Assembly: GCA_019686135.1 (NCBI GenBank)
Contig: JADGHL010000001.1
Coordinates: 62,001-126,000, forward strand
Direction of reading: 5' to 3'
Source: Myxococcaceae bacterium
GTDB lineage: Bacteria; Myxococcota; Myxococcia; Myxococcales; Myxococcaceae
Length of the DNA stretch: 64,000 nucleotides
Shown: piece after piece, positions 1 through 64,000 of the stretch
How the letters are laid out: each line of letters begins with the position of its first letter
How positions within the stretch are numbered: the first letter of the stretch is position 1
Program-made: the position numbers and the translations under genes
Notes under the pieces: model-generated
What the model saw: the letters and a program-made list of their open reading frames with translations, nothing else
Told to the model about the DNA's origin: nothing
The model's database searches: none

Positions 1-221
1 GTCCCCAAGCGCTGTGGGCGCAGTTGGCACCCGGGCTTGATTCGCGGACGACGGGGTGGGGCGTTCTGACCGGCGTGTCATTCTGGGACAAGGGTTCGGG
101 CAGCCCAACGTTGGCATTCCAGCGGAACTTCAACGCACGTCGCGCGATTGCACCGGCACGGTCCGTGCGAATGGCCTTCCGCCCGCGCGTTGGAGCGGGC
201 CGATTCCTTCGGGGGGAACCG
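1..221. other. left-edge non-coding stretch
   Basis: No convincing gene is visible here. An open frame runs in from position 24 in phase with the receiver-like gene, but its translation before position 222 is arginine-rich and unlike any family I know, so I treat it as leader sequence. It may hold the promoter of the gene at 222; no clear -35/-10 pair could be assigned. Confidence 0.4.
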
Positions 222-668
222 ATGATGGCGAACCGTGGGGCGACCACGAACGAAGTGCTGTTTCGCGAGCTCCGCGCGCGACGGGAGCGGGGCCGGGTCT
301 TCGTCGCGGTGGAGGACGACGATGCGCGGATCCTGATCGCGCAGATGCTGAAGCTGGAGGGATACGACGTCTTCGAAGCCCGGGACGGCGAGGCGCTGGT
401 CGACGGGCTGATCCGATCGTTGACCGGGACACCGCCGCGCGCGCCCGACCTGGTGATCACCGCCGCACGCCTGGGGGGCGTCAGCGGGATCGACGTGCTG
501 CGCCGCCTGCGCCGGTTCGACCACCTGACGCCGGTGATCGTCCTCGCCGGGGAGGGCGAGGCGGCGCTGGCGAGCGAGGCCGAAGCGCTGGGCGCGAACC
601 AGGTGCTCCGGGCGCCCTACGACTACGCCGACCTCTGCTACGCGGCGCTCGAGCTGCTCATCCCGTGA
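222..668 (+). CDS. degenerate response-regulator receiver protein
   Basis: A 148-residue cytoplasmic protein with a receiver (CheY-like) fold from about residue 22 to the end. The acidic cluster EDDD near the N-terminus is kept. The segment DLVIT-AARLGG carries alanine (A81) where the phospho-accepting aspartate should be, and VLR-A-PYD has alanine (A131) instead of the conserved lysine. It therefore probably cannot be phosphorylated normally and would act as a pseudo-receiver, for example in protein interaction. The start at 222 was chosen because a G-rich ribosome-binding stretch lies just before the ATGATG, whereas the upstream in-frame extension does not look like protein. It stands alone, followed by a minus-strand tRNA. 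The fold is clear; the function is unknown. Confidence 0.75.
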   Translation: MMANRGATTNEVLFRELRARRERGRVFVAVEDDDARILIAQMLKLEGYDVFEARDGEALVDGLIRSLTGTPPRAPDLVITAARLGGVSGIDVLRRLRRFDHLTPVIVLAGEGEAALASEAEALGANQVLRAPYDYADLCYAALELLIP

Positions 669-687
669 CGCGCCAGCGTTGAACGAG

Positions 688-783
688 CGGTAGAGCACAG
701 GAATCGAACCTGCCACGGGCTGCTCTCGCAGTCCGTCACCGGTTTTGAAGACCGGGCCGACCACCAGATTCGGTCGCTCTACC
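688..783 (-). tRNA. selC: tRNA-Sec (anticodon UCA)
   Basis: Read on the minus strand this is a 96-nt selenocysteine tRNA. It has an 8-bp acceptor stem (GGTAGAGC pairing with GCTCTACC), discriminator G, a 5-bp anticodon stem CCGGT/ACCGG around the loop CTTCAAA with anticodon TCA (positions 748-746), a long extra arm ending in a GAGA tetraloop, and a T-arm GCAGG-TTCGATT-CCTGT nearly identical to that of E. coli selC. The 3' CCA is not encoded. The long acceptor and extra arms are diagnostic for tRNA-Sec and exclude a UGA suppressor derived from another tRNA. selA, selB and selD are not in the window; the gene implies the genome encodes selenoproteins. Confidence 0.93.
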
Positions 784-891
784 GCTGGGGGTTTTCAGGC
801 CTGATGGACCACAAGTCAATCTCCCCGCCGTGGGGTCGGGCTTCCCGGATCGCCGCATCGTGCACACCTCCTCCGCCGTTCCGGAGGTGGC

Positions 892-2418
892 ATGGGGCGC
901 GCAGTGACCGTGGCGGTGCTGGTGTGGTGTGGCGCCGCTTTTGCGCAGCGGGCCCCGCGGCCGCTCTCGGTGGAGGAGGCGCTCGAGCTGGCCTGTGCGC
1001 ACAGCGAGCTCGTGGCGATCGCCCGGGCCGGCGTGCAACGCGCGGACGCGGCGAAGCTGGGAGCGCAGTCGGAGTGGTTCCCACAGCTCGCCGCCTCCGC
1101 CTCGTACGACCGCACCATCAAGAGCCAGTTCGACGTCTTCCGCGACGTCCCTTCCGCCGGCGGGGACGGGTTCGGCTCGCAGATCGCCCAGTTCTTTGCC
1201 AGCGCCAACACCTGGCGTGCGGGCGCCTCGCTGTCGCAGAACCTCTTCGCCGGCGGACGCACCGTGGCGCGCAACGCCGCCGCCGCCGCCGGGCAGCGCA
1301 CCGCCGCCCTCACGCTCGTGTCCGCCCGGGCCAGCAGCGTGTTCGACGTGGCGCAGGCCTACTACGGTGCCGTGCTCGCGGATCGTCTGCTGGCGATCGC
1401 CGAGGCCACGCAGCGCCAGGCGGAGGAGACGCTGGCCCAGGTGGAGGTCGCCTTCCGCGAAGGGACCCGGCCCGAGTTCGATCTGTTGCGCGCCCGCGTC
1501 GCCGTGGAGAACCAGCGGCCGCAGGTGCTGCGCCAGCGGACCGAGCGGGATCTGTCGCACTTGCGCTTGAAGCAGCTCCTCCAGCTCCCGCTCGATCAAC
1601 CGCTCGAGCTCGACGGCGCGCTGGACGCCGAGACGCTTCCGGACGTGACGCGCATCGCGGTGGAGGCCGCCGGAGTATCGATGCCCGAACCACAGACGCC
1701 GCGGGTGCCGGTGCAGCAGGCCGCCGAGGCGGTGCACCTGCAGGACGCGTCGGTGCGGATCGCCCGGAGCCAGCACTTCCCGCAGCTGTTCCTCACGTCG
1801 AACTACGGGCTCGTGAACTTCTCCAACAGCCCGTTCACGCACACCGAGCGCTGGCTGACCAACTGGGACGTCGGCGTGAGCCTCACCGTGCCGCTGTTCA
1901 CCGGGTTCCGGATCCACAGCGACGTGCTCGCGGCCCAGGCCGATCTCGCCGAAGCCCGAGCGCGGGCGCGCCAGACCGGGGAGCTGGCGCAGCTGGACAC
2001 GCAGAGCGCGCGCGAGGAGCTGGGGCAGGCGCAGGCGGCATGGGAGGCCACCCGGGCGGCGGTGGCGCTGGCGAGGCGGGCGCTGGAGATCGCCGAGGTC
2101 CGCTTCCGCGAGGGCGTCTCCACGCAGCTCGAGCTGGACGACGCGCGGCTGCAGCTCCAGCAGGCGGAGGCCAACCGCGCCCGCGCCGCGCGCGATCTCC
2201 AGGTGGCGCGGATCCGCATCGCGCTGTTGCCGTGGCTGCCGTTGTCCGGGACCACCGCGCCGTCGACCGCCGCCAGCCTGACCGCGCCCATGAACGCCGC
2301 GCCGGTCCAAACCTCCTCTCCGCCGACCTCGGAGGTGAACCTCGCCCGCCAGCCGGGAGCGCCGGCGACGACCATCGGCGTGCCCACGCCGAACACGCTC
2401 ACCGCATCGCCGCCGTAA
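892..2418 (+). CDS. TolC-family outer-membrane efflux protein
   Basis: A 508-residue precursor of a TolC-type outer-membrane channel, the outer component of tripartite efflux pumps or type I secretion systems. It starts with a signal peptide ending near AAFAQ, followed by the typical LSVEEALELA beginning of the family and two homologous alpha-helical and beta-hairpin halves rich in Ala, Gln and Glu. The second half carries the characteristic DVGVSLTVPLFTGFR strand. The C-terminal 60 residues are a Pro/Thr/Ala-rich tail beyond the usual fold. The start is supported by GGAGG five bases upstream. No inner-membrane pump or adaptor gene lies beside it, so its partner is elsewhere. The substrate cannot be inferred. 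Confidence 0.9.
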   Translation: MGRAVTVAVLVWCGAAFAQRAPRPLSVEEALELACAHSELVAIARAGVQRADAAKLGAQSEWFPQLAASASYDRTIKSQFDVFRDVPSAGGDGFGSQIAQFFASANTWRAGASLSQNLFAGGRTVARNAAAAAGQRTAALTLVSARASSVFDVAQAYYGAVLADRLLAIAEATQRQAEETLAQVEVAFREGTRPEFDLLRARVAVENQRPQVLRQRTERDLSHLRLKQLLQLPLDQPLELDGALDAETLPDVTRIAVEAAGVSMPEPQTPRVPVQQAAEAVHLQDASVRIARSQHFPQLFLTSNYGLVNFSNSPFTHTERWLTNWDVGVSLTVPLFTGFRIHSDVLAAQADLAEARARARQTGELAQLDTQSAREELGQAQAAWEATRAAVALARRALEIAEVRFREGVSTQLELDDARLQLQQAEANRARAARDLQVARIRIALLPWLPLSGTTAPSTAASLTAPMNAAPVQTSSPPTSEVNLARQPGAPATTIGVPTPNTLTASPP

Positions 2419-2456
2419 AGCCGCGCGGCGCTTGCGCGGCCGTCGCGGGCGGGGAC

Positions 2457-2712
2457 AACGCGCTCACGCCGCGACGCCGTAGCGCTGCGCTGTCTTTCGG
2501 GCGGCTCCCGCGGGGCGGGTCAACGCTCACGCTCGCGCCGCCCTGGCGCCGCGCCGCCTGCGCGTGGCCACAGTGGGCGAGGCCAAGACGCTCACGCCTG
2601 TGCTGCCGAAGCGCCGCCTGCCCCCTGCGTGGTCGCCGTGTGGAGGTCGACACGCTCAGCCCAGCGGCCGGTGTCGCGCTGCGCCGCCTCCTCGCGCGCG
2701 GGGGCGAGCGGG
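2457..2712. repeat. degenerate tandem repeat, about 64-bp period
   Basis: In the 526-bp gap between the efflux gene and the next gene, a motif close to ACGCTCACGC recurs at about 2457, 2523, 2587 and 2650, each followed about 15-35 bp later by a GCGCCGCCTG-like block. The four copies are spaced about 62-66 bp and are strongly diverged. I see no credible gene or terminator in this gap. The function is unknown. Confidence 0.5.
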
Positions 2713-2944
2713 CAGCACCGCTCGCGATCGCGCGGCCGATCGCCAGCAGGCGTTGCCGGTGTCACCTGGCCATCAACCGGGCCGAAAGAACGAGTCCGCA
2801 GGTGCCCTCCGCTCCCGGGCCGCGCCCGGGGCGCTCCTTCGGCAGGTTGCTGGCGCGGGGCCCCGGCGTGCGAACCGTTCGGCAACGGGCGGTCCCACGC
2901 GCAGCGCGGGGGACCTTTGCCCGCAGGCAAGGAGGGAAGGAGTC

Positions 2945-3631
2945 ATGCAATTGCTCGAGCTTCGTGGCGTGCTGCTGTCCAGTGCGCTGGCCCTGGCGCT
3001 GGTCGGGACGGTGGCATCGGCGCAGCAGACGGAGGAGTACGAATACACCGAGCGGACGACGATCCGGCCGCAATCGAAGATGAAGCAGACGATGCAGGAT
3101 CTGGTCGACCGGCCGGTGGCGGTGCGCGTCGGTGGCGGGATGGAGGGCGTCGCCGGGGCGCTCGACGATCGCCTGGGGATCGGCCCGCACTGGAACGCGA
3201 CCCTCTCCGCTCAGCCTCTGCCGTTCATGGGCGCAGAGATCGCCTACAACGGCGCGACGCACGACGTGGACAACAACTTCCCGGGGACGGTGGGCAGCGA
3301 GGGCGCCGTGGGCGGCGCGGACTTCGTGAGCAACGGTGGCCAGGCGGCGGTGACCTTCAACCTGCCCACGCCGATCGTCCAGCCCTACGCGCTGGGCGGG
3401 ATCGGGTTCGACCACTTCGAGTTCCGCGGCGCGGAGACCTCGACCTTCCGCGATGACACCGCGGGCCGCGTGCCGGTGGGCGGCGGGTTGAAGTCGAACA
3501 TGGGCGCGCTCAGCGCCGACCTCCGCTTCAACTACAACATCCTCTTCAGCCAGAACTTCGCGCGGTCGGCGGCCGACCCGGACATCGGCGGCACGTACAA
3601 CCTCGCGCTGCAGGTGGGCGCGCGGTTCTAA
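2945..3631 (+). CDS. outer-membrane beta-barrel protein (hypothetical)
   Basis: A 228-residue secreted protein with a signal peptide (hydrophobic core ALALALVGTVASA, cleavage before QQ). A short linker follows (residues 25-55, rich in Thr/Glu/Lys) and then alternating amphipathic beta strands with Gly and aromatic residues, ending in LALQVGARF. The terminal Phe is the usual recognition signal for the BAM outer-membrane insertion machinery. Its size fits an 8-stranded OmpA/OmpW-like barrel. The start is set by a strong AGGAGGGAAGGAG ribosome-binding region immediately before ATG. It is a lone gene facing the metallopeptidase gene. Porin, lipid-binding or adhesion roles are all possible. Confidence 0.75.
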   Translation: MQLLELRGVLLSSALALALVGTVASAQQTEEYEYTERTTIRPQSKMKQTMQDLVDRPVAVRVGGGMEGVAGALDDRLGIGPHWNATLSAQPLPFMGAEIAYNGATHDVDNNFPGTVGSEGAVGGADFVSNGGQAAVTFNLPTPIVQPYALGGIGFDHFEFRGAETSTFRDDTAGRVPVGGGLKSNMGALSADLRFNYNILFSQNFARSAADPDIGGTYNLALQVGARF

Positions 3632-3657
3632 GCGGCGAAGCGAAGCAGGGATGCGGG

Positions 3658-3685
3658 CGGCCCTCTCCGGCGACGGAGGGGGCCG
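3658..3685. terminator. bidirectional hairpin terminator
   Basis: An inverted repeat with a 12-bp stem (CGGCCCTCTCCG against CGGAGGGGGCCG, one G-U pair) and a GCGA tetraloop sits between two convergent genes. No clean T-run follows, so termination efficiency is uncertain. Confidence 0.6.
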
Positions 3686-3689
3686 TTCG

Positions 3690-6959
<3,270 letters not shown>

Positions 6960-7013
6960 CGCCCGCTGACGCCGCTGCGAGCTGTTCGTGGTTCGTAGTG
7001 AGGAGTTCGTGTG

Positions 7014-7045
7014 GGGCCCCGGCTTTGCTGGGGCCCTTCTTTTTG
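7014..7045 (+). terminator. intrinsic terminator after groEL
   Basis: Hairpin GGGCCCC...GGGGCCC, extended by three inner pairs to about 10 bp around a TTT loop, followed by TTCTTTTT. This is a classical rho-independent terminator 55 bp after the groEL stop. Confidence 0.88.
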
Positions 7046-7049
7046 TCTG

Positions 7050-7418
7050 CTAGCCGGGTTCTCCGTCTTCGGATGGCGGTGGGCTGGACCAGCGCGTGTT
7101 GTCGGGCAGGTCTTCGTCGGTGAGCAGCGAGAGGACGTGATCGAGGCCTCTTTCGCTCTCGAAGATGGCTTCGGGCAGGGACTGCAGGAACGCGAGCGCT
7201 TCCTTCGGGGCTCCGTTCCGCTCCGCTGCCTCGAGCACGTCGTCCCTCGTGCTGGGCAGCGTCACGCCTTTCAGCCACTCCCGGAGCGGATGATCGGGTC
7301 GGGCCGGCCGCTCGCTTTGCTGGGCCGCGTGGCGGCGACGCTCATCCTCGATCAGCTCCTCCGGCTTCGTTCCGATCGTGCTCTCGGGCTCCTCCTGCAG
7401 GTCGTGTGTGTGCGTCAT
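7050..7418 (-). CDS. DUF2795-like small protein
   Basis: A 122-residue protein with an acidic, His-containing N-terminus and a C-terminal domain (about residues 40-105) resembling DUF2795. That domain has a block beginning PLREWLKGVTLP, then R/D-x-x-L-x-A-A-x-x-N-G-A and a L-x-x-LP motif, a compact helical domain of unknown function. The start at 7418 is chosen because GGAG lies 9 nt upstream; alternative ATGs at 7439 and 7445 have no comparable site. It is the last gene of a minus-strand cluster (hybrid kinase, lipoprotein, FHA protein, this gene). The 119-bp gap before it holds nothing recognisable. Confidence 0.6.
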   Translation of the reverse strand: MTHTHDLQEEPESTIGTKPEELIEDERRRHAAQQSERPARPDHPLREWLKGVTLPSTRDDVLEAAERNGAPKEALAFLQSLPEAIFESERGLDHVLSLLTDEDLPDNTRWSSPPPSEDGEPG

Positions 7419-7537
7419 GGCATCTCCGGATTCACCCATGTGCATCCGGCACCGTCGTGGCTCGCCTGCGCGCACGCTGCTTGATCTGCGAGGCGGCCGG
7501 CGGGCCGCCGCGGTCTTCGGAGCCGCTGTCGTTCGGG

Positions 7538-8041
7538 CTACTCGACGACGTGCTGGTAGAGCGTCGGCGCCTTCACGAACCAGAAGGTCGCTTCTCCAAA
7601 TGAGAGCACTGCGCCGTCGGGGATCTCCAGAAAGCCGGTGATGCGCTCCTCGTTCGCCCACGTGCCGTTCGTCGATCCGGAGTCCGACAGCCAGTAGGTG
7701 CCTCCCAGCGAGAGCTGGATGGTCGCGTGGTTCTTCGACACCGACGCGTCGTCGATCCAGAAGTCGCACGTGGTGTCGCGTCCGATCCGCCAGCTGGTCC
7801 GTCCTGCCGTGGCCGGCAGCACCTCGAGATCTTCGAACTCAATCAAGAACTCGAGCACCCTCGTTTGCGGTTGGTCGCCGTGCCGCTGCACCTGCACCGT
7901 CTGCGCGGACAGGCCATTCATCCGCCGCGCCAGCTGCGCCGCGTCCGGCTTGCGCACCAGCAAAAACGGCCCGACGCGCGCCTCGAACGCCTCGCCGCTC
8001 ATCGACCGCGCGAGGTGCCGGAGCGTGGCCACGTTGAACAT
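7538..8041 (-). CDS. FHA-domain protein
   Basis: A 167-residue cytoplasmic protein. Residues about 75-155 form a forkhead-associated domain with the phosphothreonine-binding residues present: GRD-x-x-CDF, the S-x-x-H pair in SVSKNHATI, and DSGSTNGTW. The N-terminal 70 residues match no family I recognise. FHA domains bind phosphothreonine on partners of Ser/Thr kinases, which are abundant in myxobacteria. AGGGGGA lies 4 nt before the ATG. It follows the lipoprotein gene by 12 bp, indicating one transcript with the hybrid kinase and the lipoprotein. Confidence 0.85.
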   Translation of the reverse strand: MFNVATLRHLARSMSGEAFEARVGPFLLVRKPDAAQLARRMNGLSAQTVQVQRHGDQPQTRVLEFLIEFEDLEVLPATAGRTSWRIGRDTTCDFWIDDASVSKNHATIQLSLGGTYWLSDSGSTNGTWANEERITGFLEIPDGAVLSFGEATFWFVKAPTLYQHVVE

Positions 8042-8053
8042 GTCGTCCCCCTT

Positions 8054-9151
8054 CTACGGCAGGCGGGAGATGAACCCCTGACCGGTGAAGTCCTCCGACG
8101 AGAAGTACATCACGCCGTCCTTCACCACGAGGTCGCCGGGGCCGACCCCTTTCGGGCCCACGGCGTTCACGCCGCACCGGTCGATCCGCCTCAGGAATTC
8201 GGGCACGGCGGGGCCGCGGGTTGTGTCCTTGAAGTAGTGCGCGTCGCCCAGCCGGACGATCCGGAATGGATGCTGGAGCCCGCTCGCCAGCACCGTCGCG
8301 GGCCCTCCGGCAAGCGGCGCGCTGACGATGCGCCCATCCCCGCTGTCGCCCTCGCTCCACACCAGGGTGTCGCCATCGATGAGCAGCGCGTGCCCGTCCA
8401 CCGGCTCGTTCCGAACGCGCACGGCCTCGGACGACCCATCCGCCGGCACGCGGTAGATGCCCGGCGACGGACCCTGCGCGACCAGGAACCAGGCGTCCGC
8501 TCCGTGGAGCGTTACGCCACGCACCACCGAACCGGCCGGCGCGAGGAACAGGGTCTGGCTTCCGCTGCCGTCCAGCTTCGCGCGCTGAAGCGCCCGGAAG
8601 CCGGTGGCGATCAGCACGGCGTCGCCGTCCACCACCAGCGCGGACTCGCCGGAGACGGCCAGGGTGACCGCGGAGTCGATCCGCGTGCGCGTCTTCGAGC
8701 CGACGTCGACCCGCCACACGCCGCCCATGTCGAGCACGAACGGGACGCCGCTTTGTGGATCGACGGCGATCGCGTCCGGCGCGGTCAGGCCCTCCGCCAC
8801 GTCCTCCACCAGCCCGCCCGCGCGGCGGATCCGGATCACCCGGCCGACGTTGTTGCTGAAGTCGTTCGAGACGGTGGCGTAGACGAAGGTGTCGTCCACT
8901 GCCAGGCGCCGCACCGCCGGGAGGTTGGAGGCCAATGGCGTCCCCTCCTGTGGGGCGGGTGGACAGTCTTCGCCTCCGTCCGTGCCGGCGTCGAATCCGC
9001 CGTCGGTTGCGTCGTCCACACCGGCGTCGGTGGCGCCTCCGTCAAATGTGCCGCCGTCACCGGAGGAGGACGGGGGCGTGGCGCCGCAGCCCCACCCGGC
9101 GAGCGCGAGCACGGCGGCGATGATCAGGGTCGATCGAAGGGGAGTGCTCAC
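8054..9151 (-). CDS. lipoprotein with beta-propeller-like repeats
   Basis: A 365-residue exported protein. It begins at GTG, and the GTGA overlaps the stop of the preceding kinase gene by 4 nt, indicating translational coupling. A signal peptide with core LIIAAVLALAGWG leads to a cysteine, a non-ideal lipobox. A Gly/Asp/Thr-rich linker (residues about 25-65) is typical of myxobacterial lipoproteins. Six or so repeated beta-sheet blocks follow (LAVDDTFVYATV, VAVDPQ, ALLIDGDTLVWSEGD and similar), resembling an NHL/SMP-30-like propeller. It could be the periplasmic sensor or partner of the cytoplasmic kinase encoded upstream; no ligand is evident. Confidence 0.72.
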   Translation of the reverse strand: MSTPLRSTLIIAAVLALAGWGCGATPPSSSGDGGTFDGGATDAGVDDATDGGFDAGTDGGEDCPPAPQEGTPLASNLPAVRRLAVDDTFVYATVSNDFSNNVGRVIRIRRAGGLVEDVAEGLTAPDAIAVDPQSGVPFVLDMGGVWRVDVGSKTRTRIDSAVTLAVSGESALVVDGDAVLIATGFRALQRAKLDGSGSQTLFLAPAGSVVRGVTLHGADAWFLVAQGPSPGIYRVPADGSSEAVRVRNEPVDGHALLIDGDTLVWSEGDSGDGRIVSAPLAGGPATVLASGLQHPFRIVRLGDAHYFKDTTRGPAVPEFLRRIDRCGVNAVGPKGVGPGDLVVKDGVMYFSSEDFTGQGFISRLP

Positions 9152-10674
9152 GGCGAGACCTTCAACGCCCGCGACAGCTCCCGGCTCAGCGCCCTGGCGT
9201 CCGAGAGCAGCTTCGGCAGGCACGCGGCGCAGCCGGCCCGCAGCGCCTCGAGGGTGATTTCCATGCTCAGGTGTTCGACCAGCACCACGAAGGGCGCGCC
9301 CTTCGCCATCGCCTTTCCCAGCTCCACCGCCGCCGTCCCGCGCGCCGGGCCGAAGTCCCAGCTCACCACCACGGCAGCGGGTGGTTCGGTACCGCCCGGC
9401 ACGGGCTCGGTGAGGATCTGCGGATCCATGCCCAGCTGCTGGAGCGCGTCCGATACTGCCTTCGCGGTGAGCGGGTTGTCCTCGTAGATGTCGACGCGCT
9501 TGTTCTGCGCCACCGTCCGCCCGCCGCCGGGCGCCTGGAGGACCTCGCGGATCTTCTCGCGGACCTGGCGAATGTCGTCGAACGGCTTGAGCAGGTAGTC
9601 GACGACGCCCAGCTCCAGCGCCTGCTGCGCGGTGACCAGCGACGGATAGCCGGTCATGATCATCACGCGGGAGGACGGATCCAGCCGCCGCGCCTCCTGC
9701 GCGAGCTCGAGCCCAGAGAGCCCGGGCAGGTTCTTGTCGGTGACAATGAGATCGAAGCGCGGCCCGACGGCCCGGAGCTGTGCCAGCGCCTCCTCCGCGG
9801 TCTCCGCCTCCACGACCTCGCACTCCTTGCCCATCAGGTCGCGGAAGATGCTGCGGATGATCGACTCGTCGTCGACGATCAGCAGACGCTTGCGGCGGTT
9901 GACCGCGGGCGCGGCCTCGGGCGGGAAGCGCACCCGGAACACCGTCGCCGGCGGCGGGTTCTCGCCGGGGATGGCCGTGGGCGGCGCCAGCTCGATCGTC
10001 GCCCCGTGCTCTTCGGCGATCCTCCGGCACACCGCCAGGCCCAGCCCGCTGCCGCGCTGCCGCGAGGTGACGTAGGGCTGGAACAGGCGCTCCCGCAGCT
10101 CCGGGGCGATCCCCGGGCCCCAGTCCGCCACGAAGAGCACCGGCGCGCCGAGCTCCCTCCCCACCACCACCTTGATCCGCCCGCGCCCGCCCATCGCGTC
10201 CCGCGCGTTGTTGAGCAGGTTCAGCACCAGCTGTTCGATCAGCCGCGCGTTGCCGTGGATCTCCACGCCCGGCGGCGCGTCCACCTCCACCGAGCACTTC
10301 GCCGACTCGGGGTTGCGCAGGAACGTGGCGAGCGCCTCCTGCACGTGCTGCGGCAGGACCAGCCGCTCCTTCGGCGCGGGCCGGTTCGACGCGAGCCGCG
10401 TGAAGTCGGCGACGATCTGCTCCATCCGCTCCACCTGCGCGAGGATGAGGGGCAGGGTGGGCCGGTGCGGGCCGTCGTCCTCGCCCAGCATCTGCAGGTA
10501 GCCCTTGATCCCCAGGAGCGGCTGACGGAGCTCGTGCAGCACCTCGGCGGCGAGCTGCATCGGGTTCGATCCGGGGCCTTGGGACAGCGTCTCCGCAGCG
10601 GCGCGCGCCGCCTTCAGATCGCCAGTCTCGACGGCGCGGAGCAACGCGTCGAGAGGGTTGGTCCGCTCGGTCAT
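9148..10674 (-). CDS. cytoplasmic hybrid histidine kinase with receiver and degenerate second receiver
   Basis: About 508 residues and no membrane segments. The dimerisation/phospho-acceptor helix carries H47 in HELRQPL. The ATPase domain (about 130-250) has NLLNNARDA, DWGPGIAP and GSGLGLAV. A receiver (about 265-385) has VDDES, phospho-acceptor D in LIVTDKNLPG, MTGYPS and LLKPFDD. A third C-terminal block (about 395-500) resembles another receiver but lacks a clear acceptor context. Start choice is uncertain because no ribosome-binding site is obvious; ATG 10674 was taken, with ATG 10689 possible. It is the first gene of the four-gene minus cluster. Confidence 0.82.
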   Translation of the reverse strand: MTERTNPLDALLRAVETGDLKAARAAAETLSQGPGSNPMQLAAEVLHELRQPLLGIKGYLQMLGEDDGPHRPTLPLILAQVERMEQIVADFTRLASNRPAPKERLVLPQHVQEALATFLRNPESAKCSVEVDAPPGVEIHGNARLIEQLVLNLLNNARDAMGGRGRIKVVVGRELGAPVLFVADWGPGIAPELRERLFQPYVTSRQRGSGLGLAVCRRIAEEHGATIELAPPTAIPGENPPPATVFRVRFPPEAAPAVNRRKRLLIVDDESIIRSIFRDLMGKECEVVEAETAEEALAQLRAVGPRFDLIVTDKNLPGLSGLELAQEARRLDPSSRVMIMTGYPSLVTAQQALELGVVDYLLKPFDDIRQVREKIREVLQAPGGGRTVAQNKRVDIYEDNPLTAKAVSDALQQLGMDPQILTEPVPGGTEPPAAVVVSWDFGPARGTAAVELGKAMAKGAPFVVLVEHLSMEITLEALRAGCAACLPKLLSDARALSRELSRALKVSP

Positions 10675-10808
10675 CGGAATGAACAGCATGGCGAACACTC
10701 GGGCCCGCCGCAAACCGGGGGTCCGGGCTTTTCGGGTTGACCGCCCGCGGCGCGCCCCAACATCCTCCCCGCGTTCCGGGCCCTTCGAACCCCCTCCGCG
10801 AGGTCACC

Positions 10809-11210
10809 ATGCCCCAGACGCCCCCCTTCCACGCGCTCACGCCTGACCGGAAGCTCTCCGACACCGAGCTGGCCCGCGCCATCCGCCTCGACATGGAGGC
10901 GGAGCTGGACGCGATCAACCTCTACGCGTCGCACCTCGACGCCACCGACAACGAGGAGGCGAAGGCCATCATCCGGCACGTGATGAACGAGGAGAAGGAG
11001 CACGCCGCGCTCTTCTACCGGCTGCTCCGCCGGCTCGACGGCACCCAGGAGGAGCACGAGTCGGAGGTGGAGGAGAAGTACCGGCTGATCGTCTCCGGGG
11101 CCTCGGACGAAGAGGTGGAGGCCGTCGGAAAGAAGGGCGGCGCGCAGAAGACGGCCAGCGAGTCGTCGGCCGTGAAGTCGCTGACCGTGGGGCCGCTCCG
11201 GGGGCGCTGA
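10809..11210 (+). CDS. encapsulated ferritin-like protein (encapsulin cargo)
   Basis: A 133-residue protein. A two-helix ferritin-like core (about residues 20-80) carries the metal-site residues of encapsulated ferritin: Glu in MEAELDAINLY, then NEEKEHAAL with the E-x-x-H motif. Such proteins form decamers with ferroxidase sites and oxidise iron for storage inside encapsulin shells. The C-terminus ends SLTVGPLRGR, closely matching the LTVGSLRR-type cargo-loading peptide of Myxococcus encapsulins, after a flexible Lys/Ala/Ser linker. GAGGT precedes the ATG. No encapsulin shell gene is adjacent, so the cargo is unlinked from its shell, as I recall for encC in Myxococcus xanthus. Confidence 0.85.
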   Translation: MPQTPPFHALTPDRKLSDTELARAIRLDMEAELDAINLYASHLDATDNEEAKAIIRHVMNEEKEHAALFYRLLRRLDGTQEEHESEVEEKYRLIVSGASDEEVEAVGKKGGAQKTASESSAVKSLTVGPLRGR

Positions 11211-11286
11211 TCGCTCGCGCCAATCTTCTTTTCTCCGATCCGGGCCGCGCTTAAGGTCGGGCCGACCTCAATCTCTGAGAACGAAC

Positions 11287-11787
11287 ATGCGTCGAATCCT
11301 TCTTTCTGGGCTGATGTGCGGAGCGTTGGCGCTGGCTGCCTGCGGTGGCGGCGACAACGGCGGACCGGATGGCGGCACCAACGAGAACAACCCGAACGCC
11401 TGTGGCGATGACGTCCAGTCGGTGACCGCGCAGGAGCTGTTTGATTCGGTGATCAACGGCACCGGCGCCTGCACCTCGTGCCACTACGCCGGCGCGGGGA
11501 CCGCCACCAACGGCGACCTGGTGATGGACTCGGTGGAGGCGCTCAAGGCGACCACCGGCGCGACCACCGCCTACGCGATCACCGGCTCCACGCTGAAGGT
11601 CGTGGACCCGAACCACTCCGAGAACAGCACGATGTTCCTCAAGGTCGCGGGCGGGTCCACCGTCACGCCGCCGGTGAAGGGGCCGAAGGGCGAGTCGGTC
11701 GGCGCGCAGATGCCGCAGGGCCTCCCGCCGCTGTCCGCGGAGGACCTCAAGATGGTGAAGGACTGGATCTGCTCCGGCGCGAAGTAG
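11287..11787 (+). CDS. lipoprotein with CxxCH heme-c-like motif
   Basis: A 166-residue exported lipoprotein: signal peptide, lipobox LALAAC, and a Gly/Asp/Asn-rich linker. A domain with CTSCH (about residue 60), fitting covalent heme-c attachment, follows, with a downstream MPQG methionine as possible sixth ligand and a terminal Cys near the end. The pattern resembles small c-type cytochrome domains common in myxobacterial lipoproteins. It could take part in periplasmic electron transfer. It sits 76 bp after the ferritin-like gene on the same strand; a functional link through iron redox chemistry is possible but unproven. Confidence 0.65.
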   Translation: MRRILLSGLMCGALALAACGGGDNGGPDGGTNENNPNACGDDVQSVTAQELFDSVINGTGACTSCHYAGAGTATNGDLVMDSVEALKATTGATTAYAITGSTLKVVDPNHSENSTMFLKVAGGSTVTPPVKGPKGESVGAQMPQGLPPLSAEDLKMVKDWICSGAK

Positions 11788-11803
11788 CGCCGGCCCTTCC
11801 GGT

Positions 11804-13186
11804 TCAACCCCGTGGTCCCGTCGGCACCGAGTGGCGCGCGGCGGGCGTGGCCTCCAGCCCGCTGGAGGCCATGTAGATCACGTTTCGCGAGCCCTTCTTG
11901 CCGCGGTACATGGCGCGGTCCGCGAAGTCGAGCAACGAGGCCTTGTCCTGTGCGTGCTCGGGGTAGCTGGCCACGCCGATGCAGGTCGTGACTTGCAGCC
12001 CGTAGCCCTCGCGCGAGAGGAACTGGTGCGTCTCCATGGTGCGCCGGATGCGCTCGGCCACCTTGAGCGCTCCGCCCGAATCGGTGGCGCGTAGGAGAAT
12101 CACGTACTCGTCGCCGCCGTAGCGGACCACCACGTCGTTGTCGCGGACGCAGCCCTTGATGATCCGCGCGACCTCCACCAGCAGCTTCGAGCCCACGAGG
12201 TGCCCGTGGGTGTCGTTGACGCTCTTGAAGTAGTCGAGGTCGAGGAACAGCAGGCTGAACGTCCCCGAGGTCTGCTTCGCGCTCTTGAGCTCGCGGTCCA
12301 GCACCAGGTCGAGGTAGCGGACATTGAACAGGTGGGTGAGATCGTCCAGGTAGGCCAGGTCCTCCACTTCGGCGAACCGGCCCAGGTTCCTCAACGCGAG
12401 GCCCAGGTGCCGCGCGAGGTATTGCGCGGACTGCTCCGCCTCCTCCGGCGGGGCTTGGCGGAAGAGGACGGCCACGTGCCCGAAGATCTGATCGCCGTCC
12501 GCCGCCGGCACCAGCCAGGCCGCGGTGAAGCCGTCTGGCGCGGCGATCTTCTGCAGCGTCGTCCCCGCGCTCTCGACGTGCGGCCTGAGCGCTGCCTCCA
12601 CGGCCTCGCGATCGCCCTCGCCGCTGCCGAAGACGCCCTCCAGCCGGAACGCGTCGCCCCGGCCCGGGCGCAGGTACAAGAGCACCGTCGCCGCGCCGGT
12701 CGTTTGCGCGAACGCGTGCGACGCGGTCTGGACCAGCTTCTCCCGATCCAGTGTCGTGGCGATCCTCTGCGCCGTCTCGAGGAGCGCCACGTGCTGCCGC
12801 AGCTTCTCGTTCTCGCGCAGAAGCTGCCGCGCCGTGAGCGCGCGCGAGACGGCGTGCTGGAGCGCCTCGGGGGAGACCGGCTTCACCAGGTACTCGGAGG
12901 CGCCGCCCTTGATCGCTCGCACCGCGGGATCGACCTTGTCCAGCGCGGTGATCACCACCACCTCGGTGGACGGGAAGTTGCTCTTCACCAGCTCGAGCAC
13001 CTCCATCCCGTCACCGTCCGACAGCAACAGGTCGGTGACCACCGCGTCGAAGCGCTCCCGGGCAAGGGCGTCCTTCGCCTCCGCGACCGTGCCCACCGCG
13101 GTGACCTCGTGCCCGCCCGCGGCGAGGTAGTCGCCGTACAGCGCCCGGGCCATCTTCTCGTCGTCGATGAGGAGGATCCGCGCCAT
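11804..13186 (-). CDS. response regulator with GAF-like and GGDEF (diguanylate cyclase) domains
   Basis: A 460-residue cytoplasmic protein. The receiver (1-120) has DDE at 8-10, phospho-acceptor D52 in VVTDLLLS and the conserved KP. A short coiled segment leads into a GAF-like domain (about 140-265). The GGDEF domain (about 285-440) has active-site sequence GGDEY, so catalytic residues for making c-di-GMP from two GTP are kept, and an RDND inhibitory I-site lies five residues upstream, so product inhibition is expected. The tail is short and low complexity. The start is ATG 13186 (a GTG precedes it directly). It is convergent with the heme lipoprotein gene and divergent from the CheW-like gene. 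Confidence 0.9.
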   Translation of the reverse strand: MARILLIDDEKMARALYGDYLAAGGHEVTAVGTVAEAKDALARERFDAVVTDLLLSDGDGMEVLELVKSNFPSTEVVVITALDKVDPAVRAIKGGASEYLVKPVSPEALQHAVSRALTARQLLRENEKLRQHVALLETAQRIATTLDREKLVQTASHAFAQTTGAATVLLYLRPGRGDAFRLEGVFGSGEGDREAVEAALRPHVESAGTTLQKIAAPDGFTAAWLVPAADGDQIFGHVAVLFRQAPPEEAEQSAQYLARHLGLALRNLGRFAEVEDLAYLDDLTHLFNVRYLDLVLDRELKSAKQTSGTFSLLFLDLDYFKSVNDTHGHLVGSKLLVEVARIIKGCVRDNDVVVRYGGDEYVILLRATDSGGALKVAERIRRTMETHQFLSREGYGLQVTTCIGVASYPEHAQDKASLLDFADRAMYRGKKGSRNVIYMASSGLEATPAARHSVPTGPRG

Positions 13187-13234
13187 CACCTGGACCGATT
13201 AGCAGGCACTTGCCGGGGGCCGCTACAGCGATTC

Positions 13235-13252
13235 GGGGACAAGCCTGTCCCC
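13235..13252. repeat. REP-like palindrome
   Basis: Perfect inverted repeat GGGGACA-AGCC-TGTCCCC followed by ATTTT, between two divergent genes. The GGGGACAGGC/GCCTGTCCCC theme resembles REP elements mobilised by RAYT transposases; only one copy is seen here. Confidence 0.45.
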
Positions 13253-13283
13253 ATTTTCGGGCGCGACGTCTACGTTGTGACAT

Positions 13284-14102
13284 GTGAGCACATTCGAGAC
13301 CGGCCGCCGCCTCTGCCTGCTCTTCGAGGCCGGCGCGTGCCGCTTCGCCATCGAAGCCACCGCGGTGATGGAGGTCGCTTCCCCGGACGCGGACGGGCGG
13401 ACTCTGCGCGGATCGCTGGAGCTCAAGCCGCTCACCGCGCTGTTGTCCGGTGCCCTCGAACCCGAGGACGGCCCGGGGATGGCCGTGGTGCTGGACGTCA
13501 GCCCCACGCTCGCGCTCCGCGTCCGCCGCGTCCACGAGGTGGCGGACGTCGCGCGCGATCGCTTCTTCGGGATCCCTCCGGCGCTCGGGGAGGCGCTGGC
13601 GTTTGTGAGCCGCGGCGCCATCCTCCACGACCACAAGCTTTTCCTCGAGCTCAAGCCCGAGGCGATCCCCCACCAGCCGCTCAAGCGCCTGCCACCCCGG
13701 ATGCGTCCGGTGTTCCTCGTCGATCGGCCGCCCGATCGCGCGTTGATCTTCGAGTCCCAGGGCGTGCTCTGGGGCGTGCCCCTCACCATGGTCCAGCAAG
13801 TCGTGGCGGCGACGCAGGCCTTTCTGCCGCTGCCGGTGCCTTCCGGCCCCGTCGCCGGGCTGTTCCCGCATGATCAGCTCCTGTGGCCGATCTTCTCGGC
13901 GCCCGCGTTGATCGGCGGTGTGCCCGCGCGCGAGGAGTTCTTCGTCCTCGCCGAGCTCGCGGGAGAGGCAGCCGGGCTATGCGCGAGCCGCGTCTACGGC
14001 GTCTTCGGCAACTTTCAGTCCACCGAGGGACGGGGTGAGTTCACTGCCCCGGGGCTCGAGCGGCCGATCCTCGTGCTCGATTGGCAGCGCATGTTTTCTT
14101 GA
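13284..14102 (+). CDS. tandem CheW-like domain protein
   Basis: A 272-residue cytoplasmic protein that appears to contain two CheW-like beta-barrel domains (about 8-125 and 140-270). The first has a G-x-x-RFAIEA-T-V-x-EV strand and the second has [15 protein letters not shown]-x-x-VV and a final I-L-V-L-D block. CheW proteins couple receptors to CheA kinases. It begins at GTG 13284. No CheA or receptor is nearby, but the next gene, 110 bp downstream, is a RomR-like polarity regulator, so a role in motility or polarity signalling is a reasonable inference. Sequence conservation is low, so the domain call rests on pattern. Confidence 0.65.
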
Positions 14103-14212
14103 GGCGCCGGGGGGCGAATCCTAATCTCCGTGGCTTGACAGGCCGGCGTGCTGTCTCGATAAACGCCGCAATTTTCCAGAATTTTCATTCGCCACGCAGC
14201 CCCGAGGCAGAC

Positions 14213-15481
14213 GTGCCCAAGAACGTACTGGTCGCCGATGACTCGATCACCATGCGCAAGGTGATCGGGATGATCCTCTCGACCGACTTCACGCTCACCA
14301 CCGTCGACAACGGCATCGACGCGATCCAGAAGGCGCGCGAGCTTCATCCCGACCTCGTCGTCGCCGACGTGATGATGCCCGGCAAGAGCGGCTACGAGGT
14401 CGCCGAGGCCCTCAAGGCGGATCCGGCCACCCAGTCGATTCCGGTGCTCCTGCTCGCCGGGACGTTCGAGGCGTTCGACGAAGCGCGCGCCCGCGCCGCC
14501 CGCGCGGACGACCACATCATGAAGCCGTTCGAGAGCCAGGCGCTGCTCGACAAGGTGTACGCGCTGCTCGGTAACCCCGGCGGAGCGCGCGCCCAGGCGC
14601 CGGCTCAGGCAGCGACCGCACCTGCCGCGCCGGCGCCCGCTCATCCCCGTCCGACCTCGCCGGGGATGCCGGCGATGGGGATGCCGCAGCCGCAGATGAT
14701 GCCCAGGCCCGGCATGCCGCAGCCGATGCCGGGGATGCCCGCCGGCCCCGGGATGCCGCGGCCTCCCGGACCGGGAATGCCCCAGCCGCAGATGGCGCCG
14801 AGGCCGGGGATGCCGCAGCCCATGCCGGGCCGTCCGCAACCGATGCCGGGGATGCCGGGCGGGCCGCCGATGGCGCCGAGGCCGCCGGGACCGGGGATGC
14901 CGGGACCGATGGGCGGACCGGGCATGCCGCCGCGTCCGGGGATGCCGGGACCGGGAATGCCCGCGCCGGGGATGGCCCGTCCTTCTGGGCCCGGGATGCC
15001 TCCGCGGCCCGGGATGCCTCCGCCGGGCACGGCGCCGGGTGCCTTTCCGCGTCCGCCGGGTGGTGCGCCGCTGCCCGGAGCGCCGCGCCCGCCCGGGCCC
15101 GGCATGCCCGCGCCGATGGCCATGCCTCCACCCGCCGCCGCTCCGCAGCGCGCGCGCGATCCGTTCGGTCTGGGCGCGCCGGCTCCCATGCCCTCCCCCC
15201 AGCCGCGGCAGCCGGAGCCGTCCATCGTGGTGGACGACGCGCTCCCGGAGACGCGTGGCGCGGAGGAGATCTCGCTGGACGAGGGCCCGCCGCCTTCCGC
15301 GCCGGCGCGCCCTCCGCCCGCTCCGTCGTCCGACGGGGGCGAGGCATTGCTCCGCGAAGCGCTGAGCAAGGCGTCCCGCGAGGTCATCGAACGGATTGCC
15401 TGGGAGGTCGTCCCACAGCTGGCGGAGACGATCATCCGCCAGGAGCTCGATCGGCTGATCAAGGAACGCGAAGGACGCTGA
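14213..15481 (+). CDS. romR: RomR-type polarity response regulator
   Basis: A 422-residue protein. The receiver (1-118) has DDS at 9-11, acceptor D52 in [10 protein letters not shown] and K104 in MKPFE. A very long Pro/Gly/Met-rich linker (about 125-345) is built of PGMP-type repeats. An acidic segment ([16 protein letters not shown]) follows, then a conserved helical end (about 375-422) with [14 protein letters not shown]. Length and this three-part layout match Myxococcus RomR (about 420 residues), which marks the lagging pole and recruits MglA/MglB to set motility polarity. The start is GTG 14213 with GAGG upstream. Other myxobacterial receivers share the C-terminal helix, so orthology is probable rather than certain. 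Confidence 0.72.
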
Positions 15482-15552
15482 TCCGGCCCGGCCCGGTTGT
15501 TCTCACCCCGTTGCTGACGTCAGGCGCCCTCCGGGGGGGCCGTCGATCTTCT

Positions 15553-18500
15553 ATGAGCGAGCAAGAGCCTTCGAAGTCCTACGACCCCACCGAGGTGGAG
15601 CGTCGCTGGTATCCGATCTGGATGGAGCGGCAGTACTTCCGCGCGGAACCGTCCAGCGCCAGGCCGCCGTTCTGCATCGTCCTCCCGCCGCCCAACGTCA
15701 CGGGCTCGCTCCACCTGGGGCACGCGCTCACCGCCACCATCCAGGACCTGTTGTGCCGCTGGAAGCGGATGAGCGGCTACAACGTGCTCTGGCTGCCCGG
15801 CACGGATCACGCGGGCATCGCCACCCAGATGGTGGTGGAGCGCGAGCTCAAGAAGACCGAAGGCAAGACCCGCCACGACCTCGGCCGACAGGCGTTTCTG
15901 CAGAAGGTCTGGGAGTGGAAGGAGAAGTACGGCGCGCGGATCGGCGAACAGCACAAGGTGCTGGGCGCCTCCCTCGACTGGTCGCGTGAGCGCTTCACCA
16001 TGGACGAGGCCTCCTCCGCGGCGGTGCGCGAGGTGTTCGTGCGCCTGCACGAGGAGGGGCTGATCTACCGGGACCAGAAGCTCATCAACTGGTGCCCCTC
16101 GTGCCGCACCGCGCTCAGCGATCTCGAGGTCGAGCACGAGGAGAAGGACGGCTCGCTCTGGCACATCCACTACCCGGTGACCGGGAGCGACAGAAAGCTC
16201 ACCGTGGCCACCACCCGGCCGGAGACGATGCTCGGTGACACCGCGGTGGCGGTGCACCCGGAGGACGAGCGCTACAAGGACCTCATCGGCCGGACGGTGA
16301 CGCTGCCGCTGGTGAACCGCGAGATTCCAATCATCGGCGACGCGGAGCTGGTGAACCCGGAGTTCGGGACCGGCGTGGTGAAGGTCACTCCGGCGCACGA
16401 CTTCAACGACTACCAAACCGGCCTGCGGCACAAGCTGCCGATGATCAACATCTTCGACGACGCGGCGCGCCTGAACGAGCACGCCGGCCGGTTCGCCGGG
16501 CTGGATCGCTTCGAGGCGCGGCGGCAGGTCATCGAGGCGCTCAAGGAGCAGGGCCTCTTCGAGAAGGAGGAACCGCACAAGCTCTCGATCGGCGGTTGTC
16601 AGCGCTGCGGGACGGTGGTGGAGCCCAGGCTCTCGCCGCAGTGGTTCGTGAAGATCGATCCGTTGGCGAAGCCGGCGATCGAGGCGGTGGAGTCTGGGAA
16701 GACGCGCTTCATCCCGGAGACGTGGACCAACGTCTACTTCCACTGGATGCGCAACATCCACGACTGGTGCATCAGCCGCCAGTTGTGGTGGGGCCACCAG
16801 ATCCCCGCGTGGTACTGCCGCAACCCGGATTGCGCCCGGAAGGACCAGCCGATCGTCGCGCGCGAGGCGCCGGCGGCGTGTCCTCACTGCGGGAAGGGGC
16901 TCGAGCAGGACGAGGACGTGCTCGACACCTGGTTCTCCTCCGCCCTGTGGCCGTTCTCCACGCTCGGGTGGCCGCGCGATACGCCGGAGCTCCGGACCTT
17001 CTACCCGACCTCGGTCATGGAGACCGGGCACGACATCATCTTCTTCTGGGTCGCCCGGATGATGATGATGGGCCTGCACTTCATGAAGGACGTGCCCTTC
17101 CGCACCGTCTACCTCCACGCGATGGTGCGGGACGAGAAGGGCGAGAAGATGTCGAAGGTGAAGGGGAACGTGATCGATCCCCTCGACGTCGTCCGCGGCG
17201 CCCCGAAGGAGAGCCTCCCGCCCGCGCTCAAGAACAAGTTCCCGCAAGGGATGCCCGCGTTCGGCGCCGACGCGCTCCGCTTCACGCTCGCCGCGCTCAC
17301 CCAGCAGGGGCGGGACATCAAGCTCTCGCTGGACCGCGTCGCCGGCTACAAGGCCTTCGTCAACAAGCTGTGGAACGCGTCCCGGTTCGTGCTGATGAAC
17401 CTGGGTGACTTCCGCGCCGACGGCACGTTCATCAAGGGCCGCCCGCTCTCGCTGGCCGACCGGTGGATCCTCTCCCGGCTCAACCGGGTGATCTCCTCCA
17501 CGCAGGAGGCGCTGGAGGGCTTTTGCTTCTCGGACGCGGCCAACGGGCTCTACCAGTTCCTCTGGTACGAGCTGTGCGACTGGTACATCGAGCTGTCCAA
17601 GCAGGCGCTCTACGGTGACGACGCCGAGGCGAAGACCGCCGCGCGCGCCACCCTGGTCTTCACGCTCGACCACGTCCTGCGGCTTCTGCACCCGTTCATG
17701 CCTTTCGTCACCGAGGAGCTGTGGCAGAAGCTGCCGATCGACCGCGACGCGGATTCGATCATGATCGCCCAGTGGCCGGTGCCGGTCCGCGGGCTCACCG
17801 ACGATGCGGCCGAGGCGGAGATGGCGCCGGTGATCGCCGCGATCGAAGGCATCCGCACCATCCGCGGCGAGTCCAACCTGCCGCCCCAGGCCCGGGTGAG
17901 CGCGGTGATCCAGTCCGCCGACCCGGCCCTGTGCGAGACGCTCCGGCGCTGGGAGCACTACCTACGCCCGCTCGCCGGCCTCAAGGGGCTGACCGTGGGC
18001 GAGCCGGGCCCGAAGCCCCCGCAGGCCGCCGCGCACATCACCGCGTCCATGGAGATCTACGTCCCACTCGCTGGGCTGATCGACCTCGACGAGGAGCGCA
18101 AGCGCCTTCAGAAGGAGATCGCCCGCGCCGAACAGGAGCTGGCGTCGATCTCCCGGCGCCTCGAGAGCCCCGCCTTCGTGGCGAAGGCGCCTTCCGAAGT
18201 GGTGGAGAAGGACCGCGCCCGGGTGGCGGAGCTCGGGGCGAAAAAGGCAAAGTTGGAGGAGAACCTCAAGCGGATCGCCCCGGAGGCGCCCATGTCTCAG
18301 CAGTCGAATGATCCCCAGCAGTCCGGTACCCCCACTCCCAAAGACGAGATCGACGGCCTGGTGATGGCGCCCGAGAAGGCGTCGGTGAAGGTGGCGCCGC
18401 CCGCCGACGGCCCGGTCAACCTCGGCGAGGAGCTCGCCGAGGATCTGGCCCAGGTGAAGGTGCCCCCCGGCGGGATGGATCCCCAGGTCCGGGACGCGCT

Positions 18501-18915
18501 CGACAAGCTCCGCGAGGGGACGCGCGATCTGTCGCCCAAGGATCGCTACGACCTGGGCGTGGCCTACATGAGCATGGGCCTCGTCGACGACGCGGTCCGC
18601 GAGATCGCCGCGGCGAAGGAGGACGAGGCGGGCGCCAGTGCCCCCCCGAAGCCTGCGCGCTCCACCGCGAAGAAGGTCGGGGCGAAGAAGAAGGGCCCGG
18701 CGAAGAAGGCCGCCCCGAAGAAGACTTCTGCGAAGAAGGCCGGGACGAAGAAGACCGGTGCGAAGCGCTCCGCGTCCTCGAAGGCGAAGGCGTCGAAGGG
18801 TTCGCGCGCGAAGAAGGGCGGGGCGCAGAAGGCATCCGGCGCACGCGCCGCGGCGCGGCGGACGACGAAGTCCACGAAGCCGGCGAAGAAGGCCTCGCGC
18901 GGCAGGCGGAAGTAG
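15553..18915 (+). CDS. valS: valyl-tRNA synthetase with histone-like C-terminal extension
   Basis: A 1120-residue protein. Residues 1-913 form a complete class I ValRS: HLGH at 54-57, Zn-like CPSC/CQRC pairs, the editing domain, WCISRQLWWGHQIPAW, and KMSKVKGN at 532 (the last Ser of KMSKS is Val). The anticodon domain and the C-terminal coiled-coil tRNA arm follow. After the coiled coil the frame continues for 207 residues: an acidic/proline segment, one TPR-like motif (DRYDLGVAYMSMGLVDDA), then about 95 residues of Lys/Ala-rich histone-H1-like sequence ending RGRRK. ValRS normally ends near residue 910. The extension may be a fusion or a separately started product (see 18281-18294). nadC follows after 3 bp. 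Confidence 0.95.
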   Translation: MSEQEPSKSYDPTEVERRWYPIWMERQYFRAEPSSARPPFCIVLPPPNVTGSLHLGHALTATIQDLLCRWKRMSGYNVLWLPGTDHAGIATQMVVERELKKTEGKTRHDLGRQAFLQKVWEWKEKYGARIGEQHKVLGASLDWSRERFTMDEASSAAVREVFVRLHEEGLIYRDQKLINWCPSCRTALSDLEVEHEEKDGSLWHIHYPVTGSDRKLTVATTRPETMLGDTAVAVHPEDERYKDLIGRTVTLPLVNREIPIIGDAELVNPEFGTGVVKVTPAHDFNDYQTGLRHKLPMINIFDDAARLNEHAGRFAGLDRFEARRQVIEALKEQGLFEKEEPHKLSIGGCQRCGTVVEPRLSPQWFVKIDPLAKPAIEAVESGKTRFIPETWTNVYFHWMRNIHDWCISRQLWWGHQIPAWYCRNPDCARKDQPIVAREAPAACPHCGKGLEQDEDVLDTWFSSALWPFSTLGWPRDTPELRTFYPTSVMETGHDIIFFWVARMMMMGLHFMKDVPFRTVYLHAMVRDEKGEKMSKVKGNVIDPLDVVRGAPKESLPPALKNKFPQGMPAFGADALRFTLAALTQQGRDIKLSLDRVAGYKAFVNKLWNASRFVLMNLGDFRADGTFIKGRPLSLADRWILSRLNRVISSTQEALEGFCFSDAANGLYQFLWYELCDWYIELSKQALYGDDAEAKTAARATLVFTLDHVLRLLHPFMPFVTEELWQKLPIDRDADSIMIAQWPVPVRGLTDDAAEAEMAPVIAAIEGIRTIRGESNLPPQARVSAVIQSADPALCETLRRWEHYLRPLAGLKGLTVGEPGPKPPQAAAHITASMEIYVPLAGLIDLDEERKRLQKEIARAEQELASISRRLESPAFVAKAPSEVVEKDRARVAELGAKKAKLEENLKRIAPEAPMSQQSNDPQQSGTPTPKDEIDGLVMAPEKASVKVAPPADGPVNLGEELAEDLAQVKVPPGGMDPQVRDALDKLREGTRDLSPKDRYDLGVAYMSMGLVDDAVREIAAAKEDEAGASAPPKPARSTAKKVGAKKKGPAKKAAPKKTSAKKAGTKKTGAKRSASSKAKASKGSRAKKGGAQKASGARAAARRTTKSTKPAKKASRGRRK
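18281..18294 (+). promoter_or_regulatory. internal ribosome-binding site and in-frame ATG inside valS
   Basis: GGAGG at 18281-18285 is followed by an in-frame ATG at 18292, exactly where the ValRS coiled coil ends and the unrelated tail begins. It could start a separate 207-residue basic protein from the same mRNA. Confidence 0.45.
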
Positions 18916-18918
18916 CGG

Positions 18919-19767
<849 letters not shown>

Positions 19768-19882
19768 GGTCCGGGCCGCTCCCGGAGCCTCCTTCCGCCG
19801 GTCGCCTGCTCCGTGTGCCTCCTGCTTCCTCCTCGCCCTGCCGGGATACGGCGGCGCCTCCATCCTATGGGGAGGAGGTCGC

Positions 19883-22363
19883 ATGGAGCTCAATCTCGAT
19901 CCCTTCGACGTCCTCGTCTTCGAGGTGGATCGGCACCCGCTGGCGCTCAGGAAGATCAGCGGTCCGTTGGTCGGCCACCTCGGGCTGAAGGCGTTGGGGG
20001 GCGAGTTTCTGTCCGAAGAGGTGCTCGCCGAGACGCTGAGCGCCGTCGCGGCCGACGGGCTGCCGCGATCGGTCCATCACCAGACGGTGGGGGCCGACGG
20101 AGCGCCGATCTGGCTCTTCACCCAGGTGGTCGCCCGCAACGACCAGGTCCTCGTGGGATTGAGCATCGCGGTCGAGCGGCCGGACCGGGGCCTTGCCGCT
20201 CGCGGCCTCAAGGTCGACCCCTGCTTCGCCGAGCGCGTCCTCGACGGGATCCCCGACGCGGTCGTGGCCCAGGACGTGGAGGGGAAGATCGTCTACGCCA
20301 GCGAGCCCGCGGCGCGGCTTCTGGGCTTCCGGAGCGCCCGCGAGCTCACCTCGAAGGACCTGGGCCGCCTGGCCGGCCGCTACGAGCTCTTCGACGAAGC
20401 GGGGCAGCCCATCGCGCCGGAGCAGACGCCTGCCCGCCAGGCGTTGCGCGGGCTCACCGTGCCGCCCATGCGGGTCCGCTGGCGGGTCCGCGACCGCCTC
20501 GGCGAGTTCCGGTGGGCGACGATCCGCGCCACGCCGGTGTTCGGCCACGACGGACGCGTGGCGGGCGTGGTGAGCATCTGGAAGGACATCACCGAACAGA
20601 AGCTGCGCGAGGAGTCTTTCGACTTCCAGCGCGTGCTGCTCGAAGCGCAGAGTGAGGCCTCTCCGGATGGCGTGTTGATCGTCGGGCAGGACGGCCAGGT
20701 GCTCTCGCACAACCGCCGCTTCCGGGAGATCTGGGGGCTGACCCGGGAGGAAGTGGACCACAGCCGCGATGAAACGCTCATCAACCGCGTGCTGTCGCAG
20801 CTCAAGGACCCGGAGGGCTTCGTGGCGCGGGTGCGCGCGCTCTATCAGGGAGCCGAGCCCGCGGCGACCGACGAGATCGGCTTCAAGGATGGGCGGATCA
20901 TCGAGCGGTACTCCACGCAGCTCGTCCCCGATCAAGGCAAGCAGCCCTACGGGCGGATCTGGTTCTTCCGCGACGTGACCCAGATGCGCCGCGCCGAGGA
21001 GCGCGAGCGCATCCTCGAGGTGGAGCGCGCCACCCGCGCCACCGCCGAACGCGCGCAGCGCAGCGCAGCCTTCCTCGCCGAGGCCAGCCGCCTTCTGGCC
21101 GGTTCGCTGGAGCTGTCGCCCCTGATGGCCGCGCTCGCGGAGGCGATGGCGGCACACTTCTACGCCTGGGTGGTGATCGACGTCGTGACCACCGACGACC
21201 GCGTCCGGCGCGCGGCCGCGGCGCCTGCCGGGGGCCCACCGGAGGTGGTGCGCGCGCTCGAACGCCAACCGCCCAAGTCCGGCGCGCAGCTTCTGGGCGG
21301 ACGCTTCGTTCAGAACGAGCCGGAGATCGTCCTGGGCGTCGCCGGCTTGCTGGACGATCCCGTTCGGCGCCTCCCGTGGCTGGTCGCCCCTTCGGGCGTG
21401 GACGATCCCGATCTGCGGCACCTTCACCTGTCCGGCTATCTCTCGCTGCCCATCCCCGTGCATGGGAAGGTCTGCGGGGCGCTCACCGTCGGCTTCGAGC
21501 GCCCGGGCGCGCTGGAGGGGAGCCATCTGCGCGAGCTCGGCCAGAGCATCGCCGAGCGCCTCGGGATGGCGGTGGAGAACTCGCAGCTCTACGACCGGGT
21601 CCGCGAGGCGCTGCGCGTGCGCGACGAGTTTCTCACCATCGCCTCCCACGAGCTGCGCACGCCCGTGGCCACGCTCCAGCTCCTGGCGCAGGGGCTGTTG
21701 CGCGCCGCCGAGCGCCCGGGCGGAGAGGGCCTGGAGCGGCTGTTGCCCAGGCTCAAGAGCATCGAACGGCAGTGCCGCCGGCTGGGCGTGCTGGTCGGGC
21801 GGCTTCTCGACGTCTCACGGATGTCGGGCGGGCCGCTGCAGCTCCAGCGGGAACCGATGGATCTGGCCGACGTCACCCGCGAGGTGACCGACGCCTTTCA
21901 CGACGAGCTCGCCGCTGCCGGCTGCGTGGTGACGCTGCAGGCCGATCGCGCGGTGGAGGGACGGTGGGATCGCGCCCGGGTGGAGGAGGTGCTCTCGGCC
22001 ATCCTCTCCAACGCGGCGCTCTATGGGCGGGGCAAGCCGGTGGAGATCCGCGTGGGCCAGCGAGGGACGCGCGCTTTCGTGGAGGTGGCCGATCACGGCA
22101 TCGGCGTACCGCCCGACGCGGTGGAGCGCATCTTCCACCGCTTCGAGCGCGCCGCGGATCCGATCGCCTACACCGGGTTCGGGCTGGGCCTGTTCGTCGC
22201 CCGCAAGCTCACCGACGCGATGGGCGGGACGATCGACGTCGAGCCCACGGCCGGTGGCGGGAGCACCTTCCGGATCGAGCTGCCGACCGACGCGGCGGAG
22301 GAAACGCGCGCCGCGCCGGTGTCGCAGGCGGCCACGGGATCCGATCAGCCGACCCCTCCCTGA
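19883..22363 (+). CDS. PAS-PAS-GAF sensor histidine kinase
   Basis: An 826-residue soluble kinase. A weakly conserved N-terminal PAS-like region (about 1-105) is followed by a clear PAS domain (about 112-245, ending in the PAC motif SIWKDITEQK) and another PAS (about 255-370, ending FFRDVTQMRR). A coiled linker, a GAF domain (about 405-565), a HisKA with H589 in SHELRTPV, and an HATPase (about 690-805) with LSNAALYG, DHGIGVP and GFGLGLFV follow. No transmembrane segment or receiver is present, so a separate response regulator must be its partner. The start is supported by GGGGAGGAGGT. It is convergent with the next gene, 3 bp apart. Confidence 0.93.
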   Translation: MELNLDPFDVLVFEVDRHPLALRKISGPLVGHLGLKALGGEFLSEEVLAETLSAVAADGLPRSVHHQTVGADGAPIWLFTQVVARNDQVLVGLSIAVERPDRGLAARGLKVDPCFAERVLDGIPDAVVAQDVEGKIVYASEPAARLLGFRSARELTSKDLGRLAGRYELFDEAGQPIAPEQTPARQALRGLTVPPMRVRWRVRDRLGEFRWATIRATPVFGHDGRVAGVVSIWKDITEQKLREESFDFQRVLLEAQSEASPDGVLIVGQDGQVLSHNRRFREIWGLTREEVDHSRDETLINRVLSQLKDPEGFVARVRALYQGAEPAATDEIGFKDGRIIERYSTQLVPDQGKQPYGRIWFFRDVTQMRRAEERERILEVERATRATAERAQRSAAFLAEASRLLAGSLELSPLMAALAEAMAAHFYAWVVIDVVTTDDRVRRAAAAPAGGPPEVVRALERQPPKSGAQLLGGRFVQNEPEIVLGVAGLLDDPVRRLPWLVAPSGVDDPDLRHLHLSGYLSLPIPVHGKVCGALTVGFERPGALEGSHLRELGQSIAERLGMAVENSQLYDRVREALRVRDEFLTIASHELRTPVATLQLLAQGLLRAAERPGGEGLERLLPRLKSIERQCRRLGVLVGRLLDVSRMSGGPLQLQREPMDLADVTREVTDAFHDELAAAGCVVTLQADRAVEGRWDRARVEEVLSAILSNAALYGRGKPVEIRVGQRGTRAFVEVADHGIGVPPDAVERIFHRFERAADPIAYTGFGLGLFVARKLTDAMGGTIDVEPTAGGGSTFRIELPTDAAEETRAAPVSQAATGSDQPTPP

Positions 22364-22366
22364 ACC

Positions 22367-23995
22367 TCACTTTGCGCCGTTCATCGCCTCGGCGCGTGGC
22401 ACGCCTTCGGACATCGCCGGCGGCGCCAGCTCCATCAGCGCCGCCACGGTGGGGGCGATGTCGGTGGCATGGATCTCCTGCTGGTACAGCCCCGGCCGGA
22501 CGTTGCGGCCATAGAGCACCAGCGGGACGAGGGCGTCGTACGCGTACGGCGTGCCGTGGGAGGTCCCGGTTGGGTGGTCGGAGACGACGTGGTACTCGCG
22601 GGCGATCATCAGCACGTCCCCCGAGCGTCTGGGGAAGTACCCGCGCTGCAGCGCCGGGAGATACCCGCGCAATCCGTCCGCCTGGTAAAGGTCGTCCCGC
22701 GCCACGGCAAACGCGATGTCCGGCTGGGCCGCCAGCCACTGCGCCGCCGCCCGCCGCACCGCCGCGCCGTCCAGCTTCTTCTCGGCGATCGCCGGATCGT
22801 CGAGGTACACGTCCACCTCTTCGATCCCCACGCACAGCGCGCTGCCGAACCGCTTCTTCAGCTCCTCGTTGAGCCCAGCCTGCAGCCTGGCCGGGCTCAC
22901 CCGCGCCGCGGGGAGTCCCGCAGCGAGCCACTCCTCGGGCAGGGCCGCGCCGCCGTGATCCGCGGTGATCGCCACGAGCACGTTGCCTTTGCCGGCCGCC
23001 TTCTCCGCCGCGGCGATGAGCTCGCCCACGTTCCGGTCCAGCCGCGCCAGCGCATCCTGCACCTCCCACGAGTAGGGGCCGTAGAGGTGGTAGATGCGGT
23101 CGATCGGGCTGAAGCTCACCGCGAGCAGATCGGGAACGTCGTCCTTGCCCAGACCTTCGCCGTCGATCGCCGCCTTCGCCATTTGCACCAACAGGTCGTC
23201 CATCAGTGGCGTCGAGGCGAGCGCGGCGTAGAACTGCCGCCCCGGCGCGGAGAGCCCGCCGGTCACGGAGTGGGGGAACGTCCGCCCCAGAGCGTAGAGG
23301 TCCGTCTCCCAGGACCGGTCGTCCTCGCCGGCCAAGGCCTTCGTCGGCAACAGCGGCGTCCACTGCTTGGCGAACAGCGCGTCCGCTGGCCGCTTCTCGT
23401 TGAGGGCCTTCACCCAGGCGGGGAACTCCTTCGCGTACCAGGTGCCGGTGACGAACTGGCCGGTCTCTTCGTCGAACCACCACGCCGTCCCCAGTCGCCC
23501 GGCCAGGGCGATCGACGCGCGCGCCTTGCCGCTGATGGAGATCGCCTTGCCGTGCGCGTACGTGGACAGCCGCAGCCGGTCCGCGAGCGTCTCCGCCTCG
23601 AGGTTCGCCGGCGAGGAGTCGTTGAGCCCGGCCGGCGCGCCGAGCGGCGGATGATCGGGGTCGTAGAAGATCGCCTCCGCCTTGCCCGTGCCGCGGTTGA
23701 TGATGTGGTTGGAGACCACTCCGTGCCGCCACGGGCTGGCGCCGGTGGCCAGCGTGGCGTGGCCGGCCGCGGTCACCGTCTCCGCATAGGGGTAGCGGAC
23801 GTGCGGAAAGTACGCGCCCTGAGAGATCGCCTGCGCCAGCCCGCTCTTGAAGTTGGGGCGGGCGCGCTGGAACACGTCCGTGCCACCCGAGTCGATGGTG
23901 ATGACGAGCGTCAGCCGGGGCGCCTTCGCCCACGATGCGGCGGGCGCGGACGCCACGGCGAGCGCGGCACAGAGGGCCAGCAAGGAGCGCGACAT
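22367..23995 (-). CDS. exported alkaline-phosphatase-superfamily phosphodiesterase
   Basis: A 542-residue secreted protein: signal peptide (cleavage near SWA-KA), then a type I phosphodiesterase/nucleotide-pyrophosphatase or PafA-like fold. Visible motifs are VITIDSGGTDVF (first metal Asp), TVTAAGHATLATG containing the predicted Thr nucleophile, DLLAVSFSPIDRIYHLYGP (metal Asp and His) and ITADHGGAALPEEW (Asp-His metal ligands). It likely hydrolyses phosphate esters in the periplasm or outside the cell. ATG 23995 was chosen because the signal peptide follows immediately. It is transcribed divergently from the thioesterase gene about 98 bp away. Confidence 0.88.
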   Translation of the reverse strand: MSRSLLALCAALAVASAPAASWAKAPRLTLVITIDSGGTDVFQRARPNFKSGLAQAISQGAYFPHVRYPYAETVTAAGHATLATGASPWRHGVVSNHIINRGTGKAEAIFYDPDHPPLGAPAGLNDSSPANLEAETLADRLRLSTYAHGKAISISGKARASIALAGRLGTAWWFDEETGQFVTGTWYAKEFPAWVKALNEKRPADALFAKQWTPLLPTKALAGEDDRSWETDLYALGRTFPHSVTGGLSAPGRQFYAALASTPLMDDLLVQMAKAAIDGEGLGKDDVPDLLAVSFSPIDRIYHLYGPYSWEVQDALARLDRNVGELIAAAEKAAGKGNVLVAITADHGGAALPEEWLAAGLPAARVSPARLQAGLNEELKKRFGSALCVGIEEVDVYLDDPAIAEKKLDGAAVRRAAAQWLAAQPDIAFAVARDDLYQADGLRGYLPALQRGYFPRRSGDVLMIAREYHVVSDHPTGTSHGTPYAYDALVPLVLYGRNVRPGLYQQEIHATDIAPTVAALMELAPPAMSEGVPRAEAMNGAK

Positions 23996-24093
23996 GCGCG
24001 CATCTTCGGAGAGCGCGTGGCCAACGCAACACTTTCGACCGTCGCCCGGCGCTTGTGGCCCCCGCACCGAGCCTGTACGGTCCCGCGCTCCCG

Positions 24094-24519
24094 ATGGTCG
24101 AAGCCAGGCTGCGCGTCATCTACGGCGACACGGATCAGATGGGTGTCGTGTACTACGCCAACTACTTCCGGTACTTCGAGTTCGCCCGGAGCGAGTACTT
24201 CCGCGCGAAGGGTGGCAGCTACGCTACCCTAGAGAAGGAGGGGAGCTTTCTGCCGGTGGTGGAAGCGTCCTGCACGTACAAGGCGCCGGCGAAGTACGAC
24301 GACGTCCTGTTGATCCGCACCGAGGTCAGCGAGCTCAAGCGGGCCTCGCTCGCGTTCTCGTATGAGATCCGCCGCGAGGGCGACGGGCAGCTGTTGTGCA
24401 CCGGGCGGACCATCCACGCCTGCGTGGGGAAGGATGGACGGCCCATGCGGCTTCCGGAGGCGGTCACCCGCCTCTTCAACTCTGAGCCGGGGCAGAATCC
24501 TCGCAAGAAGGACACCTGA
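24094..24519 (+). CDS. YbgC-family acyl-CoA thioesterase (hotdog fold)
   Basis: A 141-residue cytoplasmic enzyme with the 4-hydroxybenzoyl-CoA thioesterase signature DTDQMGVVYYANYFRYFE near the N-terminus (catalytic Asp in D-Q-M-G-V-V-Y) and normal family length. It hydrolyses short acyl-CoA esters; in proteobacteria YbgC sits with the Tol-Pal genes, but no tol genes are present here. The start at 24094 gives the canonical N-terminus. It ends 1 bp before glpX, so the two form a transcription unit. The physiological substrate is not determinable from sequence. Confidence 0.9.
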   Translation: MVEARLRVIYGDTDQMGVVYYANYFRYFEFARSEYFRAKGGSYATLEKEGSFLPVVEASCTYKAPAKYDDVLLIRTEVSELKRASLAFSYEIRREGDGQLLCTGRTIHACVGKDGRPMRLPEAVTRLFNSEPGQNPRKKDT

Positions 24520-24520
24520 C

Positions 24521-25486
24521 ATGGATCGCAACCTGGCGCTGGAAGTGGTGCGCGTGACCGAACTGGCGGCGATCGCCGCGGCGCGGCTGATGGGCCGTGG
24601 CCAGAAGAACGAGGCCGACCAGGCCGCGGTGGACGCCATGCGCAAGGGGTTCGACGCGCTGAACGTGCAGGGCACCATCGTGATCGGCGAGGGCGAGCGC
24701 GACGAAGCGCCGATGCTCTACATCGGCGAGAAGATCGGCCGCTCCGCGGACGGAGATCCGAAGGTGGACATCGCGGTGGATCCGTTGGAGGGCACGAACC
24801 TGTGCGCCTACGGCCGGCCGGGATCCATTTCCGTCATCGCGATGGCCGAGCGCGGCAACCTGCTCAACGCTCCCGACACCTACATGGACAAGCTGGTGGT
24901 GGGGCCCAAGGGGAAGGGGGCGATCGATATCAGCCGCCCGCCGTCGTGGAACCTCCGCAGCATCGCCGACAAGATGAACCGCTACGTGGAGGACCTCACC
25001 GTCTGCGTGCTGGATCGTCCGCGGCACGAACAGCTGATCCGGGAGATCCGCGAGACCGGCGCGCGCGTCCGGTTGATTGAGGACGGCGACGTGGCCGGCG
25101 GCGTGGGCACCTGCTTCGAACAGTCCGGCATCGACGTGCTGATGGGGATCGGCGGCGCGCCCGAGGGGGTGATCACCGCCGCTGCGATCCGCGCGATGGG
25201 CGGCGACATGCAGGCCCGGCTCAAGCCGCGCAACGACCAGGAGATCGAACGGGCGAAGAAGATGGGGATCACCGACATCGACCGGATCTACACGGCCGAG
25301 GACCTCGCGCGCGGCGAGGTGATGTTCGCGGCCACCGGCGTGACCACCGGCGACTTCCTCAAGGGCGTCCGCTTCTTCGGCACGGGCGCGGAGACCTACT
25401 CGGTGGTGATGCGGTCCAAGACCGGCACCGTGCGCTACATCCAGGGCATCCACCGGCTGGACAAGAAGCTGCGCGCCTACTTCTAG
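24521..25486 (+). CDS. glpX: fructose-1,6-bisphosphatase class II
   Basis: A 321-residue cytoplasmic enzyme of gluconeogenesis that removes the 1-phosphate from fructose-1,6-bisphosphate. GlpX-family signatures are complete: IGEGERDEAPMLYIGE, the metal-binding DPLEGTN, the KLVVGPKGKG block, and IGGAPEGVITAAA. Length is normal. It is tightly linked behind the thioesterase gene and followed 41 bp later by a small helical protein on the same strand. In this lineage it is probably the main FBPase, as no class I enzyme is seen here. Confidence 0.96.
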   Translation: MDRNLALEVVRVTELAAIAAARLMGRGQKNEADQAAVDAMRKGFDALNVQGTIVIGEGERDEAPMLYIGEKIGRSADGDPKVDIAVDPLEGTNLCAYGRPGSISVIAMAERGNLLNAPDTYMDKLVVGPKGKGAIDISRPPSWNLRSIADKMNRYVEDLTVCVLDRPRHEQLIREIRETGARVRLIEDGDVAGGVGTCFEQSGIDVLMGIGGAPEGVITAAAIRAMGGDMQARLKPRNDQEIERAKKMGITDIDRIYTAEDLARGEVMFAATGVTTGDFLKGVRFFGTGAETYSVVMRSKTGTVRYIQGIHRLDKKLRAYF

Positions 25487-25527
25487 CGCCGCGGCCCGGA
25501 GGAACGCCTTTGGCACCGCGGAGGCGA

Positions 25528-25950
25528 ATGACGGATCCGGGCCCGGCCGGGCGCGTGCGGCACCTGATCGCGCTCGACGCCCAGAACGTGCTGCGGCGCC
25601 TGCGCGCGCGGGCGGAGGAGATGGTCTCGCTCTTCTCCCGCCTGCGCGACCGCACGCCGATGATCGAAACCGCGCGCACCTGGTTCCTCACCATCACCTT
25701 CAGCGAGCTTTCGCTGCTGGAGCCCGCGGAGCAGAAGGCGGTGAACGCGTTCTACGACGCGCTGGACGAGCTGCGCTGGTACCTGCAGTACACCGAGGAC
25801 ATGCCCGGGCAGGTGCAGACGCGCCTCAGCCAATTGCTGCGGGCGCTGGAGGAACAGCACCGGGCGCTCACCCTGGCGATCGGCCACCCGGACGCCGAGG
25901 GAGCTCGCGTCGTCGACGCCGAGGTGGTGCGCAAAAAGGCCGCCCGCTGA
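25528..25950 (+). CDS. small helical protein of unknown function
   Basis: A 140-residue soluble protein with no recognised domain. It is almost entirely predicted helix with regularly spaced Leu and Arg/Glu residues and a Trp/Tyr-containing middle (LRWYLQYTED). The start at 25528 was preferred over an upstream TTG because GGAGG lies three bases before it. It probably belongs to the thioesterase-glpX unit. I cannot assign a function. Confidence 0.65.
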   Translation: MTDPGPAGRVRHLIALDAQNVLRRLRARAEEMVSLFSRLRDRTPMIETARTWFLTITFSELSLLEPAEQKAVNAFYDALDELRWYLQYTEDMPGQVQTRLSQLLRALEEQHRALTLAIGHPDAEGARVVDAEVVRKKAAR

Positions 25951-26037
25951 CGCCCGCCTGCTCTGGCGATCCAACCGTTGACCCCGCGACAATGCGGAGG
26001 AGAGGAGCCTTGCACGCCGAGCGCGAGGTCACCCGAC

Positions 26038-26973
26038 ATGCACGAGTTTCCTTTTTCCGGTCCCTGGCGGCGGTCCCACCCCGGGTTTCTGTTCGCCGCG
26101 CTGGCCACGATTGCCCTTGGGAGCGGGTGCGCCACCCGGGGCGCCATCACCCGCGAGGATTCGATCGTCCGCGCCGTGCAGGCCGACAGCTCTGATTCCG
26201 GAGACTCGTCCGATTCCGGCAACTCGTCGCAGTCGGATTCGGGCAACTCGTCCGACTCCGGCAACTCATCGGACTCGGGCGACTCATCGGACTCGGGCGA
26301 CTCATCGGACTCGGGTGGGTCGTCGCAGTCCGAGTCGTCGGCGTCGTCGAACGAGGAGTCCACCGGGAACCTCGGGCCGTCCTCGGCGCAGTCGACCGGC
26401 GACACGTTCGAGTCCGACCTCCCCAGCTCGCACCAGAGCACCGACCCGTCCCGGCCCACCAGCGAGCAGTCCTCCGAGTCGTCGAAGAACTCCTCGGATT
26501 CGACCAACGAGTCGTCGAACGGGAGCTCGAACAACTCCCACGTCCAGTCGAACACCAACTTCGCGCCGGTGCTCTCCACGGTGGGGTTGACCACCACCGC
26601 TGGAGCCATTGGCCTCATCATCTGGCTGGGAACCCGCACGGCCACCCAGGCGGAGGCCCGGGCGGCCCAGGCGTTCCTGCGCGCCAACGAGTTCCAGCTC
26701 CAGGAGGACCTCGCGGTCGGCGCGGGGCGGAGCATCGAAGACCTCGCGGCGCTCGCCCGCATCCGCCGCGAACACCTGCCGCGCTTCGCCCGCATCCTGC
26801 ACGCGCACCGCGAGGAGCTGCTCGAGCTGTGCGACGCGCGCGCCCTCACCACCGAGCGCGCGGTGAAGGCGCTCCGCCGGATCGGTGAGCTGGCCGCTCT
26901 CGACCCGCTGCTCGCCGCAGACGGGCGCGCGGCCGTGGCGGCCATCGGCGGCGCCGGAGCACGCGCGGAGTGA
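26038..26973 (+). CDS. lipoprotein with Ser-Asp repeat domain
   Basis: A 311-residue protein with a signal peptide and lipobox-like ALGSGC (Cys about residue 31). Residues about 50-95 are hexapeptide repeats of the type D/N-S-S-D-S-G, encoded by near-identical 18-bp units, merging into a Ser/Asn/Glu-rich low-complexity stretch to residue about 175. A single hydrophobic segment (about 181-197) and a 110-residue helical, Arg/Ala/Glu-rich C-terminal domain follow. Ser-Asp repeats are known from surface adhesins as extended stalks, often binding calcium. Its TGA stop overlaps the ATG of the DUF4105 gene (TGATG), so the two are translationally coupled and probably act together at the cell surface. 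Confidence 0.72.
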   Translation: MHEFPFSGPWRRSHPGFLFAALATIALGSGCATRGAITREDSIVRAVQADSSDSGDSSDSGNSSQSDSGNSSDSGNSSDSGDSSDSGDSSDSGGSSQSESSASSNEESTGNLGPSSAQSTGDTFESDLPSSHQSTDPSRPTSEQSSESSKNSSDSTNESSNGSSNNSHVQSNTNFAPVLSTVGLTTTAGAIGLIIWLGTRTATQAEARAAQAFLRANEFQLQEDLAVGAGRSIEDLAALARIRREHLPRFARILHAHREELLELCDARALTTERAVKALRRIGELAALDPLLAADGRAAVAAIGGAGARAE

Positions 26974-29693
26974 TGCCGCTGGGGTGCGCGCTCGCCCTGG
27001 TGGTGAGCGCGGCTGTACCCGTGGACCGGGCCGCCCGCATCGAGCGGATGGAGGCCGCATTCCCCATCCGCTTCGTCGATCCTTCCGCGTGGACCGACGA
27101 GGACGTTGCGGCCATCGAAGAGGAGCTCCGGGCGCTCCCGCCGGGCCTGTTGCAGAAGCTCCCCGGCGGTGTGCTGCAGCTCGAACGGCACCCCGAACCC
27201 GCTCCCTTCGGCATGGGCGATGGCTCGAGCGCGCACCCGGAGTGGACGAACGGGCTCGGCCGGTTCCACCTCTACGCGCTGGGGAAGGCCGACCCGAACG
27301 AGCGCCGCGCCGAACGGGCCACCGCGCGCCTGAACGACGCACAGAAGGTGCGGTTGTGGCGCCGCCGGGCCATCGTCCACGCGGTGATCCGCCGCTGGGA
27401 CGCCCAGGAGCGCTGGAGCGAGCGCCGCGGGTTCCGCGCGATCGCCGGCTGGCTGCACGCCTTCGAGCGGCCGCTGACGTTCCGCGAGGCTTCGCTCATG
27501 GTCTACCCGGGCGCGTTCAGCCGTACGCGCGGTGGTGCGAGCGCCGCGCTGGACCTCGCCACCTTCGCGGAAGAGGCGCTGGTGCCGGCGGACGCGGTCC
27601 TGCCGGGCGCTCAACCGGTGGACGAGACGCCGCGCTGTCAGGAGTTCCTCCGCTGGCGCTTTCTCTTCGGCGCGCTCGCCGAGGCGGGGCTCCTCGGAAA
27701 GGACGCCGCCATCGCGGAGCGTGGGAGGTGCCCCGCCTTCGACCGGTGGGCCGACCCCGCCACGCTCGACCACGCGGAGGTGCTCTACGTCGCCGCGTCG
27801 GGCCGCGCGCCCGAGTCGCTGTTCGGCCACATCCTGTTGCGGCTGGTGCGAAAGCCGGGTCCCTGGGTGCAGGGGCCCAGCTTCGGCACCGCGGTGCAGC
27901 TCGCCGCGCTCACCGGCGCGGACAAGCCGGACCTGCGTTACCTCATCCGCGGACTCACCGGCGGCTACCGGATCGGCGTGATGACCGCGCCGATGGCGCA
28001 GATCTCCCGCGAGACGCTGGAGAGCGAACAGCGGTCGATCCGCCGCTTCCGTCTGGTGCTGGATGCGGAGGAACGCGTGCGCCTCCTGGAGCGCGTCTGG
28101 GAGCTCGAGCGCCGTGGCTACCTCGAGTACTGGTTCTTCACCGACAACTGCGCCACATCGCTCACGTTCCTGCTCGCGCCGATCCTGCGCGAGGGCCGCG
28201 AGGTGAAGATGCCGCCGCGGCTGTCGCCGGTCTCGCCGGCGGTGGTGCTCGACGCGCTGTCGGATGCGGGGTTGATCGTCCCCGAACCGGCGCAGCTGGA
28301 GTCGATCCGCGACCGCGCCGCCCGCGCCGAGGAGGAGCGCGACCGCGCGCTCTTTGTGCTCCTGTCCGTCGCCACGCCTGAGGAGGTCCTGGCGCTCCGG
28401 TGGATCCACGCCCGGCTCACCGATCCCGACGTGCGCTCGCGCGAGGCGGGCTGGCGCGCGCTCGAAGATCTGACGCTGACCTTCCACGGCGCGCGCGAGG
28501 CGCTCTACGCCTATTGGCAGGCCACCGTGCGGATCGAACGCTACGCCGTCGAACGCGCGGACGCCGCCCGGCGGGAGATCCTCCTCCGGTCCATCGACAG
28601 CCGCGCGGTGAAGCTCCGCGACGCGAACGCGCTGGTCGCCGCGCGGCAGGAGGAGTTCGCCCGCGAGTCCGAGCTCGATCGGCGGCTGGCGATCCTCGAC
28701 CGCGCGTCCGACGCGGAGGAGCTCCTGGTTCGCGCGCCGAAGCGCCCGCTCACTGCCTCGGAGCGCGCGGTGGTCGATGAGGCCGAGGCGCTCCAAGGCG
28801 CGTTCAGCCGGCTCACCCGCGCGCACGGCCGCATCGTCGACCGCGTCTTCTCCGACGTGGATGCGCTCGCCGCCCGCACCCGCGAGGCCGACCGCCTGCG
28901 CGAAAACGAGCAGCGGTGGGCCGAACGCGCCCTGGTCCACTCGGGCTATGCGCGGCTGGCTCTGGGTGGAGGAGTGTGGGAGGGCGCGCCGTCGCTCTGG
29001 GTGCAGACCGCGCTGATGGACGAGCGCCTCGGCGATCAACGCGTGCATGGCTTCCGTCCATCCAGCGCGCTGCAGGTGCTGGCGGGGACGGTCTCGCTCA
29101 GGCCGCGCGCCGGTCGGACGCTTGCGGTGCCAGAGCTCGGGTCGTCCCGGCTCACGCTGATCGGCTACAGCACGCTGCAGCGCGAGCTGTCGACCTTCCG
29201 GCGCACGCCTCTCGATGCAGTGGGCTGGGGCGCGCGGCTGGGCTGGGACGTGGATCCGGATCGCCCGCTGCGGAACCGCACTACGCTCGAGGCGCGGGTG
29301 AACTGCGTGCTGGACGCGTCGAGCGACTTCCGCCGCTTCACCACGGTGGGGCTGGGCGTGCACGGCGATGGGCTCTGGAGCGAGCCTTGGGCGCGCGACC
29401 TCGCCTTTGCCACCGGACCGGAGCTGACGCTGATGCAGCGGCTCGGGCTCTCCGACTCGGACTATGCCGAGGCGCTCACCCTCGACGTGGTCTACCGCCC
29501 GTCGCTCATCGGCACCGGCGGCGCCGCGGGCCTCCGCCACGAGGTCACCGGCACGCTGCGCGCGGACTTCAGCCTGCGCGTGGGGGCCCGGAGCGTGCTC
29601 ATCTCTCCTCTTTTCGGGCTGACCTGGCGCTCCGGGGATACGCGCCAGAAGGGGCCGTTGCCGACGCTGGGCCTGACGCTCGAGCCCCGCTGA
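26973..29693 (+). CDS. DUF4105-domain exported protein with barrel-like C-terminus
   Basis: A 906-residue protein. The N-terminal signal peptide is short (ALALVVSAAVPV). The middle region (about 270-420) matches DUF4105: an SLFGHILLRL motif, a TGGYRIGVMTAPM block, and YLEYWFFTDNCATSLTFLL with the conserved Asn-Cys. A long helical, Arg/Glu-rich stretch (about 430-640) precedes a C-terminal region with alternating beta strands (about 650-906) suggestive of a barrel. DUF4105 resembles papain-like or NlpC/P60-like enzymes, with Cys and His near these motifs as candidates, but no activity is proven. The overlap start TGATG couples it to the Ser-Asp lipoprotein. Confidence 0.82.
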   Translation: MPLGCALALVVSAAVPVDRAARIERMEAAFPIRFVDPSAWTDEDVAAIEEELRALPPGLLQKLPGGVLQLERHPEPAPFGMGDGSSAHPEWTNGLGRFHLYALGKADPNERRAERATARLNDAQKVRLWRRRAIVHAVIRRWDAQERWSERRGFRAIAGWLHAFERPLTFREASLMVYPGAFSRTRGGASAALDLATFAEEALVPADAVLPGAQPVDETPRCQEFLRWRFLFGALAEAGLLGKDAAIAERGRCPAFDRWADPATLDHAEVLYVAASGRAPESLFGHILLRLVRKPGPWVQGPSFGTAVQLAALTGADKPDLRYLIRGLTGGYRIGVMTAPMAQISRETLESEQRSIRRFRLVLDAEERVRLLERVWELERRGYLEYWFFTDNCATSLTFLLAPILREGREVKMPPRLSPVSPAVVLDALSDAGLIVPEPAQLESIRDRAARAEEERDRALFVLLSVATPEEVLALRWIHARLTDPDVRSREAGWRALEDLTLTFHGAREALYAYWQATVRIERYAVERADAARREILLRSIDSRAVKLRDANALVAARQEEFARESELDRRLAILDRASDAEELLVRAPKRPLTASERAVVDEAEALQGAFSRLTRAHGRIVDRVFSDVDALAARTREADRLRENEQRWAERALVHSGYARLALGGGVWEGAPSLWVQTALMDERLGDQRVHGFRPSSALQVLAGTVSLRPRAGRTLAVPELGSSRLTLIGYSTLQRELSTFRRTPLDAVGWGARLGWDVDPDRPLRNRTTLEARVNCVLDASSDFRRFTTVGLGVHGDGLWSEPWARDLAFATGPELTLMQRLGLSDSDYAEALTLDVVYRPSLIGTGGAAGLRHEVTGTLRADFSLRVGARSVLISPLFGLTWRSGDTRQKGPLPTLGLTLEPR

Positions 29694-29756
29694 GGAAAAA
29701 CTCCCAGCAGCGGGCGGAGGGCGCTAGCGTTCCGGGCCAACAGGAGGGCTGCCTTC

Positions 29757-30182
29757 ATGGCCGGCGCCAGCAAGTCCATCGTCATCGACGCTCCGTTGGA
29801 CAAGGTCTTCGCAACCATCTCCGACTACGAGCGCTACCCGGAGTTCCTCAGCGAGTGCAAAGAAGTCAAGACCTCCGGCCGCAACGGCCATCAGGTCGAC
29901 GTCCACTACAAAATCGAGGTGGTGAAGACGATCCGCTACACGCTGCGGATGCACGAACAGCCGCCCAACAAGGTCGCCTGGACCTTCGTGGAGGGCGAGT
30001 TCATGAAGGACAACCAGGGCAGCTGGGTGCTGGAGGATGCGGGCGGCGGGAAGACGAAGGCCACCTACACCGTCGAGATGAAGCTGGGGCCCCTGGTCCC
30101 CTCGTCGATCGTCAAGGCGCTGGTGGAGACGTCGCTCCCGAAGATGCTCGAATCCTTCAAGAAGCGGGCGGAGGGGAGATAG
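29757..30182 (+). CDS. SRPBCC/START-like (Coq10-type) protein
   Basis: A 141-residue soluble protein of the polyketide-cyclase/START superfamily. It has an N-terminal SIVIDAPLDKVFATISDYERYPEF motif typical of the Coq10/RatA branch, curved beta sheet, and the final long helix with TSLPKMLESFKKRAEG. Such proteins bind hydrophobic ligands such as quinones or lipids. AGGAGG lies upstream of the ATG. It is 63 bp downstream of the DUF4105 gene. The ligand is unknown. Confidence 0.85.
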   Translation: MAGASKSIVIDAPLDKVFATISDYERYPEFLSECKEVKTSGRNGHQVDVHYKIEVVKTIRYTLRMHEQPPNKVAWTFVEGEFMKDNQGSWVLEDAGGGKTKATYTVEMKLGPLVPSSIVKALVETSLPKMLESFKKRAEGR

Positions 30183-30366
30183 CCGCGGCCCTGCCTGCCC
30201 GCCCGGGGGTAGAGTGGGCGTCTACATCCGCGCGGGTGAGATCACCTTGCGGGCGGTGGAGGCCGTTCTACAATTTCCTGCGACCCGGGCCGGGGTGCCA
30301 CTGTGGCATGGCCGGCGCAGTCCGTTGGGATGCGCAGATTTGGGGCAGGGCGGAGCGCGGGAATCC

Positions 30367-30388
30367 CGGGAACCGATGTGGGTTCCCG
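30367..30388 (+). other. leader hairpin upstream of small conserved protein
   Basis: Perfect 8-bp inverted repeat CGGGAACC-6 nt-GGTTCCCG in the 240-bp gap ahead of the small gene, without a T-run. It may be a structured 5' leader or an operator; nothing else is recognised in this gap. Confidence 0.35.
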
Positions 30389-30422
30389 AGCGTAGGAAGT
30401 GCGGGGCCGTTAACAGGAGTGC

Positions 30423-30617
30423 GTGAGGGAAATGCTCGACGCCTTCATCATCGAGGAGATCAAACGCCGCGAGCGCCTCCGCCGCGAGGAGGAACAGCGT
30501 CCGGTGGTGGAGCTGCCGCTCCCATCGCCATCGGAGCCGCCCTCCCGTCGTCGCAGCGAGGAGGAGGACGAGGACAAGCCTCAGCGCGGCGTGGTGATCA
30601 TCGATCTGTCGGTCTGA
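30423..30617 (+). CDS. small charged protein (conserved myxobacterial type)
   Basis: A 64-residue protein. The N-terminus MREMLDAFIIEEIKRRERLRR is an amphipathic helix, the middle is Pro/Ser/Glu-rich, and it ends with a hydrophobic strand GVVIIDLSV. I recall similar small proteins in myxobacteria but know no function. GTG 30423 has AGGAG 3 nt upstream; ATG 30432 is an alternative. It is monocistronic, between a 240-bp leader and a terminator-like structure. Confidence 0.6.
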   Translation: MREMLDAFIIEEIKRRERLRREEEQRPVVELPLPSPSEPPSRRRSEEEDEDKPQRGVVIIDLSV

Positions 30618-30636
30618 CGCGCGACGTCCTTGCGCG

Positions 30637-30690
30637 ACGGAGCCCGGCGAGGGACGCGTCTGGACGCGGCCCCGGCGGGCTCCGTTCGTT
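30637..30690. terminator. bidirectional terminator-like stem
   Basis: ACGGAGCCCG and CGGGCTCCGT form a 10-bp outer stem enclosing a second hairpin (CGCGTC/GACGCG), followed by TCGTTTG. It sits between two convergent genes. Confidence 0.55.
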
Positions 30691-30709
30691 TGCGGGCCCG
30701 TGACGAGGG

Positions 30710-31783
30710 CTATCCGGCCAGCGGCAGCAGCTCGCGCGGATGGTAGACGTCCCGGAGCGCGGGCTGGATCGGCAGCGCCTCCAGCACCGCGGCCCGCCAC
30801 TTCGAAGGGATCGCCTGTTCCCCGTACACCGCGCCCAGGAGCGCGCCGGTGATCGCCGCGTTGGTGTCCGCGTCCCCGCCGCGGTTCGCCACGTCGATGA
30901 TCGCCGCCTCGAAGGACGGCGCGTGGAAGAGCTCCCAGAAGGCGAGCCGGAAGGCAACCCGGACGAACCCCGCCTGCAGGTGGAGGTGCAGATCGGGGCC
31001 GTACAGCCGGGGATCGTCCTGCTCCGCGGCCCGCAGATCCTCACGGAGGACCTGCACCGCTTCCTGCACCTCGCGGACGTGATCCTTCATCGTCCGGCCC
31101 AGCGTGGCCGCGCCGATGGAGAGCTCCGCGGACAGCTGTGACACCAGCCGGCTGGGCTGTACGGTTCCCGGGGTGTGGATGGCGGCGGCGACCGCCGCGT
31201 TGAACGCCACGCACGCGAGCTGGCACCGCGGATCCACGTGGGTGATGGCGGAGTCCTCGAGCGACGCCCGGATCCGCGCTTCGCGGTCCGCGGGCGACGA
31301 GAAATAGACGCCGATCGGCGCGGTGCGCATGAGCGAACCGTTGCCCGCTGGCCGCTTCGCGTTCTGGATCCAGTGCGTGCGCGCGCCGTGATCCGGCCCG
31401 AGCGCCAGGTTCGTCCCCTCCAGCGCCGCGCGGGTCTGCTGGCCCACATCGAACGCGTGCGGCAGCCACGCCTTGTACCGGCGGAAGGTCTCGGTCTGAT
31501 CGTAGCGCTGAAGGCCCCGAAGGCTCTGCGCCAGCGCCACCGCCATCTGCGTGTCGTCGGTGACCTGGCCCGGGCGGAGCTGGAACGGACCGCCGCCGAG
31601 GATCTCCGTCTGCGGCCCGAGCGCGAACTGGGGAAAGGGAGGGGCGGGCAGCTGCTTGAACTCTTGGGTGGTCCCGAAGGCGTCGCCCACCGCAAGGCCC
31701 AGGAGCGCGCCGCGCGAACGATCGCGGAGCTGCTCCGGAGCCGGTCCGGTGGGCTTTCGCAGTCGCGAAGGAGGCAGCGGCAT
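30710..31783 (-). CDS. ADP-ribosylglycohydrolase-family protein
   Basis: A 357-residue cytoplasmic enzyme of the DraG/ARH family, which removes ADP-ribose from proteins or small molecules using two Mg ions. The metal-binding motifs are present: GLAVGDAFG and VTDDTQM near the N-terminus, NGSLMRTAP in the middle and NRGGDADTNAAITGALLGA near the C-terminus. Length is slightly above average. The metallophosphoesterase gene lies 27 bp upstream on the same strand. No partner ADP-ribosyltransferase is visible in the window. Confidence 0.92.
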   Translation of the reverse strand: MPLPPSRLRKPTGPAPEQLRDRSRGALLGLAVGDAFGTTQEFKQLPAPPFPQFALGPQTEILGGGPFQLRPGQVTDDTQMAVALAQSLRGLQRYDQTETFRRYKAWLPHAFDVGQQTRAALEGTNLALGPDHGARTHWIQNAKRPAGNGSLMRTAPIGVYFSSPADREARIRASLEDSAITHVDPRCQLACVAFNAAVAAAIHTPGTVQPSRLVSQLSAELSIGAATLGRTMKDHVREVQEAVQVLREDLRAAEQDDPRLYGPDLHLHLQAGFVRVAFRLAFWELFHAPSFEAAIIDVANRGGDADTNAAITGALLGAVYGEQAIPSKWRAAVLEALPIQPALRDVYHPRELLPLAG

Positions 31784-31810
31784 GGGCGCGAGCCTACGGA
31801 TCGGAACCCG

Positions 31811-34328
<2,518 letters not shown>

Positions 34329-34331
34329 CCG

Positions 34332-35090
34332 GTGCGGATCCTCGTCTCCAACGACGACGGCATTCACGCCGAGGGGCTGCGCGCGCTCAGCGAGGCGATG
34401 CAGGGGCTGGGCGAGGTGTGGGTCGTGGCGCCCGAGTTCGAGCAATCCGCGGCATCACACGCCATCAGCCTGCACCGGCCGCTGCGGATCAAGGAGCTGG
34501 GCGGGCGGCGCTTCTCGGTGGATGGCACGCCCACCGACTGCTCGTACATCGCGATCAACCATCTGATGAAGGACGAGAGGCCGGCGCTGATGGTGAGCGG
34601 CGTGAACCACGGCGCCAACCTCGCGGACGACGTCACCTACTCGGGGACGGTGGCCGCGGCGATGGAGGCGTCGCTGCTCGGCGTCCCGGCGATCGCCTTC
34701 AGCCTTGTCGCGCACGAACCGTTCGACTTCGGCCCCGCGGCGAGGTTCGCGCGCAAGCTGGCGGAGACGGTGCTGGCGAACCCGCCGACGGGACGGATGC
34801 TGCTCAACGTGAACGTGCCCGGCGGCGCGGACCCGGACAGCTACACCGTCACCCAGCTCGGCAAGCACTCGTACGGCTACGACGTGGTGGAGAACGTCGA
34901 TCCGCGTGGGCGGAAGTACTACTGGATCGGCGGCAGCAGCTTCACGCACGAGGACATCCCCGGCTCGGACTGCAACGCGGTGTTCCGGGAAGGGCGGATC
35001 AGCATCACCCCGCTGCACCTCGACCTCACCGAGTACGACCAGATGGAGCTGGTCCGGAGCTGGAAGGTGGACGGCTACCGTCGGGAATAG
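34332..35090 (+). CDS. surE: 5'/3'-nucleotidase SurE
   Basis: A 252-residue survival-protein nucleotidase that dephosphorylates nucleoside monophosphates, with a role in stress and stationary phase. Catalytic metal-binding motifs are visible: VSNDDGIHAEGL (NDDG), EQSAASHAISL with the conserved Ser, and SGVNHGANLADDVTYSGTVAAAMEA (N-H-G-x-N). It starts with GTG, 3 bp after eno, without its own clear ribosome-binding site, consistent with coupling. In many proteobacteria surE is followed by pcm and nlpD; here the M23/LysM gene keeps part of that order. Confidence 0.96.
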   Translation: MRILVSNDDGIHAEGLRALSEAMQGLGEVWVVAPEFEQSAASHAISLHRPLRIKELGGRRFSVDGTPTDCSYIAINHLMKDERPALMVSGVNHGANLADDVTYSGTVAAAMEASLLGVPAIAFSLVAHEPFDFGPAARFARKLAETVLANPPTGRMLLNVNVPGGADPDSYTVTQLGKHSYGYDVVENVDPRGRKYYWIGGSSFTHEDIPGSDCNAVFREGRISITPLHLDLTEYDQMELVRSWKVDGYRRE

Positions 35091-35098
35091 GCGCACAA

Positions 35099-35153
35099 GA
35101 CCGGGCCGAGAAGTTGCCTCGGCCTGTAGCAGCCTGAAACTTCTGGGCCGGTC
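35099..35153 (+). promoter_or_regulatory. long imperfect hairpin ending at the start codon of the LysM/M23 gene
   Basis: GACCGG (35099-35104) pairs with CCGGTC (35148-35153) and AGAAGTT (35109-35115) with AACTTCT (35138-35144), enclosing a 22-nt loop. The ATG begins 2 nt after the stem, so the ribosome-binding region would be sequestered. A competing hairpin GGCCGAG/CTCGGCC can form inside. Confidence 0.5.
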
Positions 35154-35154
35154 G

Positions 35155-36051
35155 ATGCGTCCCGGGTTCCGGTACAGAAGGATCGTAGCGATCCTCGCTA
35201 CGGCGGCGCTGTGCGCGCTCGGACCCGGGTGCGCCACCACCAGCGCGGGCGCGCCGCGCATGGAGCGGATCGACCGGCCCCATGCCGAACCGGACCTGGT
35301 GGTCGCCGACGCCGACAAGCCTCCGCCGCGCGTCGTTCACCGCGTGGAGGCCGGGCAGACGCTCTACCGGATCGCGCTCACCTATGGGATCAGCGTGGAG
35401 ACGCTGATGGCCGCGAACGGGATCCACGATCCGCGGACGCTCGCGGTGGGACAGGTGCTGGTCATCCCCGGCGCGGAGGCACCGAAGGAGATCATCCCGC
35501 CCGGCGCGCAGGAAGCGCCGGAGGCGATCGCGGCGGCGCAGGCCGGGAAGGTGGCGCCGGAGCACGAAGCGCCCGCGCGCGTTGCTCCGCCGAAGAAGGA
35601 GCGGAAGGCGCCGTTGGTGATGCCGAAGGGCGACGGCGTGCTCGACTGGCCGCTGCGCGGGGTGATCTACGCGCGTTTCGGGCGGAAGGGTGAAGAGCGC
35701 CACGACGGCATCGATCTCGCTGCGCCGCTGGGGACGCCGGTGAAGACCGCGAAGGCCGGCAGGGTGCTCTACGCCGGCGAGCAGAAGGGATACGGGTTGA
35801 TCGTCATCATCGACCACGGCGACGACCTCATCACCCTGTACGCCCACAACCGCGATCTCCGGGTGAAGACCGGACAGCGCGTGCGCGACGGCCAGGTGGT
35901 CGCCACGGTCGGCGAGTCCGGTCGCACCTCCGGGCCTCACCTGCACTTCGAGGTGCGAAAGGGCGGAGTGCCCACCGATCCGCTCGGCTACTTGGGCGCT
36001 CCTCCCGAGCGCAGCAGCGCGGTCGGCCGGCGCGTCGCGGATCACCGGTAA
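35155..36051 (+). CDS. LysM and M23 peptidase lipoprotein (NlpD/EnvC-like)
   Basis: A 298-residue exported protein: N-terminal signal peptide with lipobox-like LGPGC, then a LysM peptidoglycan-binding domain (about 60-105, with HRVEAGQTLYRIA and VGQVLVIPG). An Ala/Pro/Lys linker follows, then an M23/LytM domain (about 160-285) with HDGIDLAAP and GPHLHFEVR. The metal ligands H-x-x-x-D and H-x-H are kept, so it may be an active endopeptidase rather than a pure amidase activator. It likely acts in cell-wall remodelling or division. It is preceded by surE, a common order in proteobacteria. Confidence 0.92.
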   Translation: MRPGFRYRRIVAILATAALCALGPGCATTSAGAPRMERIDRPHAEPDLVVADADKPPPRVVHRVEAGQTLYRIALTYGISVETLMAANGIHDPRTLAVGQVLVIPGAEAPKEIIPPGAQEAPEAIAAAQAGKVAPEHEAPARVAPPKKERKAPLVMPKGDGVLDWPLRGVIYARFGRKGEERHDGIDLAAPLGTPVKTAKAGRVLYAGEQKGYGLIVIIDHGDDLITLYAHNRDLRVKTGQRVRDGQVVATVGESGRTSGPHLHFEVRKGGVPTDPLGYLGAPPERSSAVGRRVADHR

Positions 36052-36080
36052 GCCCAAACTCCCGTAGACTGCCCGCTCGA

Positions 36081-37274
36081 ATGCGAAGGACCTCTCTGCT
36101 CTTGGCCGGCGTGATCGCCGTTTCCGCCTCCGTCTCTGCTTCCGCCGAAGAGCCGAAGGTGGTCGCGGTGAGCGCGTTCGCCGCGAACCCCGCCGCCGCG
36201 CCCCAGGCGCCCGCCGTCGAGTCGCTCTTCGGCGGGCTGCTCGCCGACGCGCGGGAGCTCAAGGTGATCACCCACGCCGACCTGCAGACGCTGGTGTCGG
36301 TGGAGCGCCAGAAGCAGCTGCTGGGCGACAAGGGCGAGTGCAATGAGAACTGCATGATCGAGCTCGCCGGCGCGGTCGGCGCGCAGTACGTGGTGAGCGG
36401 GCGGATCGATCGCTTCGGCGATGCGTATGTGCTCGCCGCGGACGTGTTCGACGCGCACGCCGCGAAGGTGCTGCTCAAGGCGCGCGCCAACGCGGCGGGG
36501 GACGCGGAGATCCCCGAAGCCACCCGCGAGCTCGCCGCGCAGGCGGTGCGTGCGCTCGGGGCGACTTTGTCCGCAGTTGCATCCTCGAACGGCACGGGCC
36601 AGGGGCACCGCGCAGAGATCGGGGAGTGGGCCGCCTCGAACGCATGGGCGAGCAGCACGAACGACGGGGCCCGGGCGGAGGCTTCGAACGCGTCCGCCGC
36701 AGGGGAGGCGGGCGGCGGACCGCCCGCGCCGGACGATCCCCGCGTGTCTGCGAGCACACCTGGTGGGCCCGGCGTGAGCACCGGGAGCGCCGCATCGCCC
36801 CGACGCTTCTCACTCGCGCTCCACGTCGGAAACGCCTTTCTGGCCAACATTGCGAACCTCAACTTCAGCGGCGACTTCGAGTTCGGCTGGTGGTTTCAGC
36901 CCTACTGGGTGGCATTCGTGCAGGTCGGCGCGACGCTGGTCCGCACCAACAACATCGGGATCCCCGACCAGTTCGGACTCGTGCCCAGCGTGATCGGCGT
37001 GCGGCGGCTCTATCGGATTGACAGGTCGTTCCAGCCGTACTGGGGGTTCGGGCTCGGGTTGCAGCTGAGCGTCGGCGACTTCGCCGGGCTGACCGCGATC
37101 CCGCTGCCGAGCATGAGCGGTCTGGTCGGGTTCGAGTACGTCTTCGCCGATCGCTTCAGCCTCGGGCTGGAGGCCTCCACCAACGTGGCGCAGGCCGTGC
37201 TGGGCATCACCCACGCCGGGCAGGGGACCGGCTTCAACTTCGATCTCAACGGGACGGTCGCATGGCGTTTCTGA
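36081..37274 (+). CDS. exported two-domain protein: CsgG/LpoB-like N-terminus plus beta-barrel
   Basis: A 397-residue protein with a signal peptide (cleavage near ASAEE). Residues about 25-165 resemble the CsgG/FlgO/LpoB-type fold of many myxobacterial proteins: VVAVSAFAANP, L-x-V-I-T-H-A-D-L-Q, a conserved Cys pair C-x-x-x-C in ECNENCMIEL, and VSGRIDRFGDAY. A Ser/Ala/Gly/Pro-rich linker (about 170-235) joins it to a beta-stranded C-terminal domain ending in NGTVAWRF, with terminal Phe as for outer-membrane barrels. Its 3' end overlaps the following TPR gene by 13 nt, indicating cotranscription. Confidence 0.72.
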   Translation: MRRTSLLLAGVIAVSASVSASAEEPKVVAVSAFAANPAAAPQAPAVESLFGGLLADARELKVITHADLQTLVSVERQKQLLGDKGECNENCMIELAGAVGAQYVVSGRIDRFGDAYVLAADVFDAHAAKVLLKARANAAGDAEIPEATRELAAQAVRALGATLSAVASSNGTGQGHRAEIGEWAASNAWASSTNDGARAEASNASAAGEAGGGPPAPDDPRVSASTPGGPGVSTGSAASPRRFSLALHVGNAFLANIANLNFSGDFEFGWWFQPYWVAFVQVGATLVRTNNIGIPDQFGLVPSVIGVRRLYRIDRSFQPYWGFGLGLQLSVGDFAGLTAIPLPSMSGLVGFEYVFADRFSLGLEASTNVAQAVLGITHAGQGTGFNFDLNGTVAWRF

Positions 37275-38428
37275 AGCCGGCGCGGCGCGGGACGATCCTG
37301 GCGTGCCTTGCGCTCTGGTCGCTGTCGGCACTCTTCGGCTGTGAGGGCGGTTCGAAGCCCGTGGATCCGAAGACCCGCGCGGAAGGGCTCTACGTCCACG
37401 GCACCGCGCTCTACCTGCAGGGAAAGTTCGACGAGGCGCTGAAAGCCTTCGAGCAGATGAAGACGATCGTCCCCGACGATCCCCGGCTCCCCGCGGCGGT
37501 GGGCGAGGTCTACCTCTCGCAGAGCAAGCTCCGGGAGGCGCTGGAATACTTCCAGACGGCGGCGGCGAAGGATCCGAAGCGAAGCACCAACTGGAGCCGG
37601 ATCGGCTTCATCCAGGCGCAGCTCGGGAAGAACGACGAGGCACGGAGTGCGCTGCGCAAGGCGATCGGCCTCAACCCGCATGACTTCAACGCGCTCGAGG
37701 CGCTCGGGGACGTCGATCTGCACGAGCACAAGGTGCGGGAAGCCGCGAAGAACTACGCGTTGGCGGCCGAGGCCAGCCCGCGCCCAGACGCGCAGGGCCA
37801 GCTGTACGTGAAGGCCGCGAGGGTGCTGGAGGACGCGAAGGACGAGGCGGGAGCGATCCAGGTGCTCGAGCAGGGGCTGGCGAAAGGCACCCAGACCGCG
37901 GACGTGCAGGCCGAGCTGGGGGAGCTGTACGTCCGCGCCAGACGCTTCGACGACGCGTTGCCCGTGCTGATTGCCGCCGCGCAGAACAACCCCGTCGATC
38001 CGACGCTCTGGCAGATGGTCGGCGAGCTGTACCTGGCGAAAGACAAGCCCGGCGATGCGATCGCCGCGTTCCAGCAGTCGCTCAAAGTGAAGGACCGCGC
38101 CGAGGTGCATGGCTCGCTGGCGCGGATCCACAAGGCGCGAGGCGACACCGCGGCCGCTGCCGAGGAGTTGGACAAGGCCCTGCAGGTGGCAACCGGAGAA
38201 GAAGCCGAGTCGCGCGAGCTGGCGAAGCTTCTGATCGACTTCGGGCGGAAGAAGGACGCGTTGAAGCTCCTCGACGCGCTGGCGAAGGAGCCGGAGCAGA
38301 AGGACGACGCCGCGCTGCAGCTCAAGACTGCGAAGCTGGCGAAGGAGGTCGGTGACAGGCAGACGATGGAAGATGCCTGCCAGCGCGCCCGGTCCGCGCC
38401 CGACGCCGGCGTGACCCGCTGCCCGTAG
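37262..38428 (+). CDS. TPR-repeat lipoprotein
   Basis: A 388-residue exported lipoprotein: signal peptide with lipobox LFGC (Cys about residue 27), followed by roughly nine tetratricopeptide repeats from residue about 40 to 360 (for example ALYLQGKFDEALKAFEQ, AQLGKNDEARSALRKAIGLNP). TPR lipoproteins of this type scaffold periplasmic or outer-membrane complexes such as type IV pilus or gliding machinery. The 13-nt overlap with the preceding barrel protein suggests the two products form a complex. The specific partner is unknown. Confidence 0.85.
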   Translation: MAFLKPARRGTILACLALWSLSALFGCEGGSKPVDPKTRAEGLYVHGTALYLQGKFDEALKAFEQMKTIVPDDPRLPAAVGEVYLSQSKLREALEYFQTAAAKDPKRSTNWSRIGFIQAQLGKNDEARSALRKAIGLNPHDFNALEALGDVDLHEHKVREAAKNYALAAEASPRPDAQGQLYVKAARVLEDAKDEAGAIQVLEQGLAKGTQTADVQAELGELYVRARRFDDALPVLIAAAQNNPVDPTLWQMVGELYLAKDKPGDAIAAFQQSLKVKDRAEVHGSLARIHKARGDTAAAAEELDKALQVATGEEAESRELAKLLIDFGRKKDALKLLDALAKEPEQKDDAALQLKTAKLAKEVGDRQTMEDACQRARSAPDAGVTRCP

Positions 38429-38768
38429 CGGTCACCGACCGACGGGAAGACACGGGGCATCGCGAACCAGACTTGATCCGAAGTTGTGCGTGATGGACCT
38501 CGCGTTTGCCCCAGCGTAGCGCGCCCGGCCGGCGAGCCGAGGACGGCCTGTGCGCACGGAATGTGCGAGGAGACAAGCGGGCGTGGGCGCAGCGAACGAA
38601 CGGGGTGAACCGGGGAGCCGTTCAGTCAAGCGGGACGGGAGCGACCTCCGGCGCGGACGCGCCGACCAGTGCGCCACGCAACAACTCCATCGCACGACGC
38701 CAGGCAGCGGGGGGCGTCTGTCTTTGACTGGGCCCCGGGAGCGCCATGCTGCGAGGAGGTCGTGTCCG
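38429..38768. other. intergenic region without recognised content
   Basis: No open frame here looks like protein and no terminator with a T-run was found after the TPR gene. The stretch is slightly less biased in composition than its neighbours. Confidence 0.5.
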
Positions 38769-39041
38769 ATGACGCGCAGCCAGCAGACGACGCCGATGGC
38801 GTCGCGGCTCGACTGGCAGGGCTGCCGGTTCCTCCTGAAGCAGCGGGGCGTTGAAACGACGGCAAACGCCGAGTGGTGGGGCGTGGCAGTCGACCTGGGC
38901 TCACAATGGCGCTTCTCGCTCGCCCACCCGTGGATCGACTCCGGCAGCCTTCGTTCGATCGGGCAGCTACGGCCGCCCGCCCCGGATCTGCCGGTACACG
39001 CCGACGACGATTCCCAGGATCATCGTGGACCTGAACTGTGA
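38769..39041 (+). CDS. possible small protein overlapping the 3' end of lexA
   Basis: A 90-residue open frame with ATG preceded by GGAGG 9 nt upstream. The first ~55 residues (including [16 protein letters not shown] and [17 protein letters not shown]) look protein-like. The last ~25 residues overlap lexA on the opposite strand and do not. No family is recognised. It could be a real orphan gene or chance. Confidence 0.3.
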
Positions 39042-39629
39042 ACGTTCCACGTAGATCGGCTGCATCGCGCTGTTCGCCGGCTGGAAACGGATCCGGTCTC
39101 CCTCCGGGTAGTAGCGCTTCACGGTGGCCTCGTCTTCGATCAGCGCCACCACGATGTCTCCCGGCGACGCGGAAGGGGCCTTACGCACGAACAGGTAGTC
39201 GCCGTCGTGGATCCCGTCCTCGATCATCGACTCGCCCTTCACGCGCAGGGCGAACACCTCTCTGCCGTTGCCGCCCAGAAGGAAGCTGTCGATCCGCACC
39301 GAGTCCTCGACGTTCTCGGTCGCCAGCAACGGCGCGCCGGCCGCCACCCGCCCGAGCAGCGGCACCTCGATCAGGTTGGGGTCCTTCTTCGGCCCCAGGC
39401 CCAGCACCATCCGCGCACGCTTGGTCGGCACCAGGGAACGGCTCTGCTGTTCGCCGCGGATGAGATAGCCCTTCCGCTCCAGCGCCTTGAGGTGATCGTT
39501 CACGCCGTTGGTGGAGCGGATGTCCATCTCCTCGCCGATCTCCCGGATGGTCGGCGGGAAGCCCCGCGTCTCGGTTTCCTTGACGATGAAGCTCAGGATC
39601 TCGCGCTGTCTTTCGGTGAGCTCTTCCAA
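38967..39629 (-). CDS. lexA: LexA repressor
   Basis: A 220-residue SOS repressor. The N-terminal winged helix (1-70) contains the recognition region [23 protein letters not shown]. The autocleavage site is Ala97-Gly98 (VAAGAP), and the catalytic dyad is Ser134 ([10 protein letters not shown]) and Lys171 (EATVKRYY). RecA filaments trigger self-cleavage after DNA damage. It is preceded by a LexA operator (39683-39699), so it is autoregulated. It lies downstream of a Tat-exported phosphoesterase on the same strand but has its own promoter. Confidence 0.97.
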
Positions 39630-39676
39630 GGCGCTGTCCCTCCCGGATCCGGAACAGGTGTTCCGTGGTCGGGGTC

Positions 39677-39705
39677 ATGCTCCCTGAACAAGCGTATAGA
39701 GTCAA
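39677..39705 (-). promoter_or_regulatory. lexA promoter with embedded LexA operator (operator 39683-39699)
   Basis: On the minus strand TTGACT (-35, 39705-39700) and GAGCAT (-10, 39682-39677) are separated by exactly 17 bp. Those 17 bp, CTATACGCTTGTTCAGG, fit every position of the published Myxococcus xanthus LexA-box consensus CTRHAMRYBYGTTCAGS as I recall it. Confidence 0.85.
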
Positions 39706-40544
39706 CTTTTCGGCGCGCAGCGCAGCGTGAACATCGAGAGCTCGGGCTCGGAGTTGATGCGCGCGAAGATGCTCCCGCGCCCGAAGCCGAGCCCGCGGTT
39801 CACGTAGAGGTGGTTGCCGTTCACCTGGTAGAGCCCCCGCACGTACGGTTGCCCGGCGCGCGCGAACACTGCCTCGGTGAGCCCGGGGATCAACGCCACC
39901 TGCCCGCCGTGCGTGTGGCCGGAGAAGCACGCCAGCCCTGCGTTCTCCGGGAGCTTCTCCGCGGTGGGCGGCGTGTGCGCGAGCACGATCCGTGTTCCCC
40001 TGCGCGGTGCGCCGGCGAACGTCTTCGCCACGTCGTCGCTCCCGGTCCGCCCGTCATCCACGCCCAGCACCGTCAGCGGCGCGTTACGGATGCGCACCAC
40101 CGTGTGCTCGTTCTGCAGCACGGTGTAGCCGATCCGTTCGATGCCTTTCCGTACGCCCGCGGCGTCCACGTAGTGATCGTGGTTGCCCAGCACCGCGAAC
40201 GTCGGCGCGTCGATACCATGCAGGACCAGCGGCACCCGCGGGAGCGGATCCGCTGAGTGGGTGAGGTAATCGCCGGTGAGCAGCACGAGATCCGGCTTCA
40301 GCCGGTTGATCTCCCGCACCACCTTGTAGATGCGCCCATCCGGCGTGGCCATGCCGACGTGCAGATCGGAGATCTGGGCGATCCGCAGACCTTCGTGCGC
40401 CGGATCCAGCCCGGCGATCGGCAGCTCGGTCTCGGTGATCTCGAAGTATTCGGCGTGGTTGCTCGTCGCGTTGGCGACCCCCGAGGTGACCGCCGCGCCG
40501 ACGGCACCGGCGAGCACCTGTCGACGGCTGAAGCGGATCCGCAT
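39702..40544 (-). CDS. Tat-exported metallophosphoesterase (YkuE/YaeI-like)
   Basis: A 280-residue enzyme with a twin-arginine signal peptide (FSRRQVLAGAVGAAV, cleavage near ANA). The calcineurin-like domain follows with QISDLHVG, LTGDYLTH, VLGNHDHYVD, LAHTP and FSGHTHGGQ. YkuE-type enzymes act on the outer side of the inner membrane, on lipids or cell-wall precursors; the substrate here is unknown. The ATG at 40544 places the Arg pair in the correct N-terminal position. It is followed on the same strand by lexA, whose promoter overlaps its last codons. Confidence 0.92.
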   Translation of the reverse strand: MRIRFSRRQVLAGAVGAAVTSGVANATSNHAEYFEITETELPIAGLDPAHEGLRIAQISDLHVGMATPDGRIYKVVREINRLKPDLVLLTGDYLTHSADPLPRVPLVLHGIDAPTFAVLGNHDHYVDAAGVRKGIERIGYTVLQNEHTVVRIRNAPLTVLGVDDGRTGSDDVAKTFAGAPRRGTRIVLAHTPPTAEKLPENAGLACFSGHTHGGQVALIPGLTEAVFARAGQPYVRGLYQVNGNHLYVNRGLGFGRGSIFARINSEPELSMFTLRCAPKS

Positions 40545-40690
40545 GGGTGCTGTGCCTCCCGGACGGCCCATCAACGGCACACGGCGCATCCTATTCCGGG
40601 GTGCGCGGAACCTCCGAACCGGCGCGCTGTCTGTCCGGGTGGGCGCGGGGTGCGAGCCCGTTTCTGACCGTGACTGCGAAGGAGGCCGCG

Positions 40691-41596
40691 ATGGCCAGCG
40701 GGAGAGGTGTGTCCGAACGAACCACGACGATCGAGGCCCATGGAGAGCCGGCATGGCCGGCGGCGCTGGGCGGCGCATCCTCCGGCTCTAAAACAGAAGA
40801 CGGCGCGATCGAGGTCGCGCTGCTCTGGGGCGATCGTCTCCTCGATCAGAAGCAGTTTCCGCGCGGCCACTGGCCGACGCTCGGGCACCTGCCGCACGAC
40901 TCCATCCACGTCTTCGACCCGCAGATCGGCGGAGGCTTTCCGCTCCTGTGCGAGGTGGACGGCGAACGACGCCTGCGCGTTCCCGGCGGCGTGCAGGTCA
41001 CGTCTTCGGCGAGCGCATGCTGAACGAGGCGGCGCTGGTCGCCCGCGGCTTTTTGCGTGAGCCGACGTCGCTCTGGGGCGTGAGCTTTCTCTGCGTCCGG
41101 GTGAGCGCGCGTTGATGACCGTCGGCGCGCTCCGGATCGCGGTGCGTCCGGTGCGGGCGCCGCCCCGCGCCCGGGCGAGCGCGAGCGACCTGAACTTCGG
41201 CTTCTTCAAGTTCGCGTCGGTGGTTGGACTCACCGCGGTCGCAATCGTCATCCAGCGAGGTCTTGATGGACGATTCGATCTTCCGCGGCGCGCCCAGAGT
41301 GGTCTTGAAGCTCGTTCCCAGGCCGCCGCCGAAACCCGCGCCGATCGCGGTGAGGGGACCGCCGGTTTCTGAGACGTCGCGGCCGCGCCAGGCGGAATCG
41401 GCACCGACGCCGCAGCGGTCAAACCGGGCCACGGAGGTCGGGCTTCTCCTTCATCGCCGAGACCTCGCTGCAGGACGCCGAGGTCGAACAGTGCATCCTC
41501 TCCCGCATCAACCGCTGGAGATTCCCCGAGCCGAGGGGTGGTGGGGTGGTAGCCGTGAACTACCCCTGGATCTTTCGGCCCGCCGGCGCGGACTGA
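40691..41596 (+). pseudogene. decayed AgmX/PglI-family (FHA/TonB-like) gene
   Basis: Fragments of one ancestral protein lie in order but in different frames. From 40691 (GGAGG site, ATG) an FHA-like N-terminus runs with VALLWGDRLLDQKQF and a TLGHLPHDSIHVF block, ending in a stop at 41023. A shifted piece VFGERMLNEAALVARGF follows, then SLRPGERALMTVGALRIAV leading into a membrane segment DLNFGFFKFASVVGLTAVAIV. Another shift gives DDSIFRGAPRVVLKLVP-PPP. Finally comes the family C-terminus VEQCILSRINRWRFPEP and GGGVVAVNYPWIF, ending at 41596. At least four frameshifts are needed, and most of the conserved core between the Pro-rich linker and the C-terminus is missing. Homologues act in gliding or TonB-like trans-envelope complexes. 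Neighbouring genes are intact, so sequencing error is unlikely. Confidence 0.78.
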
Positions 41597-41681
41597 GGAG
41601 CGGCCGGGCGATGTGGGCGGCGGGCGCACAGATGCCCGATCGTTGGTGCGTTGCGGAGTGGGGACTACACTTCGTCGCGCC

Positions 41682-44600
41682 GTGTCCGAGCACCGCCACA
41701 CGCTGTTGTTCGTCGATGACGAGCGGGACGTGCTGGACATCCTTGCTCGCACCTTCGAACGGCGCTTCAACGTCGTCACCGCATCCAGCGGCGCCGAAGC
41801 GCTGGCGATCCTCGCCAACCAGCAGATCGACCTGCTGATAACGGACCAGAAGATGCCGGAGATGACCGGCATCCAGCTCGCCGCGAAGATGCGCGAGCAG
41901 GGCCACGACATCCCGGCGATCCTTCTGACCGCCTACACCAACCCCGACGATCTGATCGCCGCCATCAACGAGGGCCAGGTCTACCGGTACGTCACCAAGC
42001 CCTGGGACGTGAACGAGCTGGTGATGACCGTGCGCAACGCGCTCGAGGTCCGGCAGCTCAGAAAGGATCGCGAACGGCTCTTCGAGTCGCTGCACAAGCG
42101 CGTCGAGGCGCTCCTCGTCCTCTACGAGGTCAGCCAGCAGAGCGCGGGCGACGCGCCCACCTACGACGCGATCATCGAACGCGTGCTCACCGCGCTCGAG
42201 CGTGTGCTCCCCTATGACTGTGCCGCGGCGCTGGTCGCGCCAGACGAGGGCCGCAGCGCCACCCTGCGCCTGCGCGCGCCGGGCCAGGTGAGCGAGCGCG
42301 CGCTCTTGAACGTGAAGGAGCAGTTGGTCGCCGCGCACCGCAAGCACTCCGGCCTGCTCCTGCCCGAAGACCGGATCGTCACCCGCGTCTCCGGCCGCGT
42401 CTCCACGGATCCCGCGGGGCCGATCCACTTCCCCAGCACGATCTCCGTCTCGCTCATGGCCGGCTCGCGTCCGGTGGGGACGCTGTCGCTGTTCTCCGCC
42501 AAACCAGGCGCCTACTCGTCGGACGACGGCGAGCTTCTGGATGTCCTCGCCAACCAGACCACCGCTGCAATCCAGACGCTGCGCGCGTCCGAGGATGCCT
42601 CCCGCCGCCGCATCGAACGGATGGTGGAGGCGATGGCGGACGGCGTGCTGCTCACCGACGAGAAGAACGAGATCGTGGTGATCAACCCGGCGGCGCGTCG
42701 GCTGCTCAGGCTGGGCGACGACCCGGCGCAGTGGACCAGCCGGCACCTGCAGGAGACGCTGGGCTTCTATCCATTCGAGCTCGTCCGCGGGTGGGAGTAC
42801 GGCGGCACGCAGGTGCTGCGCGAGGAGCTGCAGCTGTTCGACCGCACCGTGCAGTCCACCATCACCCCGGTGGCGGACGGGAAGAACCAGCTGCATGGCG
42901 TAGTGGTCACCCTGCGCGACATCACCGAACAGAAGGCGCTCGAGGCGCGCAAGGACGAGTTCGTCTCGGTGATCAGCCACGAGCTGCGCACCCCGCTCAC
43001 GTCGATCTCCGGCGCGCTCGACCTGGTGCTCAACTTCCTCGCCGGGGAGATCAACGAAAAGCAGCAGCGTTACCTGCAGCTCGCCAAGGACTCCACCGAG
43101 AAGCTCAACGCGATCGTCGACGACCTGCTCGATCTCTCCAAGCTCGAGCAGGGCAAGATGAAGATGAACTTCGAGGTGGTCAGCTTCGGCGACCTCGTCG
43201 CGGCGGCGGTGGAGAAGTACCAGCCGTCGATGCTGCGCAAGAACCTCGACGTGGATCTCCGGCTGCCCCAGACGCCGATCCGCGCACTCGCCGATCCGAA
43301 CCGCGTCAACCAGGTGCTCAACAACCTGCTCACCAACGCGATCAAGTTCACCCCCGAGGGCGGGATGATCCGCATGGACGTGGGCGACTCGCCCAACGCG
43401 CCGGGCTTCTGCTCGCTGTCCATCTGGAACAGCGGCGAGCCGATCCCCGAGTCCGACCTGGAGCGGATCTTCGACAAGTTCGAACAGGCGCAGTCCGCCC
43501 GGACCCGCAACGTCCGCGGCACCGGGCTGGGGCTGTCGATTTGTCGCAACATCGTCGAAGCGCACGGCGGCCGGATTTGGGCCGAGCCCACCACCCAGGG
43601 TGCGCGCTTCGTGATGGTCCTTCCCGTCGAGCCCGCGGAGACGGAGAGCGAGTCCCGCCCGGCGCAGCGCCCGCGGCTGCCTGCGGAGCACCGCCCGCGC
43701 ATTCTGGTGATCGAAGACGATCTGGCGATCGCCTGGGTGCTCAAGGCCCAGCTTCTTTCGCGGGACTACCAGGTCGTTCTGGCGGCCAGCGCGGACGAAG
43801 CGCTCAACCTCGCGCGCCGGTACCGCCCGGACGCGATCACCCTCGACATCCGGCTCCCGGACGTGGACGGGCTGCGGCTGGCGGAGATCCTCAAGCACGA
43901 TCCCGACACCCGCGATGCACCGATCCTCGTGCTCTCCGCCTTCGACGAACGCCAGGCCGCCTTCCGCCGCGGCGCCAGCGCGTTCCTCCAGAAGCCGATC
44001 CAGACCGACAAGCTGGTCGCCACGATCGAGGGACTCGTGCGCGGGCACGCCGGCCGGCCGCAGGGGCGGGTCCTGCTCGTGGACGACGACGAGTCGATTC
44101 GGGCGATCTGCGAGGAGGTCCTCACCAACACCGGCTATGGGGTGCGATCGGCGGGGTCGATCGCCGAAGCGCGCGAGGCGATCCGCGAGAGCCGCCCGGA
44201 TCTCATGTTGCTGGACGTCAGCCTCCCGGACGGCGACGGCTTCTCCTTCCTCGAGGAGCTCAAGGCGGAGCGCGCCTCGTCGCACCTGCCGGTGATCTTC
44301 ATCTCCGCGCGCAGCGACACCCACGCCAAGGTGCGCGCGCTCAAGCTCGGCGGCGACGACTACCTGGTCAAGCCGTTCGACGCGATCGAGCTGGGCGCAC
44401 GCGTGGAGTCGGTGCTCCGCCGCAAGGAGAACGAGCTCGGCTCGTCGCCCACCACGCAGCTGCCCGGTTCCGGCGCGATCGAGCGCGAGGTGCAGCGTCG
44501 GCTGGCGGAGCGGAAGCCGTTTGCCTTCTGCTACCTCGATCTCGACAACCTCAAGGCCTACAACGACTACTACGGGTTCGCGAAGGCGGACGGGGTCATC

Positions 44601-45008
44601 AAACAGACCGGGGACCTGTTGCGCGAGATCGTCGGGCAGGAGGGCGCGCCCGGCGACTTCCTCGGGCACGTCGCCGGCGACGACTTCGTGCTGGTGGTGG
44701 ATCCGGGCCGCGTGGACGCCATCTGCCAGCGGGCGATCGAGTCGTTCGATCGAATCATCCCGCTGTACTACGACCGGCAGGATCGCGAACGCGGCTACAT
44801 CGAAGCCGAGGACCGCTACGGCGAGCGGCGCCGCTTCCCCCTGATGAGCGTCTCGATCGTCGCCGTGATGGTCGAGCCCGGCCAGGCGGATCACGCCACG
44901 CTGGCGAAGTTGGCCGCGGAGCTGAAGAAGCGCGCCAAGGCGATCCCCGGTTCCGTCTACCTTCGGAGCGATCGGCCGATGCCCACGCCGCGCTCCGCCG
45001 CCGGATGA
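41682..45008 (+). CDS. multidomain receiver-GAF-PAS-kinase-receiver-receiver-GGDEF protein
   Basis: An 1108-residue soluble signalling protein. It has a receiver (1-125, acceptor D55 in LLITDQKMPEM, TKPW), a GAF-like domain (about 150-310) and a PAS (about 325-420). HisKA carries H433 in SHELRTPLTS, and the HATPase (about 535-660) has LLTNAIKFTP and GTGLGLSI. A second receiver (about 675-790, ITLDIRLPD, LQKPI) and a third (about 800-915, LMLLDVSLPDGDG, VKPFD) precede a C-terminal GGDEF-fold domain whose signature reads AGDDF instead of GGDEF, so cyclase activity is doubtful. The start is probably GTG 41682. Its stop overlaps the next kinase gene by 4 nt (ATGA), so the two kinases are coupled. 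Confidence 0.9.
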   Translation: MSEHRHTLLFVDDERDVLDILARTFERRFNVVTASSGAEALAILANQQIDLLITDQKMPEMTGIQLAAKMREQGHDIPAILLTAYTNPDDLIAAINEGQVYRYVTKPWDVNELVMTVRNALEVRQLRKDRERLFESLHKRVEALLVLYEVSQQSAGDAPTYDAIIERVLTALERVLPYDCAAALVAPDEGRSATLRLRAPGQVSERALLNVKEQLVAAHRKHSGLLLPEDRIVTRVSGRVSTDPAGPIHFPSTISVSLMAGSRPVGTLSLFSAKPGAYSSDDGELLDVLANQTTAAIQTLRASEDASRRRIERMVEAMADGVLLTDEKNEIVVINPAARRLLRLGDDPAQWTSRHLQETLGFYPFELVRGWEYGGTQVLREELQLFDRTVQSTITPVADGKNQLHGVVVTLRDITEQKALEARKDEFVSVISHELRTPLTSISGALDLVLNFLAGEINEKQQRYLQLAKDSTEKLNAIVDDLLDLSKLEQGKMKMNFEVVSFGDLVAAAVEKYQPSMLRKNLDVDLRLPQTPIRALADPNRVNQVLNNLLTNAIKFTPEGGMIRMDVGDSPNAPGFCSLSIWNSGEPIPESDLERIFDKFEQAQSARTRNVRGTGLGLSICRNIVEAHGGRIWAEPTTQGARFVMVLPVEPAETESESRPAQRPRLPAEHRPRILVIEDDLAIAWVLKAQLLSRDYQVVLAASADEALNLARRYRPDAITLDIRLPDVDGLRLAEILKHDPDTRDAPILVLSAFDERQAAFRRGASAFLQKPIQTDKLVATIEGLVRGHAGRPQGRVLLVDDDESIRAICEEVLTNTGYGVRSAGSIAEAREAIRESRPDLMLLDVSLPDGDGFSFLEELKAERASSHLPVIFISARSDTHAKVRALKLGGDDYLVKPFDAIELGARVESVLRRKENELGSSPTTQLPGSGAIEREVQRRLAERKPFAFCYLDLDNLKAYNDYYGFAKADGVIKQTGDLLREIVGQEGAPGDFLGHVAGDDFVLVVDPGRVDAICQRAIESFDRIIPLYYDRQDRERGYIEAEDRYGERRRFPLMSVSIVAVMVEPGQADHATLAKLAAELKKRAKAIPGSVYLRSDRPMPTPRSAAG

Positions 45009-46873
45009 GGCTCTATCAACAGCTCGTGCTGTTCATGCTGGCGGCGACCGTGTTGCCGCTGGCCCTGGTCGGCTTCTGGCTTCTGCGTACCGCCGAGGAC
45101 GAGCTCTTCCGCCGCATCGGCCAGGAACAGGAGGCGCTCGGGGTGGTGGCGGCGCGCGACGCCTCGCAGGCGATCATGACCGCGGTCGAGGCGCTGGGGC
45201 GCGGCACCGAGGCGATCGACTGGGCCGAGGCCTCCCGCGAGGAGCGCGAGGGCGGGCTGGCGCTTCTGTATCAGCAGGCGGAGGCTGCCGCGGCGGTGGT
45301 GCTGGTGGACGCCGCGGGGAACGTGCTCGCCGGTCCGGTGCGGCGCACCGGCGAGGACGGCCACCCAGCGTTCGATCCCGCGCACATCGCCACGCTGATT
45401 TCTGCCATCCCGCTCCAGCCGCTCACCGGCGGGAACAAGGGCCAGGCGGCGCTGTCTTCGGCCTGGGCGGATCCTCTGGGCGGCGCGTCGCGGATGGCGG
45501 TGGCGGTGAAGGCGGCGCCCGGGACGGATGCGCCCTTCGTGCTCGCGGAGCTGGGCCTGGAGGAGCTCGAACGCGGGCTGATGGAACGCGCGCGCTCGAG
45601 CGGGGCGCGGTTCGATCTCGTCGACGGCGGAGGCCGGGTGATCGCCAGCTCGGATCCGCGCCGCCGGATGGGGCCGCTGGAGGGCGACGTGTGGGCGCGG
45701 GCCCGCGCGTCCACCACCGGCCAGGAGCGCTTCACCACCTCGGGCGAGGTGCCGCTGCTCGTCTCCGCGGTGAAGGTGCCCGGCGAGCTGGGGCTGTGGG
45801 CGGTGGTGTCGGAGACCGAAGCGGACGCGCTGGCGCCGGTGGCCCGGATGCGAAGGACGGTGCTGATCTCCATCGGCGTAGCGCTGGTGGTGCTGCTTGC
45901 GCTGGGGGCCGCGTACACGCGGCGGCTCAACCGCCGGATCGGCGAGCTGGCCGCGGGCGCCGAGGCCTTCGGTCGAGGTGAGCTGTCACGTCGCGTCGCG
46001 ATGAGCGGCGCGGACGAGCTGGCGGATCTGGCCACCACCTTCAATCAAATGGGTGCCGAGCTCGAGGCCGCACGGGCGAAGTTGCTCCGCTGGAACGACG
46101 AGCTGCAGCAGAAGGTCGACGAAGCGTTGGCGGATTTGCGCGCCGCGCAGGCCCAGTTGCTGGAGGCGCAGAAGCTGGCGGCGGTGGGCCAGCTCGGGGC
46201 GGGTGTGGCGCATGAAATCAACAACCCGCTCGCCGGGATCCTGGGCAATACGCAGCTGTTGATGATGGACCGGGACGAGAGCGACCCCGACTTCGAGACG
46301 CTCCGGAAGATCGAAATCAGCGCCAAACGCTGCAAGGAGATCACCGCCAACCTCTTGCGCTTCTCCCAGCAGCGCGACCGGCCGGAGCTGCGCCCGGTGA
46401 ACCTCAACGGGGTGGTGCGCGAGGCGATCTCGCTGCAGGAGAACCAGATCAAAGGGGAGGGTATCCAGGTGTCGGTGGCGCTGTGCGACGAGCGCCTGCA
46501 GGTCAACGCGGATCCCGGTCACGTACAGCAGGTCGTGCTGGCGGTGATGGCGAACGCGCGGACCGCGATGATGAAGACGCCCACGAAGCGGCTCACCCTG
46601 CGCACGCGCGGCGACGGCGTGGACGCCGTGATCGAGATCGAGGACACCGGCAAGGGCATCGCGCCCGAACACCTGCCGCGGATCTTCGAGCCCTTCTTCA
46701 CCACCAAGGACGTATGGTCGAACGTCGGGCTGGGCCTTTCGGTGGCGTACCGGGTGATGAGTGAGCACCGCGGCCGGATCGATGTCCGCAGCGAACCCGG
46801 GAAGGGGACGCTGGTCACCCTGAGGTTGCCCCTGCTGGAGGCGAAGGGTGACCCGGCGCGATCGGCAGCCTGA
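45005..46873 (+). CDS. membrane sensor histidine kinase (HAMP, NtrB-like)
   Basis: A 622-residue kinase: N-terminal TM helix (about 8-28), an extracytoplasmic sensing domain (about 30-285) of dCache-like size, a second TM (about 285-305), HAMP (about 305-360), a coiled coil, and HisKA with H403 in GVAHEINNPLAGILG. The HATPase (about 490-610) has the unusual VMANARTAM N-box region, DTGKGIAPEHLPRIFEPFFTTK and GLGLSVAY. The HEINNPL box is typical of NtrB/ZraS-like kinases acting on NtrC-type regulators. It starts by ATGA overlap with the giant kinase, and the FecR protein follows after 34 bp. Confidence 0.93.
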   Translation: MRLYQQLVLFMLAATVLPLALVGFWLLRTAEDELFRRIGQEQEALGVVAARDASQAIMTAVEALGRGTEAIDWAEASREEREGGLALLYQQAEAAAAVVLVDAAGNVLAGPVRRTGEDGHPAFDPAHIATLISAIPLQPLTGGNKGQAALSSAWADPLGGASRMAVAVKAAPGTDAPFVLAELGLEELERGLMERARSSGARFDLVDGGGRVIASSDPRRRMGPLEGDVWARARASTTGQERFTTSGEVPLLVSAVKVPGELGLWAVVSETEADALAPVARMRRTVLISIGVALVVLLALGAAYTRRLNRRIGELAAGAEAFGRGELSRRVAMSGADELADLATTFNQMGAELEAARAKLLRWNDELQQKVDEALADLRAAQAQLLEAQKLAAVGQLGAGVAHEINNPLAGILGNTQLLMMDRDESDPDFETLRKIEISAKRCKEITANLLRFSQQRDRPELRPVNLNGVVREAISLQENQIKGEGIQVSVALCDERLQVNADPGHVQQVVLAVMANARTAMMKTPTKRLTLRTRGDGVDAVIEIEDTGKGIAPEHLPRIFEPFFTTKDVWSNVGLGLSVAYRVMSEHRGRIDVRSEPGKGTLVTLRLPLLEAKGDPARSAA

Positions 46874-46907
46874 AGTGGGTCAAGAGAAGAACGGGAAGCA
46901 GCACGTC

Positions 46908-47867
46908 ATGAGCTCCGCCGACGGAAACCACAGACCTGGCCGGGCGCGATCGAACCTGATCTTCTTCGGGCTGCTCGTGCTGATCCTGTTGGCGCTGCCG
47001 GTCGGCTGGTATTTCTTCCTGCGCCGGCCGCCCGCTCCTCCGCCCGAGCCTCCACGGCCCGAGGCGCAGGCCCCCGTGGCCGAGGTGCCGCGGCCGGTGG
47101 ACATCCACCTCGCCGAAATCGAGGGCACGGTGGAGATCCGCCGGGCGGACGGGACCTGGCGAGAGGCGGCGAAGGGCGATCCACTGAAGGCGAGCGACGC
47201 GGTCCGGACGCGGGATGGATCGGTCGCGGTGCTGGTGGGCGGCGAGGCGTGGGAGGTCCGGATGGAGCCGGGCACCGAGGTGTCCGTGGACGAGCTGACC
47301 TCGTCGATCACCAAGATCATGCTCCAGAACGGTATGGCGCGCGCGAAGGTGAACGGCGCGGCGAAGCACACCTTCGAGGTGCGTGCGGCCGGGAGCGACG
47401 CGGTGGCCACCACGACCCGTGGCGTATTTGCCATCAGCAACAACGGTGCCGGCACCGTGGCGGTGGGAACGCAGGAGGGCGAGGTCCAGCTCTCCGGCGC
47501 GGGCAAGGTGGTGATCGTCCGCTCGGGGCAGCAGTCGATCGTCCGGCCCGGCGTGGGGCCATCGGAGCCAACGCCGATCCCTTCGTCGCTCCTTTTGAAG
47601 GTGAAGTGGCCGCAGAAGCCGCTGCTCGGCACCAACCGGCTGGTGGTGACCGGCGAGACCGCGCCGGGCGCGCACGTCGAGATCGGCGGTCACGTCGTGC
47701 GCGCGAACGCCGACGGACGGTTCCAGCACACGCTTCGACTTCAGGAAGGTGGCAACGACGTCACGGTCACCGCGCGATCAGTAGGTGGAACGGAGGCCGC
47801 GTCGCAGACACACCTGCAGGTCGATACACACGCGCCGAAGATGGGCGTCAACGTCGACTGGAAATAG
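46908..47867 (+). CDS. FecR-domain membrane-anchored protein
   Basis: A 319-residue protein. A single N-terminal TM segment (about 15-38, LIFFGLLVLILLALPVGWYFF) is followed by a Pro-rich linker and a FecR-type domain (about 65-200: EIEGTVEIRRADG, GDPLKASDAVRTRDGS, VATTTRGVFAISN, GTQEGEVQL). A C-terminal Ig-like domain (about 225-310, VTGETAPGAHVEIGG) completes it. The periplasmic FecR domain may sense or bind polymer or signal; this version lacks an anti-sigma helix. ATG 46908 was chosen (GTG 46875 is possible). It follows the HAMP kinase and precedes the riboswitch. Confidence 0.85.
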   Translation: MSSADGNHRPGRARSNLIFFGLLVLILLALPVGWYFFLRRPPAPPPEPPRPEAQAPVAEVPRPVDIHLAEIEGTVEIRRADGTWREAAKGDPLKASDAVRTRDGSVAVLVGGEAWEVRMEPGTEVSVDELTSSITKIMLQNGMARAKVNGAAKHTFEVRAAGSDAVATTTRGVFAISNNGAGTVAVGTQEGEVQLSGAGKVVIVRSGQQSIVRPGVGPSEPTPIPSSLLLKVKWPQKPLLGTNRLVVTGETAPGAHVEIGGHVVRANADGRFQHTLRLQEGGNDVTVTARSVGGTEAASQTHLQVDTHAPKMGVNVDWK

Positions 47868-47924
47868 CGGCCGCTCGCTTGACCGCTCGGCGGCGCATCC
47901 GTACCATTCTGATTCAAGAGCAAC

Positions 47925-48003
47925 CTGTTCAAGGGCAATCCGAGGGAAAGCCTCGGTGCGCAAAGCCGCAGGGCCTGAAGTTCGGCCGGCTGTAGCTGCC
48001 AAA
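47925..48003 (+). ncRNA. candidate c-di-GMP-I (GEMM) riboswitch
   Basis: The 5' leader of the next gene shows the GEMM hallmarks in order. AGGGCAAtCC is followed by a 6-bp stem CCGAGG/CCTCGG closed by a GAAA(G) loop, then the near-invariant GCGCAAAGCC joining segment. A second helix follows with the receptor-like CCTGAAG, the GGCC/GGCC stem and the 3' strand CTGTAGCTGCC. GGCA (47934-47937) can pair with TGCC (47997-48000) to close the domain. GGAGG and the ATG follow 13-27 nt later, so control could be at translation initiation. The fit is by eye; the pentaloop and short closing helix are slightly unusual. Confidence 0.75.
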
Positions 48004-48026
48004 GGATGCAATCCGGGAGGCCTCGG

Positions 48027-49991
48027 ATGAAAAGAGAACGAATCGCAGCGCTCGTGCTGACCCTCGCGCCTCTCGTTGCACTTGGACAGGGATCCCCTCA
48101 ACCGGTCGTCATCGGTGCCTCGTACATCGTCAACAACGGTCCGGGGATGCAGACCGATCCGCACATCAGCGGAAATCTCATCGCATACACCGAGGCCAAC
48201 AACACCCCGAACGAGATCCACTACTACAACCTGGCGACCGGCATCGACACCACGATTCCCTCCACCGGCGATCGCGACTACCTCTCCGACATTTCGGGCA
48301 CCCGCATCGTCTTCACGCGGACCACGGGCTTCGACAGCAACGTCTTCCTTTTCGACACCGCGACTTCCACGTTGACGGAGCTGGATCCCGGTCCCGGGAA
48401 CGTGCGGTGGTCGGCGTCGATCGGTGGCGAGACAGTGGCGTGGGAAGATCTAAGCGTCTCCGGCAGCACCAGCACTTCGGAGATCTTCGTCTATGACATC
48501 CCCACCGGAACCGCGACCTCGCTGACCCCGGGGATGATTCTCGGCAACTTTCAACCGGCCGTGTCCCCGGACGGGAAGATGGTGGTGTTCACCGCGTGCG
48601 AAGCGGACGGGATGACCTGCAACATCGTGGTCTCGCAGAAATCGCCTGGCGGGTGGACCAACACGACCCTCACCGGCGACCCCGCGCGGTGGGAGAGCAC
48701 CCCCGCCACCGATGGCGAGTTGATCGTCTACGAGAGTCTGCCCGCCGGCGGCACGGCGCCCGACACGGATCTGGCGTTCCAGTTCGTCGACACCCCGAAC
48801 GAGACCATCCTCTCGCTGCCCGGCAAACAGTCGACGCCCGCAGTGGCCGATGGGCTGATCGCCTTCCAGAGCCCCGGCGTTGGCGGCGTCAATGATCTGT
48901 TCCTCTATGACGTCGCCACCGGGGTCCTCTACCAGCTCACCAGCACGCCTCAGGCGGAGTTCCTCTCGGACATCGAGGTCGCGCCCGACGGCCTCGTCAC
49001 GGTCACCTATGTGCGCGACGACGGGGGGCTCAACGACACGAACGTCTTTGCCATGAGCTTCTTCATCGAGGATCCCGGCGACACCTGCGATCCGGACGAT
49101 GGCACGACCGAGCCGGGTGACGACGGCGATGGTGGGGACGATCACCCCGGCTGCGGCAAAGACGACGAGGATCACGGCTATTACGGATTCGGTGGCCACG
49201 ACCACGGCCATCACTGGGGCGGCCACTGGGACTACCTCTGGGCCCACCACTGGGGTTACCACTGGCATCACGGCCACCACGGGCATTCGCACCACTACGG
49301 CCACCACCACCACCACGGTCACCACAGTCACCACGGTCATGGCGGTGGTCAGCCGACGCCGCCGCCCACGGATTGCTCGAACCCCGGCAACCGTCCGCTT
49401 CTGGCGACCCTCACCGTCACCCGCACGCACGGCGCTCCGAACACCGCGTCGACGACGTTCAGCGCCACCCCCGGCAACGGCCTGCTCTGTGTGACCAACT
49501 CGAAAGCGACCTCGGGCTGGGTGGATCTCAACGGGACCCAGGAGGTGGGGCCGGGATCGTTCAAGCAGTGGGTCTCGTCGATCGATCGGGTGGTGACGCT
49601 CGACGCCACCAACACGCTCGACGCGAAGATCGCCGGCAAGAAGGGGACCTCGTACACGGTCACCGTCTACGGCTCCGACCCGGAGCAGTGTGAGACCGAG
49701 CTGCCGTCGATCGCCGCGACGGCGCTGCACGTGAAGAACGTGGGCGACGACGACGTGCACACGATCGTGGGCGAGCGCTACGAGGTGATCGCCTCCGACG
49801 AGCCGATCGCGATCGCGGACCTGGGCGCGGACGGTATCTCGGCAAATCGTGCCACTCCGGAGATGGCCGGATGCGCAGCAACCGGATCGGGCGCTGGAAA
49901 CGGCGCGGTGATCGTCGCGCTGGTCGGCCTGGCCGGGCTCATCTTCCGCAGGCGGCCGGCGGCGGATCCGCTTCGCGTCCACCGCCGTTGA
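48027..49991 (+). CDS. exported beta-propeller protein with His-rich tract and MYXO-CTERM-like tail
   Basis: A 654-residue protein: signal peptide (LVLTLAPLVALG), then about six TolB-like propeller blades (about 28-345; repeated blocks such as SGNLIAYTEANN and GTRIVFTRTT). An acidic Gly/Asp segment follows, then a His tract (about 390-442; 25 His in about 50 residues, with Gly, Trp and Tyr), and a beta-rich domain (about 455-620). The end is Gly-Cys, hydrophobic helix (VIVALVGLAGLIF), then Arg-rich, which fits the MYXO-CTERM surface-sorting signal. GGAGG precedes the ATG. It is the first gene after the candidate riboswitch. The His tract may bind metal. I know no characterised homologue. Confidence 0.8.
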   Translation: MKRERIAALVLTLAPLVALGQGSPQPVVIGASYIVNNGPGMQTDPHISGNLIAYTEANNTPNEIHYYNLATGIDTTIPSTGDRDYLSDISGTRIVFTRTTGFDSNVFLFDTATSTLTELDPGPGNVRWSASIGGETVAWEDLSVSGSTSTSEIFVYDIPTGTATSLTPGMILGNFQPAVSPDGKMVVFTACEADGMTCNIVVSQKSPGGWTNTTLTGDPARWESTPATDGELIVYESLPAGGTAPDTDLAFQFVDTPNETILSLPGKQSTPAVADGLIAFQSPGVGGVNDLFLYDVATGVLYQLTSTPQAEFLSDIEVAPDGLVTVTYVRDDGGLNDTNVFAMSFFIEDPGDTCDPDDGTTEPGDDGDGGDDHPGCGKDDEDHGYYGFGGHDHGHHWGGHWDYLWAHHWGYHWHHGHHGHSHHYGHHHHHGHHSHHGHGGGQPTPPPTDCSNPGNRPLLATLTVTRTHGAPNTASTTFSATPGNGLLCVTNSKATSGWVDLNGTQEVGPGSFKQWVSSIDRVVTLDATNTLDAKIAGKKGTSYTVTVYGSDPEQCETELPSIAATALHVKNVGDDDVHTIVGERYEVIASDEPIAIADLGADGISANRATPEMAGCAATGSGAGNGAVIVALVGLAGLIFRRRPAADPLRVHRR

Positions 49992-50013
49992 TGGCTCTGC
50001 TAGCCTTGGGCTT

Positions 50014-51945
50014 CTGAAGACCCTCGGTGTCCTCATAGCTCTCCTGCTCGTCGCCACCGGGGCCTCCGCTCAATCCCTGGAGATCATCGGACCCGGCGGT
50101 GTTGCGCCACCCGAAGGCTTCGCGGTCGCTGCGTTCGCTAGGGACGCCCGGGGCGCGCGCGTCGCGCTCTCGTCGCCCCGGATCGAGGTGGACGGAGGCA
50201 GTGCGCGCGCTACGCCGCCCGAGGGCGTGCTCTCCACGTGGTTCATCACGCCCGCCGCGTCGTCACACGCGGTGACGGTACGGGTGAAGGACGGCGCGCT
50301 CAGCGCCGAGCAGCGCTTTTCAGTCGGCCCGCCAGCCGGCACCGTGGCGCTGGCGCTTCTGGGACAGCTGCCGGTGAAGGGGCGGGACACCGAGACGACG
50401 ATCGACATCCGCGTGCTCACGCCGAAGGGCGCGCTGGATGCGGAGAGCCCGCCGCCGGTGCTGCAGGCGAACGTGGGGACGATCGCCCGGATCGAACCGC
50501 TCGAGCCGGGGCACTATCGCGCCAGCTACGTGCTCCCGAAGACGCGCTACCCGGAGGTGGCGGTGATCGTCGCCTTCGCGCCGTGGCCGCACCCCGGGTC
50601 CGTGCACGGCGCCATCGGCTCCTTGCTCGTGCCGCTGGCCACGGCGATCAACCTGCCCGGCGTCACCGAGCGCAACGCGGAGATGTCGATCGAGATCGCC
50701 GGCGTGACCTTCGGTCCGACCCGCGCCGGACCGGATGGGCGTTTCGAGCTGCCGGTGGTGGTTCCGCCCGGACACCGGTACGCGCGCGGCCTCGCGATCG
50801 ATCGCGCCGGCAACCGCCGTGTCTCGCGGCTGGATCTCCGTCTTCCGCCGGTGGACCAGCTGGCCTGCGTGATGAACCCGCGCCGGCTCCCCGCGGACGG
50901 GCACTCGCGCGCGCGGATCATCTGCGCGACGTCCGATCCGTATGGGGCGCCGCAGGAGAACGCGAACGTGGAGCTCCGCGTCTCCGCCGGCCGGCGCAGC
51001 GAGCGACGGGCGATCCAGGACGGCGTCTACGAGTGGATCTACACCGCGCCCTCGGAGCTCCCCGCGGCGGGAAAGGCGACCACCGTCTCGGCGCTGTGGC
51101 GTCAGGGGCGGAACGTCTCGCGGGACGAGCTGGAGCTCGAGCTGGTGCAGGGGCCGGCCTCCAGCCTCTCGCTCCGCGTGGGCGAGCCTCTCGTTCATTA
51201 TGGCGGGAAGCTTCAGGTGATCGCCGAGGTCCGTGACGCGCTGGGGCGGCCGCGCGACGACGCGACGGTGACCGCGCGCGCGCCGCTCGGCTCCTTCGGT
51301 GCGCCGACCCGCGTGGCGCCCGGGACCTGGTCGTTGAGCTACCAGCCGCCCGGCGGTGGCACCGCGAGCGCTACGACGATCTCACTGCGCGCCTTCGGCC
51401 CGGCGGGATCGGAGCCGGCGGAGCTTTTGACCTGGGTCGAGGACCACGAGGCGTTCGCGGCGGTGACCGACCTTGCGGGCTGGCCGGTGCCGGATCAGCG
51501 CTTGCGCGTGGGCAACCGGACGGTGACGACCGGCCCCGACGGAGCCGCGAGCCTGGGCCCGCTCAGGTCGGGCACGCTGGACGTGCGGCACGAACGGTGG
51601 CCGGGCCTCTCGGTGCGCCTCCACGTGCTCGACGAGCAGACCGCGTGGCCGGTGGGGACGCGGCCCGGGAGCGCGCGGGTCGAACAGACGCTTACGCTCG
51701 CGCCGCCCACGCCGGTGGTCGTGCAGTTCACGGTGAAGGGCCGCACCGTCACCTACTGGGTGGAGGATCCGCGCGGGAAGATCCTCGAGGACCGCGCCGT
51801 CGCGGTGAACGTGTTGGGTGCGCAGATCGCCGGCACGCGACGCGAGGGCGCGCGCACCTCGGTCACGCTCTCCGCGGCGCCCGCGCAGTTGTCGGTCAGT
51901 GACGTCGCCACCGGCGTGACGGGCGTGGCCGAGGTGACACCGTGA
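50014..51945 (+). CDS. exported Ig-like repeat protein with apparent CTG start
   Basis: A 643-residue protein if started at CTG 50014. The in-frame sequence directly after it is a perfect signal peptide (LKTLGVLIALLLVATGASAQ), and the next usable start (GTG 50188) would delete it. An 8-codon mini-frame ATG 49991-TGA 50017 overlaps the preceding stop (TGATG) and ends on the CTG (CTGA), so reinitiation or a -1 frameshift could supply translation. The mature protein is a chain of about five beta-sandwich (Ig/invasin-like) domains with V-x-V-x-A-L-x-G-x-P and VRDALGRPRDDATVTA motifs. It probably sits in the periplasm or on the surface as a partner of the downstream barrel, to which it is coupled by GTGA. 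Confidence 0.72.
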   Translation: MKTLGVLIALLLVATGASAQSLEIIGPGGVAPPEGFAVAAFARDARGARVALSSPRIEVDGGSARATPPEGVLSTWFITPAASSHAVTVRVKDGALSAEQRFSVGPPAGTVALALLGQLPVKGRDTETTIDIRVLTPKGALDAESPPPVLQANVGTIARIEPLEPGHYRASYVLPKTRYPEVAVIVAFAPWPHPGSVHGAIGSLLVPLATAINLPGVTERNAEMSIEIAGVTFGPTRAGPDGRFELPVVVPPGHRYARGLAIDRAGNRRVSRLDLRLPPVDQLACVMNPRRLPADGHSRARIICATSDPYGAPQENANVELRVSAGRRSERRAIQDGVYEWIYTAPSELPAAGKATTVSALWRQGRNVSRDELELELVQGPASSLSLRVGEPLVHYGGKLQVIAEVRDALGRPRDDATVTARAPLGSFGAPTRVAPGTWSLSYQPPGGGTASATTISLRAFGPAGSEPAELLTWVEDHEAFAAVTDLAGWPVPDQRLRVGNRTVTTGPDGAASLGPLRSGTLDVRHERWPGLSVRLHVLDEQTAWPVGTRPGSARVEQTLTLAPPTPVVVQFTVKGRTVTYWVEDPRGKILEDRAVAVNVLGAQIAGTRREGARTSVTLSAAPAQLSVSDVATGVTGVAEVTP

Positions 51946-54900
51946 GCGCGCCGGCGGTTCGCGTGGGGATCGCGCTGTCGCTCTGCGCGCTGCCGGTGGC
52001 CAGCGCACAGGGGCTTTCGGTGCCCGTCGATCGCTCCGCGACTTCGGGGGCGATCGCCGGCCGGGTGTGCCACGACGACAACGGGGATGGCGTGTGTCAG
52101 GCCGGCGAGCCCGGCGTCCCCGGCCTGCGCCTGGTGATGGAGACGGGGCAACAGGCGCTGACTGACCCGGAGGGCCGTTATCACCTCGCGGCGGTCGCCG
52201 CGCGCTTCGACGATGCGCTCCAGGGCGGCGTGGCGCTGAGCGGACGTCACCGGCTCAAGGTCGATGGGCGGGGACTGCGCCCCGGCGCGAAGGTGGTCCC
52301 GGAGGCGGTGACGCTGGAGGTCCCTTCGAGCGGCCTCGTGCTGCAAAACTTCGCGGTGCAGGAGCCGGTCGCCACGGCCAGCGAGCTTCGCCCCGCATGG
52401 CGCGAGGCGCCTCCGGCGGCGTCGGTGTCGAAGGAGGGGGAGATCGCCTTTCAGCTCTCTGGCCGCGCGTCGCCACGGGACGTGGTGACGGTGGCGGGCG
52501 TGCCGGTGCAGACCTCGGCGGACGGGACGTGGCGGGCGCAGGTGGGGCTTCGCCCCGGCGGGAACGACGTGTCGATCGAGGTGGCCTCGAAGGACGGGGC
52601 GGTGCGTCTGTTCACCCAGCACATCGACGTCGTCCGGCGCGCCGGTGGTGTGTTGGTGATCCCGCGCGAGCCCCGGCCCACCGCGCGGTTGCAGCTCCCC
52701 GGTTCGGACGAGTCGCCGGCTTCCTCCGGAACGGCGCGCGTCCGGGTGGAGGGACCGAAGGGGACGGTGATTGGCCACCCGGGCGGTGAGTTGGTGGTCG
52801 GCGAGGGTGGCGCGGTGGACGTGCCCGTCGAGCTGTTGCCCGGCCAGAACCTTCTGCCGCTGCGCATCCAGCGCCCCGGCGAGCCCGTACGCGAGGCACA
52901 GGTCCGGGTCGAGGCGCGGGCGCGGCCCTTCGTCGTGGCGCTGCTCGACGCGGAGGTGGGGCAGGGACTCTCCCGAAGCGCGGGTGGCCTGCGGCTCATC
53001 GGGCGGGGCGCAGCGCACGCCGAGCTCCCGTTGGGGCGGTGGAGTCTCCTCGGTGAGCTGGATCTGCGCGATCAGGATCTCCGCGACGCGCGGTCGTTCG
53101 GGATCGGCGTGTTGGCGGCGCCGCGCGATGTGCTCGCGCTCGAGCGGGCGCTGGATCCGGAGCGCACGCCGTACGTGTGGGCGGACGAATCCACCTCGGT
53201 CGCTCCCAACGAAGCCGGGGGCCGCGTGCGGTTGGAGCTGTCGCATCCGGACTTCGGCGGCGTCGGCTTCGGGACGCTCCGTGCCCGTTTCGCCGACGGA
53301 GAGATCGGCCGCTATCACCGCGAGCTCTTCGGAGCGTGGGCGCGCGTGCACACGCCGGCATCGGCGCCCGTGCAGGTGGCGGCGGAGGCTTTCGCCTCCA
53401 ACGGCGCGGCGGATCCGGCCACCGGCCTCGTCGCGTTGCCAGCCCACGCGGAGTTCACTTCGACCGGCGGGAGCCTGTTCTACCTGCCGCACGGCTTCGT
53501 CTCGCGCGGGAGCGAGCGCGTGCGGATCGTCACCCGCGACGGGCTGACGGGCGTTCCGATCGCCGAGCGGCACCTCACCCGCGGCGTCGACTACGAGATC
53601 GACGCAGACTCGGGGCGCATCGTGCTCGGGCAGCCGCTCGCGTTCGCGGCCGCGCCGCCCCGCCTGGCGACGAGCTGGCCCACCGAGGGTGCCGAGCCGG
53701 TGCTGGTCGTGGACTACGAGTACGTCGACCTCGCTGCGCCCAACCGTGCGGCGGCCGGTGGAGAGGCGAGCGCGCACCTGGGTCCGGTGACGCTGCGCGC
53801 GGGCGGGGTGAGCGAGGGCGCTGGCTTGGAGCGCTACCGCCTGGTCCGCGGCGGCGCCGCGGTGCGACTTTTCGGCCTCACGCTCTCCGCGGAAGCGGCA
53901 CAGAGCGCTGGCCGCGCCCACGCGCCCAAGGACGTGGCGGTCTCCCCGAACGGTGGGCTGGAGTTCCTGACGCCCTACGACGAGACCGCGGCGTGGACCG
54001 GCCCGGACTCGAGCGGCTGGGCCCTGAGTGTCCGGCTCGCCGGCGACACGTTCGCGGGCGGGCACGTCGACGCCTCGTGGCGGCGGCGGACGCCGGAGTT
54101 CAGCGACGAGACCTTCGACGCCCGCGGCCCGCTGACGCAGCTGAGCGCCACGGTCGAGCAGCCGCTCGGTCCCGTGGTGGTGGGTTTCGTCGCCGATGAC
54201 CGCACGGTGGTCGACCCGCGCGACCCCTTTGGCCGCGACGAGGTCGGAGCGAGGACGCTGGGTGGCTACGTCGGCTACCGGGGCGAAGTGCTGCAGGCCC
54301 AGCTGGAGGCGAAGGATGCGCAGTTGGTGCTCGATCCGCAGGCCGGGGCGCCGGACCGGGTGGAGGGGGCGCGGACGTCGGTGGGCGCGAGCCTGCGCTA
54401 CCGCGTGGCGCCGGGGTTCTGGATCGCCGCGGGACACCGGCAGGCGATCTCCACCCGCGGCGCGGGCCCGGGAGCGTTCGATGACACCTTCACGTCGGCC
54501 GGGGTCGATCTGGCGCTGAACGAACGCACACAGCTGGGCGTGCGCGGAGGATGGGGTCCGCGGACGGGACCGCTGGCGTGGGCGACCGGCCAGTACACCT
54601 CGGGTGGCGACACGTTCTACGGCAGCTACTCGGTCGACGTGGACGGTCCGGACTTTGGCGAGCATCGCGTCGTCTCCGGCGCGCGCACCCGGCTGAGCGA
54701 CGGCACCACCGTGTTCGTTGAAGACGTGGGCGCGCACGACGCCACGAGCGTGCGGATCGCCCGGGCGGTGGGAGTGAGCAGCGAGCTTGCGCCCGGGCTC
54801 AGCCTCTCGGCGCGCTACGAGCGCGGCGCGCGGAGCCCGATCGACGTGCTTGCGCCGCTGCGGCGCGATGCGGGCGGGGTGTCCGTCTCCTTCGTGCGCG

Positions 54901-55571
54901 ACCGCCTGCGGCTCTATGGCCGGGCGGAGACGCGCTTCGAGCGCGGGCATGAGGTGCTGACGCCGTTGTCGGCTCCGGAGGTCGATCGCATCCAGCAGCT
55001 CGCGAGCGCCGCGGCCACGTTCGCGGTGCTCGACAACCTTCATTTCGGCGGACGGCTCAACTGGTCCACCACCCACGAGCGACAGCACCTCATCGCGCGG
55101 CTCGTCGAGGCCTCCGCCGGGCTCACGTGGCGGAGCGATCCGCTCATGGTGGTGCTGCACTACGGCATCGAGCGCGAACTCTCGCCGCTGCGCGCGGACC
55201 TGGGCGAACAGGTGGCCCAGCGCGTGTCGGTGATGCCGTCGCTGAAGCTGGGCGATCGGTTCGCCATCGCCGCGGGCGCGCACGCCGGCTGGTTCAAAGA
55301 GGCTGCAGCAGAAGGAATGGTGCTGTCCGCTTCGCTCCGTCCCTCGGTGCGAGTGGTTGGAGGTCTGGAAGTCGCGGCGGAACTCGCACGGAGATCGTCG
55401 GCGCCGGACGGGGGAAGATTGGACGCGCTGCGGGGCGAGGTCGGCTACCGCTTCGGTGAGGAGCTCATGCTGGCCGGCGGGTACACGCTGTACGGGTTCT
55501 CGGGGCTGGGGCTGACGCCCGATGACGGCGACGCCCAGCGGGTCTACGTGCGCGCGGAGGCCGCCTGGTGA
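51942..55571 (+). CDS. large outer-membrane beta-barrel protein with SdrD-B-like domain
   Basis: A 1209-residue exported protein, GTG start overlapping the previous stop by 4 nt. It has a signal peptide (ALSLCALPVASAQ), then an SdrD-B/Cna-B-like domain (about 35-100, with RVCHDDNGDGVCQAGEPG, a calcium-type D-x-N-x-D-G motif). Two or three beta-sandwich domains (about 155-330) include the FF-like block RPGGNDVSIEV. A long region of amphipathic beta strands (about 340-1209) ends in RVYVRAEAAW, with terminal aromatic Trp as in BAM substrates. Predicted: an outer-membrane barrel with a large periplasmic or surface part, possibly exporting or anchoring the products of the flanking genes. No characterised family is recognised. 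Confidence 0.8.
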   Translation: MSAPAVRVGIALSLCALPVASAQGLSVPVDRSATSGAIAGRVCHDDNGDGVCQAGEPGVPGLRLVMETGQQALTDPEGRYHLAAVAARFDDALQGGVALSGRHRLKVDGRGLRPGAKVVPEAVTLEVPSSGLVLQNFAVQEPVATASELRPAWREAPPAASVSKEGEIAFQLSGRASPRDVVTVAGVPVQTSADGTWRAQVGLRPGGNDVSIEVASKDGAVRLFTQHIDVVRRAGGVLVIPREPRPTARLQLPGSDESPASSGTARVRVEGPKGTVIGHPGGELVVGEGGAVDVPVELLPGQNLLPLRIQRPGEPVREAQVRVEARARPFVVALLDAEVGQGLSRSAGGLRLIGRGAAHAELPLGRWSLLGELDLRDQDLRDARSFGIGVLAAPRDVLALERALDPERTPYVWADESTSVAPNEAGGRVRLELSHPDFGGVGFGTLRARFADGEIGRYHRELFGAWARVHTPASAPVQVAAEAFASNGAADPATGLVALPAHAEFTSTGGSLFYLPHGFVSRGSERVRIVTRDGLTGVPIAERHLTRGVDYEIDADSGRIVLGQPLAFAAAPPRLATSWPTEGAEPVLVVDYEYVDLAAPNRAAAGGEASAHLGPVTLRAGGVSEGAGLERYRLVRGGAAVRLFGLTLSAEAAQSAGRAHAPKDVAVSPNGGLEFLTPYDETAAWTGPDSSGWALSVRLAGDTFAGGHVDASWRRRTPEFSDETFDARGPLTQLSATVEQPLGPVVVGFVADDRTVVDPRDPFGRDEVGARTLGGYVGYRGEVLQAQLEAKDAQLVLDPQAGAPDRVEGARTSVGASLRYRVAPGFWIAAGHRQAISTRGAGPGAFDDTFTSAGVDLALNERTQLGVRGGWGPRTGPLAWATGQYTSGGDTFYGSYSVDVDGPDFGEHRVVSGARTRLSDGTTVFVEDVGAHDATSVRIARAVGVSSELAPGLSLSARYERGARSPIDVLAPLRRDAGGVSVSFVRDRLRLYGRAETRFERGHEVLTPLSAPEVDRIQQLASAAATFAVLDNLHFGGRLNWSTTHERQHLIARLVEASAGLTWRSDPLMVVLHYGIERELSPLRADLGEQVAQRVSVMPSLKLGDRFAIAAGAHAGWFKEAAAEGMVLSASLRPSVRVVGGLEVAAELARRSSAPDGGRLDALRGEVGYRFGEELMLAGGYTLYGFSGLGLTPDDGDAQRVYVRAEAAW

Positions 55572-58500
55572 GCCCCCGTCGGTCGCTGCGCGGCGCGGTG
55601 CTGGTGTCCGCGATCGCCCTGTGGAGCGGGGCGCTGCGCGTGGCCGAAGCAGGGTGGAGCGCGCCGGTCGACGTCGGGGGGACGGTGAACGACGTTCAGG
55701 CGTGGGACGGCGGACAGGTGACCGCGGCGTCGAGCCAGGGCGGGTTCGAGGTGCTCCCGGGGGGTGCGATCGCGCGCAGCTTGACCGGTTTTACGGCTGC
55801 TTCCGCCTATCTCGATGCGTCCGGCTGTCTGATCACAATGGACCGGAGCGGGAACTTTCAGGCGACGCCGTGCTCGCCGCCTCCGGGGATCAACTTCAGC
55901 TTCTCCTTCGCGAAGCGGCTGCGCGTCGCTCCGGGCGGATACGGCTACACGTGTTCGGGGGACACCGCGTCGGGCGTGGAGGTGGCCCTCTCTCCCAGCC
56001 CGGGGAGCGCCGCGTGGTCGGTATCGAATGTGATCGGCGCTTCGGGGTGTGGCGCCGTCAGCGCGGCAACGTTCAGCGGCGACAGTTACGGCGTGGTCGG
56101 GCTGGCCGGGACTTCGACGCTCAGGGTCTACCGGAACGGGAGCGTGGACAGCAGCGGGCATCCTCCCGCGTCGCCCCCGAGTGCTCCGCTGGATACGGCG
56201 CTGACCGGCGATGTCACCACCGGGTTGCGCGCGTTCGTCATCGATCCGGTGGGCGCCATGTACGTCTCTCCGCTCGACGGCGGCTTCGCCGATTTCGTTC
56301 CGGTGCCGCCGCCTGTGGCCGGCGCGACCTTCCGCGCCGTGTCCGTGTACCAGTCCGCCACCGAGCGTTTCGGGATGGCGGTGGTGGACCTGCCGGACGG
56401 CGGCAGCGAGCTCTTCAGCGCAGTGCCGGATCCGTCGCCGGGTTCGTTCGGCTTGCAGTGGCGGCCCAGCACCGCACCGCCGGCGGGCCTGGCCGGACGG
56501 ATCAACCTCCTGAGCTGCTCCCAGACCAACGCCTGCGCGGTGGCGACCACGGCCGCAGACGTTTCCAACGTCGCCGTCTACGGCAACACACAGCCACCCG
56601 GCGTGCTGATGACGTCGGCCACGCTCGCGCCGGGTGCGCAGCAGAGCTTCGCCGCGCCCGCCGATCCGGACGGAGATGCGATCTGGGTGACCGCCACTGC
56701 GTCGCCGGGGATCTCCGCCGAGGTGGATGGCGGGACGATCGTCATCACCGCGCCCGGCGGGCCCCAGTGCGACGGTGGGGTGCCGTACACCGTCCAATTC
56801 ACCAGCAGCGACGGCAAGGCCGGGCACGAGGTGACGTCACAGATCGACCTGACCGTGCTGCGCGACACGCCGCCGGTGCTTCCGGTGGTGACGCCGGCGG
56901 AGGTGACGATGAACGCCGGCGATCCGCCGCAGATGGTGACGGCCGCGCTCGCGCCGGGGGAGTGCGCGAACTTCGGGCTGTCGTGGCAACCCCCGCTCAG
57001 CACGGCGTCGGGCGTCACCGTGACGCCTTCGGCGGACGGCACCTCAGCGACGATCGCCGTACCGCCCAACCAGTGTGCCCCGGTGACGGAGGTATTCCAG
57101 GTGATCACCAGCTCCACTACGTACGGCAACTCTCCGCCCGCGACGCTCACGGTGAACGTGAATGGTTTCGGGGCGCCGCTCGTGCCGTTCGTGGATCGCG
57201 TCGAGACCCAGCTCGCGGGGACCTCCGCCCAGTACGGCGCGCTGCAGACGCACGCCTGCAACGACGGCGGGACGCCCCTGGTCGACGTCGATACGCGCTG
57301 GTGGCTCGATGGCGGAGTGCCCGCGTCGGTGTCCATCACTCCGCCTCTGCCACCCGGCGGCGCCGTGACGGACACGGTGACCGTGGACAGCACCGACCCC
57401 TGCCACGACGGCGTGCTTGAGTTCGTCGCCCGGAACGAATCCGGCGGACTCACCAGCGCGGAGGGCACGCTCACGATCCAGCTGCAGAAGAACCTCGATC
57501 CGCTCGACAGCGGCACGTTCACCCTCACGCCGACCGGTGACGGCTTCGAGGGGACCTCCACCTTCGAGGGCGTGAACTGCGTTGCGGAGCGTCAGCTCAC
57601 GGCGGCGTACATCCTCCGGCTGGGTGACACCGAGCTCGATCGGAAGGTGTTCCCGGTGCCGGGGCCGTGGTCGGTCACGCCGCAGACGTCCTGCGCGCCC
57701 GGGACGGTGCTGACGATCCACGCCGAGATCACCGGGGACGAGTCCATCCGCTCGAACGAGCTCACGGTGATCCCCCACGTCGGGCAGCCGGCGCTCGGCG
57801 CGCTGGAAACGGAGGGGCTGCGCGCGCGATGCGAAGCAGAAAGCGTCTCGGTGATCGCCGAGGGTGCGGTGCGGCACACGCCGGGAGCCGACGAGTGTCT
57901 CGGCCAACAGGTCCGCTGGTCCGCTCCGGACGCGCCGGGGACCACGTTCACTCCAGCCGCCGGGAACGACGTCCGCGCGCAGGTGCAGGCGGATACGTGG
58001 GACGAGCTGGTGGATCGCGACCTGGCCGTCCAGGCGGTCGCCACCGCCGAAGGCGCCGCGACGGCGCCGGGGACGGTGACCGCGCACGTCGTGCCCGATG
58101 CGCCCTTCGTCACCGCTCACCTGGACACGGATGTGCCCATCGCCGAGGAGGGCGTCCGGGTGGGGTTGGTAGCGACGCTGGAGAACACCAGCGCGTGTCC
58201 GGTGGAGGGCGCGCGGTGGATCGTCACGATGGAGGGGCTGCTCCCCTTCGGCGAACTCGCGAGCGTCGCGGGCGTGCGCGCGCCGGCGCTCGTCGAGGGC
58301 AACACCATCACCGTCGAAAGCATCGCGCTGCCGCCGCATCAGCCGGTGCGGATCGTCGTCTCCGCGCGCGCGGCGCTGCTGGGCAGGCCCACCGCGTGGG
58401 GGCAGGTCGTGCTCGGGGACGAGACGCCCGAGGCGATCTCCGAAGTGGCGCGCCTGGGCGAGGGCGTGCCGGAGACGGGCTGTGGCTGCTCGGCGGTGGA

Positions 58501-58594
58501 TGTTCCGGGAGTCATCGCCGCGGCGTTCGCGTTGTCGGCATGGGGCGCTCGCCGGCGGCTCAGAGTCCGAAGGAGATCCGCCGATCCTTCGTGA
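55568..58594 (+). CDS. large MYXO-CTERM surface protein
   Basis: A 1008-residue protein starting with GTG in a 4-nt overlap with the barrel gene. It has a signal peptide (VLVSAIALWSGALRVAEA). Residues about 25-340 look like repeated beta/propeller blocks with scattered Cys pairs, and residues about 345-960 are repeated Ig-like domains (VTPAEVTMNAGDPPQ and similar) with regular Cys residues. The C-terminus CGCSAVDVPGVIAAAFALSAWGARRR is a MYXO-CTERM signal (Gly-Cys, hydrophobic helix, Arg). Such proteins are thought to be lipid-linked to the cell surface after processing. Tight coupling suggests the barrel and this protein are made together. The last 35 nt overlap a convergent gene. Confidence 0.8.
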   Translation: MSPRRSLRGAVLVSAIALWSGALRVAEAGWSAPVDVGGTVNDVQAWDGGQVTAASSQGGFEVLPGGAIARSLTGFTAASAYLDASGCLITMDRSGNFQATPCSPPPGINFSFSFAKRLRVAPGGYGYTCSGDTASGVEVALSPSPGSAAWSVSNVIGASGCGAVSAATFSGDSYGVVGLAGTSTLRVYRNGSVDSSGHPPASPPSAPLDTALTGDVTTGLRAFVIDPVGAMYVSPLDGGFADFVPVPPPVAGATFRAVSVYQSATERFGMAVVDLPDGGSELFSAVPDPSPGSFGLQWRPSTAPPAGLAGRINLLSCSQTNACAVATTAADVSNVAVYGNTQPPGVLMTSATLAPGAQQSFAAPADPDGDAIWVTATASPGISAEVDGGTIVITAPGGPQCDGGVPYTVQFTSSDGKAGHEVTSQIDLTVLRDTPPVLPVVTPAEVTMNAGDPPQMVTAALAPGECANFGLSWQPPLSTASGVTVTPSADGTSATIAVPPNQCAPVTEVFQVITSSTTYGNSPPATLTVNVNGFGAPLVPFVDRVETQLAGTSAQYGALQTHACNDGGTPLVDVDTRWWLDGGVPASVSITPPLPPGGAVTDTVTVDSTDPCHDGVLEFVARNESGGLTSAEGTLTIQLQKNLDPLDSGTFTLTPTGDGFEGTSTFEGVNCVAERQLTAAYILRLGDTELDRKVFPVPGPWSVTPQTSCAPGTVLTIHAEITGDESIRSNELTVIPHVGQPALGALETEGLRARCEAESVSVIAEGAVRHTPGADECLGQQVRWSAPDAPGTTFTPAAGNDVRAQVQADTWDELVDRDLAVQAVATAEGAATAPGTVTAHVVPDAPFVTAHLDTDVPIAEEGVRVGLVATLENTSACPVEGARWIVTMEGLLPFGELASVAGVRAPALVEGNTITVESIALPPHQPVRIVVSARAALLGRPTAWGQVVLGDETPEAISEVARLGEGVPETGCGCSAVDVPGVIAAAFALSAWGARRRLRVRRRSADPS

Positions 58595-59786
58595 GGTCGC
58601 GCCGCTCCTCCAGAAGGCCCAGCAGCTCGAACCCGTACAGCGTCCCGAGCACCTCGCGCTCGCCCAGATCGCTGAGCGCGACCAGGTCCTCGACCGTCTT
58701 GCTCCCGTCCGCCCAGACCAGAAGGTGCGCCTCGGGGCCGCCCAGGTGGATCTCGTGCAGCTGGTACGGCGGATCCGTGGTGGGGAAGAGGCGGCGGTCC
58801 GCGGGGAGCTTCTTGCGCAGGTTCACCAGCGGCTCGCGGCGCGCGCCTTCCATGATCAGATCGCCGGGGAACACGGAGAGCTTCACCAGATCCACCCGCT
58901 GTGGCCGGCGCGCGGAGAACGCGTACTCGCCCTCGGTCCAGCCGAAGGTCGACCAGATGATCGCCTTGATCTGCTCCTCGAGGAGATGCCGGCGTTGTTC
59001 GGCGGTGATGAGCCCCAGCTGGATCATCGCCTCGCCGGTGCGCAGGTTCGACTCCTTCGCCAGCGACGCCACCGCCGCCAGCTCGGACTCCGGGAGCACG
59101 CCGCGCAGGGCGCAGAACCGGGCGAACCGTTCGGTGGCGACGTTGGAGGCGGCGTACACCGGCTTGCCTGATTCGAAGTAGACGACCTTCACCACCTGCC
59201 CATGCCGCAGCTTGAGCTCGCCGGTGTGGCGCGCCTGGTAGTACGCGTTCAGCAGTCGCGCGATCGCGCCCGGACTCAGCGTCCCCGCGTTCGCCCAATC
59301 CGGCGCTGCGCGCGGACGGGCCGGGGCCGGCGCAGGCGCTTCGCCCCATACCTTGTCCCGCTCGAAGAAGGGCGCCGGGATGCGCAGCTCGTCCAGGTCG
59401 TCGGGCTCCGGCGAAGTGGGCTCCGCCGCCGGGCCGGTCACCTTCTCCACCGCCGCGAGCAGCGCGTCGAGATCGAAGGGCTTTTCGAAGAACGCGCGTG
59501 CTCCGTGGAGCGACACCGCCTCCTGCGCGAAGCGCTCGCCCTTGTAGACGCCGCTCACCGCGAAGGACGGAATGCCACGCGCCTTGAGCGCGCCCAATAC
59601 GTCGCTCCCCGGCACGTCCGGCAGGAGCAGATCGACGATCGCCGCATCGAAGCGTTCGGCGGCGATCCGCGCGAGGGCCGCCGCGCCGTCGTGGAGCTCG
59701 GTGACGACGTGGCCGCGCGCCCGCGCCGCTGCGCTGACGAGCGCCGCCAGCTCGGCCTGGTCCTCGATGATCAGCAGACGCGCCAT
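58560..59786 (-). CDS. response regulator with DUF4388 domain
   Basis: A 408-residue cytoplasmic protein: receiver (1-118) with ED at 8-9, acceptor D52 in AIVDLLLPD and the conserved FEKPFD lysine. A linker follows, then a DUF4388 (PATAN-like) module (about 160-300: LSPGAIARLLNAYYQARHTGELKL, VVYFESGKPVYAASN, LEEQIKAIIWSTFGWTEGEYAF) and a C-terminal helical region. DUF4388 proteins are frequent in Myxococcota signalling; binding partners are largely unknown. Its end overlaps the convergent MYXO-CTERM gene by 35 nt, and it is divergent from the VOC gene, 30 bp apart. Confidence 0.9.
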   Translation of the reverse strand: MARLLIIEDQAELAALVSAAARARGHVVTELHDGAAALARIAAERFDAAIVDLLLPDVPGSDVLGALKARGIPSFAVSGVYKGERFAQEAVSLHGARAFFEKPFDLDALLAAVEKVTGPAAEPTSPEPDDLDELRIPAPFFERDKVWGEAPAPAPARPRAAPDWANAGTLSPGAIARLLNAYYQARHTGELKLRHGQVVKVVYFESGKPVYAASNVATERFARFCALRGVLPESELAAVASLAKESNLRTGEAMIQLGLITAEQRRHLLEEQIKAIIWSTFGWTEGEYAFSARRPQRVDLVKLSVFPGDLIMEGARREPLVNLRKKLPADRRLFPTTDPPYQLHEIHLGGPEAHLLVWADGSKTVEDLVALSDLGEREVLGTLYGFELLGLLEERRDLTKDRRISFGL

Positions 59787-59816
59787 GGCGAAGAGCGCGT
59801 ACCATACAACGCTCCC

Positions 59817-60212
59817 ATGCGTGTCCTCGGCTTCCACCACCTTGCGATCCAGTGTCGGGACCCGGATGCCGTCGCCGCGTTCTACCGGGACGTGCTCGGG
59901 CTGCCGGAGCAGGCGCGGCACCTGCGCGAGGACGGTTCGGTGCGGTCGATCTGGCTGACGCTGCCCGACCGGGGATTCCTCGCCCTCGAGGTCTGCGCGC
60001 AGGCGCCCCCGGAGGAGGGCTTTCGGTTCGAGCGCCCCGGGCTGTACCTGATCGCTTTGCGGATCGACCGTGGGGACCGCGCTGCGGTCGAGGCGGAGCT
60101 GGCGGCGCGGGGCGTGGAGATCGTCCACCGCACAAGGTGGACCATCTATGTGCGCGATCCCGAAGGCAACCGGGTCGGGTTGAGCCACCATCCGCACGAT
60201 CCGATCGATTGA
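59817..60212 (+). CDS. VOC-superfamily (glyoxalase/dioxygenase-like) protein
   Basis: A 131-residue protein with the paired beta-alpha-beta-beta-beta modules of the vicinal-oxygen-chelate fold: FHHLAIQCRDPDAVAAFYRDVLGL at the N-terminus and the C-terminal IYVRDPEGNRVGLSHHP. Candidate metal ligands are His in FHHLAI and a Glu in LALEVCA; the Glu normally seen in DPEGN-x-x-E-L is replaced (RVGL), so one ligand may be missing and activity is uncertain. The substrate is unknown. Confidence 0.88.
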   Translation: MRVLGFHHLAIQCRDPDAVAAFYRDVLGLPEQARHLREDGSVRSIWLTLPDRGFLALEVCAQAPPEEGFRFERPGLYLIALRIDRGDRAAVEAELAARGVEIVHRTRWTIYVRDPEGNRVGLSHHPHDPID

Positions 60213-60269
60213 TCCGCGGTCGGGCAACGCTTGCGGTGTCGGCAGCGGCATGGCTAGAAGCGCTCGCAC

Positions 60270-62675
60270 ATGCGCCTCGGCGATCTGTTGCTCCAGGAAG
60301 GGCTCATCAGCCGTGAGGCGCTCGAAGAGGCGCTCGAGGCGCAGGTCGTTCACGGCGGACGCCTCGGCACCAACCTCGTCGAGCTCGGCCTGTTGCAGGA
60401 GGCGGACCTCGCCCGGGCGCTGGGCAAGCTCCACGGTTGCGCCTTCGCCAGCGGCACGATGAACCCCGATCCCCGCGCGCTGGCGGCGATCGACCCGCAG
60501 TTCGCGGATGACCGGGACGTCGTCCCGATGCGGCTGGACCAGACCCGCATCTTTGTCGCGTGCATCAATCCGCACGACATCGCGACCATGGACGAGATCG
60601 CCTTTCGGACCGGCAAGCGCGTCGTGCCGGTGGTGATCCCCGAGTTCCGCCTCAACCAGCTGCTGCGCAAGTACTGCAAGGCCTTCCGCAACATCCGGCC
60701 GATCGACATGGGCGCGATCCAACCGTCGCGCGCGAAGGCGGCAAAGGAGGCCGAGCAGGCCCCCGCGGCGGATCTGATGAGCGAGGAGGAGTTCCAGTCG
60801 CTCTACGCCCAGGTGCTGGAGGGGCGGACCGGTGGCGATGGCGAAGAGCCGATCCTGGAGGGGGCGATCCTCGAGGGTGAGGTGATCGAAGAGGCCGAGC
60901 TTCCGTCGGTGTCTCAGGCCGCGGCGTCGACTCTGCGGCCTGCGGGTGCTTCGGTGATTCCGGCGGCGGCCATTCCCGCTGCGGCTGCGAGCGCGACGAT
61001 GGGTGTGTCGCCGGCGGCCGCTGTGGCGACGACGGCTGCCACATCGACGTTTGCCGCGCCGATGTCTGCGCCGTCGACGAAGGTGGCCGCGGGCGGTGCA
61101 GGGACCGTCAAAGCGGCGGTGGCCGCTCCGGCGATGGCCTCCGTGCCGCCGAGTGGCGCGGCGGCTTCGACGGGCACTGCGGCAACAATGGCTGCTGTGC
61201 CGCCGACGGGTGCTGTGTCTTCGGCGGGCGTTGCAGCGGCGATGGCCGCCGTGCCGCCGAGCGGTGCGCTATCTCCGACTGGCACTGCGTCTTCGCTGTC
61301 TGCTGTGTCGCCGACGGGTGCCGTGCCTCCGGCGGGCGTTGCGCCTGTAACGGCCGCCGTGTCGCCGAGTCGCGCGGTGGCTCCGACGGCCGCTGCGGCA
61401 TCAACGGCTGCTGTGCCGCCGACGGGAGCTGTGCCTCCGGCCGGCGTTGCGCCGGTGATGGTCGCGGTGCCGCCGAGTCGCGCGATGTCTCCGACGGGCG
61501 CTGCGCCATCGATGTCTGCCGGGGCGCCGACGGGAGCTGTGCCTCCGGCCGGCGTTGCGCCTGTGATGGCCGCGGTGCCGCCGAGTGGGGCGGTAGCTCC
61601 GACGGGCGGTACGCCGTCGATGGTTGCTGTGCCGTCGGCGGGTGTCGTGCCTCCGGCGGGCGCTGCACCATCGACGCCTGCTCTGCCGCCGACGGGTGCC
61701 ATAGCCCCGGCCGACGTTGCAGCGGCGATGGCCACCGTGCCGCCGAGCGGTGCGGTCGTTCAGGCCCGCGCGCCATCAACGCCTCCTCTGTCGCCGACGG
61801 GCGGCGTGTCTCCGACGGGCGTTGCACCCGTAATGGCGGCTGTGCCGTCGACGGGTGTTGTGTCTCGGACCGACGTCGCGCTGGTGACCGCGGCAGTGCC
61901 TCCTGCGGGTGCTGCGGTTCCGACGAGCGCTGCGCCTTCGATGTCGGCCGTGCCACCGACGGGCGCACCCCTGGTTGCGGCCGCCGCGCCGGCGGGTGTT
62001 GCGTCTCCGACGAGCGCTGCGGGCGCGACGGTGCTGGCGGTCTCTGCAGCGCGGCCGGGCGTGCCAGGTGCGCAAGCTCAGGCACCTTCGTTCGGAGCAG
62101 CGAGACCGCCGACGGCAGCAGGTCCCGGGACGGTCTTGGCTCCGGCGGGACCTCGCGCTCCTTCCGCCGCCCCAGAGCCTCCGCCCGTGCCGCTCTCGTT
62201 CCCCGAGGCGCAACAGTTGCTGGCGAAGTCGGCCGACCGCGAGGACCTCGCGATGACGGTGCTTCGGTTCGCCATCAGCAAGTGGAAGCGCGCGCTGCTG
62301 CTCAACGTGCAGGGGCCGCTGGTGACCGGGTGGCACGGGCTCGGGGAGGGCATTCGCGACAAAGCGGTCCGGCGGATTGGCATCGCGCTGCGCGGCCAAA
62401 GCTCGTTCAAGCTCGTCTGCGATATGCGCTCGCACTTCATCGGCCCGATGAAGCGCGATGCGGGAACGGCGATCTTCTACAAGATGCTGGGTGGCAGCTA
62501 CCCGACCACCGCGGTGATGTTGCCACTCCTGGCGCGGGGGAAGGTGGTGCACATCCTCTACGTGGACAACGGGCCGGGCGAGGTCACGCCGCCGGACATC
62601 GGCGAGCTGCTGATCCTCGGCCAGAGCGTGGCGCGCTCGTACGAGGCGATGATCAAGCGGCGCAAGACGGCGTAG
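60270..62675 (+). CDS. MshEN/GspE-N-domain protein with long Ala/Pro repeat linker
   Basis: An 801-residue soluble protein. The N-terminal MshEN-type domain (1-140) has two copies of the c-di-GMP-binding pattern: RLGDLLLQEGLISREALEEAL with Gln following, and RLGTNLVELGLLQEADLARAL, in which the last conserved Gln is replaced. A spacer follows, then a 54-bp/18-residue repeat region (about 285-575), and a C-terminal globular domain (about 645-801, GAF-like by pattern: LRFAISKWKRALLLNVQGPLV to ILGQSVARSYEAM). There is no ATPase domain, so it is not a secretion motor. It may be a c-di-GMP receptor that tethers partners through the flexible linker. It is convergent with the PEGA gene, 9 bp apart. 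Confidence 0.82.
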   Translation: MRLGDLLLQEGLISREALEEALEAQVVHGGRLGTNLVELGLLQEADLARALGKLHGCAFASGTMNPDPRALAAIDPQFADDRDVVPMRLDQTRIFVACINPHDIATMDEIAFRTGKRVVPVVIPEFRLNQLLRKYCKAFRNIRPIDMGAIQPSRAKAAKEAEQAPAADLMSEEEFQSLYAQVLEGRTGGDGEEPILEGAILEGEVIEEAELPSVSQAAASTLRPAGASVIPAAAIPAAAASATMGVSPAAAVATTAATSTFAAPMSAPSTKVAAGGAGTVKAAVAAPAMASVPPSGAAASTGTAATMAAVPPTGAVSSAGVAAAMAAVPPSGALSPTGTASSLSAVSPTGAVPPAGVAPVTAAVSPSRAVAPTAAAASTAAVPPTGAVPPAGVAPVMVAVPPSRAMSPTGAAPSMSAGAPTGAVPPAGVAPVMAAVPPSGAVAPTGGTPSMVAVPSAGVVPPAGAAPSTPALPPTGAIAPADVAAAMATVPPSGAVVQARAPSTPPLSPTGGVSPTGVAPVMAAVPSTGVVSRTDVALVTAAVPPAGAAVPTSAAPSMSAVPPTGAPLVAAAAPAGVASPTSAAGATVLAVSAARPGVPGAQAQAPSFGAARPPTAAGPGTVLAPAGPRAPSAAPEPPPVPLSFPEAQQLLAKSADREDLAMTVLRFAISKWKRALLLNVQGPLVTGWHGLGEGIRDKAVRRIGIALRGQSSFKLVCDMRSHFIGPMKRDAGTAIFYKMLGGSYPTTAVMLPLLARGKVVHILYVDNGPGEVTPPDIGELLILGQSVARSYEAMIKRRKTA
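61130..61990 (+). repeat. about sixteen 54-bp repeats inside the MshEN-protein gene
   Basis: The coding sequence repeats an 18-residue unit close to AAVPPTGAVPPAGVAPVM, with V/S at fixed sites, P-P/S-P pairs and Met or Thr at the end. Two unit types partly alternate. Third-position changes show the array is old but still expandable. Confidence 0.8.
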
Positions 62676-62684
62676 CTCGCGCGC

Positions 62685-64000
62685 TCACCGGTACTGCGGG
62701 CCGACGTCGAAGTAGACGCGCTGGTTCGGTTTCACCGTGAAGGTCTCGCGCCACTTCTGCGTCCCCACCGTGACCTCCACCCGGTGCGTGCCTTCGTAGA
62801 TGGAGATCTCGGCGGAGAGTGGGGCTTTCCCGACTTGCCGGCCGTCGATCTCGATCACTGCGCCCACCGGAGCGTTCACCGAGACGTAGCCCCTCTGAAG
62901 GTAGATGGCCTCGTTCGCCGTCCCGTTCTCCGGCACGAGCACCACGCGGGTCAGGTCCACGCCCTTCTTTCGATCGATGAGGCGTATGCGACGCTTGCCC
63001 GCGGCGACCTTGATCCGCAGCGGCGTGCGACCACTGGGGACGCCGTCGATCTCCACCGCTGCCGTCGGTTCCGAGGTGAGCGCGAGCGTGCCCTGGGACG
63101 TGACGGTCGCGGTCGCGCCGGCGTCGCCTGATGCTGGCGCTTCGGTCGTGGCCCCCGCATCCGGTGATCCCGTTTGGTCAGATGAGGCCCCTCCACCGCT
63201 GTTCGGGCCACGCGCGACGGAGGGCCCACTGTCGCGGCTCGGCGCCGTTCCAATCACGCCCGGGTCCTGGGAGGTGCCACCCGCGTCGGCAGGCGGTCGC
63301 TGGGAGAGACCCCACCACGCAGCCAACGCCGCGAGCGCCACCGCCGAAAGGCCCAGGAGCAGGCCGGGCACTTTCGAGCCTCGAGGCGCGCTGCTCGCAG
63401 GGCCGCGGGCGTCATCGTCCCGCTGGCTGGAAGGCGGCAATCCCGGAGGAGCCACCGCCGTGCTCTGGGATGACATGGCCGAGCCCGTCGCCGGGGCGAG
63501 GTCGATCTGCGGCGCGGAGGACTGCGCGGCCGAAGCGGACGGCGCTGTAGACGTCGGTTGCGCAGCGGAGGCTGCGTACGCCGCAGCGGTTGACTGTGCC
63601 GTAGAGGCCGCGTGCTGCGCGGAAGCAGCGTGCGGTGCGGGGACGAGTCGTGCGCCCGGGGCTGCGTATCCCGCGGAGATTGTGCGCTGCGCGGAAGCAG
63701 CGTGCGCCGCCGAGGTCGGTTGCGGGGCGGAGGCTGCGTTGGGCGCAGGGGCAGGGTGCGCCATGAGGGCGAGGTGTGCGCCCGAGGCTGCGTGCGCTGC
63801 GGAGCCTGTTTGTGCCGGGGAGGTTGTGAGCTGCGCGGAAGCGGCGCGCGCCGCAGAGGTCGGTTGCGCAGCGGAGGCTGCGTTCTGCGCCGAGGCAGCG
63901 TGCGCCGCGGGGGGCAGTTGTGCGCCCGGGGCCTGGTACGCCGCAGTGGTTGATGGAGCCGTGGAGGCGGCGTGCTGCGCAGAGACAGCCTGTGCCGCTG
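62685..64000 (-). CDS. PEGA-domain membrane protein, N-terminus beyond the window
   Basis: The open frame runs off the right edge, so only the C-terminal ~438 residues are seen. From the visible N-side: a low-complexity Ala/Ser/Gln/His region made of AHAASAQ-like repeats (63540-64000), an Arg/Asp segment, one TM helix (VPGLLLGLSAVALAALAAWWGL), a Gly/Ser/Asp-rich linker, and two PEGA domains (TLALTSEPTAAVEIDGVPSG-type, and YVSVNAPVGAVIEIDGRQVG). The end is NQRVYFDVGPQYR. In myxobacteria this TM-PEGA tail usually follows an N-terminal Ser/Thr kinase domain, which would lie outside the window; that part is inference. Confidence 0.82.
   Translation of the reverse strand, partial: AAQAVSAQHAASTAPSTTAAYQAPGAQLPPAAHAASAQNAASAAQPTSAARAASAQLTTSPAQTGSAAHAASGAHLALMAHPAPAPNAASAPQPTSAAHAASAQRTISAGYAAPGARLVPAPHAASAQHAASTAQSTAAAYAASAAQPTSTAPSASAAQSSAPQIDLAPATGSAMSSQSTAVAPPGLPPSSQRDDDARGPASSAPRGSKVPGLLLGLSAVALAALAAWWGLSQRPPADAGGTSQDPGVIGTAPSRDSGPSVARGPNSGGGASSDQTGSPDAGATTEAPASGDAGATATVTSQGTLALTSEPTAAVEIDGVPSGRTPLRIKVAAGKRRIRLIDRKKGVDLTRVVLVPENGTANEAIYLQRGYVSVNAPVGAVIEIDGRQVGKAPLSAEISIYEGTHRVEVTVGTQKWRETFTVKPNQRVYFDVGPQYR

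Follow-up and report, generated by a model that had tools for sequence, protein, structure and literature searches.

A predicted EncC-type encapsulin cargo ferritin of a Myxococcaceae bacterium, encoded apart from its shell and carrying proline in its targeting peptide

The DNA analysed here (the window) is a stretch of 64,000 nucleotides on contig C245 of a Myxococcaceae genome assembly of 245 contigs and 5.5 Mb. It contains a short open reading frame for a ferritin-like protein, situated between two genes on the opposite strand that were named by sequence inspection. The features of the locus, in window coordinates, are:

9148-10713, minus strand: divergent histidine kinase / response regulator gene
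10809-11210, plus strand: encC, encapsulated ferritin-like cargo protein of 133 aa (7s8t match; NF058679 and PF22277 above cut-off)
10860-11054, plus strand: EncFtn-like core, residues 18-82, with E32/Y39/E62/H65 (PF22277 match and published positions)
11181-11207, plus strand: C-terminal targeting peptide LTVGPLRGR, with the Pro129 codon CCG at 11193-11195
11804-13189, minus strand: convergent response regulator-GGDEF gene

The encC frame opens with an ATG at 10809 and closes with a TGA at 11208-11210. Among solved structures the best match to its product is EncC of Myxococcus xanthus (PDB 7s8t; E 1.4e-48, residues 1-131), in an alignment that begins at the same Met encoded by the ATG at 10809; the second best, EncB (7s5c), lies far below it at E 6.6e-9. 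Both the Pfam EncFtn-like model PF22277 (39 bits, cut-off 27) and the NCBIfam EncB_fam model NF058679 (102.7 bits, cut-off 90) recognise the protein, and together with 7s8t they place it in the EncFtn-like family; TIGR04535 falls below its cut-off (71.7 bits against 125). The EncC match is not a chance one, given these two scores and the occurrence of strong EncC matches, defined as E 4e-35 or better, in 63 of 145 genomes of the order. Judged by its sequence, the frame at 10809-11210 is a genuine gene and an orthologue of M. xanthus EncC.

The ferroxidase residues reported for EncFtn of Rhodospirillum rubrum, E32, Y39, E62 and H65 (PMC5012862), are all present at exactly the published numbers. 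They are near-invariant across the 63 EncC proteins of the order-wide alignment, in which they are numbered 42 higher owing to an upstream in-frame extension. The initial annotation had described an encapsulin cargo ferritin with an E-x-x-H core and a C-terminal LTVGPLRGR, and this description holds: the core is E62-x-x-H65, the protein ends in KSLTVGPLRGR, and the end-to-end match to 7s8t, the ferroxidase residues and the tail all bear out the cargo assignment. Pfam Rubrerythrin also matches the protein (40.2 bits), as it might if this were a free-standing rubrerythrin or ferritin-like protein with no tie to encapsulins and a tail acquired by chance. The EncC match, however, spans the whole protein, the targeting tail is retained throughout the EncC family, and a shell is encoded in the same genome; the orthology evidence refutes the free-standing reading, to which we assign next to no probability.

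The protein resembles M. xanthus EncC (MXAN_4464, PDB 7s8t) in its end-to-end homology, start Met, ferroxidase residues and C-terminal peptide frame, and both are encoded away from the shell operon. It differs in being three residues longer (133 aa against the 130 given in Table 1 of PMC11202242) and in its tail, which reads LTVGPLRGR where the M. xanthus type has LTVGSLRR. R. rubrum EncFtn (PDB 5da5) belongs to the same family and shares the ferroxidase site, but is only weakly similar (E 4.1e-7) and has, according to Table 2 of PMC11202242, a tail of the LGIGSLK type, unlike the one found here.

The synteny of the encC site is conserved. Homologues of the kinase and GGDEF genes flank encC in all 29 short loci compared (L053-L081), and GroEL and ValRS genes lie farther out in three of the four long loci (L004, L006 and L007); in the remaining one, L005, no flanking homologue was found. 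Between encC and the GGDEF gene the window also has a gene (11287-11787, plus strand) whose lipoprotein-like product contains a CxxCH motif and for which no homologue was detected at E 1e-8 in the 33 related encC loci, 29 short and four long.

The initial annotation had noted, correctly, that the window has no shell gene, and had proposed a genome-wide search for encapsulin, in which the absence of any encapsulin would count against it. A search with Pfam Linocin_M18 found a single shell in the whole genome, on contig C23 (15492-16280; E 1.5e-67). The shell protein scores 287.2 bits with NF041155, the model for family 1 encapsulins (cut-off 100), and matches M. xanthus EncA (7s4q) at E 2.4e-165, and the genome thus encodes a cognate family 1 shell. 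The gene immediately upstream of the shell gene encodes an EncB-like protein with the C-terminus FTVGSLKRRP, whose score is under the curated NCBIfam cut-off (132.8 against 210). A candidate EncD-like cargo of 113 aa, ending in FTVGPLRGQKG, is encoded on contig C205; it matches EncD (8vjn) at E 5e-10 and is likewise under the NCBIfam EncD cut-off (79.7 bits against 120). With EncA, EncB-like, EncC and EncD-like proteins all found, counterparts of the four components of the M. xanthus iron-storage encapsulin are present, and of their genes only encA and encB are adjacent. The degenerate pattern T-V-G-x-L-(K/R-like) occurs at 44 places in the genome, all of which were read for further cargoes. 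Ten are at most 22 residues from an in-frame stop, and three of these lie in recognisable cargo genes (EncB, EncC and EncD-like); at another of the ten, L032, no listed surrounding open reading frame ends in the motif. No second tail of this kind occurs among the other window frames of at least 40 codons.

The initial annotation had presented the gene as a cargo without a neighbouring shell gene. This is true of the window, but it is not anomalous, since the shell is encoded elsewhere in the same genome and the same arrangement is seen in relatives and in M. xanthus, whose genes are encA MXAN_3556, encB MXAN_3557, encC MXAN_4464 and encD MXAN_2410 (PMC12693112, PMC5959871). A shell was found in 61 of the 63 genomes with strong EncC and in 15 of the 82 without a strong EncC match; the test of this co-occurrence ignores shared ancestry, and its p-value is descriptive only. 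The two EncC genomes in which no shell was found are assemblies of about 960 contigs (G060) and about 900 contigs, the latter 87% complete (G124). Where EncC and shell genes share a contig (17 genomes), they are separated by at least 612,774 bases. In these myxobacteria encC as a rule lies far from the shell gene, and the lack of such a gene in its neighbourhood should therefore not be taken as the mark of an orphan cargo.

In M. xanthus it is established that EncC decamers oxidise Fe(II) and are tethered within a 32-nm shell together with EncB and with EncD, a ferric reductase (PMC12693112, PMC11202242). By analogy with that system, and given the close orthology, the window gene is almost certainly encC, whose product would form an EncFtn-type decamer with ferroxidase activity, held with EncB and EncD in the EncA shell for iron storage. 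Fe(II) would be oxidised at a di-iron centre formed between two EncC subunits, the C-terminal peptide would hold the decamer inside the shell alongside the other two cargoes, and the loaded shell would store the iron. As encA and encB, and also encD, are on other contigs, EncC would act as a cargo in trans. The protein would then be an iron oxidiser of a known myxobacterial kind, packed into a hollow protein shell.

The targeting peptide departs from the usual type at one position. The consensus is given as L(F)X1V(I)X2X3L(I), with GS or GT at X2X3 in most cases (PMC11202242); LTVGPL satisfies it in general, with GP at X2X3. At the fifth position the same review has S(N), and no Pro, in its EncC consensus (Table 2); its entry for EncB is S(T). 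In 60 readable EncC tails we count Ser 45 times, Asn 12 times and Thr, Gly and Pro once each, the Pro being that of the window protein; three of the 63 proteins have no readable motif (two are cut at contig ends, and the EncC relative of G124 has none), and three weaker relatives, L144-L146, are omitted. The 61 readable EncD tails have Ser (55), Pro (3), Asn (2) and Gly (1), with one of 62 unreadable and one of the 63 matching genomes (G029) excluded for a weak match with a stop. EncB tails, counted only at loci with a retrieved shell region (24 of 28 with a match), have Ser (16), Thr (6) and Pro (2).

The Pro-tailed EncD proteins belong to the window's genome and to both genomes of genus g5 (G055 and G056), and the Pro-tailed EncB proteins to the same two g5 genomes. 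The g5 tails (L092, L093, L149 and L150) are LTVGPLRR in EncB and LTVGPLKR in EncD, with Asn in EncC. The Ser-to-Pro difference pointed out in the initial annotation is thus real and is not unique to this protein; relative to the M. xanthus system, EncC and EncD, two of this genome's three cargoes, have Pro for Ser. Since Pro occurs in three different cargo families, at least three changes would be implied. The Pro129 codon, CCG, is one base from a Ser codon (TCG), and a sequencing error is unlikely because Pro occurs in two genes of one genome.

In a study that paired docking with reporter loading in Escherichia coli, the Ser of the targeting peptide is hydrogen-bonded within the binding site in the docking models, and an S-to-A change there lowered loading (PMC7925596). 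As Ser-to-Ala at the same position had this effect, Pro could weaken binding, and its rarity in EncC (one readable tail in 60) would fit a tail that binds poorly or not at all and leaves EncC partly or wholly outside the shell. We regard this as unlikely. The remaining motif positions are all retained (L-T-V-G-x-L-R), Asn, Thr and Gly are likewise found at the fifth position, and Pro recurs in EncD of the same genome and, within genus g5, in both EncB and EncD; the S-to-A mutant, moreover, was the mildest of the three described in PMC7925596. A literature search, with most subscription journals lying outside it, returned nothing on TVGPL encapsulin peptides.

We retain the reading of EncC as a cargo held in the shell. 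The first 42 residues of that shell show only three differences from M. xanthus EncA. No change that might compensate for Pro emerged from 28 aligned shells: apart from a single ragged C-terminal column, 291, with Gln in both, no position has a residue that the window's genome and g5 have in common and the remaining 25 lack. It is conceivable, though we think it quite improbable, that Ser-to-Pro is a recurrent evolutionary way of setting the cargo ratio within one shell, having been used for EncC and EncD in this lineage and for EncB and EncD in g5 while the remaining cargoes keep Ser or Asn and the N-terminal helix of the shell is almost unchanged. The recurrent replacements offer natural targeting-peptide variants for a comparison of loading strength.

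Two further EncC relatives have unusual tails. That of G124 (L143, contig C350) has no recognisable targeting peptide, and searches of this genome found no shell and no EncD, possibly because the encapsulin system has decayed, although the assembly is fragmented. In G085, which has a shell and no EncD match, the EncC tail (L141, contig C53) extends beyond the motif (LTVGSGRAVQGRGSSVE).

Follow-up and report, generated by a model that had tools for sequence, protein, structure and literature searches.

The 5′ leader of a gene for a TolB-like envelope protein in a Myxococcaceae bacterium very probably carries a genuine class-I c-di-GMP (GEMM-I) riboswitch, a reading to which we assign a probability of about 0.78. 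The finding adds one more member to a known riboswitch class. This reading is supported by a match to the Rfam model RF01051, by the conserved placement of the aptamer (49 of 60 genomes), by covariation, by intact ligand contacts and by 21 GGDEF-domain matches in the genome. The DNA analyzed, hereafter referred to as the window, comprises 64,000 nt of assembly GCA_019686135.1 (contig JADGHL010000001.1, positions 62,001 to 126,000 of the forward strand). A first-pass annotation had proposed a c-di-GMP-I riboswitch from the motifs AGGGCAA, a capped stem, CCTGAAG and TGCC, located immediately before a gene start. All of these motifs were found in the order given, and the start codon at 48027 lies 23 nt past the end of the RF01051 match. 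This match, at 47924-48003 on the + strand, spans the full length of the model (1-87) and scores 37.2 bits against a gathering cut-off of 35, a margin of only 2 bits; it thereby passes the RF01051 check named by the first-pass annotation. The E-value is 0.0012 when the whole 64 kb window is searched against all Rfam families. It is 2.3e-5 for the sole copy in the genome, in whose 5.5 Mb (97% complete) no second aptamer was found. The aptamer, its placement, its conservation and its contact residues are established by computation. The features of the region are collected in Table 1.

Table 1 Summary of the features of the leader and its gene neighborhood, in positions of the window.
Feature	Position	Strand	Basis
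Hybrid histidine kinase with receiver domains and a degenerate GGDEF, upstream	41613-45008	+	Pfam
HAMP histidine kinase, upstream neighbor	45005-46873	+	Pfam, conserved order
FecR-domain protein, upstream neighbor	46848-47867	+	Pfam, conserved order
Sigma-70-like promoter TTGACC-17-TACCAT	47879-47907	+	9/12 consensus matches, shuffles mean 0.0
c-di-GMP-I (GEMM-I) aptamer	47924-48003	+	RF01051 match, conserved upstream of orthologs, covariation
Ligand-contact nucleotide equivalent to Vc2 G20 (selectivity between c-di-GMP and cGAMP)	47934	+	RF01051 alignment
P2 hairpin CCGAGG-GAAAG-CCUCGG	47940-47956	+	RF01051 alignment, folding, covariation
Ligand-contact nucleotide equivalent to Vc2 A47	47962	+	RF01051 alignment
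P3, short distal stem GGCC/GGCC with 8-nt apical loop	47964-47997	+	Alignment, folding, covariation
Ligand-contact nucleotide equivalent to Vc2 C92	47999	+	RF01051 alignment
Hairpin AUCCGGG-AGGC-CUCGGAU, proposed expression platform	48011-48028	+	-9.3 kcal/mol; function putative
Controlled gene, 654-aa TolB-like beta-propeller protein	48027-49991	+	NCBIfam, PDB TolB, orthologs
Invasin/Ig-like domain gene, downstream	50188-51945	+	Pfam below cut-off, conserved order
Large envelope protein gene, downstream; start overlaps preceding stop	51942-55571	+	Pfam, conserved order

The aptamer can be described as composed of the helices P1, P2 and P3. The capped stem of the first-pass annotation corresponds to P2, but its loop is the five-base GAAAG and not a strict GAAA tetraloop; GAAA is found in nearly all relatives. 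The CCTGAAG motif is likewise present, although it is located in and beside the 8-nt apical loop of the shortened P3 rather than in a two-strand 11-nt tetraloop receptor, and a receptor role for it is uncertain. Docking of a GNRA loop of P2 into a P3 receptor is frequent in the class but is not needed for an Rfam match; where a standard receptor would be recognizable, P3 shows CC:GG and the 8-nt loop. Its pair 47970/47991, which is A-U in the window, is G-C in most relatives. In the window, P1 is a short, imperfect helix that consists of CCU/AGG only. In the relatives 88.8% of P1 is paired; G-U pairs are numerous and covariation is slight, and this helix appears weakly supported by the comparison of leaders.

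The Vc2 numbers were placed on the Rfam columns by means of the sequence of the Vibrio cholerae Vc2 riboswitch. The equivalents of G20, A47 and C92 are kept as G, A and C in 27 of 27 aligned leaders. These three residues of Vc2 have been named as ligand contacts (PMC4744006). An imperfect tandem copy precedes the junction element on the + strand, so that TTCAAGAGCAACC (47913-47925) is followed by TTCAAGGGCAATC (47928-47940). The first copy has an A at the G20 position. Such a tandem copy is expected 0.02 times in the window, and it was not seen in the leaders of relatives.

Orthologs of the target gene (E below 1e-30) were collected from 60 genomes of the window's family, and in 49 of these the aptamer is directly upstream of the gene. 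A covariance model built from 27 orthologous leaders, that of the window among them, finds 48 of the aptamers (E ≤ 0.001), while the 49th, in genome G018, was found by RF01051 with 39.2 bits. By coordinates, the matches sit just upstream of the gene match. In the aligned leaders, 90.8% of the helix cells hold standard pairs, compared with 28-42% in slid-alignment controls. Eight pairs have changed on both sides, a number reached in 0 of 500 shuffles; kinship inflates the shuffle comparison for the percentage paired and for the covariation score, and less so for these both-side changes. Among the relatives, both-side changes are seen in 4 of the 7 pairs of P2 and in 3 pairs of P3. A chance match to RF01051 in GC-rich DNA, which the score near the cut-off might suggest, is thus hardly credible: the same gene is preceded by the aptamer in dozens of genomes, with covariation, and E is 0.0012 over all families. 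The conservation already contradicts such a match.

No recognizable aptamer was found in 11 of the 60 family genomes that have the target gene. In one of them (locus L053, genome G027) the leader is otherwise similar but the aptamer is cleanly missing, an apparent natural loss, and three loci (L056-L058) hold degenerate remnants, which are natural riboswitch losses as well. Together with the low score and the weak P1 of the window, these losses could mean that the aptamer is a decaying relic, still recognizable but no longer switching in the window's lineage. We consider this very unlikely. The window keeps every contact and junction base and has the compensated P3 pair A-U at 47970/47991, and it is exactly such bases that the degenerate relatives have lost.

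The controlled gene encodes a protein with a signal peptide and a MYXO-CTERM-like C-terminus. Its matches to the NCBIfam models for TolB (E 3.8e-10) and for the MXAN_0125-type MYXO-CTERM (E 0.0033) are both below the curated cut-offs, it matches the PDB TolB with 2.9e-7, and a Pfam search returned no confident family. A segment with 25 histidines in 52 residues (49197-49352, +), located between the propeller and the C-terminal part, is possibly metal-binding. The invasin/Ig-like gene that follows is probably co-regulated with the TolB-like gene. Nearly all named loci with enough flank read, M. xanthus included, keep the order hybrid kinase with a GGDEF-like end, histidine kinase, FecR, aptamer, TolB-like, invasin-like and large envelope protein. 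The named loci of relatives belong to Myxococcus, Pyxidicoccus, Archangium and Citreicoccus. A record titled Comamonas sp. KCTC 72670 (BNCN01000007.1, locus L108) holds the myxobacterial cluster in this order, and its label is therefore probably wrong. Elsewhere in the window there is a selenocysteine tRNA (689-783, - strand, 74.3 bits), which makes selenoprotein synthesis in this organism probable.

M. xanthus, a model organism for multicellular development in bacteria, produces both c-di-GMP and cGAMP. In this species, the aptamer is upstream of the orthologous gene within the conserved gene order, and in strain AM003 the first gene of the cluster encodes 1109 amino acids. The hybrid kinase of the window is 67% identical to its M. 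xanthus ortholog. From length and architecture, the M. xanthus hybrid kinase of the cluster is very probably TmoK, which has been described previously (PMC4877007). At the Rfam gathering thresholds, the aptamers of M. xanthus and of most of its close relatives are missed. The highest M. xanthus score, to RF03167, is 28.9 bits, and this position below the cut-off would explain why the aptamer went unnoticed. An open-licence search of the second-messenger literature, which is not proof of absence, found no riboswitch of M. xanthus itself. The riboswitch is conserved in M. xanthus and its relatives, where it is apparently unreported. A conserved aptamer below the cut-off in the probable tmoK cluster offers a direct, easily tested RNA target of second messengers.

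The aptamer is located in the 5′ leader, between the promoter and the start codon. Transcription is expected to start near 47913, as judged from the promoter, and relatives have similar TTGACC-17/18 promoters at the same place. The expression platform of the window is very short, 23 nt, and is unique to its lineage, so that the comparison with relatives lends it no support. The Shine-Dalgarno sequence GGGAGG is at 48015-48020, while an alternative ATG at 48006 is without a usable ribosome-binding site. The hairpin 48011-48028 covers the Shine-Dalgarno sequence and reaches into the start codon by two bases, and no intrinsic terminator was found on the + strand of the window leader. From this folding model, it is fairly likely that control acts at translation.

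In the proposed mechanism, the RNA transcribed from near 47913 would fold into P1, P2 and P3. c-di-GMP would bind at the junction, at the equivalents of G20, A47 and C92, and lock P1, whose 3′ strand (about 48003-48005) overlaps the segment GGAU (48004-48007). Without P1, GGAU would be free to pair with AUCC (48011-48014), which would pull the Shine-Dalgarno hairpin apart. Since P1 competes with this opening hairpin for bases, the two exclude each other and the ligand should favor closure, which would make a translational OFF switch. The hairpin 48011-48028 would form in the bound state and hide the ribosome-binding site and the start codon, and the outcome would be less of the TolB-like envelope protein and probably less of the products of the two genes after it. 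The closed state, composed of the aptamer and the Shine-Dalgarno hairpin, has a predicted energy of -42.6 kcal/mol. For the best state that contains the opening hairpin (48004-48014) it is -40.9 kcal/mol, and this gap of 1.7 kcal/mol lies within the model error. The closed hairpin is favored even without ligand, and the predicted range of control is therefore small. Because of both the narrow gap and this preference for closure, the OFF direction is favored only slightly over even odds.

The same aptamer and ligand could also make an ON switch. In that model, the 5′ strand of P2, AUCCGAGG (47938-47945), would pair without ligand with CCUCGGAU (48021-48028) over the start codon, and c-di-GMP would keep P2 intact and free the start. 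The two segments AUCCGAGG and CCUCGGAU can form eight continuous Watson-Crick pairs, and the best fold with this helix, at -40.9 kcal/mol, is only 1.7 kcal/mol above the aptamer fold. However, being strong and local, the P2 hairpin forms first. Moreover, the hairpin 48011-48028 closes the start region even when P2 is intact, so the start would be covered in both states, and we regard an ON switch as unlikely compared with the OFF model.

The downstream platforms of the relatives were also compared. An antiterminator pairing between the 3′ strand of P1 and these platforms can be made out by eye but was rejected, being in almost every leader no better than with shuffled platforms, of which a fraction of 0.2-0.97 was as good (0.045 in 1 of 28 leaders). 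A CCUUG element, complementary to the junction CAAGG, is conserved in the Myxococcus platforms, which is suggestive; it is absent from the window.

The ligand is probably c-di-GMP, as predicted from the aptamer residues. The G at position 20 argues for this ligand, since the cGAMP switch has an A there and the G20A change gives GEMM-I binding of cGAMP (PMC6274999). Binding of cGAMP as the natural ligand would require the window's G20, shared by every aligned family leader, to accept it, and G20 has been said to influence selectivity without being a hard filter (PMC9262584). Two of the GGDEF domains in the genome have a serine at the specificity position, and cGAMP may therefore also be made; in the sister family, the aptamers before a homologous gene have the cGAMP-type residue A20. 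With GEMM-I binding of cGAMP coming from G20A, we nevertheless consider cGAMP a quite improbable natural ligand and retain c-di-GMP. A serine at the GGDEF specificity position marks Hypr enzymes. One of the two serine-type proteins is encoded in the window (11804-13189, - strand); it is a response regulator-GAF-GGDEF protein of 461 amino acids with the segment NDTHGHLVGS and is a candidate Hypr cGAMP synthase. The second is at locus L078. GacA and GacB of M. xanthus have been reported as Hypr enzymes (PMC8844925). A further genome, G010, has five GEMM-I-type aptamers, of which the copy before the TolB-like gene (L014) has G20 and another (L015) has A20, so this genome may use both ligand types.

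Outside the family but within its taxonomic order, a homolog of the gene (E below 1e-8) was found in only two genomes (L144 in G056 and L145 in G037). In each of them an aptamer lies no more than about 135 nt from the protein match and reads AGAGC, which corresponds to A20. Their sequences show a GC-rich hairpin with a long U tract after each aptamer; a terminator scan found the hairpin of L145 and missed that of L144. Given A20 in the sister family and G20 in the window's family, before homologous genes, ligand preference may have changed on one gene. The simplest reading, a lead from two genomes, would be a shared ancestral leader that changed its ligand preference and its platform. The fuller scheme, in which one ancient riboswitch-gene pair changed both ligand and control mode, with A20 and terminators in the sister family, G20 in the window's family and a 23-nt translational platform in the window's lineage, is tentative and in our view rather doubtful. 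If true, it would give c-di-GMP a direct link to the cluster that holds the motility kinase TmoK. Since homologous genes are preceded by G20 in one family and by A20 in the other, a natural switch of riboswitch ligand can be tested on a single gene.

Three known systems are closest to the aptamer. The 3′,3′-cGAMP riboswitch of Geobacter (GEMM-Ib) has the same overall fold and pocket, but membership was rejected: GEMM-Ib has an A at the G20 position, which the two sister-family aptamers do share, while the window and all 27 aligned sequences have a G. The c-di-GMP-I-GGC family (RF03167) has a similarly short distal P3 and a nearly equal score, 37.4 bits in a permissive search of the 501-base neighborhood. 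Membership was rejected here too, since its cut-off is 59 and the window has an A at 47962 where the RF03167 consensus has a G. Compared with GEMM-I (RF01051; V. cholerae Vc2 and Vc1), the window differs in its shortened P3 with no recognizable two-strand tetraloop receptor, its GAAAG P2 loop and its 23-nt expression platform. It shares with them the adjacent stem-loops P2 and P3, the GAAA-type P2 loop, the CGCAAAGC junction, the G20, A47 and C92 contacts and the position in the 5′ leader of an envelope gene (PMC4744006).
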